Shown: piece after piece, positions 1-64,000 of the stretch | How the letters are laid out: each line of letters starts with the position of its first letter | Position numbering within the stretch: position 1 is the first letter of the stretch | From: Perkinsus olseni | Lineage: Eukaryota > Perkinsozoa > Perkinsida > Perkinsidae | Assembly: GCA_013115135.1 (NCBI GenBank) | Contig: JABANP010000261.1 | Span: 1 to 64,000 of the forward strand | Direction: 5' to 3' | DNA length: 64,000 bases | Translations under genes and position numbers: made by a program | Notes under the pieces: generated by a model | Told to the model about the DNA's origin: nothing | Seen by the model: the letters and a program-made list of their open reading frames with translations, nothing else | The model's database searches: none

Positions 1-99
1 CTTGTGAAAAATATGAAACCCTACGTAGAAAGTAGTACGTACTCGATTGACTCATCAGCAACTACGCGAAAAACCGCCTAAAAATTAATTGCATTAAAA

Positions 100-185
100 A
101 TCACATCCGTGGGGATCGAACCTGGGAGCCCCGTCTTTTGCAGAATTCTGCAGCCGCAAGCTCCGCCGCTTCGTCGCGAAGACCT
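100..185 (-). pseudogene. tRNA-like relic (antisense)
   Basis: The minus strand carries a B-box-like motif GGTTCGATCC (plus positions 113-122) preceded by GGGGCTCCCA and a GC-rich stretch that could be a decayed D and anticodon arm. No closed acceptor stem can be drawn, so this is at most a tRNA relic. It is listed because the same kind of motif recurs inside introns further along. Confidence 0.28.
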
Positions 186-596
186 AGTATTGTATAAGCA
201 TTAATAATATAACGTGTTTTTTAAACTCGACGGGAGTGCAGCCATGAACGGCTGTGTTTAGGGCAAGTTATGGTACCGTTGATGTTGTTAACGAAGATGG
301 CGGTACCGGAGGGCGGCTTGGTGTTGAAGCACGTGATGGTTGATTCAGTGTTGCTGCGGAAGAGACAGCTGACCAGTGTAAGGTGGAGGAGGGGTGATTA
401 TTGACGTTAATGTGGGAAATGTGGTTTTGCTATAGAGATCACGTTAACAACCGAATTTTCCAGGGGTAAAATTCTGACCCTCTCTTTTTTTTCCCGTTCA
501 TTCTCAATCGAAGTCGCTCGTGGCACCCCTAGCGAACATTTTCCTGGGGATGCTTTTTTTCCGATATTACAGCGATCCTGTTCATGTCTTCTGCAG

Positions 597-1803
597 CTGC
601 AAGATGCTATCTCGGACGGTTTCGAGCTGGAGTTCGGAAATTCGACCGGCGGGCCTCTCACGGTGGCCGAGACTGTCTTAGGTGGGCGTGCTGCCCTGCT
701 TTGTTGAGGATAACTCGCGTTTCGTTGCCGCCTTTGTAGGGGACGAGTCGAAGTCGATCATCACGACTCACTTACTAAGGTTGGTGGCTGCTAATGATGG
801 TAGGTGGGGGTCTGGTGTCGTAAAAAATAACGTGAAAAACGCGATTTACACCCCATTTTTCGCCATGAAACTGTTTTTTTGCGAAATGGTCTTCACGGCC
901 ATGTGTATTTCACATCGCGTTTTTCAGTTTATGAAAAACGCCACTTCACGTATTACGGGTGAAACTCTATTGAAAGGAATCTTTTTCATATCCGATCATG
1001 CCTAGTGGTGTGGTGGTTATTATACCCGATAGTGATGATGATGACCGTCATTACTCTCCGTGACACGCCTGTAAGTTTGATATTCAAAGGCAAAATTGGC
1101 GACGTATAATACTTAGGCGATTAGGTTTAGCGTGTTCTTCTGTTGTCCTCTTCGATGCTTCTCGATGATCGTTTTCTCGCGAGTGAGTCATGCTCGGGTA
1201 GCTCGATGAGGGAGGAAGAACGCTGGTGGAATGAACTGCTTCCTGGAGCGCCGAGGTCTCCGGTGGGGGTTTTTCGTTGATTGAAAGGAGTTTATGTTGA
1301 ATTCTCATGAGTCGTCTATTTCACAGCGATGGTGGGTGTCAGTGGTAATCCTCAGATGTCCCGTACGAATTGCGGCGAGAGCTGGAAGGGAGGAAAGACG
1401 AAGTTGAAGAGTTGGCCAATAGAGTGCTTACTCGGGTAGGGATAGATCCGAGGGTATCTTTTTCTATGTGTCCGACTGAGTTCGACCTGACGTCTTTCAT
1501 ACACGTATAACTAGAGGGCCTTCTGATAACTCTTTGGTGGATCATGAGAAATAAATTCTGTCACGTGGTTGAAGCCGTGGCGCGCGTCATTCGTGCATTG
1601 CGATAATAATGCCCAACTGTCAGGTGGTCAGCGGAGGAGACGTGTATCCAAGCTCGGAGCGTGAAGTTGGCGGAAAGAAAGATGCGTCGACACACTCTAG
1701 TGACGCGGACGATGATGTTGAAGATGTTCAAGTTGAGACATACGAGCGAGACAAGAAGTTGCAAACAGTCGAAGATCTGCTAGATGTGCTCATGCACATG
1801 TGA
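597..1803 (+). CDS. Unrecognised multi-exon gene (partial model)
   Basis: Exon-like blocks on the plus strand share good splice signals. Block 682-799 (FVEDNSRFVAAFVGDE, then ...LVAAND) ends at GTAGGT. Block about 1353-1431 (VPYELRRELEGRKDEVEE) follows a CAG and ends at GTAGGG. The last block starts after CAG near 1629, is acidic (SDADDDVEDVQVETYERDKK) and ends with TGA at 1801-1803. A block at 597-681 in another frame competes with the start of the 682 block, so the 5' structure is unsettled and further exons may lie upstream of 380. I do not recognise the family. The acidic C-terminal tail and a possible coiled region are all that can be described. Confidence 0.33.
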
Positions 1804-2571
1804 CTTCCCCGGTGAGTTGATATCAGCTCAGGGGAATTTCGTGGCGCGTGACGGTGGCTTTTCGCAGGTATAGGTTCCCGTTTTTATCGCCCAAGTTGTA
1901 TTTTTACTCGAAACTGTATTATTTGATTTTGGTGAGAGGCTTCTTTCAGCGAGGTGCTCTTTTTTTCTATCGCCGATTTTAGCAGGAACAGTGGCAGGAG
2001 TTGTGTGGCAGTTTAGAAATCGGGGACGTGCCTTGGGCGGGTTGGGGTGGGTAACTGTGTCGCACGGCACTGACGAAAGATGCGTCTTCTTGCTAACGTC
2101 GTTAGCCTGCTATCAATCAGCCATTCGTCGTTCGAAGGGTGTTGTCCACTAGAATGTCTCGAGTTATGGGTGAAACGGTAGATACTGGGGAGACTATCGG
2201 AGTCTAGACGCGGTCTCGTTCGGAGAGGCCTCGTTGACAGTATTCATGAGAATGGTGATGAGTCGCTGTCATTAAGGTCATTGAGGCTTTTGACAAGGAC
2301 ACAATGGAAATTCTAGAGATTGGTTGATTATCGTCGTCACGGTCTGCCTGTGGTTGTACATCCCCTGTACCACAACTAGCTGTCCCTCTACCTTCAACCG
2401 TTTCTGACTCCGGTATGAATAAGTTTCTAAGCATTTAACGTCATAAGGCTCAACGGCAACCAGCAAAGTTGAGGGCTAAAACTGTCGATTAGCGTTTGCG
2501 GCTCGAAGCTCCTCGAAGATTGCTTTCCGCTATCGTCGATTGTCGTGGCGAATGGTAGGCTCATTTGCAGT
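1804..2571. other. Intergenic region upstream of SLBP
   Basis: No supported gene. It contains one copy of a dispersed repeat (AATTTCGTGGCGCGTGACGG, from 1835). Just before the SLBP start there is TTTGCAG followed by T and the ATG at 2572. Such an AG directly upstream of a start codon suits a 3' splice site for a 5'-UTR intron or for spliced-leader addition. Confidence 0.4.
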
Positions 2572-3351
2572 ATGACGACTTCAAATCCTCCTGGAAAGCT
2601 GAGTTGGGCGGCGATCTCGGCGGAGGAGGAAGATTCCTTCGTTCCGGAGGGCCTGGCCAGCGAGCACACCTATGCCCATCAAGCTGAGGGAGTATCTAAG
2701 CTCGCCTCGCGGCTGGGACGGATGATGTCGGCCGAGGCTGATCCTGGAAGCAGGCCGCCGGGATTCGGGTTCCTGATGGACGGGCATGGACTGATTCTTC
2801 CGGAAGACTCGAAGACGATTCAGTCGCGCTTTGAACTGCCTGGGGTGGGCGAGGCGACTAGGAAGAGGAATCTTGATGAGAATGATGATGATGGACAAAA
2901 TAAAATTAGACGAGTTTCTGGGCCGACAGCGTTTCCGGACGCGAAAGTGGACCCTATATTCAGCGGAATGGTGGGGTCGAGCGAGGCTGTGGAGGGAGAA
3001 GCGCCCTCGCCGAGTCCGGCGGAGAAGGTTACGAAGGGCGGGATAGCGGAGCTGATGAAGGGAAGAGAATCTTCGAGCTCTAGCGGCTCTGGTGGGGAGG
3101 ATTCTGAGAAGTGCTGGGAGCGACGTAAGATACTTCGTGAGAGGCAGGTGGAGATCGGAAAAGCCACGCAGCAGTATGAAAAATATCGGGCGGAGGTGTC
3201 ACCGTCGAAGAGGAGGCCGGGAGTGCATCCCGTCACACCGGATGCTTCTAAGAGGGTCAGCAAGAGAACGTTCGATGCTGAGATTAGAATTTGGCGGAAG
3301 GCTTTGCATGAGTTTGTGGAAGGTCGCCAAAATGCAGCTGCAGAGTCCTAG
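2572..3351 (+). CDS. SLBP: Histone RNA stem-loop-binding protein (SLBP)
   Basis: A single-exon 259-residue protein. The C-terminal 75 residues match the SLBP RNA-binding domain, which binds the 3' stem-loop of replication-dependent histone mRNAs and directs their processing and translation. Visible family signatures are R(Q)xEIGKATQQYEKYRAEV, the RRPGVHPVTPD segment (the family's HPxTPxK loop) and KRTFDAEIRIWRKALHEF, matching the Trp-rich last helix. The N-terminal two thirds are low-complexity, acidic and Ser-rich, as is usual for SLBPs. An in-frame GTG 27 nt upstream is not used: the first ATG is at 2572, and it is preceded by TTTGCAG, an acceptor-like site. No introns are needed. Family assignment is firm; function in this organism is inferred. 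Confidence 0.93.
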   Translation: MTTSNPPGKLSWAAISAEEEDSFVPEGLASEHTYAHQAEGVSKLASRLGRMMSAEADPGSRPPGFGFLMDGHGLILPEDSKTIQSRFELPGVGEATRKRNLDENDDDGQNKIRRVSGPTAFPDAKVDPIFSGMVGSSEAVEGEAPSPSPAEKVTKGGIAELMKGRESSSSSGSGGEDSEKCWERRKILRERQVEIGKATQQYEKYRAEVSPSKRRPGVHPVTPDASKRVSKRTFDAEIRIWRKALHEFVEGRQNAAAES

Positions 3352-3435
3352 GGTAGGTTGAATTGAATTTCATTTTTCTTGTCACTTTGAGAGACGCAGG
3401 AAAAGTAGTCCACTATATGGTTGTAGTATTAGTAC

Positions 3436-4852
3436 ATGAATTATGGCGATCACCATTGGGCTGCACCCACCTTTGCTGCTTCGTGGGTGTTGCGTTCTTC
3501 CGAGGTCGGGCCATGCTCATCTCAGGCGGTTATGCTGCTGATCAGCAGAGCTCACAGGCTCCGAGTTGAGCCTCGGATGCCAGGATGGGGTTTCGGATGC
3601 GGTTCTCCCTGTAGTTCAATTTTTGCATGCACGCCAGGACAGTTTGCCGAACCTTCTGTGCGGCCAGCACCGGATCTGAGACTGCTGTGACCTCGTTGGT
3701 GTCTGCCACCCGGGATGTTGCTTTGAAAACGATGGCTGAGAAGCAAGGAGCAAATAGGGCTCGGTGAGGCTATGCCGCATTAGTGCTATTAATTGCTAGT
3801 CCGGTCAGTCTTTTATTCGGTCGAGTGTGCGATGAATTATCGTGCAGAAGGATTCAACTTCCTTCGTTCTTGCATGTGGATGCTTGTGGTGGTGATGGAA
3901 GACGTTTTATTCAGGACGTTATTGAAACTTACTCGAGATCTGTCTGATGAGCGGGATCCGGCGAGGCCGCGGCGGTCAGTGCCTAAAGGTGGCTTCAAGG
4001 CTCAGCTGATACACCATGCCATAGCCGCGACTAAACTGGTGAGCTGGCTGGTCTGCTGCAGTGAATCTCTGCCGGGATCGATCAATGGCGCTTCCCGAGC
4101 TTCTTCCCAGGAGTTTGACTCGAGTTGTGTGGCATGCTATTTAGCGCCAGTCTTTTGCAGCGCAATTGTCGTGCTGTAGTGAGAGATTTGCCGAAACCTG
4201 AGAATAGCCAGTTTTGGCAAATTGACAAAACGGTTTCTGATTCTGGCGTCTGCGTCGTATGGCGACGACAAGACGTGCAGCACCGAGTGATGTGAAGTGC
4301 ATGCAATTCGTGAGATAGGCCTCGACCTGTCTTCCGAGGACTTCGTGGTAGTGTAGGCTGCATTGGGTCGGGGACGCGATGATCATAGTGTTCTATCATT
4401 CCACCGGAAGAGCTGCCGTTTTTCTGAGCTGAGAATCCCGCTCTTCGCAGTGAGTTGCAAAGGGCTCGTTGGTAACGCGGGAAGGAGGGTCATCTTCTGG
4501 GCCGCTGAGAAAGGAGAGAACGGGAGCCCACATGGCAGGCTGGTGTTGACCTCTGACGACGGGGGATCGGGGTCTACATCGCGGGGCTTGGTGAGAATTT
4601 CTTATGAGAGTTCGATGGCGAGGCCGAGGATGAAGCGAAAAGGCACGTCTGTTGCTATGTTCAACTTGCACAGACGATGGTGTCTCATGTTTGGGGGAGT
4701 GATCTAAGCCAGCTCGCCAGTGCTGCTGTGCGTTCCATCGAAGAGCGGCCGAGATCTTTGAGTACCTCATGCAACCTGATACTGTCCCAGTCAAGGTGAA
4801 TATCAGAGAGAACAAGGCCGATGGGCTGAGCCGTCAAGGAGGAGACCTGTGA
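3436..4852 (+). CDS. Unrecognised exon-like blocks (low confidence)
   Basis: Several plus-strand stretches have acceptor and donor signals but give no recognisable protein. About 3633-3762 begins after CCCTGTAG, contains SLVSATRDVALKTMAEKQ and ends at GTGAGG. About 3917-4039 begins after ATTCAG, contains TLLKLTRDLSDERD and GGFKAQLIHHAIAATKL, and ends at GTGAGC. The last block, about 4740-4852, contains RRAAEIFEYLMQPDTVPVKV and ends at TGA. The blocks were not joined into one consistent frame, so the locus may be one gene, two, or a decayed one. Confidence 0.25.
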
Positions 4853-5590
4853 CAGGTCACCTGTCTCTGTGTTCCGTGAGTTATCCTGAGTCGGTGTCCC
4901 CGACGCCCAGCAAGTGTTGAGCGTTATCGAGAGTTGGTCTGTCTCCTTAATTCGTGTCTCACTCTCTACAACGGGTGGGGCAGGATATCTCTTGAAGAGA
5001 AGAAAGTATACCTGACGGGCACGGGGTGATTCCTGATCCGATTCGCGGTTTTTCGGGGAGAGGTCTTGCGTCGAGACTGGATCCGTCAGCTGGTCGCCAA
5101 AATCCGCCCCGCGCCTCCAAGAAACACAATGCTACTGTTGTCATGCGAAAGGCTTGGGAATAGTTGATTCTCTGCTGAATTGACGATTCTTGATTCGAAA
5201 GTCTGAATTGAAATGATATCATCTCTGGCAGGTTGGCCATGACGAGCTGAGTGCTGATGCGAATGACCGAGGCAAGAAGGGCCAGCGTGAGTCGGGGCGC
5301 TATGGATACGTGGGTGTGATCTCTCACATACTCTCCGTTAATATAGTTGGATATCGTATTCACGGATCTTCCTCTATCATGCATGCCTTTTTTCACTCAA
5401 CTACGCTTCTCCATCACCCCTTTGGTTTCCCAAGTGCTCCTAAAAATTTTCCCGTGCCAAGCTTGGACCTTTTATGTGGTTCGCGCAAGTTCGAGAAAAA
5501 AATTTCTCGATGCCAATTACGTTACGTGACGCGTGCGTTGTTCGAGGGCTACTTGCCGACTACCTCAGCTACATCCTCGCCTGTGCTCAG
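4853..5590. other. No supported gene
   Basis: Short ORFs only, with no splice-consistent chain or recognisable motif. Upstream exons of the next gene may lie here. Confidence 0.4.
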
Positions 5591-8500
5591 TCTCCGTCGT
5601 TGCCGCCAACTTCTTCGATACACTCGCGGCGCGCGTGGTGTCGCTGTCATCGAGTCTGACAGTAGCGGAGATCGGCGTCTTGATGGCGGCCTTCTCGAAA
5701 GTTGGGGTTTATCACGATCACATGGTGAGCGTCGCCTTTGCTGTTTGCTGATCACTGCTGCCGTGAAAGTGTCGGTGAGTATAAGCCCATCGCTCTTCCT
5801 TGTTCTGATAGCTTCACCTCGGCTTTGAACGGTGCTTTCCCGGTTTTGTGTTGTTTTTATGATACGGATGACCTGCCTTCCATATTTCTGCGCCTGATTG
5901 ATATCACGGTTTGTCTTTCTTGTCTGACGAATTTTTACCCACAATAAACTTTCCATAATAGGCTGTAAGGCTTTGGGAACACTAGGCCACAAAGGCTTCG
6001 AGTCAGAGTCGCACCTTCTGTGTATGCGTGCAATAGTCGTTCTACGTTACGGAAGAATGGACCACTATTGCGCAATTCGCTGTACGCATCCAGCCAGTCG
6101 TAAGGCGACTCAACACTGTGACGTGATGCTCTAGCATGGGGTGTCCCAACATCGCTCGTCTTCAACAGTGTGGGAGACGGCGGCCTGATTTTACATTAAT
6201 TGCGTTAGAAAAGACCTTATCGAATGCCCATCAGAGCCGATGGCGTGCCCCTCAGATGGAAGTACTCAAGGCCCGACTTCTGGTCGACCATTTACTCCGG
6301 GAAAGCGCCCAGCCGTCTGCTATTGCTGCAGTAAGCCGGTGAATCGATCGGGAATTCCACTGAGTATCTCAGATCTGCTGGTCCTACCTGGCATTCGCTA
6401 AGCATGATCATGACATGGTCAATGCAGTCCATGAACGCCTGGAAGATTTGCTGTCATCGGGCGAGCCACTGCAGCTCAACGGCCATGGTTTTTTGGGAAT
6501 TGTTGATTTCCTTTGCCAGTACGGGACCGCTGTTGCTGTGTGGTTCTCCTGAAGCACCGGTCGATCGCTTCAGATTCAATGACGGCGTGTCGACTTCCTT
6601 AACGGAGCGGCTGATAGAGGTGGGCTTCTATGGTCCTCGGGATGATCTTGGAATAGCCGACTTTTCGAGATCTCGGCATTCATTCCGAGTTGGGGTCGGG
6701 CGCCCCGTTGAAAGAAGTAATTCTGAAACTCAGAATCGACTCAGGAATTCACTTTATCGCGTCAAATGTGATTCAGGAATCGATTTTCAGTCTCAGAGCG
6801 ACGCTTGAAACTTTGGGGTTGTATCCAATAGGGGACCTGAAAGTAGCCCTACACGTTTCGCCTCGGGAAGATACGGTAGCGGCGAGAGAAAAATCGGATA
6901 TTCTGAGATCGTTAGGTGGACTGTATAATGACTTGATTTTGTGGCGCGCGAAATGATTCTCTTGTAGGTGCAGTTGGCGACGGCGGTTCCGAGCCTGTCA
7001 CCGAGCAATCTATCCCGGCTCCTCGGATGCTTCTCGAGAATTGAATATCCCTGGGCGAGCGCGGGTGTCGACCGAGTTCGACTGGTAGGCTCTGGTTTTG
7101 GTTGAGAATGATCATGGGAAGTGATGGGCTTGCGAGTTGGGAAGTCTTCGAAAATTCGTGGAGCATCGGAATTGAATTTTTGGTGCATTTTTCGGTCGTC
7201 ATACCGCGCTATTTTTCGCCTTAGCGGCTGAATAAACTCGTACGGTTGCAGGAGCTGCTCGACTGATATTGCAAGTCCACGGTTGTTGCAATTCGAGGCC
7301 GCGTACCGCGTCTGTGAGGTGCTCCAAAAATCTTTGCTCCGTCGAATTATCATGCGCACTTTCACGAAAACGCAGACCGTAATGACGATCAGGAATGAGC
7401 CTTCATAGTCGTGATCCTCCTCCAGTGTCATTGGCTTCATAATAGAGTCTATATAACCCACCGATCGATAACCCAGTTATTTGTCAGAGATCAAAATAAT
7501 TTTGACTGAGTGATGCGAAGGGTATGAGCGCGACAGGTCTGTGGTGATTTGATTTTTTCAGTGCGTTAATCCAGCAGTACTGGAATCGATGCCGTGGCTG
7601 TCGGCGAGTGAGGGAATTGCAGTTGGGCAGTTCTACACTCATAGTGAGTTCGGGTATGGTAGAGGAATCGCTCGGGATTTATTGAATTGTTGGGCGAGTT
7701 GTGGTATGAGATGAACTCCGGATGAATTCTTCGCGTCGTTGATACTATTGGGCGCGCATGATGAACGCGTTTCCCGGCCGCGCAGGGGAGGCAGTGCCTC
7801 TCTCCGCAATATGTGGACGTGATAATTTTTCGTCGGAGAAATGACGGACCTGGGATTCGAACCTGCGACCTCGAAGTGTGATCGCCTACGATGGTCCTCG
7901 GCTAGTTTCTGACAATGTGCTAGCAATCCCGGAGTGATGCTTGACGGTTCAGTGGTACTTCGCTGCTTCAGTGGCCTCTCGGTCGGCGCCTACAGAGCAG
8001 GAGAAGCAGATATTGTCGCAGTGCTTGGGTGAGTATCTAAGGTTGAAGCATAGCTTTGACATGTCGGAAAGATACGTCCCTCATTGGCTTGTATACCGTC
8101 GTCTCATCGGGTATCTTCCTGTCAGGGCCGAGCAAGGTGACGGCCTGCAGAGGTCCTGAGGATATCGTAAAAGCTCTCTCCTGCATAGCGAGACTGAGTC
8201 GGCTTGATAGCTCCAATGGTGAGTTATCGGCGCAACGTATCATAGCTTGAAGCTAGGAAGATACAAAATTGGTAGGTGTACCGGGATACTCGAAGCGTAG
8301 AGCTCGGCAGACTGTAGGGGAGTTGCTCCGGTTATTGGAGTCGCTTGGGGAGGAAATTGATGGGCAGCTGGCGAACTCGATTATCATGAGTTGCAAGAGT
8401 TTGAAGGTGAGTCTGGAGCGACCTCTCCGGAGCTGGCTGAGGTTGGCCAGTTGAGATCGTTGATGGATACGCCCGTCCACTCGAGTTAGTTGATTTCCTA

Positions 8501-8773
8501 GTACTGGGAAGTTGGTGATTTTATGCTACTTTAACGACTGTTATCAGTCTGCGACCAGACTGTCAGAAACACTTAAAGCTAGAAGGGGTAGTTTGGTTGT
8601 GGTCGTGATTGTAGCATAAATTGAGTCGCTGAATTTCGAGCGATCTTTCTCCCTCCTGCAAGGTACGTCGAGAGACGCTATTGACCACTTTGCGAGACCG
8701 CTTGATGGCTGACGGCGAGTTGGATGCGGACGTTCGCCGGGCCCTGCGGGATCTCGAAATTGCTGTTCCATGA
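5591..8773 (+). CDS. Probable HPR/FASTK-like helical-repeat protein
   Basis: Multi-exon plus-strand gene. Exon about 5591-5724, after CTCAG and ended by GTGAGC, contains FDTLAARVVSLSSSLTVAEI then LMAAFSKVGVYHDHM. Exon about 6967-7083 contains LATAVPSLSPSNLSRLLGCF. Exon about 8140-8219 contains DIVKALSCIARLSRLDSSN. Exon about 8294-8407 contains GELLRLLESLGEEIDGQLAN. The last block ends with TGA at 8771-8773 (DADVRRALRDLEIAVP). The recurring helical pattern of about 35-40 residues, L-hydrophobic-SLS..dl..ll.AfaklG, resembles the heptatricopeptide/FASTK/RAP-type repeats of alveolate organelle RNA-binding proteins. No RAP domain was seen. Exon joins between 5725 and 8140 (for instance blocks with RLEDLLSSGEPLQLNGHGFL at 6425-6550) are only partly phased. 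Organelle targeting is inference. Confidence 0.48.
7843..7905 (-). pseudogene. tRNA-Val-like relic (antisense)
   Basis: The minus strand reads TCACACTTCGAGGTCGCAGG then TTCGAATCC, close to the anticodon-arm, variable-loop and T-arm segment of a tRNA-Val(CAC). The stems no longer pair and no 5' half is present. It lies in a probable intron of the helical-repeat gene. Confidence 0.3.
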
Positions 8774-8957
8774 TAGTGTTGTTGGTTGTGTTTCTGGTAG
8801 GCAGTTGTTGCGTTTAGGGAAAGGTGTGGTATGTTGCTCCGATAATAGAAAATGGGGCGTATCTTTTTTTTCGTTCGAGGCCAGCTTCAACCTTGGATTC
8901 CCGTCTATCGGCATGAAGAGTGTCTACGCTTGCCGGTAGTATTGTTTTATTGGTGGC

Positions 8958-11900
8958 ATGTTCAACAACCCTGGTGGGCAGCCGTCCAAACCCGCCAATG
9001 TGGCGATGCAGGGCCGCAACCCCCTCAAGAGCTTCACGGACTCGATGACCAGAGCCGCAGCCGCTACGCAAAGGCAAGGGATGACTGGTAGTAGGGGGTA
9101 TCCGAGGTTGACCCGTGCAAGATGCGGAAATGTCGAGAAAGGCATTCGTTTGGTGGATAGTATTGGTAGCAGAGCTGTCCTTCACACACTTCAACCCAAA
9201 TCTTTTTCCCATTTGGAATCGCGTCGCTCCGCTAAAAGAATGAGATATAGTTAGCCCTGAGATTGCGAGCAACTATTGATCGGGAATGGGTTCTGGCTCA
9301 TTTCACGCAGGAGGGCATCCCTTGGAAGCTTTCAGCTAGTACTAGGAGAGATGAGTTGGGGAAATGTTGGTATTACTCGGTGTAACGCGTTGTGTGGTTC
9401 TCGTCGGAGAGAATGATAATTTCACCTTGGCTTACGTGATGGGGCGGTGGGACTTCGATAGATGATACCGTTCACCGGTCTATCCGAAATGCTGCTGATG
9501 GCAGTGGAAGCTTTACTACTAGCGTAGTAGGGCTATACTTTCAGGTGCTCCTCAGTTGTCATCGTCATCCTCCTCCGGACCAGCATTGGATCAAAGGCTG
9601 GCAGGCCATATGGCAGGAGGGCCGAGTGCAGCGGCAATGGATGCTAGTTTTATGAACATTGATAACCATCCGATGGCGGAAAGTAGGTAAAGTTGGCTGC
9701 TAATGGCTTTTATAAAAGCTGATTTGAGAAAGGAGTGGTATAGAGTCCCCGCCATGATACTAGCCTTTACTACAACACCTTGCTTTACGATGAAGGAAGG
9801 TCCTGTAGTTCGTTTGACAAGGGCCCTGATTAACAGATCTGTTGTAATGTTCAATTTCACTTCTCTATACAACAGTAAGTGGTCGTTGACAACTCCTTGT
9901 TGTCGTGGTTGGAAAGTTCTATGCGTGGATAATTGAAGCCGGTTGTCGGTAACTGTCAGTGCGCCATTGTAATAATCGTTGATGAGATTCTGGATATCCT
10001 TTTGGTCGGAGGCCGTTGGTGTTGAGGAATTCGTGTGGCAGTTACCACGCAAGGCAGTGCGCAATTGGGCTCAAGAGTTCGATGGAAGGCAGGTGAACCA
10101 GATGAGGTCAGGGGTGTTCTGCCGGCTGCTCGGACCAGCAGCTGTGTTCATCAGGCCGGCCATGATGCATCCTGTGCGGTCGGAGTCGGCGGCGCCACCG
10201 ACGGTAGCGTTCGCGGGACCGGCGATGCAGCAGCCACAGCAGCATCAGCAAACAGTACTTCATCCAATGCCTCCGCAGGTGGTAAATCGAAAACTGTTGG
10301 AAATATCCTCAATGTCTCACTTCTAATCGAAAAAATTTTCCAAAAAATGAAAAGATTTTCCAGAAAAATGCTGGTCTTCACAAGGTTGGAAATATTTTTA
10401 GTCGTTTGATCAGTGATCAATGATAACCCTGGGGTGCCCTTCCGCCGGTAGGTAATCTGAGTCACTACTCGTCCGTTTTAACTACTGGAGTTTCCTGAAA
10501 CCTTCATTGCGGCGTGCTCTGTGCGATCGGGTAGAAGACGCTGTCCTTTTCAGTTGTATCACCAAGCCCCCCTTCCCCCACCCGTTCAAGTCCCCTTGCA
10601 ACAGCAGGCAGTGACGAGCCTTAGTGATGCCACTACCGCTGCCACCGTCGACAAGAATGTTGATGTGGACGCGGCCAAGAGGATGGTTGAGACCATGCGT
10701 AAGGAGGAGAAGGAACGACTGGAGAGCTTGCAGCTGCCAACTCAGTCGGACGAAGTTTTTCTCCAGCTTACTGATAGTGAAAAAAGATTTCGCTGATTGG
10801 AAGGAAAACACAGTTACCGAGCAATCTGTCTAATGTCGCTGCTTTCATCCGATAAATCAGAGTACGGGGTATACAGAGATCGCGCGTCGGTGAAGAATGT
10901 GAACTTGGAATGGTTGGTGCCAATTAACTGTATGCCCAGTATCCAGTAATTATCGGTGTCAAGGGGCATTATCATTGGTTGATAAGTACCGGTCAATTTC
11001 GAACTGAGCATATGAGTAGTCAGGGCCGTCATAGACGTTATCAGAGCTTCCTCGGATTTGCGATCTACATTGAATGCTATGGTATCAGTATTGTTAAGCT
11101 ATATCGCTCGGTCGCATAGATGCCCACTAAGGCGCTCGTCACTAAGATTCTCAGTCTAAGACGAGCTTCTGTCAGATTGAAGTAACGCTGACAGTCTTTG
11201 TGTGCTGAAAACCTAGATCAAAGCGCTGGGTAACATCTTCTGGCATTTGATGCACAAAAGGAATGATCGGCCTTTAGCTTCACTAGCGCAATAACTTTTT
11301 CAGGGTCGTCTGGCAATGCCAAGTTCGCCAACAGCCAGTTCGTGGATTTTGTAGATCAGATCGTCAAAGGTGACTTGCAGTTGGCCGATGATAAGGTGGG
11401 CATCAGAATACGGAATGCCTGGCTTCGCTGATTGCATTTAATTCAAAAGTCGCTTTCACGTGACGGTTCCGAGGCTACCACGACGTTGGGGCTCCGTGGA
11501 AGCCTCAACGAATAAGAGAGTTGACGCAGGCAAATGTACGGAACCGTCGAGGGAAAAATGGGGGACTGCCGAAGCGACTTCGGCGAAGCCTTTTTTGAAC
11601 ATTCTTCCCTGATCCGAGCGTAGTGTATACAGTTTACTATTTACGAAAGATGCTATCCCAGCAGGGGTGTAGGATGCCAGCAGAGCGATGCGCATCACGG
11701 ATGATGGTATGAAGCTCGCCTCGGGGGTGTTTGTGGAGCAAACTCACCCCTGTGAGGGTCGATCGGGCGTCTTTGATCCGGAGAGGTAGCCGATCCAGCC
11801 TCGAATGGGGTCGCGTATTCACGCCTTGCGATTGTCGATCGGCGCGGCAGCAATTCGGTGGATATAGCATGTAGTGGATGGATAGATGCGTAGACTCACT

Positions 11901-14900
11901 CAGAAGGTTTTCAACAGAGGCAGTGATGCAGTGATTAATTCACTATGTATGTCGCTCACTACTAGTGAGTCTATACTATCTTGAAGGGGTTCTGCACAGG
12001 CTGGCGCTCCACAGACTTCATCATCACAATCTTAAACCACAGCTACCCGGTGCTGGCCTTCAAAATTGTGAACGGAGATTGGGTCGGCCGAGAGCAAGAA
12101 TCAAGGAATCCTTGAGGAGGATGTGTATTTTTGTCTTATATGCACGCTAGATATTTAAGTATGAGTATCTTTCGGATAGATCAATTAGCGATGGCTGGTC
12201 CTCTGAACCCACAAGCTAGTGGTCTATCCTACCACGAGGGAGCTGATGCAGTTTATCCGGCCCGGACAGTACCAGCAACTGATAAGTGACATGGAGACCT
12301 TTTAAGGTTCGTTAGCTACCTTGATATAGCAAAAGCTTAAGGCCGAAGTCAGCCTCGAGTGAGTGCCCCGGCGGGCCCAGCTGTGCGATGCTACTGTACT
12401 TTTTATACGTTATATCGGATATTTGTATACAGTGTTCTCGTTGCGAAGTATACTCGAAGTCAATGTCTACGCTCCGCTGCTGCGGTGAGTCATTTTTCCA
12501 ATTTTGATCAGGCTCTCAGTAAGAGCCTTATATTCATAGTAATCGAACTACGAATTGAACATCACTCGACTAAGGTCATTCCGGTACTTTTCTACCTAGG
12601 TTCTGGACTCGACTGGCGAGCCTGTTAATTGGGAGGCTTTGTACGACGAGGCAGCAGCAGCTATGGCTCATGCTGAAGAGATCACAGAGGAGCAGGAGCA
12701 GATGAACCGCGAAGAGAATGCTGGCATTTTTGGTGAGCTGGTGGCGGGTTAGCGTTGGGGACTGGCTGATGATTCAGGGCCGATGGATGATGTGTGGCAG
12801 CAGCTGCAACAGGAAGGCTGGTTACAGCAGGATGGTTGGACAAGCGCGAGAGATACGTATGAGTTCAATACGGAAAACCCGTAATTAAGGGGGTGAACTA
12901 GACCAACTTGGCGGGTAGATAGCATTTTACTGGACGCTGGTGGGAGGCATTGAGGGGTGGTGTCTTGAAAAGAATGATCGTTGGCTTGGGCGCTCTTCCA
13001 TGGCTTGTGAAAGTTGAAAGTTCATGTATGATTTTCCTCGTAGCCCGCATCGTAGATGTTGTGAAATTCACTGTGAAAACGTCGGCAGCGGTGTTGAGCG
13101 TTTGAGGCATGTTAGCTGTGTGGTTGTATTGTCAGGTATTTGGAATCTTCCGAGTCACCATTGCAGTTGGCGATGAGGTTGTTGGCGGAGGGGAAGGACA
13201 AGGAGGCTATGCTTGCACTAGAGGCGGAGGTAGGCGCGGTAGCATAGAGACCCTGGTGAGGTGGGTCGGTAGGTCCAACAGCATCCGGACTCCTCGGAAG
13301 GGTGGCGGCTGCTGGGGTTGATGCATGCAGCAAACGATATGGATGTGGAAGCGATAGTGAGAGGAGGGCTGGAGGGGTCGCAGTGGTGGTGAATTGGGTG
13401 TTTGCAGACGTGCCTGGAACGAGGTCATGAGGCGGACCCTTACAATACGGACAGCTTGCTGGCACTTGGAGTGTCTCTCACCAACGAGTTGGACTCATAT
13501 AGGGCGTTGAAAATCCTACGGTAAGTTGCTCGAGGCAGTGGCGCCTGGACGAATGCAGAGTTTTACATCGACATCGTGTCCGAGTGGTTAAGGAGTTGGA
13601 CTTGAAATCCAATGGGCTCAGCCCGCGCAGGTTCGAATCCTGCCGATGTCGTTTTCTCTGCATTTTTCATCTCGCTTCTTCGTTGGCAGTGAGTGGCTCC
13701 AGAACCACGAAGCATATCACGGACTCGTCGAAGCTAGCACTGCAAACCCCCAGATGCTACTGGACTACGACTTCTTGAAAAAAGACGTAGCCAGTTCGTA
13801 GTCAGACGCCCCTTCCATCCGGTGCCCTCCGATCAGGTTGTCTCGCTCTTGGAGAGGGCGGCCGATAGCCGACCGCAAGACGCCGATGTTTTCGTAGCAC
13901 TCGGAGTAGCTTATAATATCGATAGGAGCTACGGCAGGGCGGCGGAGAGCTTCATAACAGCGGCTACATTGCGGCCGGAGGACCCGACTCTGTAAGTGGA
14001 CCGTGCGGCAGTTGGATGCTCACTGTTGAAGTCTGGGAGCAGGTGGAACAAGCTTGGCGCAACCTTGGCAAACTCGGGGCTGTCTGAAGCGTCACTTGTG
14101 GCATATAATCAGGTTAGACTTGGGTGGTTGAGAGGATGGTGATGAGGTTCTCGGGGGAGTTGTCTCGCCGCTCGCTCGGTTGGACGGAGGTTGTCGGCTA
14201 GTCGAAGTGGTTACGGCGCCGCTGTCTATCGAATACTTGAGCATGAGGGATTCGTTCTCACAGTAGTCGAACTAGTGTAATTCTTTTCGGAGTGCTCAGA
14301 TATTGAACTATGGTTTTACTTTGTTATCATGACTTCTGTCTCGTTGGCGCAGGCCTTGAAGTTGAAGCCGAACTACGCTCGTGCATGGTCCAACCTAACG
14401 ATAGCTCACTGCAACTTGAATCAGCATCAGGATGGGATAAGGTAGGGGTATGGTTGATCAAGAGTCGTGCAGGCTGGGGTTGTCGAGCAGGTTTTACTTG
14501 GCGGCGCTGAAGTTGAGTCCAAAGGCTGAGCATCTGTGGACGCTGTTGTTCAATGCGGTAAGGCGCAGGTTCGATTCCCGGCAGGGACGTTTTAAACAGC
14601 AATTTATTAAGCTCGTTCTTTACACAGGTCGCTGCGTGGGCTCCTGAGCGGGACGAGCTGGGCGACATGGTGGACCGTCGCGACATGGACCGCCTGAGTG
14701 CAGCAGTTGGGGGAGGGGTAGTAAAGCTCGGGTTATGTCACTTTAATTTAGTTGGTTCGCTGGCCGAGCTATGATCAATCGTACTGTGAAGATAACCGTT
14801 TCTTAGACTCACACGACGTACCTTGTCGATGATCATCTCTGCCGTCCACAGGTACCGGACGTTGAGAACCTTCCCTCTCCCGAGCGCAGTCTCCCGCAGT

Positions 14901-14962
14901 CGGTAGGAGAAGTGGTGGCTTCGCTGAGAGCGCAGATGAGGAGACCGCAGAACGAGGGCTGA
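8958..14962 (+). CDS. PEX5: Peroxisomal targeting signal 1 receptor PEX5
   Basis: PEX5 binds PTS1 proteins in the cytosol through C-terminal TPRs and delivers them to the peroxisomal docking complex. Exons: 8958-9087 (GRNPLKSFTDSM, the family's N-terminal GANPL region), 9545-9682, about 10012-10278 (NWAQEF, a WxxxF docking motif), 10554-10776, 11304-11395 (FANSQFVDFVDQIVKGD, matching ANSxFxxFVxQI), 12600-12732 (WEALYDEA), 12778-12880, 13136-13229, 13282-13356, 13408-13520, 13690-13786, 13837-13991, 14043-14112 (WNKLGATLANSG, a TPR hallmark), 14353-14441, 14491-14557, 14628-14717 and 14852-14962. Phases agree throughout except at the second/third exon join. The family motif YxFxxxNPY is rebuilt across the 12880/13136 splice. 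The first exon has no Cys, although most PEX5 proteins have a conserved N-terminal Cys used for recycling. One intron holds a tRNA-Ser gene and another a tRNA 3'-half relic. Confidence 0.95.
13570..13651 (+). tRNA. tRNA-Ser(TGA), inside a PEX5 intron
   Basis: 82 nt with a fully paired acceptor stem (GACATCG with CGATGTC), discriminator G, A box GTGTCCGAGTGG, anticodon loop containing TGA, a long variable arm and B box GGTTCGAATCC. TTTT follows at once, a pol III terminator. It lies in sense orientation within the 169-nt PEX5 intron 13521-13689. That intron is flanked by CTACG|GTAAGT and TTGGCAG|T, and the protein reads ILREWLQN across it. Nested but intact. Confidence 0.96.
14560..14589 (+). 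pseudogene. tRNA 3'-half relic forming a PEX5 intron
   Basis: Intron 14558-14627 (70 nt) begins GTAAGGCGCAGGTTCGATTC and continues CCGGCAGGGACG then TTTT. That is a variable loop, T-arm with B box, 7-nt acceptor strand, discriminator and T-run, as at the 3' end of a tRNA gene. No 5' half is present: the upstream bases are PEX5 codons (LWTLLFNA). Confidence 0.6.
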
Positions 14963-15686
14963 GGATAATTTCGTGGCGCGTGACGGTGATCAGCTGCTGA
15001 CTTATTGAGTGACGATGATGGTAGTTGTGAAATTTTATTAATAATGTTTCTCCTTAAACCGCGTTGGGTTCTAGCGCGATAAATTCGCGATTTTCTGTCG
15101 GACACGGGATGGGAATAATTCTCTGAGAGAATTTCTCTTCTTCAGAAATGACAAGACCGATTGAAGTCTTTCACAAGGTTCGACATTATTCGGAATTTGT
15201 TGGATTATCAAACTTTTTCTCAGATCAGAACGGTCGTCACTGACCGCTGAATGGTTTTCGGGCGAGCAATAATTCCGGCCACAAAAATATCTTTTTTGCG
15301 TGTGCATATTTAACTTGGCGAAAACGCCACTTCTCAAATTACGGGTGAAACTCCTCAAATATATGCGCAAGATGGGAAACTCCCAGCCGTTCGTACGCGG
15401 AGCATTGGGAAGAGAGCTCGTGCTGTGAATCGATGACCGGACAGGAGGCAAGCTTACCAGCTTTGGTATCGATCCGCGAGGAGAAGGTCCTTCCCACGCC
15501 CGTTATGTGGTAGTTATAACTTCATATTGAGTAGAAATATTGCGACATCATTTTGTCGCTGATGAATAATTTACCCACTCGCGGCTTCTTTTTCACGCGG
15601 CGCCGAAGTTCGCCTGTGTGGCGCCTGAAGGAGATTTTCCTCTTGCCAGGAGGCGCGTGTTCATCAGTTGTTGTTCACCTCTTCAA
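14963..15686. repeat. Intergenic region with two dispersed repeats
   Basis: No gene supported. 14967-14988 (AATTTCGTGGCGCGTGACGG...) repeats the sequence at 1835. 15320-15353 (AAAACGCCACTTC...ACGGGTGAAACTC) repeats 934-967. The Sec20 start follows at 15687. Confidence 0.6.
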
Positions 15687-17164
15687 ATGGCGGAGTCAGC
15701 AGCAGCAGCATCAGCAGCAGCAGGAAGGGAGCGGCTGTTTGGTTCGACCTCCTCCTCGTCGACGACTGCCAAGTCCACCACTGAGGGGCGCTCGAGTAGT
15801 AGTAGAGCGGCGGGGAGGGTGATGAGGAGATCAGTCCAGCAGATGAGGGAGAATGTTGAGGTATGCAGGGATGCTCGTGGCGTGTGTCAAGTTTAACGTC
15901 GAGTGATTTCGTTGACATTTCCCGCGCTTGGAGACTCTCTTGGCAATTGGTGAGAATTGAGCGCATCAGTGACGAGGTGGCATTGAAGCTGAAGAAAGTG
16001 TATATAGCGGTGTCTGCCTCTGAAGTTGTTCTCACACCAGCAGTGGAGCTATTGAAGTGGCAGCTACCGGTACTACCGGACCGTACCCACAATCGACCGC
16101 CTCCAAGAAGGTCGGCAGAGTGTTTTCAGTCCAACGCTGAACACCGGTTTAGACCGACTAGCAGCGATGTATTTTAGTCGTAGTATTTCCCCAGTTGAAG
16201 TTGTGTAGTTTCTTCTAAGTTGATCATAGAGAGGACTGGGTTTGGCGCTATGAATATTTTATATTACTATTATTAAATATTATAAATTAGAAATGCCAGC
16301 AATATTATGTACTCCTCTGAGAATCGAGTTTTCTGGTGAGCACTAGGTCTTCGTGACGAAAGTTCGAATCCCACGGGCGTCACTTTGAGCGCACTTATTT
16401 TGTGGTGGCTTTTCGGTGGTAGTTGGGGAGGTGCCGAAATGAATAGAAAAAGGTTTCCGCGAGATCTTCGGACGGTGAATTTGTAATGAGTACTATAAGC
16501 GAGGAGTCGTTGAGATAAATCGCAACGAGTGATATACGAACGAAGCTATCGGTGAGTGAGGGAATATTCTGCCCTTCGCCATTAGTTGCTATTGGCGACT
16601 CGGAGGAGACGTTGGCGCAATTCTGATTGAAAAAGTGTATAATGAGGTTGTGGTGAGTAACCAGTGCACGAATATCCTGGAGTCGTTAGGACATCTCCAT
16701 TGAGTTGAAATCATTAGATATCATACTTTCTATTATTAGAAATCAGATCAAGTAAATCGTGTTTTCAAATTGCTGGAGAAGTTTGAGAATCTTTTCTTCA
16801 CTCTCAGCGCATGCGAGTTACCGAAGATACGCTGACCGATTCCAGCGGGAAGATCAGGGATGTTAATGACGAGTACGCCAACAACTACTCCGGAGCGTTG
16901 AAGACGGCAAGTGAAGCGATGACCAGTCTGAAGAGAAGAATCGATGCGGATGACAAATTCATCTGGTGGTCATTTATTTTCTTTATGCTGGTATGTGTGT
17001 TTATCATTCTGAAACGGCTGATGATTTTCTCCCTTTCCGCGTGGCTGTTTCGGATCGTCGCCAAGCCGATTTCTGCCGGTTATCAAACCATTGTCCAGCC
17101 TGCCCTTCGTTCGTTCAGCGGTTATGATAATTTCACTGATTTGCCGGGCGTTGAGGAGTTGTAA
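15687..17164 (+). CDS. SEC20: Sec20/BNIP1-type ER SNARE
   Basis: Two exons: 15687-15860 (58 codons, ends GAG|GTATGC) and 16808-17164 (after CTCTCAG), giving 176 residues. Exon 1 is Ala/Ser-rich and then helical (RRSVQQMRENVE). Exon 2 continues RMRVTEDTLTDSSGKIRDVN, the Sec20 SNARE core, followed by a membrane segment (FIWWSFIFFMLVCVFIILKR) and a short lumenal tail of about 45 residues. Sec20 is the Qb-SNARE for retrograde Golgi-to-ER fusion, anchored in the ER membrane by this C-terminal segment. The family's usual longer N-terminal part, which binds the Dsl1 complex, seems much reduced. The 947-nt intron contains exon-like stretches and a tRNA-like relic. Alternative exons there cannot be excluded. 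Confidence 0.84.
16341..16383 (+). pseudogene. tRNA 3'-half-like relic in the SEC20 intron
   Basis: AGTTCGAATCC preceded by GTCTTCGTGACGAA and followed by CACGGGCGTCACTTT looks like a T-arm, acceptor strand and short T-run. The segment starts near a donor-like GTGAGC at 16336, but this is not the donor of the intron modelled here. The pairing is weak. Confidence 0.38.
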
Positions 17165-17499
17165 AATTACTTCATCTCGGAGCGGTGTTGCTTGGTTAAC
17201 TTCAATCTTGGGGGACTAGAGCATGATGGTTTGCTCTGCTTTTTGGTTCTCTCTTTTCCGCCTGATTTTTTGAGAGAATTTTAGCATCTCTTAGCTGCAG
17301 GCCTGTGTGTTTGGCAGCGCGATCCCAGTAGCGAATCACGATCGTTGACCTCGGAGAATCTTTTTTGTGAAGCCGGGGGAAATTCAGCGTTCGGTGCTTT
17401 AATCTGGTATTTGACCCCCGTCGTAAAGGGCTTTGGGGAGCAACCCTTCTTCTTATCGGACCGAGACAGGGTATATCTTGAGTGGGAACGGAGTTCGAC
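17165..17499. other. Short intergenic region
   Basis: No gene or clear motif between the SEC20 stop and the next start codon. Confidence 0.4.
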
Positions 17500-18716
17500 A
17501 TGTTCGGAGTGGCAGATGGTAAATTCAGCTACAACAACCTTGACGACCAACCAAACGAAGAAGAGGTATGGAAGCCTTGAGAATGCAGGCTAGCGAGCTG
17601 TTGATGAAGTTTCACTCGAATGATAGCTTGAGGAATCTTTAAATCTTCGCTGTGCGCAGAGATGCATCTTTGTTGTTGTTATCTCAAGCCCCTTAGACCA
17701 TGACAGACTCTGCAAGGTTGAAGATTCTTGTGACGGCTTCTTCGGAGCTCTTGGGGCGAATGGTGCTCCACAGTCTAGCGAAGTAGGAATCCGAGGTCGA
17801 AGCGGACAACTCACAAGTCTTGAAGATTCCCCGCAGCACGAAGCTTATTTTTGCCACTTCCTTAGAATCCTCGTGAACGGTTTTGAGGGAGAATAGCAGA
17901 GGAAGCATTTTGCTTTGGCATGGTAGAGCAATTTTCCCAAACGAATTTATTTTTTCCGATTTTCTTCTTTTTCCGGAATTTAACGTCGTTTGAATTTAAA
18001 TCAATCATATTCTACCATAATGGCATAACAGTCACCGTGGAGAATTTTCTAAGGTAGCGGCCACCTCAAAAACGCATCTTAGGTCGACCCATGGTGGATA
18101 CGAGTGAGCTCAATGTCAGGCAACATCCAAGTTCTGTCATTTTCTTATTCGTCGAGTCCGGGAGCGGAAGACTGCTACATCGTTGACGGGAATTTTGGTA
18201 CGGAAAAAACTGAAAGCAGGCCACCAAGCGCTCCAAAGATCAACAAAATTTATGCTGATGCAGGTAGAGCGTTGAGGAATTGTAAGAGAGGGCAAGATTA
18301 GCAAGATTCAGGTCCTTTTCCTGCTGATATTAATGCTGTCGTGTACTGCAATAGCAATAGTACTCCTGAACAGGTGGCCAAGTAGTAGTAGCCCGACTCG
18401 CCCTGCCCTGCGCGCGTATCTTTCTTTCTTCGAGGTTCTTCGATCGATGCATATCACAGCTGCCTGGGCTGAGTATCTTTGTTTATGCTAGTTCGATTTA
18501 TGTGAACTGGGGTGCAGGAGGGCGTAGTGGTGGAGAAGATACTAGCATGGTGAGCTTGGATGCTTCGAGGTTTGGTTGCATTTGCTGGGGCGTAGTGAAC
18601 TGTCATAGTTCACTTCATAGTTCAACTATGAATTGGTAGAAAGATGGTATTACTGATTGTTCTTGTCACGGTTGTTTGATTGAAGCTTTCCGTATACATC
18701 GTGCTGTACATGGTAA
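17500..18716 (+). CDS. Unrecognised small multi-exon gene
   Basis: A phase-consistent chain: 17500-17565 (MFGVADGKFSYNNLDDQPNE, ends GTATGG), 18083-18263 (after CTTAG; VLSFSYSSSPGAEDCYIVDG), 18312-18389 or so (after TTCAG; PFPADINAVVYCNSNSTPEQ, ends GTGGCC), 18518-18549 (after TGCAG; EGVVVEKILA, ends GTGAGC), then a short last exon after GAAG near 18685. That last exon would end in a Cys-rich tail at TAA about 18716. A rival reading of the third and last blocks gives hydrophobic helices (VLFLLILMLSCTAIAIVLL) instead, but breaks phase. No family is recognised. A 71-codon minus-strand ORF in the first intron (17693-17908) is the only competitor there. Confidence 0.36.
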
Positions 18717-20018
18717 AATCGCCACGTCTCTCAGCACAAAGGGCGCCGCCAGTTGTCACGTCAATATTACACAATACTGCTCCTCAAAAATTCCTGCAGT
18801 CGCCAGCTGCTGCGGTCTTCGTCAGGAAGCAAAATTGCAGGGTCCTCGTCCTTGCTTCGACACAGTTGTTGAGCTCCTGACGGGTCACGGTCGTGGTGAA
18901 TTTTTTTCCCGTGATTCTCCGAGATAGTGGAGCCGTGGATCCACTGGTAAACACTTCCTTACGAGGTAGACTTTGCGTAAATCAGTTGTGATTCTATAGG
19001 GCTATAACGAGTAGGTCATCGTGTGTTCTAAGGATGATACGCCATGGGGGTGCTCGATCACAGCGAAGAGAGTGTTGTTGATAGGCGTTCGAGCTTCTGC
19101 CGACTGCGGAACGTCCGAGGGCCTCATCGATGGCGGCGAGGCTGACTGGAAGCTCACGGAAGAGATGGCCGAGCAAGAGTATATATCTTAAAGTAGGGGG
19201 GTATCTTTATTGCGCTGGAACCTATAATAGGGGTTTTCGTGAATTGCCAGGGTCAACCTAAGATACGACTAACTACACAGTCACTAAATAATAATTGCTA
19301 CCCTCATCGCGAATGGGTTTGTCTAAACCAAATTGCTTCCGTTTGTTTCCTTCTCCTCTTCGTCCTCCGCCGTCACGTCGGCAGCATCATCGTCATCAGA
19401 AAGCAATGCTTCTCCTCGACGTCGATCGATCCAGTGGGGATTCCCTCTCAGTTACTGCTGTGAGCAAGCTCTGGCGAGACGCTGGCTGCAGAATGAGCGG
19501 TCCTGTCGACTGGTGAGAGTTGCGTGCCTCCATGAGATTATCCTGTATTCATCGATAGTAGTTTTGTAGACTCATTAGAAGTTATTTATTCGGGTTTTTT
19601 TCGGTGGACAATCACCGTTATAAAAATGGCATTTTTGTGATAACTCGCTCACTTTGGAAAGTTACTCCACCGCTCTCGGTAGACGTCGAGTAACAGCGTA
19701 AAACTCTCGGAGTAGAAGCTTCATAGATGTCTATTCTATTATCAAATTTTCACTCGAGACACGGTTCACTTTGCCAGCATTCCAATGCTAATAAAGCAAA
19801 CACGGCAGTATACGGGAGTGCTTGAGAGCGTTAGGGCGGACTATCAACTTCGTGCCCGTTGTCTGTCGCGATTGAACACAGCGTTGCTTTGTGTGCCTCG
19901 TGTTCAAAACACAAAGTGTGCTCTTGAGTTCAACGCCGTAGACCGGCTTAGTCAGACTAGCACCGAGGGGATGAGTTCAAGCTAGTTCGACTATCATATT
20001 GTGCTCGTTATCGTGACA
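18717..20018. other. Intergenic region without a supported gene
   Basis: About 1.3 kb upstream of GNPAT. It has only short ORFs in mutually exclusive frames, one pair of which (19239-19569) derives from Ser/Arg-rich low-complexity sequence. I see no RNA gene. Confidence 0.45.
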
Positions 20019-23000
20019 ATGGACTTCGTTTCATACCAAAATTTCTCTCAGGCATTCGTTAGACTGGGGCTGCTCACCCCGCCAGCATGTTCAACTCTAT
20101 CGAGAGCGTTCAGTGCTGTGGCGGAGCGAGTGATGGTGCCGGAAGCGCGCGCCCTGGCCAGGGCGAGGGTTGGCAAATCCGCGAGTGATTTGATGACGAT
20201 TTCGCTGTTGCCGACTTTGGACGGTCGGAAGACCGATCCGAAAGCGGTGATTCTCATCACACCGGCTGATCTGGCTGCTCGAGCTGTCCTCAGTGCCGCT
20301 GTCGAAGGAGTACGAGGCAGCGCTGAGGTACGCATGGTCGCGGGTTCGAACCCCGGTGACTTCCGTTCTCTGCCTTTTTAGATTACTGAAAGCCCGCAAG
20401 TATATGCTCTGGCATTGGCCTCGCCCATGCTGCAGTGGGACAAATTACGTTGTCTGATAATCGATCATTCGGGCGGGCGCGTATCTGCCGCTGATGGCCG
20501 CGGTACCGGCGCTGTTCTGCGCCGGGCTCCCCCTCCCCATGAGGTAACGCTGGGCCGACTTGCCGTCAAATTAGAAATTTCGTGCGGAAGAAAATTCCAG
20601 AAAATTCTAGAATTTTTTTTCTGGAAATTCGGAGCTGACGCGAAGGATCTTTCAATGAGACTATCGCCACGACACCTTGGGTGATCCCTAAGCCCCTCTC
20701 GATCAGGTTTGCAGCGCCACGCTGGAGCGAATCGATCCCGAGGTCTGCGCAGACGTCCGCGGCCTGCATATTCATAACTATCTCACTCACTGTCTTGGAC
20801 TGATTGAAAATGGCGGAGCGGAGTTTTTGGATGTTCGCCCGCCCACCGGAAGAAGTCTGACGATGCAGCAGCCGCTGCGCTATACTGATGTTTTATCGGA
20901 TGCAAAATGGCAGCACGGCGGAGTACTCAATTTTGTGAGTTGTAAATAATTTCGTGGCGCGCGGTAATTTTTTTCCTGCTGTGACAGGCGCTGCGGAAGG
21001 AAGCCTTGTCGTATTACATGCCTAGCATGGAGCGTGTGAGATCGTTGGTGATGAACTCGAGGGCTGTTAGGGAAGCAACTCACAGCAAGAAGTTGAAGGG
21101 GGAGGCGGAGGCCATGCTGGTGAGGCGGAATTATGGAATTTTCGAGCGCATTGGAATGAGTGTTTCGCGCGGTTAGGTGGGCCTGTGAATATCGGGAAAT
21201 ATGGTATGATTTGATGAAATTATTTATTCTGAGCAATAATTCGGAGTTTGGCGACGGAAAGAGAGGAACCTCGTTGATGCTCTCTTCAACGTTTATACTG
21301 TTTCTCCTGAGACGAATGAGGGAAGCGAAAGGATATCAAGTTTTTGTCCTGGAAAATAGTAGAATTTTTCATAAATTATTAAAATTATTCAATAAATTAG
21401 ATTATTTTTTGGCATCACAGAGACGAACTGACTGCCGTCCGGTCGATGTCATTATATCAAATCGCGGTGTTTCAGGACCGTATTATGGGCAACCAGCGAA
21501 GCGACGTGCTCAGGGGTTCGTCATAGTCCTTCATCGTGTTTTCACTTCTATTTATGATCGAGTACTTGTCAATCATGATGGTCTTGGGAAGCTGAAGGAG
21601 TAGGTCCCCGGTTCGAATCACCCTCGGGGCATTTTGCTTTCACAGATTGAACCAGCGTGGTGCAAAGATTCTTCTACTACCGACACATAGGAGCTACATT
21701 GACTTCCTAGTGCTCAGCTACATCTGCTACTAGTAAGAACGCACAGTGTGGCCAAATAGTGAGTGATACCTGGCGCGGGTTAGGAGCGACGGCATGCCTT
21801 CTAGATTGTGTGGCAGTATTGTTGTTTTTCTATGGTCTCTCATGTTGTACAGGCCCCGTTTTGTACTAGTGAGTTCGAACTCCGCGATGAGCCTCAGATT
21901 TAGCGGCCAATCGGGAGTTGATTGCCTTTGATGTTTCAGTGCCGACATTCGGCTGCCTTTTATCGCTACTGGGGACAACTTCTTTTCTATTGCGGGGATC
22001 TGGAAGATATTACAGCATTCTGGTAAGAAATGGTTTGAAAAGTTCCGATGCGGGGACTCGAACCCCGGTCGCGTGGGTGAGAGCCACGAATCCTAACCAG
22101 CTAGACTACATCGGAGGATGCATGTGAGGATCTTCCACCCGCCCTGCTCCAATATAGGTGCCTTCTTCATGAAACGCTCCTTCAACAGCGAGACTCACCC
22201 TCTGTACTCGATTGTCTTTAAGACCTACATGCAAGTCATACTCGATGAACAAGGTGAGGGAGGGTGTCCCATCCCCAATGGTTCCCCTCTGAGAGCGATA
22301 AAAGCAAAACTTCACGTGAGTTGTTTGGAGTATTCCGGATTTGTCCGGTCGCCCGTTATAGCCTTTCCTGATTCTGTTTTCGAAGCCATGGAGTGCGTGG
22401 CTGGCATGGAACGGTCAGAAATTTTCGTACGAAATCACTGAGAGATGGCAAGTAGCCGTTGGCAGCGGGCCTCACTTTGTCAGGATGCGTCGAGATGTTC
22501 ATAGAAGGAGCTCGGTCGAGAAGCGGCACGATGATACGCCCGCCCAAGGTTGGGCTCTTGAGGTTCGCCACTGAGCCAGCGGTCCAGACCGCGATGAACG
22601 CGAGTTCGGCTTCTGATTTCACGGGTAGGAACTCAGTCTTCGCGGGAGAAGTCGGCTAGAACGGTCGAAGAGGTTGAATCTCTTCCTCCGATTGATAAGC
22701 AACGACTCAGTTGTAGATGAGAATAACAACCGTGTAGTTTCGAATCACCAAGGAGCCCGACCCGATTCCGATCACAGGATTTAGGCTTTCTATAGAGCGC
22801 TCCCGTTCAACCCGGATTCATTGTGTGGAATGCCGTCCTAGTGTCCTCGAAAGGGGGATGAATTCACCGAGCTCAGCCAGTAGTGTTCCGATCAGATGAA
22901 GATGAGGTTTTCCTCGTACCGATTTCTATCGGATATTCCCGAGTGATGGAAGTCGATTCCCTCGCCACCGAGCTGGAGGGTCGAGCCAAAGTCGCCGAGA

Positions 23001-25621
23001 GCCTCGCGAGGACGGTCTCGTAGGCGCCGACACGCCATCGCGGCGGTTGCAGGTCTCCTCTGGCAGAGCCTTGCGCTACTTGTCTATGAACTTCGGAACA
23101 CTGACGGTCCATATCGACCCCGAGCCGATCAAGGTCAGCGACGTTGTCAAGCGGTGGATGAGCGAACAGAAAGGTGGGCAGCCACTTGCTATCTTACTCC
23201 CACTTGCAACTTCCTCAACTCTGTAGTCATCGACAGGTGACTATTCCCCTTCCCCTGTTCCTCCGAAGTCCCCTCGATACGCCACGCCCTATCAGCAGCT
23301 CGCAGAGGAAGTGGCTGATCGTTTGGACGCCAACATGCCCATCCACACCACCCATCTGATGAGGGCTCGCCGGAGGGTTGTGGGTCGCTGCCCGGCGGAC
23401 GGTGGGAGGTTGAGCTCAGGTGGCGGCAATTTTGTTGTGGAAGCGACACGATTCGTCTTCCGCTGTGAGCCACGCTATGATGGTGGACAAGGTGAGGTGG
23501 TTGTCATCTTTGTTGAGAAGACGTGGCTTGACGGTCATACTGGATGACAACAATGTAAGCGGTCCCGGGTTCGATTCTCCCCGATGGTATTTTGCTGGAT
23601 CGCCTTCAGACTTCCTCGGCCGTTTCACGTGTGGCTTCCCTTTACGTCGATCATGTTGTGATCTCCGCGCCGGAAGAAGAGACTGGCGAAGTGAAGTAAG
23701 TCTGATCGGGTCACTAGCCTTCTGTTTTTCGCTTATTAACAGACGAAGAGCCAGTCATCATGAAGGAACATTATCTTCTCATTAACTATTACTCATAGAA
23801 GACCTAGCGCGTCGCAGCGCGCTAGGACCCCCTGTCTAAACCAACACACAAGCTCGTCTATCGCCTAGGACTCATGCCGTCCTGCTACACCCTCAAACCA
23901 CATGAGTTGGTTCAAACCACCTTGTTGATGGTAGGACACACGTCACCCGGTTTCCGCTGACTAACAGACGAGAAAATTGTTCTCATGAAGGAAAATTATC
24001 TTTTTTGTATTTTCATACATTACTTGAAGAAAACATAGCGCGCGAAGATTCCCTTTTCAAACCAACACGAGGGGGACAGCAGCGCAGGTATCAAACAGGA
24101 TCAATTTAACCGTTCAGCAACGCGTCAACCACACGATGGTTGGCCGAAGACACGTTAATAGGTTGTCGACCTCTGGGAGGAGGAACTACGAAGATTCTCG
24201 CATGATCTCGACTGCTCCGTGCAATTGTATCTGCAGAAAGCATTCCGATAATGACTCGAACTACTGCTGTTCGCACCACTTCGCCATTTCCTCGGGATCG
24301 TATTCTCTTCTTGACGAAGAGGACATCGTGTAACTTTGCCTCTCAGTCGAGGAGGTAAATATGGTTCAGTCCTGCCCTATGAGACTTGACATGTGACGAT
24401 CTGTTTGACGTATGCGTGCACAATGTCTCGTCGCGTGCGCGCCTCACCTCTGCGTCTCGCGATCCACCCGCGCAGTTTAGCTACCACCGAACAAATGGCT
24501 CCATTCTCGAGCGTTTTCCCGGTCTCTCATAGTCTCTATAAACTTGAACCCTCGATAAAGATGGATTAGACTCTCTCCGACTCGCGGCGAGTCACTCGCC
24601 CCTCAGGTATTCCGTGTGCCCGGCCAACCCGTTGTTCGCCACTCTCTTGCTAAGCTACTACCGCAATCAGCTCATCTATCATCTGGGTCATGAGGCCTGC
24701 CTGGTCCTCGCCGCCGGTGACTTGACGAAGCTCTCCTTCCTGCGAACAGAGATTCTCCTGGAATGCATCCCTGCTCAGCAGCAGCAAGTACCGGAGGGTT
24801 GCGATCGAGAGTTGAACGATTTTGCCGTGTCCTTAATCGGGCCCGGTGGTCGAGTGTTGGTGGGTGGTGGCCTTGGCAGCTTGTACTTACCCTAGCCTCA
24901 CCACTACCGGCACGGACTTGGTCTCGAGAGCATCGGGGTTGGCGAAGGAGATGTATGAGGAAGGGAGATGTTCGTATTTGGAAGCTTGCTCCTTTGACTT
25001 CGCTAAGAAGGCTGTCAGAGGGATGGAAAAACGAGGGTAGGTGTTGCAATGAAAATCTGATATAGTTTTCCGCGCAAGGGATGGTACTCTGACAATTTCA
25101 TTCAAGCTGTGCTATTGTCGAGTAGGAAGCTCGGGTTGGCCGCTTTCGACGCACGACCGGTTGGTTACTCCGCGGAGAAGCGTCGTGGACTAGGTCCGTG
25201 GCGGACCTCTCGCCTAGAATGTCAGCGAGTGCTCGCGGGAATGCATACAAAGGGAATCGCCCGTTGAACAACAAGAGTCGGGGTTATCGTATTGGTCGAG
25301 GAAGTGGCTCATGACTTTGTCCCTTGCAGGTGCATAACGGTGAAGGGTAGGACCGTGCACATCACGGTCGAGAAGATGCATGAGCTTCTGGCTCTTCTTG
25401 AGTCGATCAAAGAGAGTATGCCGGGTCTGTGTCGTTCCAAAACTCGCCCGATTTCAGGTCCGGCCCTTCCTCAAGGTAAGGCCTTGTCCAACTCTTCGGA
25501 GGTCTCCTGTGGCGGGGTTGAGGAGAGGCAGCAACCCGCTCAGCGGGGGCTCTTCACACAACTACGTGACATGACGCTTGTCAAGCCTCTCGGCCGTTTA
25601 AACGGCACTTCGAGAATGTGA
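20019..25621 (+). CDS. GNPAT: Dihydroxyacetone-phosphate acyltransferase (GNPAT)
   Basis: Acylates DHAP at sn-1, the first step of ether-lipid synthesis on the lumenal side of peroxisomes. Seventeen exons chain in consistent phase: 20019-20327, 20382-20543, 20707-20934, 20988-21119, 21514-21599, 21646-21732, 21940-22022, 22158-22253, 22484-22624, 22884-23014, 23053-23173, 23237-23376, 23420-23554, 23610-23695, 24607-about 24855, 24896-25036 and 25330-25621, about 872 residues. Acyltransferase motifs: LLLPTHRSYIDFLVLSYICY (HX4D), LPFIATGDNF, GAFFMKRSF, and FIEGARSRSG (the family's EGTRSR). GNPAT-like features: LVPISIGYSRVM and LSMNFGTLTVHI. The last residues are TSRM; SRM fits the PTS1 consensus, so PEX5, encoded 5 kb upstream, could import it. 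The 5' start (ATG 20019) and the 24855/24896 junction are least certain. Four introns contain tRNA or tRNA-derived sequence. Confidence 0.94.
20328..20381 (+). pseudogene. tRNA 3'-half relic = GNPAT intron 1 (54 nt)
   Basis: The whole intron runs GTACGCATGGTCGCGGGTTC then GAACCCCGGTGACTTCC, ending TGCCTTTTTAG. TGGTC, GCGGG, TTCGAAC and CCCGG are a variable loop plus a T-arm with four of five pairs. TGACTTC and C follow as acceptor strand and discriminator. It is spliced between codons GAG and ATT. Confidence 0.58.
21600..21645 (+). pseudogene. tRNA 3'-half relic = 46-nt GNPAT intron
   Basis: The intron starts GTAGGTCCCCGGTTCGAATC, continues ACCCTCGGGGCA and ends TTTTGCTTTCACAG. AGGTC is a standard tRNA variable loop, CCCGG-TTCGAAT a T-arm, TCGGGGC-A an acceptor strand plus discriminator, and TTTT the expected terminator. 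The flanking exons code for the conserved GNPAT stretch LGKLKE|LNQRGAKILLLPTHRS, so both borders are fixed by protein conservation. Confidence 0.66.
22043..22115 (-). tRNA. tRNA-Glu(CTC), antisense inside a GNPAT intron
   Basis: 73 nt on the minus strand: acceptor TCCGATG pairs with CATCGGA, discriminator A, A box TAGTCTAGCTGG, anticodon loop with CTC, B box GGTTCGAGTCC, followed by TTTT. It fills more than half of the 135-nt GNPAT intron 22023-22157, which is bounded by TCTG|GTAAGA and ATATAG|GT. The protein reads LQHSG|AFFMKRSF across it. Confidence 0.96.
23555..23609 (+). pseudogene. tRNA 3'-half relic = 55-nt GNPAT intron
   Basis: The intron opens GTAAGCGGTCCCGGGTTCGA, goes on TTCTCCCCGATGGTA, then TTTTG and ends GCCTTCAG. 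CGGTC, CCGGG, TTCGATT, CTCCC, CGATGGT and A follow tRNA 3'-half order, with the T-stem partly unpaired. The flanking protein (LTVILDDNN|TSSAVSRVASLYVD) fits the family without a gap. Confidence 0.63.
23696..24606. repeat. Long GNPAT intron with an internal direct repeat
   Basis: This 911-nt intron lies between GTGAA|GTAAGT and CCCTCAG|GTATTC. It carries two diverged copies of a segment of about 90 nt: one from about 23740 (ACAGACGA..., CATGAAGGAACATTATCTT) and one from about 23964 (ACAGACGA..., CATGAAGGAAAATTATCTT). Both run into a TAGCGCG-containing stretch. It has an ORF of 65 codons at 24136-24333 with no support. Confidence 0.55.
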
Positions 25622-26916
25622 TGGTCGTCTGCTGATTGAGTTTGATGTTTCCCGAGAGACTCACTATTGGCGGCTGGTTTGTCCTTTTTTGTCATTATCA
25701 TAATCATCATCACTAGTTTCATAGGTTAGAACAGTGGCAGAGATCTCAGTAGCTGCTGTTGTGTTGATAGTGACACAAGTTGAGTGAATAGACGGGTGAA
25801 TAGACGAGGCCCGCTCAAGTTCAACTTGAAGTTGGGATGAGGAGGGGAGAGTCTTGGTTGTAAGATGCTTGTCGATCGCGGGCCACCGCCGCGGTGTGCA
25901 CGGCCTCGTGTCCGAATCTTCGAATGTTCGACCTTGTTCACAGTACCACTGTTGTCTGTACCTTTCGCGCGGCCAATCACTCAGAAGGCGCTACCCAACA
26001 GAGAATCAAAACCTCCGTGGAGGGGCAGCCTGAGCTACAAGACAGACACTGATGTACTCCACGCCTCACTGATATTTGACAGTAGTTGATGGTACGGTGT
26101 GGTGGATGTTAGCAGCTCCTACGGCCCTGCTGGCCCAATGGATAAGGCGCCCCCTCTCAAGGCGGAGGTTCTGCGATCGATCCCCGGGTAGGGTATTGAC
26201 CCAGAGTCAATTATAGTGCAAACTCATGTCGACAAAGAACTTTCCGACCGAGTTCTCGTCGAGCTGATTCAGAAGCAGCATCAGAATGAGTGATTCTCGT
26301 CCTCACCGGGACTCATGTGCCAATCCCGCTTTAAAGGACAGCCATGCGCATGCGTGCAAGAGTGTCCACGTCACCAACGGGGTGTTCATGTCCTCTTGAT
26401 GTCGGCGAGGACTTCTTAGCCCCGCCAGTCTCTCTTTCTCGTGGGTAGGACGAAACCCCAGACAGTCAGGGTGGCCAGCGGACTTTTCGAGTCCTGGGGA
26501 TGATGCCCGTAGTGTCGCATCGTGCCGGGAGATGTGGATGGGGAGATACGCACCGCCCATTGGATGCGTGAGCGGGCCCTGTTAGATGGAAAGGAAGCTT
26601 ATCAGTCTCAATAGACTCCTCGAGGGGAGCCCTTCCGCGAAGAACATGATAATCCCTTCATATAGATCTGTGCAAAAGTGCCCCCAGCGAATGAGCACTT
26701 GAGCGGAAGTCCGACCAAGTTGGTTGCGGTGTTGGACTGTGAACTCACTTACCTGGCAGCTCGACTCGTGGCTCGTGCGTTCGTTCGCTTCGCTTGCCTA
26801 GCAGTGGCGATTCGGCTAATATATTCAGTGGCGGGGCTTCAGGAGACAGCATGAGCAGGCTCAATGCTTCCTATGAAGGTAGCGCTTTTTTCAGGAGGAG
26901 CGTTGTTCTCCCTTCC
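25622..26916. other. Intergenic region before the LEA2-like array
   Basis: No coding gene seen apart from the tRNA-Arg relic listed separately. From about 26333 it carries the upstream flank shared by all three LEA2-like paralogues (CAGCCATGCGCATGCGTGCA). An in-frame ATG at 26851 exists, but the paralogues do not conserve it. Confidence 0.5.
26124..26195 (+). pseudogene. Degenerate tRNA-Arg copy
   Basis: 72 nt, near-identical in both ends to the intact tRNA-Arg(CCT) at 34947 (GCCCTGCTGGCCCAATGGAT; GATCCCCGGGTAGGGTA). It has a one-base loss and changes in the anticodon arm (loop CTCTCAA), and the B box is broken (CGATCGATCC for GGTTCGATCC). It is probably a dead duplicate. Confidence 0.8.
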
Positions 26917-27777
26917 ATGCCCATATCCCCCGACCTCTTCCGTCTTCGTCAGAAGGGGCGTTACGGGATTGATTACACTTCGGAGCATGAGAGAGCGCCT
27001 TCGCCTTCCTCGATACCGATCCAAGTTCGGAGCCCTCGGAGCATCCTGAGGGGAACTTTCTGTATTATTATGACCCTCATGGTTGCCAGCGTGAACCTCT
27101 TCGCCTTCCTCAATCTTGCGATCTTAGTTTGGGAAGATTGTATCATCGAGTGGTCTGTGTCGAGATGGAAGGTTGAACTCCGGGGTCTCGATCTGGGACC
27201 CGCCCCGTCATGGCTGGATGATCCACCATTAGATTTTGGTCACTTGCCTCCTGGAGCGGACGAGTATACTAACTTCTCGCTCGACCTGTCCATCAAGAAC
27301 AATCCGGAGTGGTTACACGTGGAGATTCTCGACGTGAAGCTGGGCGTCGGTAGCGGAAGTTTGGCCGTTGTATTCACCGACGACGTTGCCTTCAACGGAG
27401 CCGCTGATGTGTCTATCGCGAAGAGGGTGCGATTCGATACTATTAACGAGGTGCAATACTTGTGCCTCCGTCATGTGCCATGGGGCAATGAACCTTTTAT
27501 TTTGAAGATTCTTTTCGAGGCCAGGTTTTCATTTCTCGGCCGTAGCACTCGCGGCGTGGCTATGGAGACGTGGCTTCCGCTTCACGCTCTGGAGAGCGGT
27601 GCCCCAGCTCGCGAAGCGCGATCTAACATCACCGGACTCAAACGTAAACTAGTTTGGAGGTGTGCGAACTTGTATCACCATTCCCCCGATGAGATATGGC
27701 CGATAGCGGGAAAAGAATTCGGTGAAATTATGATGCGCGGTCGAGAGTTTATCTGGAGCAGCAGAGCGCGCCCTTGA
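26917..27777 (+). CDS. LEA2-like membrane protein, paralogue 1
   Basis: Single exon, 286 residues. A basic N-terminal cytosolic stretch (MPISPDLFRLRQKGRYGIDY) is followed by one membrane segment at about residues 48-70 (IIMTLMVASVNLFAFLNLAI). A beta-rich ectodomain of about 200 residues follows, with NFSLDLSIKNNPEWLHVEIL. The pattern (single N-terminal TM, then hydrophobic alternation around an N-P pair) resembles the LEA_2/NDR1-type domain of eukaryotic membrane proteins; this assignment is tentative. The start at 26917 was chosen over the in-frame ATG at 26851 because it gives exactly the same length as both paralogues and begins at the conserved MPxSP/MPIP motif. TTTTTTCAG at 26887-26895 could serve as a splice acceptor upstream. 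Confidence 0.82.
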   Translation: MPISPDLFRLRQKGRYGIDYTSEHERAPSPSSIPIQVRSPRSILRGTFCIIMTLMVASVNLFAFLNLAILVWEDCIIEWSVSRWKVELRGLDLGPAPSWLDDPPLDFGHLPPGADEYTNFSLDLSIKNNPEWLHVEILDVKLGVGSGSLAVVFTDDVAFNGAADVSIAKRVRFDTINEVQYLCLRHVPWGNEPFILKILFEARFSFLGRSTRGVAMETWLPLHALESGAPAREARSNITGLKRKLVWRCANLYHHSPDEIWPIAGKEFGEIMMRGREFIWSSRARP

Positions 27778-27799
27778 GTGCCCCCAGGGGAATGAATAT

Positions 27800-28060
27800 T
27801 TTTCATATCACGATGATGGGCCACCCACGGATGGTCGTTAGCCTGGTAGAGTCGTTGCGAAACTCAACTTCGACTGACCGTCAATAGCAATGGTATTTCA
27901 AAGGCCCCTTTGTTTAACAGAGCTTGCCATAATAGCATAATTCTCGAAGTCCTCTCAAGTTATGCTACCCGCGCTTAGCTCGGCTCCCCCTCTTTTCTCA
28001 CAGTTTCTCTGTCTTGTGTTGGTATTGCCTAGAAATTGGTTCAACCGCTCACTCGTGTTG
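27800..28060. repeat. Downstream flank shared by paralogues 1 and 2
   Basis: TATCACGATGATGGGCC, GGTCGTTAGCCTGGTAGAG and the following 200 nt recur with substitutions and indels at about 30328-30560, directly after paralogue 2. The duplicated unit therefore included the 3' region as well as the gene. No comparable copy was seen after paralogue 3. Confidence 0.8.
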
Positions 28061-29463
28061 TGCACAGCTCCACCTACCCGTTGCCTTTCTAGGAGAGGGG
28101 GATGGGGAGCCATCCAGCGATCCGGGCTGGGTTGTAGTGGGATGTTGCGCACTTCGTGTGCATGCGTGCTCTATCAGATCTATAGCTAATCGGCGCGGCT
28201 GGTGTAGTTGGTCGTCGTCCCAGCTCTTAGCGCCCTCTATCGTCACTCCTCTCACTAACCACTTAACCTGAGGCCCCTCGCGGTTGTGTTAACTGAGTCT
28301 GAGCACTAGAGTCACCACTAGTTATACCCGATACGAACCCTACAACAGGGTGACTCCGTGCCGACGCCGCGGCACCTCCTAGAAAGACGATTCTCGCCGA
28401 TGTACGGGAGGGTGGGTGGGTGGGTAAAGTTTTATCCACACTCCCCTCCGGTTCCTTGCGGTAGGTGTGAGCGTTTCACACCCTCGTCGCCCGGCTCTCC
28501 CCTCGTTCCCCTTTCCTTTCCTGCACTTTGCACAACATCTCCGTTCCGTTTGAACTTGCTCAATAAATTGAGCGTCACTCAATCATAATGCTAAATCATA
28601 TCGACGGAGGACTTTTCAACCGAATTCTGGTTGACCGTAGGCTGCTATGGCCAAGTTCATGATGAGGTAAATCCCGGAGAGTTTTATCGACGGTGAAACC
28701 GGGACGGATGGGGACAAGATATGCGTGCTAGCGACATTGGCTAGAGCACTAGGATGGATCCAGTTTCTTGTAATACTGTTCATCCACTCCAGTACCGTGG
28801 CGTTCCGTTCTCGACAAAAGGGTAACTTACGCCGCTGCACGCGTAAGAATTGTGTATCCGCTGTGCGCAGCCAAACGCGGAAGCCGCTGGAGTAAGGCAG
28901 CAGGGAAGGTAGTTGACGACTGCCCTCCTTGCGACTGCTAGTCGTTGTTAACCCGTGTTACTCTCACTGCCTTCCAGTCCGTCGCGGCCATCGTCCCGAC
29001 TTCCAGTCCCCGTGGTCAGAGATGCGAAAGCGGATAGCTGCTACTATGGCAGCCGTACCCTCAAGCGCCGTCGGTAAACAAGGAGCCCGCTTCAAAGGAC
29101 AGTTATGCGCACGCGTGCAAGAGTGTTCACGTCATCAACGGAGTGTTCGTGCCCTTTTGGTGTCGGCGTAGCCTTTTCGACCCCGCCAGTCCCCCTTTCT
29201 AGGTTGGGAGGACAAATGACCTGGCAGGTAAGATGGCCACCGGACTTTTGGAGTCCTGGAGATGATGTTCGTAGTGTCGCACCGTGCCGGGAGATGTGGA
29301 TGGGGGGGGGGTCCGCACAGCCCCTTGGATGCGTTGCTTGGCTAGCCTGGCAGTAGTTCTTCGGCTAATATCTCAGTTGGTGGGCTTCAGGAAGCAGCAT
29401 GGGCAGGGGCAATGTCTCCTATAAAGGTGGCGCTTTTTCAGTAGGAACGTAGTTCTGCCTTTC
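28061..29463. other. Intergenic region, tandem unit boundary
   Basis: No supported gene; short proline/serine-rich ORFs at 28358-28588 lack splice or homology support. From about 29093 to 29360 it repeats the upstream flank seen before paralogue 1 (26333-26560), including GTGCCGGGAGATGTGGATGG, present in both. Confidence 0.6.
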
Positions 29464-30324
29464 ATGCCCTTATCCCCCGACTTTCCCCGTCTCCGTCAGG
29501 TGGGGCGGTATGGGGTTGATTACACTTCGGAGCATGAGAGAACACCTGTACCTCCCTCGACACCAATCAAAGCTCAAACCCCTCGAGGCATCCTGAGGAG
29601 GAGCCTCTGTATGATTATGAGCCTCATGGTTGCCAGCGTGAACTTCGTCGCCCTTCTCAATCTTGGGGTCTTCGTTTCGGAATATTATATCATCGAAGGG
29701 TGTGTATCGAGATGGAAGGTTGAACTCCGGGGTCTCGATCTAGGACCCGCCCCGTCATGGTTGGATGATCCACCATGGGATTTTGATCACCTGCCTCCCG
29801 GAGCGGACGAGTACGCTAACTTCTCGCTCGACCTGTCCATCGAGAACAATCCGGAGTGGTTACACGTGGAGATTCTTGCCGTGACAGCGAGCTTCGAATT
29901 CGGAATCCTGGTCTATTTATTCACTGACGACGTCATTTTCAACGGAGCCGCTGATGTATCTATTGCTGAGAGGGTACGTTTCAATACCTTCAACGAAGGG
30001 ATATACTTGTGTCTTCGCCATGTGCCTTGGGGCGATGAACCTCTCATTTTCAAGATTTATTTGGAGTCCAGGTTCTCATTTTTCGGCCATACGAGTCGCG
30101 CTTTGACTTTCCAGACGTGGCTTCCGCTTCATGCTTCGAAGGGCGGTGTCCCGACTCGCGAAGCAAGATCTAACATCACTCAGTTCGGACTCACAATAGC
30201 TAAGAAGTGTGCGGACTTCTATCACTATTTCCGCAACGAAGAGTCGTCGATAGCCGAAACAGAGCTCGGCGAGGCTGTTTTGTTAGATCGGGCGGATCTC
30301 TGGAGCAGCACAGCGCGCCCATGA
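29464..30324 (+). CDS. LEA2-like membrane protein, paralogue 2
   Basis: Single exon, 286 residues, collinear with paralogue 1 without gaps. The block RWKVELRGLDLGPAPSWLDD is identical in all three copies, and the ectodomain core NFSLDLSIENNPEWLHVEIL differs from copy 1 by one residue. The membrane segment at about residues 48-70 is conserved. The C-terminal third diverges most. The ATG upstream in copy 1 (26851) corresponds here to an ATG followed by a frameshift and stop, which supports the start at 29464. Function unknown. Expansion by tandem duplication is directly visible. Confidence 0.82.
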   Translation: MPLSPDFPRLRQVGRYGVDYTSEHERTPVPPSTPIKAQTPRGILRRSLCMIMSLMVASVNFVALLNLGVFVSEYYIIEGCVSRWKVELRGLDLGPAPSWLDDPPWDFDHLPPGADEYANFSLDLSIENNPEWLHVEILAVTASFEFGILVYLFTDDVIFNGAADVSIAERVRFNTFNEGIYLCLRHVPWGDEPLIFKIYLESRFSFFGHTSRALTFQTWLPLHASKGGVPTREARSNITQFGLTIAKKCADFYHYFRNEESSIAETELGEAVLLDRADLWSSTARP

Positions 30325-33300
30325 TATTATTCCTATCACGAAGATGGGCCTACCACGCATGGTCGTTAGCCTGGTAGAGCCGTTGCGAAACTTAAACTCA
30401 ACTGATCGTCAATAGCGATGGTATTTCGAAGGTCCCCTTGTTTAACAAAGTTTGTCATGATAGTGCAAGTCTCGAAGTTCGCTAAAGTTATGATACTCAG
30501 TCTTAGCTCGGCTCCCTATTTTCTTACAGTTCCTCTGCCTTGTGTCGGTACTGCCAGGGTCGCTAAGAGCGGGAAGGGGGAAAGTCGTCAACCGGAATAA
30601 CTGGTTGGTTCGTCCGACTCCCTATCAGCGACTAACTGACAGTGAGAGACTCCCGTTAATTGATCAAACACAACTGAATACATTCCTTGTCTGAGTCAAC
30701 TCTAACGTGTAGTCTGAGTCACACACAGTGTGTCTCCAGCACGGCTGACCACTTTCAGCCTCTGGGATCTGCATCATGTGCTAAAGACGATCTGTCCAAT
30801 TATCGCTGAGCGAGTAGCTCAGTATATCGGTCAAGCTTCAGAAGAGTCGGGAACGACGTCCAGAGCTCGCTAGGAGCTCATGTAATATCAGCTCCTATAC
30901 ACGAAGACAACGATTGTGTGACGACCGATGCGCTCCAGCCAACAAACTCTGCATTCGACGAGGAGTGCTTGTCGACTACATACACCATGCCCCGCGAGCC
31001 ACATTCTCCTTCCACGAACTTCAGCCCTAAATTGAATCGGTAGCATGTAAGTATCATGGTCAATGCCCATTGGTGATGGATCCTGACTCATGACCGGTCC
31101 TGATTCCCGTTGAGGTAACGTAAGATAGAACACCAGTTGCACTTCCTTCATGGCTGCTAGTGATTAGCCCATTGAGTTATTCTGAGTTAAACTCGCAGGG
31201 TTCGACGTAGGTAAAGCCAAGAGCCAGGGGACACCCTCCCTCTTGTGTCCGGAGACGACACAAGCTGTGGGATGGACCGTTGGGCCCTACAGCAAGCTGA
31301 GCAACGGCCTCACCACCCATGCAGCCGTCGAATTGGGGTTTCTCGTTTCATGCGTGAGAATATTTAAGGAGCCTTGCCTCCTACTCGGAAGCTATGTCTT
31401 TCCTTCATCTGAGCTATGCCTCAGGAGGACCTTCGCGTCTTCGTTTCATTTCTTTATCGAAATCCTAGGCGTTGCGGCCTACTTGTTAGATCTTTCCGCT
31501 CGCGTCCCCTCTAAACCTCTGAGAATGCATTACAGAATTGGGGCTTAGATTTGGTTTCTTCGGAAACTCGAGGCTCTCCTTATTCTTTAGTTTTTCGGTG
31601 GTATAGTCGTGAATGACCGCTGATATATTCTAGCGCTTTGAGTTTTCGCCGAGTAGATAGTCCGACTGATGACGGTAGTTACCTCGGAGTAGCTCGATGC
31701 TCGATTCGTTTGCGTGGCCTGACTCGAGCCGGAAATGGTAGAAATGGATCCAAGTTAGTGACGAGCGTCCTGGCTTCCTGAGAGGTCGAGGTTGACAGCC
31801 TCGCGGCTTCTGCACGAGTAGTAGTCTTTTGCCGGTGGCCACTCCCGTATGTGCGCAAATTGTGCGAATCTCCATGATCCACAAGATCGGATCTCACGTC
31901 GGTTCGTTTGAGGACTAGGTCAGTAACAATTGAAACAGTTGATCTGATAATTTCGGATGCAGTTCGCAGATTAAACCATCCGAGTCGGAAAAATCCGACA
32001 TTATGCAGCAACATCGGCTGCCAAGCTGCTTCTATCATAAGCACGGACTGCAGCTTATCTCGAAGTGATGCGATCCCTTCGAGTTGGGTGATAAGTCCCA
32101 GAGATGCTTCGAGCATCGGCACGGTTCTGAAAAAATATCATTCAGGCTCCAGGATACCTTGCTTGCAATCACTCCTCTTAACCTGTCCCGAGCGACACAG
32201 TTCGCTTGGAGCTATCAGCTCGGCCGTAGGGCAGTAGCTGAACTGTTCAGTCTGATCAAGAACGTTGCATTTTGTCGCCCTACTCCTCGAGGTAGAAGCT
32301 TCCTAGAGGCCCAGGCCCTGGGGTTCAGGGAAGACCTTCCTTCAGGCTCCAGAAGCGCGTTCATGATTGCCCGTCCTTTCGGAGTGTGGCGGTTTACCTT
32401 CAGTGGGAGTTTCCTGAAGGAAACCATCGACCTGGTAGGTCCTGGGATCACCAGTCGTGATCTCATGCCTCCAGCTCAGGCACCGTGGTTCGCTTGCCCA
32501 CCAACTCGCAATGGCTGTCACAGTTCTCGCACCTGAGCGGCCGTCCCTGTCTGGGGCAAGCCGTTTGACACGGTTCTCAGCTTCTCTGAGATGCCTCACG
32601 AGTGACACCCCCCTGCACAGCGCGCACTGCACTGCTCGGGCTTCGGAACCACCTCCTCCCAGTCCCCCGCGGCTACGGTTTTAACACCGCAGTGGATACA
32701 AATTATATCCATATTTCTCTCACGAAACGAGAAAATTCTTGTCGGTCGAAACGATTTGAGATGAGGTGAACAGTGGATCAGACGCTCATGGACATTTCTG
32801 GTACACCCTGACATATCGGAGATCAGAGTTGAAGAGTCCGTCGAGCAACTCGGGATTACGAATCGACCACAGCGAGGGGGCGAAGGTGCCTCCTCTTACA
32901 CGATTCAAATCGCGGCATGAGCTCTTTCTAGTAGAAAGTTTCTACAATATTGTATGAAGTCGCGGACAGAGCATTGGGGCTTCAACGGACGACACACGTC
33001 GTCTGTCGAGGCAAGGTCAAGGAGACTGCTCCATGGGACAGCCATGCGCTTGCGTGCAAGAGAGTTGACGTCACAAACGCAGTGTTCCTACTTTCTTGGT
33101 GTCTGGTGCGACGTAGACTCCTTGGCCCCCTCAGTCCCTCTTCCCAGATGGAGAGGGCAAACAGCCAATCGGGTATTCTGGGCAGCGGACTCATAATTTT
33201 CGTTTCGTTGTGGTTTCGCACCGCGGCGAAGCATGTGTGCGTAGAGCCTCTCGTGTCGGGGCTCGACCTTCAGGAAACAGCATGAGCAGCCTCGATCTTT

Positions 33301-33359
33301 TCTCCCATACTCAGTGTGAATGTAGCGCTCGTCTGTAGGGGCCGCACCGCTTCCCTCCT
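30325..33359. other. Long interval between paralogues 2 and 3
   Basis: Apart from the duplicated flanks (about 30328-30560 and 33030-33290) no gene is firmly supported. A minus-strand exon-like block at about 31820-32127 is listed separately. Another minus-strand frame near 32610-32700 contains CIHCGVKTVAAGDWEEVV, a possible zinc-knuckle remnant, unsupported. Confidence 0.45.
31820..32127 (-). CDS. Unrecognised minus-strand exon candidate
   Basis: Read on the minus strand, an acceptor TTTTTTCAG precedes an open stretch of about 100 codons: MLEASLGLITQLEGIASLRD, then IEAAWQPMLLHNVGFFRLGW and SEIIRSTVSIVTDLVLKRTD. Composition is protein-like and hydrophobic-helical. No donor, neighbour exon or family was identified, so it may belong to a decayed gene. 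Confidence 0.27.
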
Positions 33360-34220
33360 ATGCCAATTCCCTCAGAGTTTCACTGCCGTCGTCAGGTGGG
33401 GCGGTATGGGGTTGACTACGTTACGGAGGATGAGAGAACACCTGTACCTCCCTCGATACCAATCAAAGTTCGGAGCCCTCGGAGCATCCTGAGGGGAACT
33501 TTCTGTATTATTATGGCGTATCTGGTTGCCAGCGTGAACATCCTCGCCTTCCTCAATCTTGGGGTCTTCGTTTGGGAAGATTATATTATCGAAGGGTGTG
33601 TATCGAGATGGAAGGTTGAACTCCGGGGTCTCGATCTAGGACCCGCCCCATCATGGTTGGATGATCCACCGTCGGATTTGGATCACCTGCCTCCCGGAGC
33701 GGACGAGTATACTAACTTCTCGCTCGACCTGTCCATCAAGAACAATCCGAAGTGGTTACACGTGGAGTTTCTCGACCTTCAAGTGGCCTTTCATGGGGGA
33801 ACCTTAGTAGTTTTATTTCCCCGTAATGTTACATTCAGTCGAACCTCTGATGTATCCATCACAAAGAGGGTTCGCTTTGATACTTTCAACGAGTTGCTAT
33901 ACCTATGCCTCAACCATGTGTCGTGGGGTGAGGGTCCTCTTATCATGATCATTTATTTTGAAGCGAAACTTTCTTTTCTCGGTCGTACTAGTCGAGCTGT
34001 GCCGATGACGACGCGGGTTCCGTTCCACGGTCTGGAAGGCGTCAATCTTGGAAGTCGATTGAGTGTCACTGGACGCAGAATGGCGCGGGGGTGTGCAAGG
34101 TTGTACGACGCTTGTCGCCAAGCGAAGCGCTCGCTAGTCGTAAGCGAGTACGGCAAGGTCGTGATAAGCGACAAGACGAGCTTTTGGAGAACGAGAGCTC
34201 AACTGACTCAGTTGAACTGA
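33360..34220 (+). CDS. LEA2-like membrane protein, paralogue 3
   Basis: Single exon, again exactly 286 residues. The first 140 residues stay close to copies 1 and 2 (SPRSILRGTFCIIM identical to copy 1; NFSLDLSIKNNPKWLHVEFL). The remainder is strongly diverged and the C terminus ends TQLN rather than SSxARP. The sharp change in similarity along the gene suggests recombination or gene conversion of the 5' half, or relaxed constraint on the distal ectodomain. Confidence 0.8.
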   Translation: MPIPSEFHCRRQVGRYGVDYVTEDERTPVPPSIPIKVRSPRSILRGTFCIIMAYLVASVNILAFLNLGVFVWEDYIIEGCVSRWKVELRGLDLGPAPSWLDDPPSDLDHLPPGADEYTNFSLDLSIKNNPKWLHVEFLDLQVAFHGGTLVVLFPRNVTFSRTSDVSITKRVRFDTFNELLYLCLNHVSWGEGPLIMIIYFEAKLSFLGRTSRAVPMTTRVPFHGLEGVNLGSRLSVTGRRMARGCARLYDACRQAKRSLVVSEYGKVVISDKTSFWRTRAQLTQLN

Positions 34221-34946
34221 GTGAGTAGTACTCACCGCCAGCTCAGCCGAATCTCGAACATAGTGCGGTGGCCGACGAGTTGCTCTATTTTTCACTTTTA
34301 CTCATCATTATCCCCGTGGCGCTCGTGCCTGCTCATCTGCGATCACCGTCAGCTTCGCCGTGGTACGGTTTCTGCGTGTCTCCGCTTCAGTTTACCGTCC
34401 ACGGCGGTGGCATGCCTCGAATGCATCTTCTCTACCATATTGTGCCACTAGGTTATCTTATTCGACGTCATCTCGTCTCAGCCTCTTTTGTTACTTCCTC
34501 ACAGTTGTTGTGTTCAGTAGTGAGTTAGCATTGCTGATGCAGCGACGCGATCAATTTCGTTGTGAACCACAAACTCCGCAAAACAAGTTGCTATACGCTT
34601 CTGATGCCGTGGCGGCAGACGGCGTCCGACTCCGACTCGCTATGGAGCTCACCTCGATACTACGGTAGTATTACTACCCCAAGTTCTGTAGGATGCGACC
34701 GCATCGAAATTGTCTCAGATTGGAGCGTTTAGCGTTCTCAGTTATGATGCGAAAACTGCAGGAAAAGGTTTAGTGAGAGAATGAGTCTACTACTCACAGG
34801 TCACAGTGTGGAGCACTCGTACTCCGCGCAACGCATTCATGGGTACAGAGACTTCCATAGCCGAGCAGCTCGAGGAGGGGACTCGATACTCAAGCGATCT
34901 CAGGGGAGTATATGATACCGGGGGGCCAGAAGTAAGATAACTCACA
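34221..34946. other. Intergenic region
   Basis: No supported gene. ORFs at 34221-34668 in three overlapping frames have no splice or family support. Confidence 0.45.
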
Positions 34947-35019
34947 GCCCTGCTGGCCCAATGGATAAGGCGCCACCCTCCTAAGGTGGAGATTCCGGGT
35001 TCGATCCCCGGGTAGGGTA
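34947..35019 (+). tRNA. tRNA-Arg(CCT)
   Basis: 73 nt: acceptor GCCCTGC pairs with GTAGGGT (two G-U), discriminator A, A box TGGCCCAATGG, anticodon stem CCACC/GGTGG closing loop CTCCTAA with anticodon CCT at 34980-34982, T-arm CCGGG/CCCGG, B box GGTTCGATCC. It lies between the LEA2-like array and the 3' end of SLX1. A decayed copy is at 26124. Confidence 0.96.
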
Positions 35020-35041
35020 TTTCAAACATTACAGCAACCTG

Positions 35042-37719
35042 TCACGACACATCGACCGGCGAATCTTCGATCTCGTTCTCGTCGAGCTCATTTTCATCTT
35101 CGTCACTGCTGCCTAACATCTCGGGCTGCTTCTGGTAAACTCCGACCGTGCGGAGCAGATCCCCCCACTTTGAGACATCATCACAGACAGGGCACTCTGA
35201 AGAAACCGAAAAGGGCTCAGGTTACACAGAGCTGAGGTGAGAATTCACTAGGCTCTCCGCATGCCCTCGAATGAGTGCAAAACTCCGGGTCTACGATCTT
35301 ACTGATGAAGTCGGGGATTAGACGGTCTTCGGCATCGAGCGGCGGAGACCCAGTGGAGTCGCAGCACCCCACAGAAGCGATGCAGGTGATGTGTGACGAG
35401 TTGCGACAGGAGAGGCACACCGCTCGCTTCGTTATCCCCGGCGTGAAGGCTTGCATGCAAATACAGCACGCATGATTACGACTGTCTGCCTCATCGACAA
35501 GTGCCTAAAAGCGGAAGTCCTCGAGAACTACTATCCTCAGATCGCCTGGGGCTAGCGTAGTCGGCATCTGGTGGATTGGCCTGATTGACGTTGGCAGATT
35601 CGACCGCCATGGCGGAACCTCACCTGGGCACTGCCTGCAACATGAGTTCGATGCAGAACTTCAATTGGTAGATGCTCTATACGAAAGCAGCTGCCCCAGG
35701 CCGCCTCGCCTATGGGACGACCGATCACGGGAGCATCGTATCACGGCTCCCACCTCTGGCAGTTCTGAACTCTGCAACTTTAGTTTCTACGGCGCTAGCT
35801 ATGCCAGGCTCGAGGACGTTCAACACGAGCGGCATCCGGGACCATGGAGGTAGATGGAGCATACCGATGACCAGCGCTAGATCGTCATGGACGTTATTGG
35901 TTTGCTGGCGGCCACGCTTCGTCAGGCCTTTCCCTGAAAGAAGGGGTCGAGTTCCTCGAGAGTTTGCAGGATCCTTCCGTGATGCACCCGACCGTTAGAC
36001 ACCGGCGCACCACAGGCGAGGTGGATGTGCGGCTCACCTATGCTGGCTAGACCTCGCTTGGGACCACACAAGCGCTCCTAGACCTCGCAATCGCTCTCTC
36101 GCGCGGCTGCGCCGCCCGAGAGAGCAATTTGGGGCCCTATCTTGGGCTCGGGATGTCGACTTTGGGCTAAGTCTTGGCTGAGTCATTTGATAAGTCTCCC
36201 AACTGAAGTCGTGCTAGGGTCGTACCCAGGTACGATCGCCGTTTGTGCATTTTTCGTGCAACTTCGGCTCCATTGTCTAGCCCACCTGTTAAGCTTCTGC
36301 ATTTGGTTCCCAGAGGCCCAAACTCGCATTAGTGACTCTGCGGTCATTCGGCGGTGCGAGCAGGCTCTTCGGAGCGGCCCAGAGCCGCTCCGGTAGTCAG
36401 GATCGGTGGCTCGCGTGCGCGTACCCGTATACTGCTGATTGGAATGCGCATGTACCGGGGAGATTCGAGCCGCAGACCGATGGGGTTGTTCGGTCGTTGT
36501 CCTAAAGCGGCTCTTGCGGACCTGGAAGCTTCGGTCGCGACTCACCGAAAAGGGCATGTAGCTGGGCATGGGGGAGGGGCGAAGTGCCTTATCACGGTCG
36601 AAGAAACCGCTTGGCGGAAGGCGAGTGTAAACGACAAGCATGCTCCTCCTGAGGATTGTGGCTCACCGCTGTCATCCGGGATCCGTCGGCTGGTGGAGAC
36701 ACACCAAATTTATCGGAGGCTCGACAAAAAAATTGGTGTGATACAGCCCGGTGGCTATGAATATGAGTGAACTTCTCCTCCCGCGCAGCCTGCAGGAAGA
36801 GCGCCAAAAGGCCATATTCATGCATCATAGCACACGTTTGACCTGCCCCATCATTCGCCCCATTAGACATATCCCAATGCCCCCAATGCCCCAATACATT
36901 TCACTGATATCAATGGCTAGATACAGGCACTCCACCTTTAACGAAGCCCTCAATGCCGATGGCTGGCCGCCGTATTAGCTCTATATGTTTCCCACGTATA
37001 ATGCCGTTGAGCTCTGATTTCGTTAAATGCGAGTTCGTCCCTTTTGGCGGAGACTGACTGATTGAGAATACAATACCCGAGATCTGCCGTCTTGAATCCA
37101 ACGGTCGAATCTTCCCTCTTCTGTCTTACTATCCTGAACCAATTTGCTTAGCTTGAGCGTAGCTTCTCATTCCAGCAAGATAGTCCGCGGAATATACCCA
37201 ACACTCTTCTCCACCTTCCTTCTTTCCCCTTTCTTTCTTTCCTCTTTTTCCTTTCTTCTTTTTTTTCTTTTCCCCTTTTTCCCCTCTCTTCCCTCAGTTT
37301 ATGCCCTTTGCGACTTCTATAATCTCACTTGAACTTGACTGCTGAATCCATAACAAACCAGGAGCATCTTCCACGGCCTGTGACGCTTCGTCCGTTGGGC
37401 TCCTCCAGCATTCAGCTCGCCGTTGTGTTGTCGGATCCTGATCGACACAAAGACAGTCCGTCGTGAAGCAGAGAGGTTGACCGATCGCCTTGATTGGCAC
37501 CGATGAGGTCTCAGTGTTGAACACTGCGACTTCATCATTGCCATACACTGTAGACGCCGAGACTAAATGTGGCATTCCAGAAGCGAGTAATCGCCAAGAA
37601 TCCCACCTTCGGCGAGGGTTCACTGTGAAGCCGATATATCCAACATTTGGAGACGCTTCACTCTGTAACAAATAACAGCCATAAAACCCAGAACCGCTAG
37701 TGCCCGGGGAGTGGGCCAT
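35042..37719 (-). CDS. SLX1: SLX1 structure-specific endonuclease subunit
   Basis: Catalytic subunit of the SLX1-SLX4 nuclease that cuts branched DNA in the nucleus. Exon 1 (37719-37607): FYGCYLLQS then GYIGFTVNPRRR, the GIY-YIG core. Exon 2 (37437-37329) joins in phase to give RRRIRQHNGELNAGG, QRTKRHRPWKMLLVCYGFSS, the family's signature segment. The C-terminal zinc region is on 35485-35249 (ACCICMQAF, then CLSCRNSSHITCIAS) and 35196-35042 (CPVCDDVSKWGDLLRTVG), matching the SLX1-type RING and ending TGA at 35044-35042. The acidic tail (SSDEDENELDENEIEDS) follows. Exons between 37329 and 35485, which should carry the catalytic Glu and the linker, were not resolved. Pseudogenization in the middle cannot be ruled out, but both ends are intact. 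Confidence 0.85.
36093..36125. repeat. Hairpin-forming inverted repeat
   Basis: GCTCTCTCG at 36093-36101 and CGAGAGAGC at 36117-36125 flank GCGGC-TGC-GCCGC, giving a nearly continuous stem with a 3-nt loop. It lies within the SLX1 locus, in an unresolved, probably intronic segment. Confidence 0.85.
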
Positions 37720-38561
37720 AGCAACAGAAGATGACTTTAGGACTGTGAAGTAGCAGTTCTATTAGCAAAAATGGTAATATGAAGAAGACTGTCTATCGAT
37801 TCTTTGCCCTGCGTTTACCACTCGAGGTTACAGTAGTGCTCAATAGCGCAGAACGATCTAGTCAACCAGCAGCATCCCACTTCCTGCCGACAACCACAAA
37901 AACACGTCAGAAACAGATTCCGCGCTGGGAATTTCTGAAAGCTTGAAAGTCAGTGGAACAAATAACGCATTAGCATACCGCACGAGACTTCACCTCCCAT
38001 ACTCCAACGCAAGGGCTAGCTCGAGCTATCGAGAATGAAAATACGGCGAGAACATAAGATGCGCAACGACCATGAGAGCAACCTCAGCCGCCACCCAGCC
38101 ATGGAATGCAAACCAGATCCTGTTCTTCCGGTCGAACACAGTGCTCAGATTTGCGCTCCACAGCTCTGCCTCGACTCGAGGCCCTCGAGCTGCTTGTAAT
38201 CAAGCATAGTGGATTTAGAAACCTGGCCAGGTACGTTAACTTCGCCCATTTACGCAGTCAATGAGGAGGTCGCATGTGAGCGGTTCTGACTATGGGCTTG
38301 CGAGGCCGCCGGCTCCCGTTATATTTCGAGAACAGACGCTGCGCAGAAGAAAGGAACTCACCTCTCAGCGGAGAGTGAACCTCCTCATCACCAACATTCG
38401 ACCGGAATTTCCTGCGTAAATTAACAGAAAACTCGACACTCCCTCTATCGACGTGAGAATCATATCCGCTTTGTGCCTGCCCTCCACTGGGCTTCAGATC
38501 ACCTCCGTGCACACGAGGCTTTCCTCTCTTGTTTGCTTTCCGCGTTAGTCACGGGTCAACC
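37720..38561. other. Region between SLX1 and ASNSD1
   Basis: On the minus strand, 38258-38530 is open (GSVEFSVNLRRKFRSNVGDE, with a donor-like GTGAGT after HSPLR). It could be an extra 3' exon of ASNSD1 or a separate small exon. Nothing else is supported. Confidence 0.35.
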
Positions 38562-40394
38562 TCAGATACCACTGAACTTCCGCTCTCCAGTACCCTGCCT
38601 ATTACTACCAAAATGAGCCACATTATTCACCTTGGCCAGCCGAGTACCGAACTGGATCGCCCGCTTCCTGAACCCCGCCATGTCGACCAGCGCCCCGCAG
38701 GCCAGTAGTCTGACCGCACCTCGCAGCAACGGCTTCGTCTCGACCTCACTATCACACAACTTGTGCCGACCCACCCATTCGATGAGCTCCTCGTCGAGGT
38801 AGGGATGGCGGGGCTCTCTGCCGTGGTCGCTCATGACCCGATCGTCCCTGCCTAGGTTCCGCCGCCAAAGCCGGTCCAAGTCCTTCAACATCTCTCGTCG
38901 TCTGCCTTCGAGGCCGTCCCGGAGCTCGCTGGTGCGGTATCGAGCGTAGCCTCCTAGAACCTCATCAGCACCATGGCCGACGAGAATGACACGGGCTTCC
39001 GATCGGACCCTCGTTGCTCCATCACACATCCCAGCTAACACGCGGGGAAGAGGAGCCCCAGCGGTGTGATCAGTCGGTGTGCGGTCCTTCACACCGGCCT
39101 TGTGAGTTCGACAATAGGGAAGGTCGTCCTCTGCGGCCACTCGGCGGCAACAGAACTTGCACATATGCCGAACGCAGGTGTCCTTGGCCACCCTCGTGCA
39201 GCCGTCATGCGAGCACTTCTCTCTGCCATGCCCAGACTCACCGCGAACCTTCATTCCTCTGCATTCTGCCGAGGCCTCGCTCTCCTCAGCTAGCACGGAT
39301 TGCCTGAACTCAGCCGTCCCGCACTCCTCCGGCGCTACGACAATTCCCTCTCCCCGCGCTGCCGTCCACAGCGCCGTGGAGATGTTTATGTCCATGTGAG
39401 TGACCTCGGGGCTGCTCAAACCCATAACCCGGTCGTACATCCCCTTATCAGCGGCGTCGATCGGACAGAGGATCAGGCGGACTCTATCCGGGCCATAAAC
39501 TTCGCTCAAACGCTTGTAGCTGACCAAGGCCGTCCTGAGGTCGGGAGAATCTTTGCCGTCCACGCTAGCGGTGAGGAGGTCGACCTGACGATCAGACTCC
39601 TCGAGGGCAAGCGCGGCGAGTGCAGTGGAATCGACACCACCAGAGAACAAGACACCAATAGGGCCGGGATGGTCCAGCATTTGTACTCGTCTAGCGACCG
39701 CGCGCCGCAAAATTGCCAAGAATTCCTCAGGCGTGCCAGTGTCAGCAGTACCAGCGTGCCAAAACGCTTCTTTTCGGTAGCAGACGCCGCTCGGGTACCG
39801 CACCTCGCGGATCTCACGACTGCCGAGCTCCAGACAGTACACGCTGCCCTCAGCCGGCACCTCCGCAACTCTGGATTCCGAGCTGATTCCACCGACCGAA
39901 GCCACCGTCAACCCGCCATCAGCGTCATCGGACAACAGCAGAGACCTTCGACCGAATCTGTCTCGACCGAACCAAATTTCCCCTTTTCTCCGGTCGTAAA
40001 ACACAAACGCGAATGGGCCCTTCAAGCCGTCCAGAACAGCCACTACGTCATCAGCCCTCCGCAGCCGGTCGAAAACCTCGAGCGTGTCGCCGCGACCCGA
40101 CCCGGCGAACTCGTCGTTGAAGAGCTCACCGTTCCAGAGGAGAATGTAGTCATTGGCGAAGCAGCAAGGCTGCTGCACGGCACCTTGGGACCCTCGCATG
40201 TGTAACACCGCCGACTGGAAGTCCAGGGTTAGATCATCGTGTTGCACTCGACGAGTTCCGAAGTGATCAGGACCGCGACACCGGAGCAGTTCCTCGACGT
40301 CAGGGAGTTTGGCAGATGCGGAATGGTCTTCAAATTTGAATGATGCAGGTATCGAACTTGCGCAGGTGTTAACGTGAAAGCATATGCCACACAT
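38562..40394 (-). CDS. ASNSD1: Asparagine synthetase domain-containing protein (ASNSD1)
   Basis: Single exon, 610 residues. It starts MCGICF, so Met removal exposes Cys2, the class II glutamine amidotransferase nucleophile. The longer ORF starting 22 codons earlier is rejected for that reason. GATase features: LRCRGPD at about 38-43 and WNGELF at about 87-92. The synthetase-like domain has the PP-loop SGGVDS at 251-256, VTHMDINISTALWTAARG at about 331-348, VGHGADEVLGGYARYR, WRRNLGRDDRVMSDHGREPR and PYLDEELIEW. The tail KRAIQFGTRL and HFGSNRQGTGERKF are typical of ASNSD1 rather than true asparagine synthetases. Between residues 394 and 431 a Cys/His cluster (CSHDGC, CVRHMCKFCC, YCRTH) looks zinc-binding. 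The biochemical role of ASNSD1 is unsettled. Confidence 0.94.
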   Translation of the reverse strand: MCGICFHVNTCASSIPASFKFEDHSASAKLPDVEELLRCRGPDHFGTRRVQHDDLTLDFQSAVLHMRGSQGAVQQPCCFANDYILLWNGELFNDEFAGSGRGDTLEVFDRLRRADDVVAVLDGLKGPFAFVFYDRRKGEIWFGRDRFGRRSLLLSDDADGGLTVASVGGISSESRVAEVPAEGSVYCLELGSREIREVRYPSGVCYRKEAFWHAGTADTGTPEEFLAILRRAVARRVQMLDHPGPIGVLFSGGVDSTALAALALEESDRQVDLLTASVDGKDSPDLRTALVSYKRLSEVYGPDRVRLILCPIDAADKGMYDRVMGLSSPEVTHMDINISTALWTAARGEGIVVAPEECGTAEFRQSVLAEESEASAECRGMKVRGESGHGREKCSHDGCTRVAKDTCVRHMCKFCCRRVAAEDDLPYCRTHKAGVKDRTPTDHTAGAPLPRVLAGMCDGATRVRSEARVILVGHGADEVLGGYARYRTSELRDGLEGRRREMLKDLDRLWRRNLGRDDRVMSDHGREPRHPYLDEELIEWVGRHKLCDSEVETKPLLRGAVRLLACGALVDMAGFRKRAIQFGTRLAKVNNVAHFGSNRQGTGERKFSGI

Positions 40395-41160
40395 GATGAG
40401 TAACGAGAGAAACAGTAAAGACTGCGATGACCGAGCATCCAACAGACCTCTCCCCTTCACAACAACTCGACAACTACTCTACGTCACGGTGGATTCCACA
40501 TTTACTAACCTGCAGCGATGCAGGATTGACTCCGCCGTGCGCAGGCGTGGTTTACTACGAGATGATGCTCTTGCCAAGCGACGGACGCCGTGGAGCCCGC
40601 GTCGCCACTCCTTATCGGGAACGCTGCGCAGTTGAGGAAATACGAGAATATTACTACACTGTCGCAGTGTCACTGCGCAACAAATTCTTAGAAAATCGGG
40701 TTTTTCTATCATTTTCTCCTTCCAGAGCACAATTTCGCAACGAGCTCCCAGTATGTGGGCTTACATGACATACTGGATATACCCTCCAGGGTCGCCCTCC
40801 GGTTTTAGGGCAAAAGTCTCCGTGGATCGCGAGAAATCGAAGATTTACTTGATTAGCACGCAACAAATACTTAGAAAAATCACGGCTCAGCCCGGGCAGT
40901 AAAATCGCTCATTTCAGCCACAAAGTATAATTTAAACTCTGAATCAGTCTGAACAATTTGCGGCAATCGAGAGAGCGCCTAATAACTAGTCTGGTCCAGA
41001 AATATCAGACCTAAATTCGAAGCCGTGAAACTTCCACGATCCCTGAAGTGAAAAATTTCCCGAAAGGGCGGATGTACAGTGTAAAACGGCGCGGACAGCC
41101 CGAACTCGTCATTTTCTTTGAAGTACTCCTCGACAATTTCGAATCTAGGTCACCCTCGAC
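40395..41160. other. Intergenic region
   Basis: No gene supported between the ASNSD1 start and the minisatellite. Presumably it holds the minus-strand promoter of ASNSD1. Confidence 0.5.
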
Positions 41161-42176
41161 CCTATCCGCCAATTTGCTGATGTCTCAACAACAACAACAA
41201 CTCGCTAATGTGATGATATCATCCTCGACCCCCATATAGGCTACGGCAACGGCCCTATCCGCCAATTTGCTGATGTCTCAACAACAACAACTCGCTAATG
41301 TGATGATATCATCCTCGACCCCCATATAGGCTACGGCAACGGCAACCCTATCCGCCAATTTGCTGATGTCTCAACAACAACAACAACTCGCTAATGTGAT
41401 GATATCATCCTCGACCCCCCATATAGGCTACGGCAACGGCCCTATCCGCCAATTTGCTGATGTCTCAACAACAACAACTCGCTAATGTGATGATATCATC
41501 CTCGACCCCCATATAGGCTACGGCAACGGCAAGCCCTATCCGCCAATTTGCTGATGTCTCAACAACAACAACAACTCGCTAATGTGATGATATCATCCTC
41601 GACCCCCATATAGGCTACGGCAACGGCCCTATCCGCCAATTTGCTGATGTCTCAACAACTCGCTAATGTGATGATATCATCCTCGACCCCCATATAGGCT
41701 ACGGCAACGGCCCTATCCGCCAATTTGCTGATGTCTCAACAACAACAACAACAACAACAACTCGCTAATGTGATGATATCATCCTCGACCCCCATATAGG
41801 CTACGGCAACGGCCCTATCCGCCAATTTGCTGATGTCTCAACAACAACAACAACTCGCTAATGTGATGATATCATCCTCGACCCCCATATAGGCTACGGC
41901 AACGGCCCTATCCGCCAATTTGCTGATGTCTCAACAACAACAACAACTCGCTAATGTGATGATATCATCCTCGACCCCCATATAGGCTACGGCAACGGCC
42001 CTATCCGCCAATTTGCTGATGTCTCAACAACAACAACAACTCGCTAATGTGATGATATCATCCTCGACCCCCATATAGGCTACGGCAACGGCCCTATCCG
42101 CCAATTTGCTGATGTCTCAACAACAACAACTCGCTAATGTGATGATATCATCCTCGACCCCCATATAGGCTACGGC
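41161..42176. repeat. 11-copy minisatellite, about 93-bp unit
   Basis: Copies begin with CCTATCCGCC at 41161, 41254, 41347, 41441, 41535, 41628, 41712, 41814, 41907, 42000 and 42093. Each contains CAATTTGCTGATGTCTC, a variable (CAA)n run, TCGCTAATGTGATGATATCA and CCCCCATATAGGCTACGGC. Copies are nearly identical except for CAA number (zero to about six extra triplets), so the unit varies from 84 to 102 bp in steps of three, plus rare 1-nt changes. TAG in the unit prevents reading through in one frame. Nothing suggests coding. Confidence 0.97.
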
Positions 42177-42752
42177 CGTTCACTCCATCGCTCGGACGGT
42201 ACGGAAAACATCGACCTGCGCTTACTTGGTGCGGGGAGCCAGCGCTAAGATACCGTCGAAGCGATCAGAACAGGAGCCGTCGCGATGATGTAACGTCATC
42301 AGGTTCGCTTCAGCGTGTTCGGCATCCTTTATGAGAGTCACCGTGCTACCATTACCGAGGGACGCCTCGTGCTCAACGTGTGATTCCCGGCGTAGTGAGG
42401 ATCTCACACTTAACCACCGATTTGGCGTAGTGATTGTAATTTCAAACAGTAGCCTGGAATAATGAGCGAGCAAGTCCCGAGAAGCCTTCCCTCCCCCCAG
42501 TTCACTACATCCGGTTTCCAGGTGCCAGTCCTAAATGGACTCATCGGCAAATGGTTCGATGCACAGCAAGCAACCGAACGTTTCACCTGGAGACCTTCGA
42601 GAGATTCGGCGTGGACTGAAATGGCAATGCCCCAAAAAATGAACCTGAACGCTTCCACGTGCGAAGAGATCCGGCGATGGCCCCAAGGAAACACAAGGCG
42701 GAGCTGAGCACGAGTGTAATGATATAGGAATTACTACTGATGAAAATCAAAT
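42177..42752. other. 3' flank of the exchanger gene
   Basis: No supported gene; it probably holds the 3' UTR of the minus-strand exchanger. Confidence 0.45.
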
Positions 42753-44286
42753 CTATCCTTTGAATGTTCCAGCAAAAGTGAGAACACCGAGGAGCAGAAT
42801 AACAGCCAGATAGCACTGCAGAGCGGCCATTCCCCTCGCCCGATCAATAATACAGTACTGACTAGCCTCGGGGGCCCGACCCTGCCAGACCAGCCAGCAG
42901 GCCAACACCGTCGCCACTGCTGCATTGATGCAGGCAACCGTCTTGAGGAAGACTGCACTGCCTGATGATACGGGCACGACACCGGAGGCAAAAAGAGTGA
43001 GGGTCCACGGGAGACCGAGGCCGACACATATGTTTATAATTTGCGAGCCCAAGCACGAGGCTGCTGCCATCGAGCCATAGCCACGGTAGGTGGCGGTGAG
43101 AGCGTTGATGGCGTCCGGGACTTCAGCACCGAGGGCAACCAGAGCTAGACCGAAGAAGCCGCTGGAACTGGGGTTCTGCAGAAGGGCCACCCAGCGGTCT
43201 ACAACGCAACCGACTACGAACGAGGCCAATGATACCCATGCAAAGGACGCCAGGAACGTCACCGGATAGAGATTCTCGCGAGGCTGGTAGATGCGGCAGT
43301 CCGGGCAGGTGACGTCGATCACACGCTTGAGTGGCCAGAGCACTGCGGCGAGATCGGTCTGAATGCTCTGCAGTAGCGAAGAGGATCGGGTAGAGTCCGC
43401 TGGACTGGGCGTCGAGCCAGTCTCGATCAGAGGCAGGGCTAGTTCTTCGTCGTACTTGTCTCGAAAGACCGAGCTTTTCTGATCGCTGGCTTTCCGTCGG
43501 AACTCTCGGAAACTCTGAAACTCAGCGGTTCCGTCGGAGGTGTTGGAGGGCTCCAAAGCAGCAGCCACGCCGGCCCTGTGCGTCAAGACGCCACTGAGAG
43601 TACCACGACCGAACCTGGTCACCGTAGCAAAGCACCGTCACGTAAACTCCGTAGACGACAAGAAGAAGCACGCCGTGGGCGGCAGAGATCGACGTCCGAA
43701 GTGCGTGCAACAGCACTAGCACCGACGCGCCGTAGAACAGAACGTCGCGGGTCAAAGGCCTTCTTTTCAATAGGAGAGGCACCTTGTTCACGCTGGCGAT
43801 GCTGCAGAGAGCCGGGACTGTGAGAAAGGCCAGCAGACCGCTGCCGAGGATCGCCCCGATCCCTAGGGCTGCATCGCTCTCTTGGTTGCCACGCACGATC
43901 GCCTTCATAGTGGCCATTGAGTTCACAGTGATTTCGGGCACAGCACCGCCAAAGGCCATGAATGTGGCACCACCGATCTCCTCGGGCAGGCCCCAATGGT
44001 CACACAAGGTCTCCATAGAGTCGCATAAGTGATCAGCGGCCAGCGCCAAAGTGGCGAAAGCGAGCAACAGGAGTGCTACTTCGACTGGGACTTCGACGGC
44101 GAGGCTTCCAAGGGAGTCAAGACAGAGCGACTCCCCGAAGTTGGAAAGAGTGCAAGATTCACTCATCGCGGATGCCACGTGTACAAGGAGATGATCGCGA
44201 GATAAATCGATTAGAATGGCGAGCGCGAGACAGAGTGCGCATATTTCGCCTGGCGCACGCCCTCCTGGGAGTTGTGCGCACGCCAT
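42753..44286 (-). CDS. Na+/Ca2+ (CaCA family) exchanger
   Basis: Two exons, 44286-43615 and 43514-42753, separated by a 100-nt intron (CAG|GTTCGG ... TTTCAG|AGT), both phase 0; 477 residues. A hydrophobic signal-like N terminus (ICALCLALAILIDL) is followed by the first transmembrane bundle with alpha-1 repeat GGATFMAFGGAVPEITVNSM (family GATxMAxGxSxPE). A hydrophilic cytosolic loop holds RKASDQKSSVFRDKYDEELA. The second bundle has alpha-2 repeat LVALGAEVPDAINALTATYR, then GSMAAASCLGSQIINICVGL and GLPW. Spacing and the xxALGxxxPD motif are nearest to K+-dependent NCKX/SLC24-type exchangers. It would extrude Ca2+ at the plasma membrane or an organelle. The start was taken at 44286, the last ATG before the signal-like helix; 62 further in-frame codons lie upstream. 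Confidence 0.9.
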
Positions 44287-44676
44287 GGCGTCAGGACGGA
44301 ACGATAAGAATTGGGGAGTTGAGTAGCGGAAGAAACTATACCGGACGAGATGGGCCACACCGATCAGTGAAAAACGTGTTTGTCGACTCGAACCTAATAG
44401 GGTAGGCCGCCTACCGTAGGCGAACGCAGGGGCGTCAACGTCGCCTGGCGGACCTGTCTGTGTTACACACAATACCAGCCGAGCATTTTTTCACGATTTG
44501 CAATCGATACGGTTGTTTCCTCGCTCAGCTGGAGGCTGTTGTTGAACATTCCACTTATCTCTCGTACAACCTATCATTTTCAACGTGCATAATTTCCGAT
44601 TTGCTATCAGAATATCGCGGCCACTTGGATTTGCCGGGGAAAGCGTCCCTCCTCAGTCTCCGTCCTCCATGCATTA
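44287..44676. promoter_or_regulatory. Divergent promoter region
   Basis: 390 nt separate the start of the minus-strand exchanger from the plus-strand DPY30-like gene, so both promoters should lie here. No recognisable element. Confidence 0.4.
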
Positions 44677-47115
44677 ATGGTAGTGCTGGTGACAAGAGAA
44701 CGAAGACTGCCGTACGCTAGGGCAGTCGAAGACGACGTCGCGCTCGACCGAAACTTCTTCGACAAGCTCGTACAACCCTCCACCACAGACACCGATTGGG
44801 ACATCTACTTGGTCGAATCCATATGGCCCATCTTGTCGAGAGGCCTAGCCGCTCTCGCACTCGAGGTAGGTGCCTCAACGCCACGTCCATGCCAGCACGC
44901 TCTTCCACGCACCTTGTGCTGCCACTCCTTCCATTGTAATTTACAATTTGTAAACATTACACGGGGAGCGTAATTACTCACAGCGCTGGCCGTGGGCAAT
45001 TACCTCCCACGGCAATAGCGATGACCCGGTGGTAGATTTCGGCCGATGCCATGCATCTGTTTGAGACCGGCTGATGCAGAGCACAACACCCGAGTTTGGG
45101 CCGTCAGGAATCCAATCTTTCATCTGCTGTCTTACTGTCGCCCGCCACTTAGCTCAGCTTCAGCGTAGCTCCCTATCGGAGCCAGATAGGATCAGCGGAG
45201 TATGCTTAACACATCGTTGAATGATGATGTTAAGCATATCCTGAAACTCGAACGATGATCGTTCCTTCAAGGTTGAACGTCTCCATTTTCGGAAGGACGG
45301 AGACCCGCTTGTACGGCGACGATTTTGCCCGTTGGCCTGGCTCGCGCAATATCTGCTACGTAACAAGCCGAAAAGTGGGACACACGACGCGGAGGGAGTG
45401 CGAAGAGAAAAGCAACTGGAAAAATTCTCAGAGTGGGCGGATCTTGAACGAGGCCGCCGAGAGGTGAGATTTTAATCACTCGGGAGAGGGAAGGTCGACG
45501 TCCTCGAGCCCCTGTTATAAACCATATGTACCGCTTCGATCGTCATTGATCCCGATTAGCCTGCTAGATTGGCGGACCCGTCTGCGGAAATGGCTTTCGG
45601 CGTGTGGCATAGTCAACTCTGATGGCCTTCGCTCCGCCAACGCACCTTCTTGCAGCGAGCTAGTGCATCAGGTTTTTGTTAAAGTTTTCTTCCAAAATCA
45701 GTACTGGTCAGATATACCGCCGCGAAAAAGAAGTTCGTCGCGTATTCAACGGCTTCTCGGCACGAAGACAAGTCCGAATAAGCGCGCTTCCGAAAGTTGT
45801 GGCTGTGCTGGACGAACTGACCTGGCTCGGAGGCGAGCTCATCAACTCGGAGTACTGCAAGACACAGAGCATCCTGGAAAGCTTCAGAGGAAAAGATTCC
45901 ATCGACTTCGAAGAGTTCTGGCGTTGGTTCGCCGGACCACCGCGAGGCACAGGTAAGTACGCACTTGGGCGCTCGTTCGCAAGGCCTTGTCCACGGCTGC
46001 TCCTTCCTCAATCCCGGCAGTACTGCGTCATGAAATGTGCTACACGAGGCTACAAGGCTCGTTTAATGGTTCGCTGGTGGAAGTTGTGCCTGCTTTGGGA
46101 TGATACGTTCCGAGAGGATGATCCGCGTAGCTGAAGTAATGTACTTCAGGAGGTGTGCCATTGAGGTGGACGGCCTTCGTCCGAGCGGAAGCTCGAAAGC
46201 ACTACAAAGATGCGCGGGTAAGATCACAGCCCTCGTTTCTTATTGGTGTGCGCCTTTTGCTTCTCTACACTCCCTTCGGCCTTTCATGGAAGAGCCTAAT
46301 TCTTCGGTATACTAGGGCCTAGCCACTTGGCTCGTCAGAATAGTCCATGGCGCCGGCCAAGCGCTGCCTACGACACCTCAGTATCCCTGAGGGCCTCTAA
46401 GCATGCTGGTCTTCTGGCTTCCTCTATTCACTTGTCTTTGCTGATGGATGTGCTCCTCGGAGAGATGCAATTATCAATGTTGCCGCAAACGGAATCTCCA
46501 ATCCCACCCGCAGCGCACATCCCTCCGATGTTTAGGAACTAAAAGCGATGAGGATCGAAGAGAAGGAGGTGGCGGTCGTTGGTGCCATCCGAGCCGACGA
46601 GGACCGCGATGAATTAGAGTGAGGGCGTGCAGTCTCGCGGAGTTTTTGAGCCTCTCTCGGCGGAGCTCCTTCGACCTGCTCTGATGTTGGGTGTTGGAGT
46701 GCTGTCATTCATAGGCTACCAGAAGTTCCTCAAAAAGGCCTCTGCTCTCAGATTCACCGAGCTGTGTACGAAGCTTTCGGAAAACGAGGAAATTCGCAGG
46801 ATTCTGGACGAAGATTTTATCCTCACTGGAATGGAGCCTGCCGAGGGCGAGGAAGTGGTGGATGAGGTGAGAGTTTCCTGGTCGCAGTGTTGGTTTGTGC
46901 CCTTGTCGCGTCCCGTCCCTTCAACGAATGCCGTCATGCCGATCGCGGAAACACCTTCATAGGTGCCACCGAGGGGAAGCCACGTCGAGCTTCTATGCGA
47001 TCTAATGGAGAAAGCTGGATTCCGAAAAGATCCGAATCGCTTCTCCGGCGATGAGATAGCTCCCGAGCTGGCTGCTCTGGGCGCTCAACAAACCTCTGCC
47101 TGCCGAAGGCGCTAA
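44677..47115 (+). CDS. DPY30-like/EF-hand-related protein
   Basis: Multi-exon. Exon 44677-44865 (DIYLVESIWPILSRGLAALA, ends GTAGGT) joins in phase to 45272-45463, which contains DPLVRRRFCPLAWLAQYLLR, then NKP. This resembles the Dpy-30/RIIa dimerisation motif (P-L-x-W-L-A-x-Y-L-L-R-x-N-P) of axonemal proteins. Exon 45702-45952 (EKEVRRVFNGFSARRQ; SIDFEEFWRWFA) looks like a degenerate EF-hand pair. Further blocks: 46150-46217 (AFVRAEARKHYKDAR), 46536-46618 (MRIEEKEVAVVGAIRADEDR), 46723-46866 (ALRFTELCTKLSENEEIRRI) and 46963-47115 (HVELLCDLMEKAGFRKDPNR, ends TAA). The 45463/45702 phase does not close, so an exon is missing. A flagellar role is inference. The stop at 47115 may instead lie in an intron if the gene continues into the next entry. 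Confidence 0.5.
45201..45238. repeat. Inverted repeat, 11-bp arms
   Basis: TATGCTTAACA at 45201-45211 and TGTTAAGCATA at 45228-45238, a perfect pair with a 16-nt loop. It lies in the first intron of the DPY30-like gene. Confidence 0.85.
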
Positions 47116-47599
47116 GTGGTGAGTTTCATCCGCCGCTCATCTTGCGACTCCACACCATTTCCCGTGCAAGTTTGACGAATGAATGGGCGAGAATGACAAT
47201 GTTACGGTGAGTTTGACACTGAATGTTAAAGTTTGACAAAAGTCGGATTTGCCAACACCAGGGTCCTATTCAAGTGCCCCTCTTTCCGAGTCCGAGTAAT
47301 CGGAAGGGCGCCCCTTCCGAGCTCGGGATGAAATAATGCTTTCAAGTGAATCTCCGACATTTTTCCAGTCGACAAATCGGGCTTCTTTCGAACTTGCATT
47401 CTCAGTGCCAAACCTGCTTTTAAAATTGCCATTCTTGCCTGTTCGACTTGCCAACGGCAGGTTGTCAAACTTGCTCGAAACATGGCGAGTTGTCGAAAAG
47501 GCCCTACTGGAATCATCGGAATCATCTCAAGATGAACAAACTTGCATATTCCGATGGTCCTGACTGATTCTATAGACTGCTTCCATGCAACTTACTCTG

Positions 47600-49254
47600 A
47601 GTAGAAATCTTCGAGGACGAGTTTTTCGGATACTTCGTATTGAAGGTTTTGGACTCCACTGATCGGAGAATTGGCGTCGCAGTCTGACTGTCAGCTCCTG
47701 ACGATGAACTAAATAGCCACCCGTTAGCCATCTCTCGGTCCTACAGAAGTTCCGTATGTAGTACGGAATTGTCTTTCAGGACGGTGGGATGTATGCACCA
47801 GTGGTCGCTTCTACAGCGCCTTCTGGTCTGTGAGTGTGAGGATGGTGTGGTGGATGCCGAGAGCTTGAAGCTCATGATGGACCGCAAAGAGTTCTCTGCG
47901 CTAAAACGAAAAGTCTCGTAAGCTGCGAGAGGGGCCCTTTCAAAGGGCTCGATGGTACATGCTCGACCGAATCCTTCAGTTTGACTAAAGATGTTCACTT
48001 GAGATCCACCACAGACGATGATACCTTGCAAGAATCGGAGAGCGTGACACAAGAGGATACCGAGAACGGCGGCAGAGGTGCGAACCTCTGGGAGACCCTG
48101 CCTCCATCTAATGGAGTCCATCGGCTCTGTATGTATAAGAGCGCCTCAATCTACGCGAAGTTGCTGCCGATGTTCGACGAGATTATCATCTTGATAAGGG
48201 ACAGGGTTGTCTCAGACCCCGCTCCTGCTGGTCCTGGTGGTCCTCGGGATAGAACTTCGAGTGGAGATCGCAAGCCGTCCTTGAAAGAGCTTTCCGACAG
48301 GTCAAAACAGACTGCGAATCTTCCAGCAAGCAGTTTACCCTGGGATGAATGCCAGGTACAACATTAACATCATCAGACTTGCGTGGCTTTCGGAACAGTT
48401 CGGGACACTTTTGCCTGACGGGCACGACGACTATCCCGATAATCCGCAGGTAACCAGCCATGAGTCAAAGCCCACGGCGAATGTGGTTCGCATATGTTCC
48501 CTCAGTCCTTATCGAAATCTGCCGTCCGAGGTCTCGCTGAAGAGCTTTGTCCGGAAATCACTGACGAAGAATTTGAGGTACCACCACTGGCTTGAAACGT
48601 TTCGATTTACTTCACTCTGGGAGATGAACAGAACGCAAAGTCGGGCAGAAATTGACAAGCCTTCTGACCAGTCAGTCTTGTGATGTTGGCGAGCTCTTTA
48701 CTGACTTAGTCCAACGTGATATCGTAACTGTACTTCGGGTAGCCTGAAGCTCGACCGAGGCGGAGTGTGCTCACACCAGTGACGTAGCGTCTAGGATAAC
48801 TCCAGCTCCGAGATGATCCATGACGAAGTCCAAGAAATGAGCTATAGTGGTCCAGGCTAACTCCACACGCAATGTTACAGCGCTCACAAATTGTGAATCA
48901 AAATTGTATTGTGCGACGCCGCGGAACTGTCGAGCGGCTCGACTCGAGCCGGTTTGCCAAACTCTTGCTGCAAGAGTCTTGCATGAAAATTGGATCATGG
49001 AATCTGCCGGGCCACCATCTTCTCGTGAATAACTAGGAATCCCCTCAAACCTGAGACCCGGAAATACTCTTGCTTGCGCTCGGTCGCTTTGTGTCATAAA
49101 ACTGATTGTGCAAGGAGCGTCTCTCAGGCTAAATGGGAGATCATTGACGCAGACAGATCGGGCTCCTTAGAGTTCGACGAGTTCGTGGAATGGATGGCAC
49201 TCGACGAGTTTGATATTGATGATGGTGAGTCTCAGCCGACCATAGGATTTCTAT
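47600..49254 (+). CDS. EF-hand protein (same or adjacent gene)
   Basis: Exons in order: about 47600-47646 (IFEDEFFGYFVLK); 47781-47917 or so (ECEDGVVDAESLKLMMDRKE, ends GTAAGC); about 48345-48449 (NINIIRLAWLSEQFGTLLPD, ends GTAACC); about 48509-48579 (SAVRGLAEELCPEITDEEFE, ends GTACCA); and 49120-49223 or so. The last begins after CTCTCAG with AKWEIIDADRSGSLEFDEF, a canonical 12-residue EF-hand loop (D-x-D-x-S-G-S-L-E-x-x-E). It is followed by VEWMALDEFDIDD and GTGAGT. It is probably a Ca2+ sensor. Whether it is fused to the preceding DPY30-like exons is open, since an in-frame stop at 47115 separates them. Confidence 0.48.
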
Positions 49255-50340
49255 GAGAATATCACAATGTTCTGGAGTTGCTGTCGTGTTGCATGCTATC
49301 AGATTGATCGGCGACGCTCGTGACCAAGTGCTGAGCTTAGCTGTGGCAGCGTGTCAAGACATGTCGCTGATGTGCTTGGCTTGACAAAGATATATGATGT
49401 TGCGTTGGCGCTTTCCTATGGCCTGTGTTGCAGCGCATAGGAATATGGTTTGTAAACGCTTGCAGAAGATATGCTCTCGCTCCTATAAAGGTTCCCCTCA
49501 CTTTTTTTATTGGTTGGCGATCTCTCATACGACGTACGCTCGCGGCGACCCAGGCGCCCTCACGCAGGAGCACGTTTCCCTGCAGCACGTTGGGGAGAGC
49601 AGGGAACTTGTAGCCCGAGTGGAAGCACCGCAACGTTGGTCCCTCACCGTGAGGGCCTCACGTCTGGGTTGTGCGGTGGCGTGCTGGCCCCCTGTGTGAG
49701 GCAGTTGACAACGTCCTGATCATGGTCATGACTTATTGAGGTAAGGTAGTTGATGTAGTTTAAGCGGCAATGTGAATGTACCGGCGACCGTGCGGGAGTG
49801 TATTCAATATTATCGGATTCGAGAAGTATACGAAGACGAGCTTGATTGTGAGCTCTAATGTCGTTGATGGGTCGTTGGTAATGTCGTTGAGTCGTCGTTT
49901 CCGCGACGACTCGTCGCGGAAAACGACGAGATCGCTTGGAAGGATGGAGAAGTGTTGTTCGTGACATTTATTACGAAAGCTGTGCAAGGAGAAAAGATGA
50001 TGAGGAAAATTTGTGAGAGCTATTCATGTGTCAGGAGTACACACTGAGTATCGAACGCAGGAGCAACAGCGGTAGGGTTAAGACTCGGGGCCCTGGTGAG
50101 GGCAGAGCTCGTACGGCACGAGCAGGGCTAGGAAAGTGTCTCGTCTGAAGTTGAATAGACTGCATGAATCCGAGGAGAGACGGTGCGATGAGCAAACGAG
50201 CCCGTGCCACGGGCCCCGAAGCGGGTAGTCCTAGACTACCCCAACAGCCTTCGCTATAGCTATCGTCTTGCACGTGAGCTCAGGCGGCTACCGCGCAAGC
50301 CCATAACGCGCCGCTCACTGTGTCGTATCGCCCTTATCCC
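49255..50340. other. Intergenic region with an inverted repeat
   Basis: No gene supported. 49893-49909 (CGTCGTTTCCGCGACGA) and 49911-49928 (TCGTCGCGGAAAACGACG) are inverted copies, one base apart in length, with a 1-nt spacer. Confidence 0.6.
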
Positions 50341-50980
50341 CAGGTCGAAAGACTAATTCTCTGTCACAACTTCTCGAGGCACGACTAAGTTTACAAGTGA
50401 ACCAAGAGTGGTTGAGGGGCGAGGCCTCCAGTCAAAAAATTGGACGACACACCTGAGGATGTCGAGGCTTCTCGCAGTGAGAAAAATTCCGGTATTGTCG
50501 TCAGTAATACTAACATTCTGAATGCTGACACAGTGTTCAGTGCGGGTCCGACCCGCCGGGTCGTGCGATACTTCTCGACGAGAAGTTCTCGAGAAACGTC
50601 GTACAACGACCCATCTAAGGATTACGTTGCTTCCGCTGAGTCTCAATTCTATACCGTTAACTCTTGTAACAAGAGTCGTGTTCCTTCATACTTTGGGAAC
50701 TGCATTGACCCAGCATCAAAGGCTAAGGTGAGAAGCTGACCAAGCTGATCAAGAAGCTTTCAACAGTTGTTTGATGAAAGAGCAGAACGGCTATCAAAGT
50801 GTACCATTACGGATTCACTTTATGCAGTACTCAGAGCAAAGGTATCGCAGGCTGCGTTTTGCAACCAAAAGGCGATGGTATCGAAGAAGTCTCTGCTTGA
50901 CAAAATGAGACTGGCTAGTGCTACAAAATTTCATCCAGTGTTTGAACCAATGTGGTTTCGAGTACATGGTATTTAATGCA
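50341..50980 (+). CDS. Unrecognised short gene candidate
   Basis: Plus-strand block about 50440-50729 (TPEDVEASRSEKNSGIVV, AESQFYTVNSCNKSRVPSYF) ends at a GTGAGA donor. It is followed after TTCAACAG by a block about 50768-50840 (LFDERAERLSKCTITDSLYA), ending at GTATCG or reading on to a stop near 50976. Composition is protein-like, but no family or start codon could be fixed. Confidence 0.27.
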
Positions 50981-51029
50981 AAATCGTCGGTCGATGAGAG
51001 CAGGTGTGGGTAGACTCGGCCTAGGATCC

Positions 51030-51905
51030 TCAAACTGTGAAGAGTCTGCGATTACCATCACCACCACGGCCGCCATCACCACCACGACCACCATTGCCAC
51101 CACGGCCGCCATCACCACCACGGCCGCCATTACCACCACGGCCGCCATCACCACCACGGCCGCCATCACCACCACGGCCGCCATCACCACCACGGCCGCC
51201 ATCACCACCACGGCCGCCAGGGCCGTCTTCACTGTCACGACCGTCCAGACCATCACGACCGTCTTCACCGTCACGACCGTCCAGACCATCACGACCGTCT
51301 TCACCGTCACGACCGTCCAGACCATCACGACCGTCTTCGCCGTCACGACCGTCCAGACCATCACGACCGTCTTGACCATCTTCACCGTCACGACCGTCCA
51401 GACCATCACGACCGTCTTGACCGTCTTCACCGTCACGACCGTCCAGACCATCACGATCGTCTTCACCGTCACGACCGTCCAGACCATCACGACCGTCTTG
51501 ACCATCTTCACCGTCACGACCGTCCAGACCATCACGACCGTCTTCACCGTCACGACCGTCCAGACCATCACGACCGTCTTGACCATCTTCACCGTCACGG
51601 CCGTCCAGACCATCACGACCGTCTTCACCGTCACGACCGTCCAGACCATCACGACCGTCTTGGCCGTCTTCACCGTCACGACCGTCCAGACCATCACGAC
51701 CGTCTTGACCGTCTTCACCGTCACGACCGTCCAGACCATCACGACCGTCTTCACCATCACGACCATTTTTACCATCACGACCGTCTCCACCGTCCAGACC
51801 ATCACGACCGTCTTGACCGTCTATGCCATCATTGGTACTTTCTATGCTACCGACAATTGCGGCAGAAATCAGGAGTAGGAGTGACAGAAGGAAGAAGAAC
51901 TTCAT
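51030..51905 (-). CDS. Secreted collagen-like Gly-X-Asp repeat protein
   Basis: Single exon, 291 residues. A clear signal peptide (MKFFFLLSLLLLISAAIVGS) is followed by a short linker and then an unbroken run of Gly-X-Y triplets to near the end. The first two thirds are dominated by GRD, GLD, GED and GQD, so the third position is almost always Asp. The last third switches to GGR/GGD-type triplets and ends NRRLFTV. Pro is nearly absent, so a vertebrate-style hydroxyproline triple helix is unlikely. It could be an acidic extracellular or wall filament, possibly Ca2+-binding. The DNA repeat is short and GC-rich, leaving several frames on both strands open; this frame is chosen for its ATG, signal peptide and stop. 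Confidence 0.85.
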   Translation of the reverse strand: MKFFFLLSLLLLISAAIVGSIESTNDGIDGQDGRDGLDGGDGRDGKNGRDGEDGRDGLDGRDGEDGQDGRDGLDGRDGEDGQDGRDGLDGRDGEDGRDGLDGRDGEDGQDGRDGLDGRDGEDGRDGLDGRDGEDGQDGRDGLDGRDGEDDRDGLDGRDGEDGQDGRDGLDGRDGEDGQDGRDGLDGRDGEDGRDGLDGRDGEDGRDGLDGRDGEDGRDGLDGRDSEDGPGGRGGDGGRGGDGGRGGDGGRGGDGGRGGNGGRGGDGGRGGNGGRGGDGGRGGDGNRRLFTV

Positions 51906-53795
51906 ATCTATGAAACGAATCTGAGCTCGAAAGCCGAGTCAACGAGAGTTCCAATTCCCGATAGTTCCCAAATTGTTCTCGTTTGCGATTAAATGACGCT
52001 ATTTAGAAGCCGACCACTGTTGAAGCGACGCCGCGCGTCGCGCGTGAGTCACGCGGCGTGACTTGTGGCGGCAGGCGGTTCAGGCCTGGCCCAATCTCTC
52101 TCGGTCTCTTGTGGACGCACATGAGAGAAGCAGAAGAGCGCCTGCCGCTCCTAAATGGAGAGGGGCTCTAGTGGAAGGCCTCTGCTCAACCCGAAACCTC
52201 ATTACGCCGGCGCCACGCCTGACGAGCCCACAGGACAGGCTCCACCATCTCGACCCGGTCAGTGACGCGATGCCACCTTTTTCCCGCCAGAAGTGTCCCG
52301 GTCACATTGACGGGGTCATTCCGGGCCGAAAAAGTCGCGCTCGATTTAATTATGACATCTTGCGGGTGTCATATAGCCATGGTCTATCCTGGTCGTGATT
52401 CGAGGTGCTGGAACGCCTAAGCATGCGCAGGTCTAGTTCAGGAAGTGCGTAACCTCAAAGGCGGGACAAGACCATGGTGTTGTGTGCGTGCACTAAAGTG
52501 GAGGGGAATAAGGCACGCGCGCCCGCGTGGAGTATCACGAGCATGCAGATATCCCCTGGGACATTGCTGCACTTTAATAGACTTTTTTTCTCCAAGTTTG
52601 GAAAGGATTACTTTCCCTCCACTTGGACTTGGAAAAGTGGGCACTTTAATTGGCTCCGGGACTTGACAACGCTCTCTCGTGTATTGTCCCACTCGGAGAA
52701 CGGAGGTAATATTAGCAAACGGTCCCGAATGCGGTTAGTGTCTCTTGACGGGATTGTCCTCTACCGCTAAAGTGTCCTGCCATTGCGACCCAACGAATAG
52801 ACTCTCAGCCATCATAGGTCAACCGCAATGTGCAGATCAGGATAGGGACTGCTGGTACCGCATTTCTCCCGCATTTTCCAGGAGAAGTTTAATAAAGTTC
52901 ATCATGGGAAGTGACATCGTAACTCGTCGAGTTATCCTCATGCTATCGCCCTGAGAGTTCCTTCCGCCTTCAAATGAAACTCGCCCGGGGGCAGGCTTCG
53001 TGTCTGTGTTCCATGCGAGCCAGAGCTCGTCAATGGCAACCGCGGTGAAGCTTTCCATTACCGTGAGAACGGAGGATGACAGAACTCAGGAAATCAGAGC
53101 ATTTGGACCACGGCTTGCGTTCCTCGGGAGAGGCTCCACCTGCTTCTACTACGGATCAGTTTTCGAATATTATGGATCTGATCAGGAAGAGCCTCATACT
53201 ATATATCTGGTATACGGTTCCGAATTGTTTTCCACACATGCCTTTCGCGAGGGTTCCCCATGCACCACTTCGTCTTCGTGCTTCGTCGGTGCCTCCTGCA
53301 TCTCCGCGGAGGATTCTCTGATTCTGACTATCGGGATTGAAAGAAATTGAAACACACCGGTTCTGCTTTTTCGGGAGGTGTTTTCGGTATTATGTAAAAA
53401 ACCAATTAGGCTTGAAGAAGTGACTGAGAAATCACATATCTTCAACTACAACTAAACACTGGCAATGCAAGATTGCAATTCAACTCACATTTAGTTTCAT
53501 GAGTGGAAAAAGTTGGAAAATTTTTTTAGTTTCCGTCAGCTATCTGAATCTCGACTCGCATTTCCGAAATGCTCACGGTAACGAAATGCCATTTCGTTAC
53601 CGTGAGCGTTGGTGAGTGATGGATGATGCCACTGTGTTCCATCTATCTGTACTAGTGTACTTACGCTGTAGATGCTCCAACAAAGCGGTCGGCTAGGGTG
53701 GAATCGGCCGGGTTCGATCGGGAACCCAGCCACGCATCGGAGTAGCTGATTGCGATAAGTATGTGTAACATCTGGGCCTGAGTAATCGCAAGACA
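51906..53795. other. Long interval without a supported gene
   Basis: ORFs at 52063-52398 and 53000-53350 are of moderate length but lack splice or family support. Two frames of 53000-53350 are equally open. It contains the perfect inverted repeat listed next. Confidence 0.5.
53571..53607. repeat. Perfect 18-bp inverted repeat, 1-nt spacer
   Basis: GCTCACGGTAACGAAATG at 53571-53588 and its exact reverse complement at 53590-53607, separated by one C. It could extrude as a cruciform or act as a strong RNA hairpin. It has no flanking target-site duplication. Confidence 0.95.
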
Positions 53796-53950
53796 CTTTG
53801 CGATTATGGTATGGATCATGATAGAACCAGAAGAGCGATCACTCTGGCAGCTGATACCTTCGGTACAAGGTACGAAGATATGTACTGAAGGTGCGTCTCG
53901 CCGCAGCAACATACAAAAGTGCCTTAGCTGCCTTGGGGTTCATAGATGCC
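53796..53950 (+). pseudogene. Fragment of the asparagine-synthase-like gene
   Basis: GATCACTCTGGCAGCTGATA and CGCCGCAGCAACATACAAAA (followed by GTGCCTTAGC) closely match exon 4 (59646-59765) and exon 5 (59913-59982) of the gene at 58767. The roughly 150 nt between those exons is reduced here to about 25 nt, and the frame is broken. It is a decayed partial copy 6 kb from its source. Confidence 0.75.
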
Positions 53951-54116
53951 TCAGGAATCCTGAGGCAAGGTCTCCCTCTGGGTCATAGGCGTCGTAATTT
54001 TGGCAAGGCCATCTGTGCGCGGGCCGCTCAGTGCTCCCGCTGATCTCCTCTGAATTTTTTTTGGGGCCGCCGAGAAACTTTCACCGATAAAGGATGAAGC
54101 CGAACCGAGCACACCA

Positions 54117-54290
54117 AGCAAACCCCGGGCACTGAGTCCCGGACCGCCTGACCGTCGCCGGGTAGTGCCGGGCGCCGTCAGGGGCCGCCAGGCCAGCGCC
54201 GGGCACCTACCGGGGCCGCCCGGCACGCGCCGGGTAGTGCCGGGTGCCGGCAAGGGTCGCCCGGCCAGCGCCGGGTTGCCGGGTGCGTTA
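54117..54290. repeat. GC-rich imperfect tandem repeat
   Basis: Repeated GCCGGGTAGTGCCGGG, CAGCGCCGGG and GGGGCCGCC modules, about 80% G+C, against a background near 50%. No ORF meaning is evident. Confidence 0.75.
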
Positions 54291-54786
54291 CGACGCCTAT
54301 GCTCTGGGTGAAACTGTTCATCTTGTCATCTTGAAATTCTTGGTCGTATTTATACAGTATAAATTCGGCAGTATAAATTATTCTTCCCGACTCCTCGAGC
54401 CGCCAGACATGAGCTTCGGCACACTTCTGATAGAGCACTTGGAACCCAACGCAACAGGGTCTGCTGTTGAGAGGTCCAGTTTGAAATGAGGGTGTTTAAA
54501 GGAGGTTCTCTAAAACGAGTCCGACCACCGCTCGACTCGAGTTTATCATAAATTGTGTATGAGGAGAGACGAAGTACAACGGACTTCGTCGCCTCATGAA
54601 CCCATACGGCTCGTGAACTTGACCAATAATCTTGGTCCAGGATACCGAGCCTGTAGAGAAGAGCTGCTGCGGGCTGAGTATGGGACACGAAAAAGTGATG
54701 CTTCAGGTTTCCAAACATTACCCGAAGTTTCCTAAATCGGGAAGCGACGGCATCAAGAAGAAAGAGAGAGAAGAATCGCGGAAAAT

Positions 54787-57000
54787 TCAATCTCGATCGC
54801 CTGTTGAACAGGCCCTGTTCCCTTCGCTGCTCCACTGAACGGCGAGGCGTGGGCATAGAGAGCCACCTATTTCCCCAACCGCTCCCGGAGTTGTTTCACC
54901 TGAACTCAGTTGTACTCTCAGAATTTGTTGGTGTACGTCACCCACCCTTCCTTGGACGGCCATGAGAAGCTCTTCGGCGGCCTGCAATTGTCCCTCGCGG
55001 TTGCTTGGCTTTCTCTCTTCCTCTCGCAGCTTGCTGTATCTGCATAAATACCAGTTAGCAGTCCAAAGCCATCACTGGCCTACCTCAGGTGGATGGGAAC
55101 CATCGGCGAAGGTATGCTGCTAGCTTTCTTGATGTCGCGCAGCCTTGCCTTTCTTGCCAGAGTCTCCTAAAATGATTAGTAACTCTCATTGAGGCAAGAC
55201 ATGCACACTTCTTCCCAGGTTGAGTTCGACTCTCTCCGGCTGCCGAAAAAACTCTGGAGCACGCCTCGAGCGATCGCTTCTGACCTGAAGCGTACCCCCA
55301 AGCTCAACGCCAACAGACACATGAGCATTTTAGCTTAAAATAATGCTTACCCGGGCCCATGATTGCTAAGGAACTTGAGTTTCGCCGCCCTCCTGTTACC
55401 CATGAAGTACTCAGTCGGTTCTTGGGTGAAACTCGTATCCCCGTACTGCATGACATGACTGAAAAAAGTCCGACGATAGCAAGAGGGGCAATTCTTGACT
55501 GAGCATCCGAATCACCTATCATCTGTCTCTTTTCTGACCATATCATACTGATGCTGTAATGTCTCATTGTTATTTCTTGGATCTCGTGTTTCCTCATCCT
55601 CCATCCAGTTGACCGAAAAATGGTCTCCCAGGCAGGTCCCGAGGGAGACGTTGCCAACGACATCGTTCTGAAAATGAGCAAGACGTTATCACCCACATGT
55701 ATGCGAGCGGGGAAAGTTGCACGGGGTGAGTCTGTCCTACTGGAGTGCAGTAGGTAGCAAAGCTGACTTCACTCTCATTGGCGGCAGTAACATAATATCT
55801 ACAAACCACGGCGGAATAAAAATAGCATCCTCAGGCTGAGGGCCCAATCAGCGTTTACTGGTTGGGAATAGTTGGCAGCCCATCGAACATACTGCCGGAC
55901 TCGCAGGCCTCAACGTAGAAAACTAACTGTTTATACCTGAACCCAAGAGACTTAGGAAAGTCTGTGCTGTTGGAGGCACACATTTTCTTGGTCTCCATAG
56001 CCTCCAGCCATGACCGAACTTGCTTCTTGCTGATCGGTTTGTCCACTAGTCCCAAGAGTCCCGCTAAAAGAAGACTCGAGCTGAACCGCCGGGATGTAAA
56101 TTCATAAATAATATCAGAATAGTTTGTATGTTATTAAGGCTTTTATAGTATGATATAAATAATATATAACAAGAACTGGAGATTAAATCTATTATAATTG
56201 ATATTATCAGGAACATGAAGCTGCGAGCAGGGCAGAAGTCCCCTTACGCCCTCCATGATTCACGTAATTGATGAAGACGTAATCGTCCTTGGTGCTCTTC
56301 AAAACTCTCCCTGTAGCAAGCGAGGTATCTCCTGTCAGGACCTGCAGAGATGGGCACCTTGGTCTAGGAGGATGCAACTGGAACTGATCGCACCGCATGA
56401 GAGATGGAACGATGCCATTGGCATCACCGGGCGGAGGAAGTTCCTCCGAGTAACCTCTCGAAGCTGGGCCAGCCTACCCCTTCCACATTTTTCACCGTGA
56501 CCTCGTCATGGCTATAATCTAGTTTGCAACCTTCGTAGACGTCCACGCCAGGATCGGTGTCTGGCATTGGGAGTAGCTCCATATTTGCGCAGCTGGCCCA
56601 CCTGTTGGTTCGTTGAATAGGTTTCCGGGATAGGGATTCTTTGGGTCATTGACGACGTCGTTGTACCTGGAGACCCACACTGTAGCATGCGCTGCTGCCG
56701 TTCATCCTCTGCTCACGAAAAGGTGATGATGTGTTCTTCCGGAATGCCACGCCTTTTCAGGATCTGATAGGCATGGCATATGTCAGCTTGATGGCCGTAG
56801 TTATCGTAACCCTTAGAACCAGCGATAAGGACCTGATATCACGAATTAAGGCCATCGACAAGTTCAAGTTTCCATCCACGAAGCATGTCAATCGTACGTA
56901 CAGCCCAGTGATGCGACCCTGAATTATCGCCCAGCGGTTGCGAAACCCCAATTGATGGGCCAATGCAGAGAAGTGCAGCAAACGCCACAGAAAGAGTCAT
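54787..57000 (-). CDS. LGMN: Legumain (asparaginyl endopeptidase, family C13)
   Basis: A lysosomal or secreted cysteine protease cutting after Asn/Asp. Eleven exons in full phase: 57000-56902, 56832-56717, 56666-56602, 56560-56478, 56341-56248, 56063-55859, 55798-55741, 55667-55516, 55458-55351, 55152-55084 and 55039-54787; 433 residues, the usual length. A signal peptide ([20 protein letters not shown]) is followed by [20 protein letters not shown]. The catalytic His is His150 in YVNHGGPGLLG. The catalytic Cys is Cys206 in [15 protein letters not shown]. Other family marks: [28 protein letters not shown] and [11 protein letters not shown]. The spacing between His and Cys is about 15 residues longer than in human legumain, through an insert near 178-193. 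The C-terminal prodomain is short and ends in an unusual Gly/Ser-rich tail. The join 55351/55152 uses a CAAG acceptor chosen by phase. Confidence 0.95.
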
Positions 57001-58139
57001 GATGCAAGCAGAGATTGAAAAAGTTCTGAGGGAGTTTAGGCAGCCTCTCTATTCGTTCAGTTCGGAAAAGCCCCTCTCCCTGGCGATCCCGAGCAAGATA
57101 TAACGGGCATCGCACGGGCTGAGTTCTTCCGCCTTTTGCGCTGCAGTTCGTTCCTTAGCTTATCACTGAGGTGGAAACAGCTTGATGGAGTCTACGACTC
57201 TGTGTGTAACACAAGACTGCTGCTCCCGCATGTGCACTACTGTTGCTTCGCGGCAACCTTCTCGCTTTTGCTCACAACATTCTCATCCAATTTGCACTCG
57301 TGTACCGCTTTGGGGGCCATTTCGTTGAGTGACACGGAGTTCGTTGTGCGGTAATGCACGTGTTTGACTGTGGCCAGTGTATTTCTGTCCCCACTTATAA
57401 TTCATCGCTGAGTTCTTCTCAGCGAGTGCGAATCCAAAGGCCACTCTAGCGGAAGATCAGATGCCGCCAACACTGACGAGACATTCACAGCTCGAAAGCA
57501 TCGAGATGAGCCACGCAAGCCCGGTGTTCGATAGACCAGCTAGAGTGGTCACTGACCACTGGTCAGCACTGTGGTGGGCCGTGCGCACTCCGCACAATAC
57601 AACTGTACGAACCGCGCGGTACGATCGTGGAAACTGGGGGACGCTGTCCCGGCTGTAACCCTTGGCACGCGGCATACGACTCGTATGATACGAGATACAT
57701 GGAGAATTCATGATGAGGACCGTGGACCACGGTGTCGACTCCGCGCAGACTTTCAAGGGGCAGATTTCGATAAGATTTACCTTGGCGGCCTGAGAGCCTA
57801 AACAGAAGGTGATGGAATCACCGTGGTCCTCAGTAGATGAAAACAAGAGAGATTCGCATCGGTAAGGTGCTCCTGCCTCGGAGCTAATCAGTCATGGGTT
57901 GTAACGATCAAACTCACCTGACTGTCGTTTCTCTCTGTGTGTGTGTGTGAGTTTATAGTCCAACGCCGGTTCCGGCTTAGTTAGACTCTTGCCGATGTGC
58001 ACAGTTGGAGACACTCTGTAGCGTTGATATGCAGTGCAATCAGACAGATTATCAATCAATAAGCTTCCCTCAGGGGTACATTCAACTAGAAAGGCTTCCT
58101 CTCCTCCTGGCAGGATCCGCTTACACATCCGAGAGCTGT
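57001..58139. other. Intergenic region upstream of legumain
   Basis: No supported gene. The legumain promoter (minus strand) should lie just above 57000. Confidence 0.45.
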
Positions 58140-58592
58140 GCCTACGACCGTCGCACAAGCCTCGCCCGATGTGCCACGACCAGCATCATCTCCAGGACTC
58201 GAAAAAGTCTGCCAATCAAGTTGTTTTTCCCCGTTCGGTTAGCTATCATTAGGCGATGGTCTCCACCAAACTTTCTATTTCCAATTAGTTTTCGGAAGCT
58301 CTTTGAAATAGAGCTTTTCGCAGTAGTCAGCCATAGCTGCACATCGACTCACACAGATTGTTATTTGCCCAAGAGTTCCGCTTCCGACTATGAAACTAGG
58401 CCGCAAGCGAGACCGATCTGGTCTTTGACAGTTGAGCATTAGATGAGCGTTCCCATCCCTGACCCCACAATGACGACAATTAGTATCACGAACCGTTGCA
58501 TTGTAGCCAGGTCTATATTCATAGGCCTTCAAAAGAATCGAGTGGCCCGACAATAGCTGCAAGAATGCCCCATTGTTTCTCGACCGCACCAC
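58140..58592 (-). mobile_element. LINE-like 3' remnant (putative)
   Basis: Minus-strand frame with NATVRDTNCRHCGVRDGNAH followed by LMLNCQ and a basic stretch. The C-x2-C-x7-H-x4-C pattern is typical of the region after the reverse transcriptase in non-LTR retrotransposons. Neighbouring frames (RETLVERLRALGREIV at about 58570-58640) continue the similarity with frameshifts. No reverse transcriptase core, poly-A tail or target duplication was seen. Confidence 0.36.
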
Positions 58593-58766
58593 TTTTTGGA
58601 CACTATCTCTCTGCCGAGAGCTCTCAAGCGCTCTACAAGCGTTTCTCTGTAGTAATTGTAAGTTTCTGGAAAAGATGACCTGCTTGTGTTATACCAGCTT
58701 GTGTGACCAGTTACAGATCCGTCCTTACATTGGTGTGTGTCATGTAGTTGGTGTGCCTTTATCAGC

Positions 58767-61700
58767 ATGGGCTTGTATTCTCCCTGCTTGCTTGCTTCTC
58801 TGGCCTGTATCGGGGATGCCTGCAGCTTTCTATTCGCCAACTTCCCTGTGAGCGATTTGGACGTCCAGAGGGCGAATAGATGGATGAAGCGCCGTGGACC
58901 CGACACCACAAACGTATGGCGAGATTCGCATGGCAAGTGAGGTTCGCACACCTCGAACTCCCTCTTGGGATATGATCTGGCATAGGCTCGCACTCTCCTC
59001 ACTTGTTCTACCGTATCATCCCATGCTCACAAGTTCGCGAAGGCGAGAGTTCGGCTAGATCATATCGCCCGTGAGCCGTGATCTTCACCGATTTCAGATA
59101 CACGTACGTCCACAATCTACTCCACATGACAGGAGAAATCGTACAGCAGCCACTGCGGTAGGTTAGTTCAACACTCAGCGAATGGTGTATTGTCTCATGA
59201 AATGTGGAATTTCCCCAATTTTCCAAGTGACGGCTCCCAACGAGCCTTAAGGCTCCGACTAAGACACACCACGTCTCTATGGCGACAGAGGACGTTACAC
59301 TCATGTGACACCTGAATCTTTCTATAAAAGTGTTTCGAAAACCTTTCTGGGAGAACTCTGAACACAACAAGAACACGAATGCAGTGTTCCGAACACTGTG
59401 TTCGTGTTCTCATGTCGTAGAGGGACTTTGCATTCTAGAACGTGCACGCCAAGAAAAGGGGGTATGCCTTCTTTTCTTTTTTTAGCTCGGATGACGCGGA
59501 CATGGTAGCACTGTTCAACGGTGAAATTTACAACTGGGAGGAGCTGGCACAAGGAGATAATTCTATCATATCAGATGGCCAGGTCATTCTCCCGCTCTAC
59601 AGGTCCGAGCGTCCACGCATGAACCTCGTGGAGTGTACCTCTCAGGAAACTTGGCGTCGACGAATTCGCTCGTCACCTTGATGGCGAACTTGCGATCCTG
59701 GTTCATGACCGAACGAGAAGCGAAATCACTCTGGCAGCTGATACTTTCAGTACAAAACCACTCTGGTGAGGCGTTCGCATTGACGGGCAGGACGACCAAC
59801 ATTCACCACCTGCATTATACGATATGACAAGCTCTTCCCGAACGACAAGCTAGTTCGTGCTGCCTTTCCTCAGGAAAGCTCTGCCGAGCTCACCAACGCC
59901 GGCATCTGTCAGGTTCGCTAGGGAAGGCTCTCGTTTCGCCGCAGCAACATACAAAAGTGCCTTAGCCGCCTTGGGGTTCGCTGTGAGTTGCTCGCCGTTT
60001 GTACAGTTTCGTATCCTCAGAGGCTTTTCAGGATGCTGGTATACAAATGGTCAGTCCGAATAGTGTCCTGGTTTTCGTGGAGGGTGACTCCGGCAACGTA
60101 GACCTCTCCCATACGATAACTGTCACAGAGTTCGACATAAGGCAGTACAAGGTGACAGCCTGGCCGCTCGCCGATAGTTGCTCTATCGTGCTGAGCCCAT
60201 TCCTCATCAGAGGATCACTTCATAGGGGACACCGGGTGTGGTGTCGGCTTGATCAGACCGTTCACCAGAGATAGCGGGAAGCTCACCACCCTTAGAACTC
60301 GACGGAGACCGCGGCATAGGAGAGAGGAGTTAGGCTCTTGATACATCACAGATAGGCTTACATTAATATCAGTCTCAATACTATTGAGAGCTGTTTTTGC
60401 CCTCGCGTGAAGCTAGTAGCTAATATTGAGTCAGAAGTAGCTAATAGCTTCACGCAAGAGTGGAAAGCGCTTTGATATAATTGTCCTGCATACGCCATGG
60501 AGACAGATCGAACACAATGATGTATCCGAATAAGCAATGATTGAAAGGACGGTTCGCTGAAGAGAATGAGCGTCGGACCGTCGTTCGATTGCAGAAGTCT
60601 ACGGCCGACTTTGAGACCGCTTTCATCGGTGCGCTGAGAAAGAGGACACACGCCGTGCAGCATCCTATTTTCATCGGGCTCAGCAGCGGGTAGGCTTCTG
60701 TAATTAGGGTCAATCCTGAGCAAAAATGCTGCTGTTCACACTCAGTCACGACTCGGGAGCTATCCATCTCGGCCTCTTACGCTTGGGACTGCACCACACC
60801 GCAGTAACCATTTCGGGAGACGAGGACCTCACTGTCGTTGAGAACAGGTGCGGACAGCTTCAGCGTCCGCCCGATGCTCTACTAGTTCAGTAGAGCTGAG
60901 TTCCCGATTCAGGGTCAATCAAGAGTCCGATCTTAATGAACACTGGTTGTTTGCCATTTCGAGCCGAGACGACGAGGATGAGGCCGACTGGGTGGAAGCC
61001 GAGGTTGAGCACTTCAACTACACACATGAGGCGTACCTTAGTTGCGACTTTAGTGCCCTCAAAGTCGCGGCGATTTCTCAGTGACCTTCCGCCTTCCTTA
61101 TCCGCCGACCAGGCTTCTAGAGGCCTCTCACTCATCTGCAGGCACATGCGTGATCAGGGTGAGCACAGGGTGAACGATTACCAATACCAGCGCAGACTCG
61201 TTTATAAACTCTCGCTCATGCAACTCGTGTTCAAGGCGCATTGGTGTACCTCTCGGGGACGGGAGGTGACGAGGTCTTGTCCGACTATGCCTTCAATGGC
61301 ACAAGGTTCGGAGCTCAGTCGCAGTTCGGCGGCCTTTGGCCAAGGGATCTCCATAGTGTCTTCCCTTGGGGCACGCTATTTCTGAGTACGCAAAGGGACT
61401 ACTTGATGAAGGAGGTGTGTGACGCACTCGCGCCCTGCAGGACTCGTCACTTCTTGCTCAGGAGCTGGTGGCCGGCTCACATGGTGTAGAAGGCCGTTAC
61501 CCCTTCTTGGACCGCCGAGTGGTGCAAGAATGGCTATGGCTCTCGGCAGATGTGAAGAACTCAGCATACAAGGTTCACACTACCGGGCCCTCACACAGCA
61601 ATTTGGCTTCCAGGCTCCGTTGAAAGTTCTGTTCGATACCCTCAATTATCCCTATTTACCGACCAAGGTCGGCTTCTCCGTGATGTCGAGGCAACTGCCC

Positions 61701-61880
61701 TCTGATGAGCCAGTGAGCTACCTTGCTCTGCGCGCACTGAGCGGAGTGGTTCACCTCAGACCCACATATGGAAGTCCCACCTACATGCACCTCGGTTTTG
61801 TCCTCCGCCATTGGCGACAGATCTCATCTCAAAGGGAGTGCATTATGTGCGTGCATCGTAACAGTTGGACTCACAGTTAA
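58767..61880 (+). CDS. Asparagine-synthase-like protein with signal-peptide-like N terminus
   Basis: Exons 58767-58936, 59098-59157, 59486-59602, 59646-59765, 59913-59982, 60032-60151, 60595-60689, 60746-60847, 60913-about 61070, about 61112-61157, about 61230-61411, 61440-about 61585, then from about 61609. The first eight junctions are phase-checked. N-terminal GATase half: RANRWMKRRGPDTTN, YVHNLLHMTGE, ALFNGEIYNWEEL and RHLDGELAILVHDR. Synthetase half: PIFIGLSSGHDSGAIHLGLL (a modified PP-loop spanning an intron), VYLSGTGGDEVLSDYAFNG, GVEGRYPFLDRRVVQEWLW and a KVGFS tail. Such enzymes amidate a carboxylate using glutamine and ATP. The start codon follows TTTATCAG|C, and the first residues MGLYSPCLLASLACIGDA look like a signal peptide ending just before CSFLFANFP, where the family has MCGF. 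The 3' end is uncertain (this frame stops at 61880). Confidence 0.86.
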
Positions 61881-62895
61881 TTCGGCCCACTTCTGCACGG
61901 CTTTCCACGTGCTATGGAGTCCTAGCATCATCTAAGAAGGCGAGCTAGCTTCATGAGCACATATTGATGTTTACCGCGCGCCCGTTCAGTCGGCGCAATC
62001 GCTCGCACTGCCAGGCTGGAATGCGTAGATTTTGTATCCTCACATCAGCAACATGTGCATGTCATTGTAGGCCTGCCCTGCGGGTGGAATCAGTTCTCCT
62101 TGGGGAGACAATAGATGCTCCTTCGCTACCTGTCAGAGCGGCCGTGTTCTCGTAGAGAATACCATGAGGTGCACCCACATGGGTGAGCAAAATAGCTCTT
62201 TCTAACTCGTGCTCTGGAGCCCTTCGGTGCTCACCAGGCACATGGACGGGCCAAGTAATCTGCCAAGAGGCACGCCCAGAAGCAGAAGCGTGGCCGACGC
62301 TTCAACCGCCCAAACCTGTTCTAGAACACATCGAACAACTCCCTTCACCACAAACGGTAGCGGCGTAACTGGAAACTGCGTCACATCTCAATGGGGCGTC
62401 CGACTCTCTCGACATTCGGTGAAGCAATCAACCTGGATAATCTCCTCAATGTTTTTCTCTATCAGCACAATGACGTCGTGTGACACGAAACTGTGACGGC
62501 TTCCCAATCGCTTGCTGAGCGTATTACGGTTGTTCGGAGAGTTCAGCCATTACTTCTCGATAGTGTTCCCGCTGTTGTTACGTTTAATCTTTTACATCAG
62601 GGAACCCGAAGCGACTTGCCGGATCTGTGCTCATTTCCTAGTCTTTGAGCTATTCTTGGAAGTTTTACCGCAACGTCTCGACAAATGCACTACTTTCTTC
62701 ATAACCGGTATGGCCGTTATTATATAAGTCCTCGGATATGACGTCTTCGAACGATCGTCGATTCGACGATCGTTTTACCCTATTGGGTACGATGCGACCA
62801 CATTCTTTTTGAATCCTATGGCAGAGGAACTCGTCTGAGTCGACGTCCCGATGGTTCAAGTTCCTGAGGGCCACGCCGTTGCCCAAGTCCAACCC
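61881..62895. other. Intergenic region with a palindrome
   Basis: No supported gene. 62750-62761 (AACGATCGTCGA) and 62763-62774 are exact inverted copies with a 1-nt spacer. Confidence 0.5.
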
Positions 62896-64000
62896 CTATG
62901 AGAAACCGCTGAGCCACCGCCTCTCTCACGCGGCATGCACACACAGCACAGACCTCATGATAGATTGGCTCGAGGGTATCCGACGCACATTATTCACCGT
63001 ACTGTCAGAACGCTGTCTTGGTAGTCAAAGACGCTATGCGAGGGGCTGCCGAAGCAGCTCAAAAAGGCGACCTTGCTTCTTTCGTGAACGAGAAGATCCT
63101 TCCCTCTATAATAAGATACCACAATATACTGGCCTTCCACGATGGCCCAATGGCCACGGACTGTAAAACAGCGTGCGAGTAGCGGGTCGGGCCATACTTT
63201 GTCCGTATCAGGTCTGATAGGGATGCTAACCACGAGGATATTCGCGTTCGCGATTCTGACAGATCCAGAAGGCACGTCAACGAACGAATTTGATGAGTGA
63301 GCTCCTCGGTTGTTCGGTCGAAGTTGCGGGGAAAGTTGCTTCCGTTTTGCAGGAAGTTCAGTCCTCAATTCGTTCAGCTGCTCGAGGATCTCACTCTGGG
63401 TGAAATTGTCATGTCCGGCTGGGCAAGAGGGCTTTTTGAATTCCTCCTGTTGGCCTTCGAGAGGCTGGGGCTGGTTGGCACAGATGCTGTTGGCGGCGCA
63501 TGCTCACAAGTATGCTGCACAATTTTCTCTGTGCTTCTATTATGAACGTTTGCCTTCTCGGCTAACTTGATACTCCTGCGAGTAATCGCCATGAGGTTGA
63601 CTCATTATCGAGTGAAAATGCATCTCCGGCCTAGGTTATTGACCACCCTTTAGGACTTCCAAGATAGGAGCTCCCGGGCAGACTGTTTTTACGAGAGAGT
63701 TCTATCTGCGGTAGGTGATGCGTAACGGCCTCTATCGCTAAAAGCACGTCTGCGAGGCCTTTCAGGCTAATGATGGAGACGTTTATCGAGTGCTGGGGGA
63801 CGTCAATGTCGAACTGTATGACACTCTTCAGGATTCGAGCTTATCAGAGTTATCAGAAGAATGCGCTTCTCGGGAACGCCGACGCCTTTCAGAGTCCGAT
63901 GAACTCGTGGTCACGACGGGCTTCTCTTCAGGTCACGCCGGTTTTGTGGAGAGCGATCTTGAAATCCTCCGCCATACTGAGACCCGAAGCAGATGTTCAA
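62896..64000 (+). CDS. Unrecognised gene, cut by window end
   Basis: A strong plus-strand exon at about 63011-63171 follows ACTGTCAG: NAVLVVKDAMRGAAEAAQKG, then FVNEKILPSIIRYHNILAFH. The stretch from about 63745 to the end of the window is open in one frame: NDGDVYRVLGDVNVELYDTL, then acidic and Ser-rich (SLSELSEECASRERRRLSES). Between them the frame could not be chained. I do not recognise the family. The gene runs off the right edge. Confidence 0.36.

What the first reader, a model, noticed from the sequence alone, without database searches (positions are those of the whole stretch)
14558..23609. Mini-introns built from tRNA 3' halves, with the tRNA variable loop acting as 5' splice site
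Four short introns in two adjacent genes (14558-14627, 20328-20381, 21600-21645, 23555-23609; 46-70 nt) begin with GT directly fused to a tRNA-like 3' half in correct order: variable loop (AGGTC/GGTC-like), T-arm with B box GGTTCGANNC, 7-nt acceptor strand and discriminator. In three of them a T-run follows at once, where a pol III terminator would sit; in 20328-20381 the nearest T-run is 15 nt further on. The borders are fixed by conserved PEX5 and GNPAT protein sequence. A tRNA variable loop (GTAGGTC, GTAAGG...) already resembles a 5' splice site, and the T-rich terminator resembles a polypyrimidine tract. Insertion of a tRNA 3' fragment, for example a processed fragment or element end, could thus create a ready-made intron. 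I know of no described system of this kind. A nested tRNA that lost its 5' half inside an existing intron is the alternative.
Basis: partly seen in the sequence, partly recalled or inferred. Interest (0 to 1): 0.9.

Follow-up and report, generated by a model that had tools for sequence, protein, structure and literature searches.

The report
Tiny introns built from tRNA tails
In the shellfish parasite Perkinsus olseni many very short introns consist largely of a sequence like the tail half of a tRNA gene, which suggests that stray tRNA pieces dropped into genes can become ready-made introns.

Summary
The window is from Perkinsus olseni. All four segments start with GT, run into a tRNA-like 3' half and end in AG; a P. 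marinus orthologue fixes two exactly.

B box + 12 nt + TTTT occurs 998 times in 61.5 Mb, reversed pattern 6. The T-run starts 11-14 nt after the B box in 71 of 72 listed sites. CAG within 6 nt after TTTT is 3.2 times as common as GAC; AGGTR upstream is 3.6 times as common as its reverse. Five of 20 spliced models have a Pfam domain across the junction. Antisense examples exist. Two dynein paralogues lack the intron.

Best reading: 5'-truncated tRNA-like pieces inserted into exons and became introns. The variable loop is only one 5' splice position; the anticodon loop is commoner. Unexplained: the T stem does not pair, no target-site duplication was seen by eye, and ten of ten extra copies carry the intron. 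No RNA-seq was available; how many sites are introns is not known.

The parts
14558..14627 (+). 70-nt mini-intron in the PEX5-like gene: GTAAGGC + T arm (B box 14568-14577) + acceptor-like 7 nt + discriminator + TTTT + tail to CAG
   Evidence: homologue in contig C219 has the same intron with B box and T-run
20328..20381 (+). 54-nt mini-intron in the gene region upstream of and joined here to GNPAT/DHAPAT; B box 20343-20352
   Evidence: C219 copy carries TTTTT 12 nt after the B box
21600..21645 (+). 46-nt mini-intron in GNPAT/DHAPAT: GTAGGTC + T arm (B box 21610-21619) + 12 nt + TTTT + tail to CACAG
   Evidence: exact border against P. marinus P0001; C219 copy identical inside the intron
23555..23609 (+). 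55-nt mini-intron in GNPAT/DHAPAT; B box 23568-23577, TTTT 12 nt later
   Evidence: exact border against P. marinus P0001; C219 copy identical inside the intron
22023..22157 (+). GNPAT intron that holds a complete antisense tRNA-Glu(CTC) gene (22042-22115, - strand)
   Evidence: tRNA bases identical in C219 while flanks differ
13521..13689 (+). probable PEX5 intron (borders by eye) that holds a complete sense tRNA-Ser(TGA) gene (13569-13652)
   Evidence: tRNA identical in C219

Best explanation
Perkinsus olseni carries about a thousand exact (and more inexact) copies of a tRNA-like 3' part ending in the pol III terminator, and a good share of them are introner-like mini-introns, each made by insertion of such a 5'-truncated piece. 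Shown here: the class, its tRNA spacing, its coupling to splice-site sequence, precise intron borders in conserved proteins, examples in both orientations, and absence from two paralogues. Inferred: the inserted piece supplies most of the intron. In sense orientation GT comes from, or is formed at, the anticodon loop, anticodon stem or variable loop, and the T-run serves as polypyrimidine tract before an AG soon after. In antisense orientation the A-rich complement of the terminator lies near the 5' splice site and the anticodon-arm end near the 3' splice site. Only insertions that splice at once survive in coding sequence. The most likely route is RNA-mediated (reverse transcription of pol III transcripts or 3' tRNA halves), or capture at breaks; this step is a guess.
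For: 998 exact sites vs 6 reversed; 2860 vs 265 with up to one mismatch. GGTC at the variable-loop position in 331 of 998, about 4 expected at 1 in 256. T-run 11-14 nt after the B box in 71 of 72 listed sites. CAG within 6 nt of TTTT 207 vs GAC 64 (in flanking windows 0.148 vs 0.131; several GAC matches themselves follow an AG). AGGTR 120 vs RTGGA 33 upstream (background of this pair not measured). Splice-plus-coding score >=10 in 22 of 75 elements vs 46 of 396 shifted windows, p = 2e-4. Of 20 spliced peptides sent to Pfam, 5 gave a domain over its cut-off spanning the junction: GTP cyclohydrolase I, HATPase_c, dynein AAA_6, IF4E, SYF2; those five introns (74, 53, 56, 53, 50 nt) and three of the window's four would shift the frame if kept. 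Antisense introns in an RRM-like (L088) and a leucine-rich-repeat-like (L048) sequence (names by eye, and for L048 I prefer by eye a donor 6 nt downstream of the scored one). Two dynein paralogues (L107, L108) read straight through the site. The smallest plausible modelled intron (L053, 42 nt) is about 35 nt tRNA-like sequence.
Against: No RNA evidence. T-stem pairing in solo elements equals the shuffled level, so they are not plain tRNA copies. No target-site duplication seen by eye (no systematic test). No empty allele: 10 of 10 extra copies of 9 introns carry the intron, so the sampled ones are not recent. Antisense introns are not enriched over control windows as a group (10 of 75 vs 57 of 388 at score >=5). 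12 of 20 spliced peptides gave no Pfam hit and 3 only hits below cut-off. 53 of 75 elements score below 10 as sense introns, so their setting is unknown. Genome counts include near-identical homologous contigs, so events are fewer.
Confidence: 0.6

Rival explanations
1. tRNA genes or pieces landed in introns that already existed; the introns then shrank and lost the tRNA 5' half.
For: Complete, conserved tRNA genes do sit in introns here: tRNA-Ser in PEX5 and tRNA-Glu in GNPAT; L055 has a tRNA-Asn whose T-run leads into an apparent intron end (by eye).
Against: Modelled introns of 42-57 nt leave, by my reading, only about 6-20 nt outside the tRNA-like part, less than a working intron. The intron ends lie near the element ends in sense and antisense examples. 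Lone 5' halves were not seen: 0 in 124 kb, against eight 3' parts alone; but the A-box pattern was strict and missed two of the window's three complete tRNA genes, so this is weak. Dynein paralogues have no intron at that site.
Confidence: 0.2
2. The motif is not an insertion but a linear sequence kept by selection inside introns, for example a TFIIIC-type B-box binding site or a splicing signal.
For: Variable-loop positions are conserved while T-stem and acceptor positions vary freely and the stem does not pair (the B box itself was required by the search). 0 of 72 fixed B-box bases changed between nine homologous copy pairs vs 14 of 282 other intron bases (biased by the choice of exact B boxes). 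In 124 kb few sites have intermediate scores.
Against: Fixed distance to a T-run and an A before it match a tRNA 3' end, which a B-box site would not need. Antisense examples argue against an RNA-level signal.
Confidence: 0.12
3. The introns are 3' ends of ordinary tRNA-derived SINEs.
For: A repeated tRNA-like element with a CTAGGCCTTCG...GGTTCGA...T-run body exists in this genome (L075, L084, L099, L106).
Against: The printed mini-introns share no body beyond the tRNA-like part of about 33 nt (by eye), and the acceptor-plus-discriminator 8-mers are almost all different: the commonest occurs 3 times in 133.
Confidence: 0.08

Closest known systems
Introners / introner-like elements (Gozashti et al. 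2022, PMC9860276; section 7 and search passages read)
   Same: Many short introns in one genome that share sequence reaching close to both splice sites; either orientation; families without target-site duplications or inverted repeats are known.
   Different: Families there were found by BLAST similarity reaching both intron ends, and a good part show transposon signs (TSDs in 49 of 130, TIRs in 72 of 177 scorable families); here the shared part is a tRNA-like 3' end of about 33 nt with divergent sequence. The main text has no occurrence of Perkinsus or tRNA.
Amoebophrya introner elements (Farhat et al. 2021, PMC7789003; 12 of 24 passages seen)
   Same: Repeated introns in a parasitic dinoflagellate, the wider lineage of Perkinsus.
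   Different: Non-canonical splice sites with inverted and direct repeats; the text has tRNA twice, and the passage shown concerns aminoacyl-tRNA synthetases.
Dada DNA transposons targeting tRNA genes in P. marinus (PMC3706591; passages read)
   Same: Mobile-element traffic at tRNA genes in the same genus; over 500 copies of five tRNA gene types reported.
   Different: Transposons of 4.7-11 kb inserted into tRNA genes, not tRNA pieces inserted into exons.
tRNA-derived SINEs (recalled)
   Same: tRNA-like promoter sequence copied to many sites.
   Different: SINEs keep the 5' tRNA part and a body; here the 3' part alone remains.

Membership tests
Introner | Introns of one genome share sequence that extends to near both splice borders | tested here: met
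   In the five Pfam-confirmed introns GT lies 9, 10, 17, 20 and 36 nt before the B box and AG 7-21 nt after TTTT; splice-site sequence enriched at both ends genome-wide. The BLAST criterion of Gozashti et al. was not tested
Introner | Insertion creates the intron (presence/absence between relatives) | tested here: inconclusive
   Absent in 2 of 2 dynein paralogues; present in 10 of 10 homologous copies; no other species' DNA available
Introner | Insertion in either orientation | tested here: met
   L088 and L048 antisense introns in protein-coding sequence (protein names by eye)
Introner (DNA-transposon type) | Target-site duplication or terminal inverted repeats | tested here: inconclusive
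   Junctions looked at by eye only, no consistent duplication seen; defining only for that sub-type
tRNA gene | A box and complete cloverleaf | tested here: not met
   At Rfam's gathering score tRNA matches only the 3 complete genes of the window, none of the four segments
tRNA gene, 3' part | Variable loop, B box, T-stem pairing, acceptor spacing, terminator | tested here: inconclusive
   Spacing and terminator met; T-stem pairing not met (.45/.60/.54 vs shuffled .50/.62/.51; complete tRNAs .95-.98)
tRNA-derived SINE | Common body beyond the tRNA part | tested here: inconclusive
   By eye no shared sequence outside the motif in most printed elements, but one SINE-like group is among them

The most novel reading that the evidence does not exclude
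By-products of tRNA metabolism, 3' tRNA halves with a U tail, are themselves the intron-making unit: without a dedicated transposon they have been written into exons by reverse transcription, sometimes stitched from two tRNAs at the T loop, and have given P. olseni hundreds to a thousand or more introns with built-in splice signals.
Probability: 0.3. Interest if true: 0.92.

Novelty: new variant of a known kind. Interest (0 to 1): 0.78.

Why it matters
Where new spliceosomal introns come from is a long-standing question, and many of the known mass producers are introners with DNA-transposon traits. A tRNA source would be a new, widely available one: every eukaryote has tRNA transcripts with a terminator T-run and GT-bearing loops. 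Because each copy keeps a recognisable tRNA-like 3' end, intron gain in Perkinsus becomes testable by comparing strains and species. A survey that looks for end-to-end similar introns could well miss such short, divergent copies.

Tried and rejected
Reading-frame openness alone as a test of splicing did not separate elements from control windows. A home-made gene finder was too permissive or too strict on this genome and was dropped. An excess of T-arm hairpins was sought and not found: mean energy -6.89 vs -7.09 for shuffled halves. Inverted chimeras from the palindromic B box: the one site matched in the held loci, window about 96-138, is the SINE-like copy and no evident tail-to-tail pair. 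A second search for homologous copies with 42 flanks returned 42 matches, all but one (L067's copy in C134) the query sites themselves; only 40 of 57 candidates were scored. Mosaic origin at the T loop was considered: identical 3' sides occur with different 5' triplets, but the overall association is weak and not zero (Mantel r 0.064, shuffled sd 0.028), and one anticodon-side module also occurs with several T-strand triplets, so free variation is not excluded. The 0 of 72 unchanged B-box bases is biased by choosing exact B boxes and was not used as proof of selection. Literature: introner + tRNA-derived + intron gain, 0 papers; Perkinsus + intron + tRNA + genome, 51, 25 listed; introner + introns + transposable, 28, 25 listed; Perkinsus olseni + introns, 11; intron + derived from tRNA + spliceosomal + intron gain, 0; Perkinsus + introner, 1, the Amoebophrya paper; intron gain + tRNA gene + spliceosomal intron, 23, 15 listed; tRNA fragments + inserted + new introns + retrotransposition, 0, 55 with three of four terms, 12 listed. 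From these listings I opened only four papers. Subscription journals are mostly not held.

Full report
What the window is. The protein search with the spliced GNPAT region returned P. olseni proteins at 96-100% identity over the parts aligned and a P. marinus dihydroxyacetone phosphate acyltransferase. The window is contig C181:1-64000 of a 61.5-Mb, 968-contig assembly.

The four segments. Each begins with GT, continues with a variable-loop-like GGTC or similar, a B box, 12 further bases and (three of four) TTTT, and ends in AG. P. marinus P0001 runs without a break across 21600-21645 (window GKLKE|LNQRG) and 23555-23609 (LDDNN|TSSAV). Unspliced, 14558, 21600 and 23555 shift the frame and 20328 ends in an in-frame TAG. 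One automated P. olseni protein, P0002, nevertheless reads into 20328. In the homologous contig C219 the 20328 copy has TTTTT exactly at the expected place.

Genome-wide. GGTTCGANNC + 12 + TTTT: 998 sites, reversed pattern 6; up to one mismatch 2860 vs 265. Copies in homologous contigs count separately, so the number of independent insertions is lower. With the distance left free from 7 to 17, the listing, capped at 100 rows, holds 72 distinct sites: distance 12 in 40, 11 in 12, 13 in 10, 14 in 9, 8 in 1. GGTC three bases before the B box in 331 of 998.

Fraction that are tRNA genes. I held 75 distinct exact sites: those in loci L031-L060 and L067-L106 and in the window, taken in contig order and not at random. 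Six look like complete tRNAs (one, L036, by eye and doubtful); 69 are 3' parts alone, a few of them SINE-like. In 124 kb read whole, a strict A-box pattern found one tRNA gene and one decayed tRNA and no lone 5' half; it missed the other two tRNA genes of the window.

Introns. It was >=10 in 22 of 75 elements and 46 of 396 shifted windows, >=15 in 8 of 75 and 5 of 396; some control windows hold real introns. One search wrote out 35 sense models, 42-92 nt long, with GT 9-36 nt before the B box in 30; a few (L032, L035, L037, L097) look doubtful. Twenty were sent to Pfam: 5 gave a domain above cut-off across the junction, 3 only hits below cut-off, 12 nothing. Antisense introns: L088 in an RRM-like sequence, L048 in a dynein-light-chain-like leucine-rich repeat (names by eye), others less sure. 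As a group antisense scores did not exceed controls.

Splice sites and element ends. CAG within 0-6 nt of TTTT 207, GAC 64. AGGTR 1-12 nt before GGTC 120, RTGGA 33. In 81 distinct cases from the 100 listed, GT begins 15-18 nt before the B box, tRNA positions 34-37, in 41 (one third expected if even over the 12 allowed distances, p = 0.0014), and 11 nt before in 9. A recurrent start is GTAATCGAAAGGTC, like the 3' side of an anticodon loop.

The T stem. In 91 solo elements (from 100 listed, less duplicates and five complete tRNAs) the three variable T-stem pairs form in 45, 60 and 54%, against 50, 62 and 51% after dealing the 3' sides out anew; 55 distinct, partly closely related, complete tRNA sequences give 95-98%. 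In 133 elements mutual information across the stem is null (z 0.0-1.4) while some neighbours on one side are linked. Identical 3' sides occur with different 5' triplets. Either the pieces are stitched from two tRNAs, or the unpaired positions have drifted while the rest is kept. I cannot tell which.

Age and gain. Joined flanks of 19 introns found second copies for 8 of them in other contigs (9 copies), their flanks 93-100% identical where matched apart, and 14558 in C219 makes a tenth copy; ten of ten carry the intron. For the other ten, besides L082, no second copy was reported. Two dynein paralogues at 80-81% identity have no intron at the L082 site and read through it in frame. This is the only empty-site evidence, and loss in the paralogues is not excluded.

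Reading. The simplest account is insertion of tRNA-like 3' pieces into exons, with survival of those that splice. The route is not shown; 5' truncation, either orientation and a terminator T-run suit reverse transcription of pol III transcripts or capture of tRNA halves at breaks.

Literature. Introners are well described (PMC9860276; section 7 and passages read), as are introner elements in Amoebophrya (PMC7789003, passages). P. marinus introns are reported as 39-1622 bp, mostly under 100 bp (PMC3101222, passages). I found no report of tRNA-derived spliceosomal introns in the searches, of whose hits I opened four papers.

Noticed in passing
window 22042-22115 (-) and 13569-13652 (+): Complete tRNA-Glu and tRNA-Ser genes sit inside GNPAT and PEX5 introns and are unchanged in the homologous contig C219 while flanks differ.
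   Followed up: partly
window 13553-13663: The tRNA-Ser in the PEX5 intron is flanked by an inverted repeat (ATGCAGAG ... CTCTGCAT) outside the acceptor stem; the left arm differs in C219.
   Followed up: no
window about 96-190 (-), 16330-16390 (+), L075, L084, L099, L106: A repeated tRNA-like element with CTAGG(C/T)CTTCG..ACGAA upstream of a B box and a T-run, apparently a SINE or degenerate tRNA family.
   Followed up: no
L001-L030, contigs such as C778, C823, C607: Tandem clusters of tRNA genes; among the held loci tRNA-Thr(TGT), tRNA-Arg(TCT) and tRNA-Arg(CCG) dominate.
   Followed up: no
window near 21511: The GNPAT reading frame breaks here; C219 differs by one base at this place, so probably an assembly error in one contig.
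   Followed up: no
contigs C181/C219, C8/C134, C5/C226/C275, C7/C340, C10/C658: Several regions are present as two or three contigs at 93-100% identity, as if haplotypes or subgenomes were assembled apart.
   Followed up: partly
window 26130-26205 (+): Looks like a decayed copy of the tRNA-Arg(CCT) gene found intact at 34947-35019.
   Followed up: no
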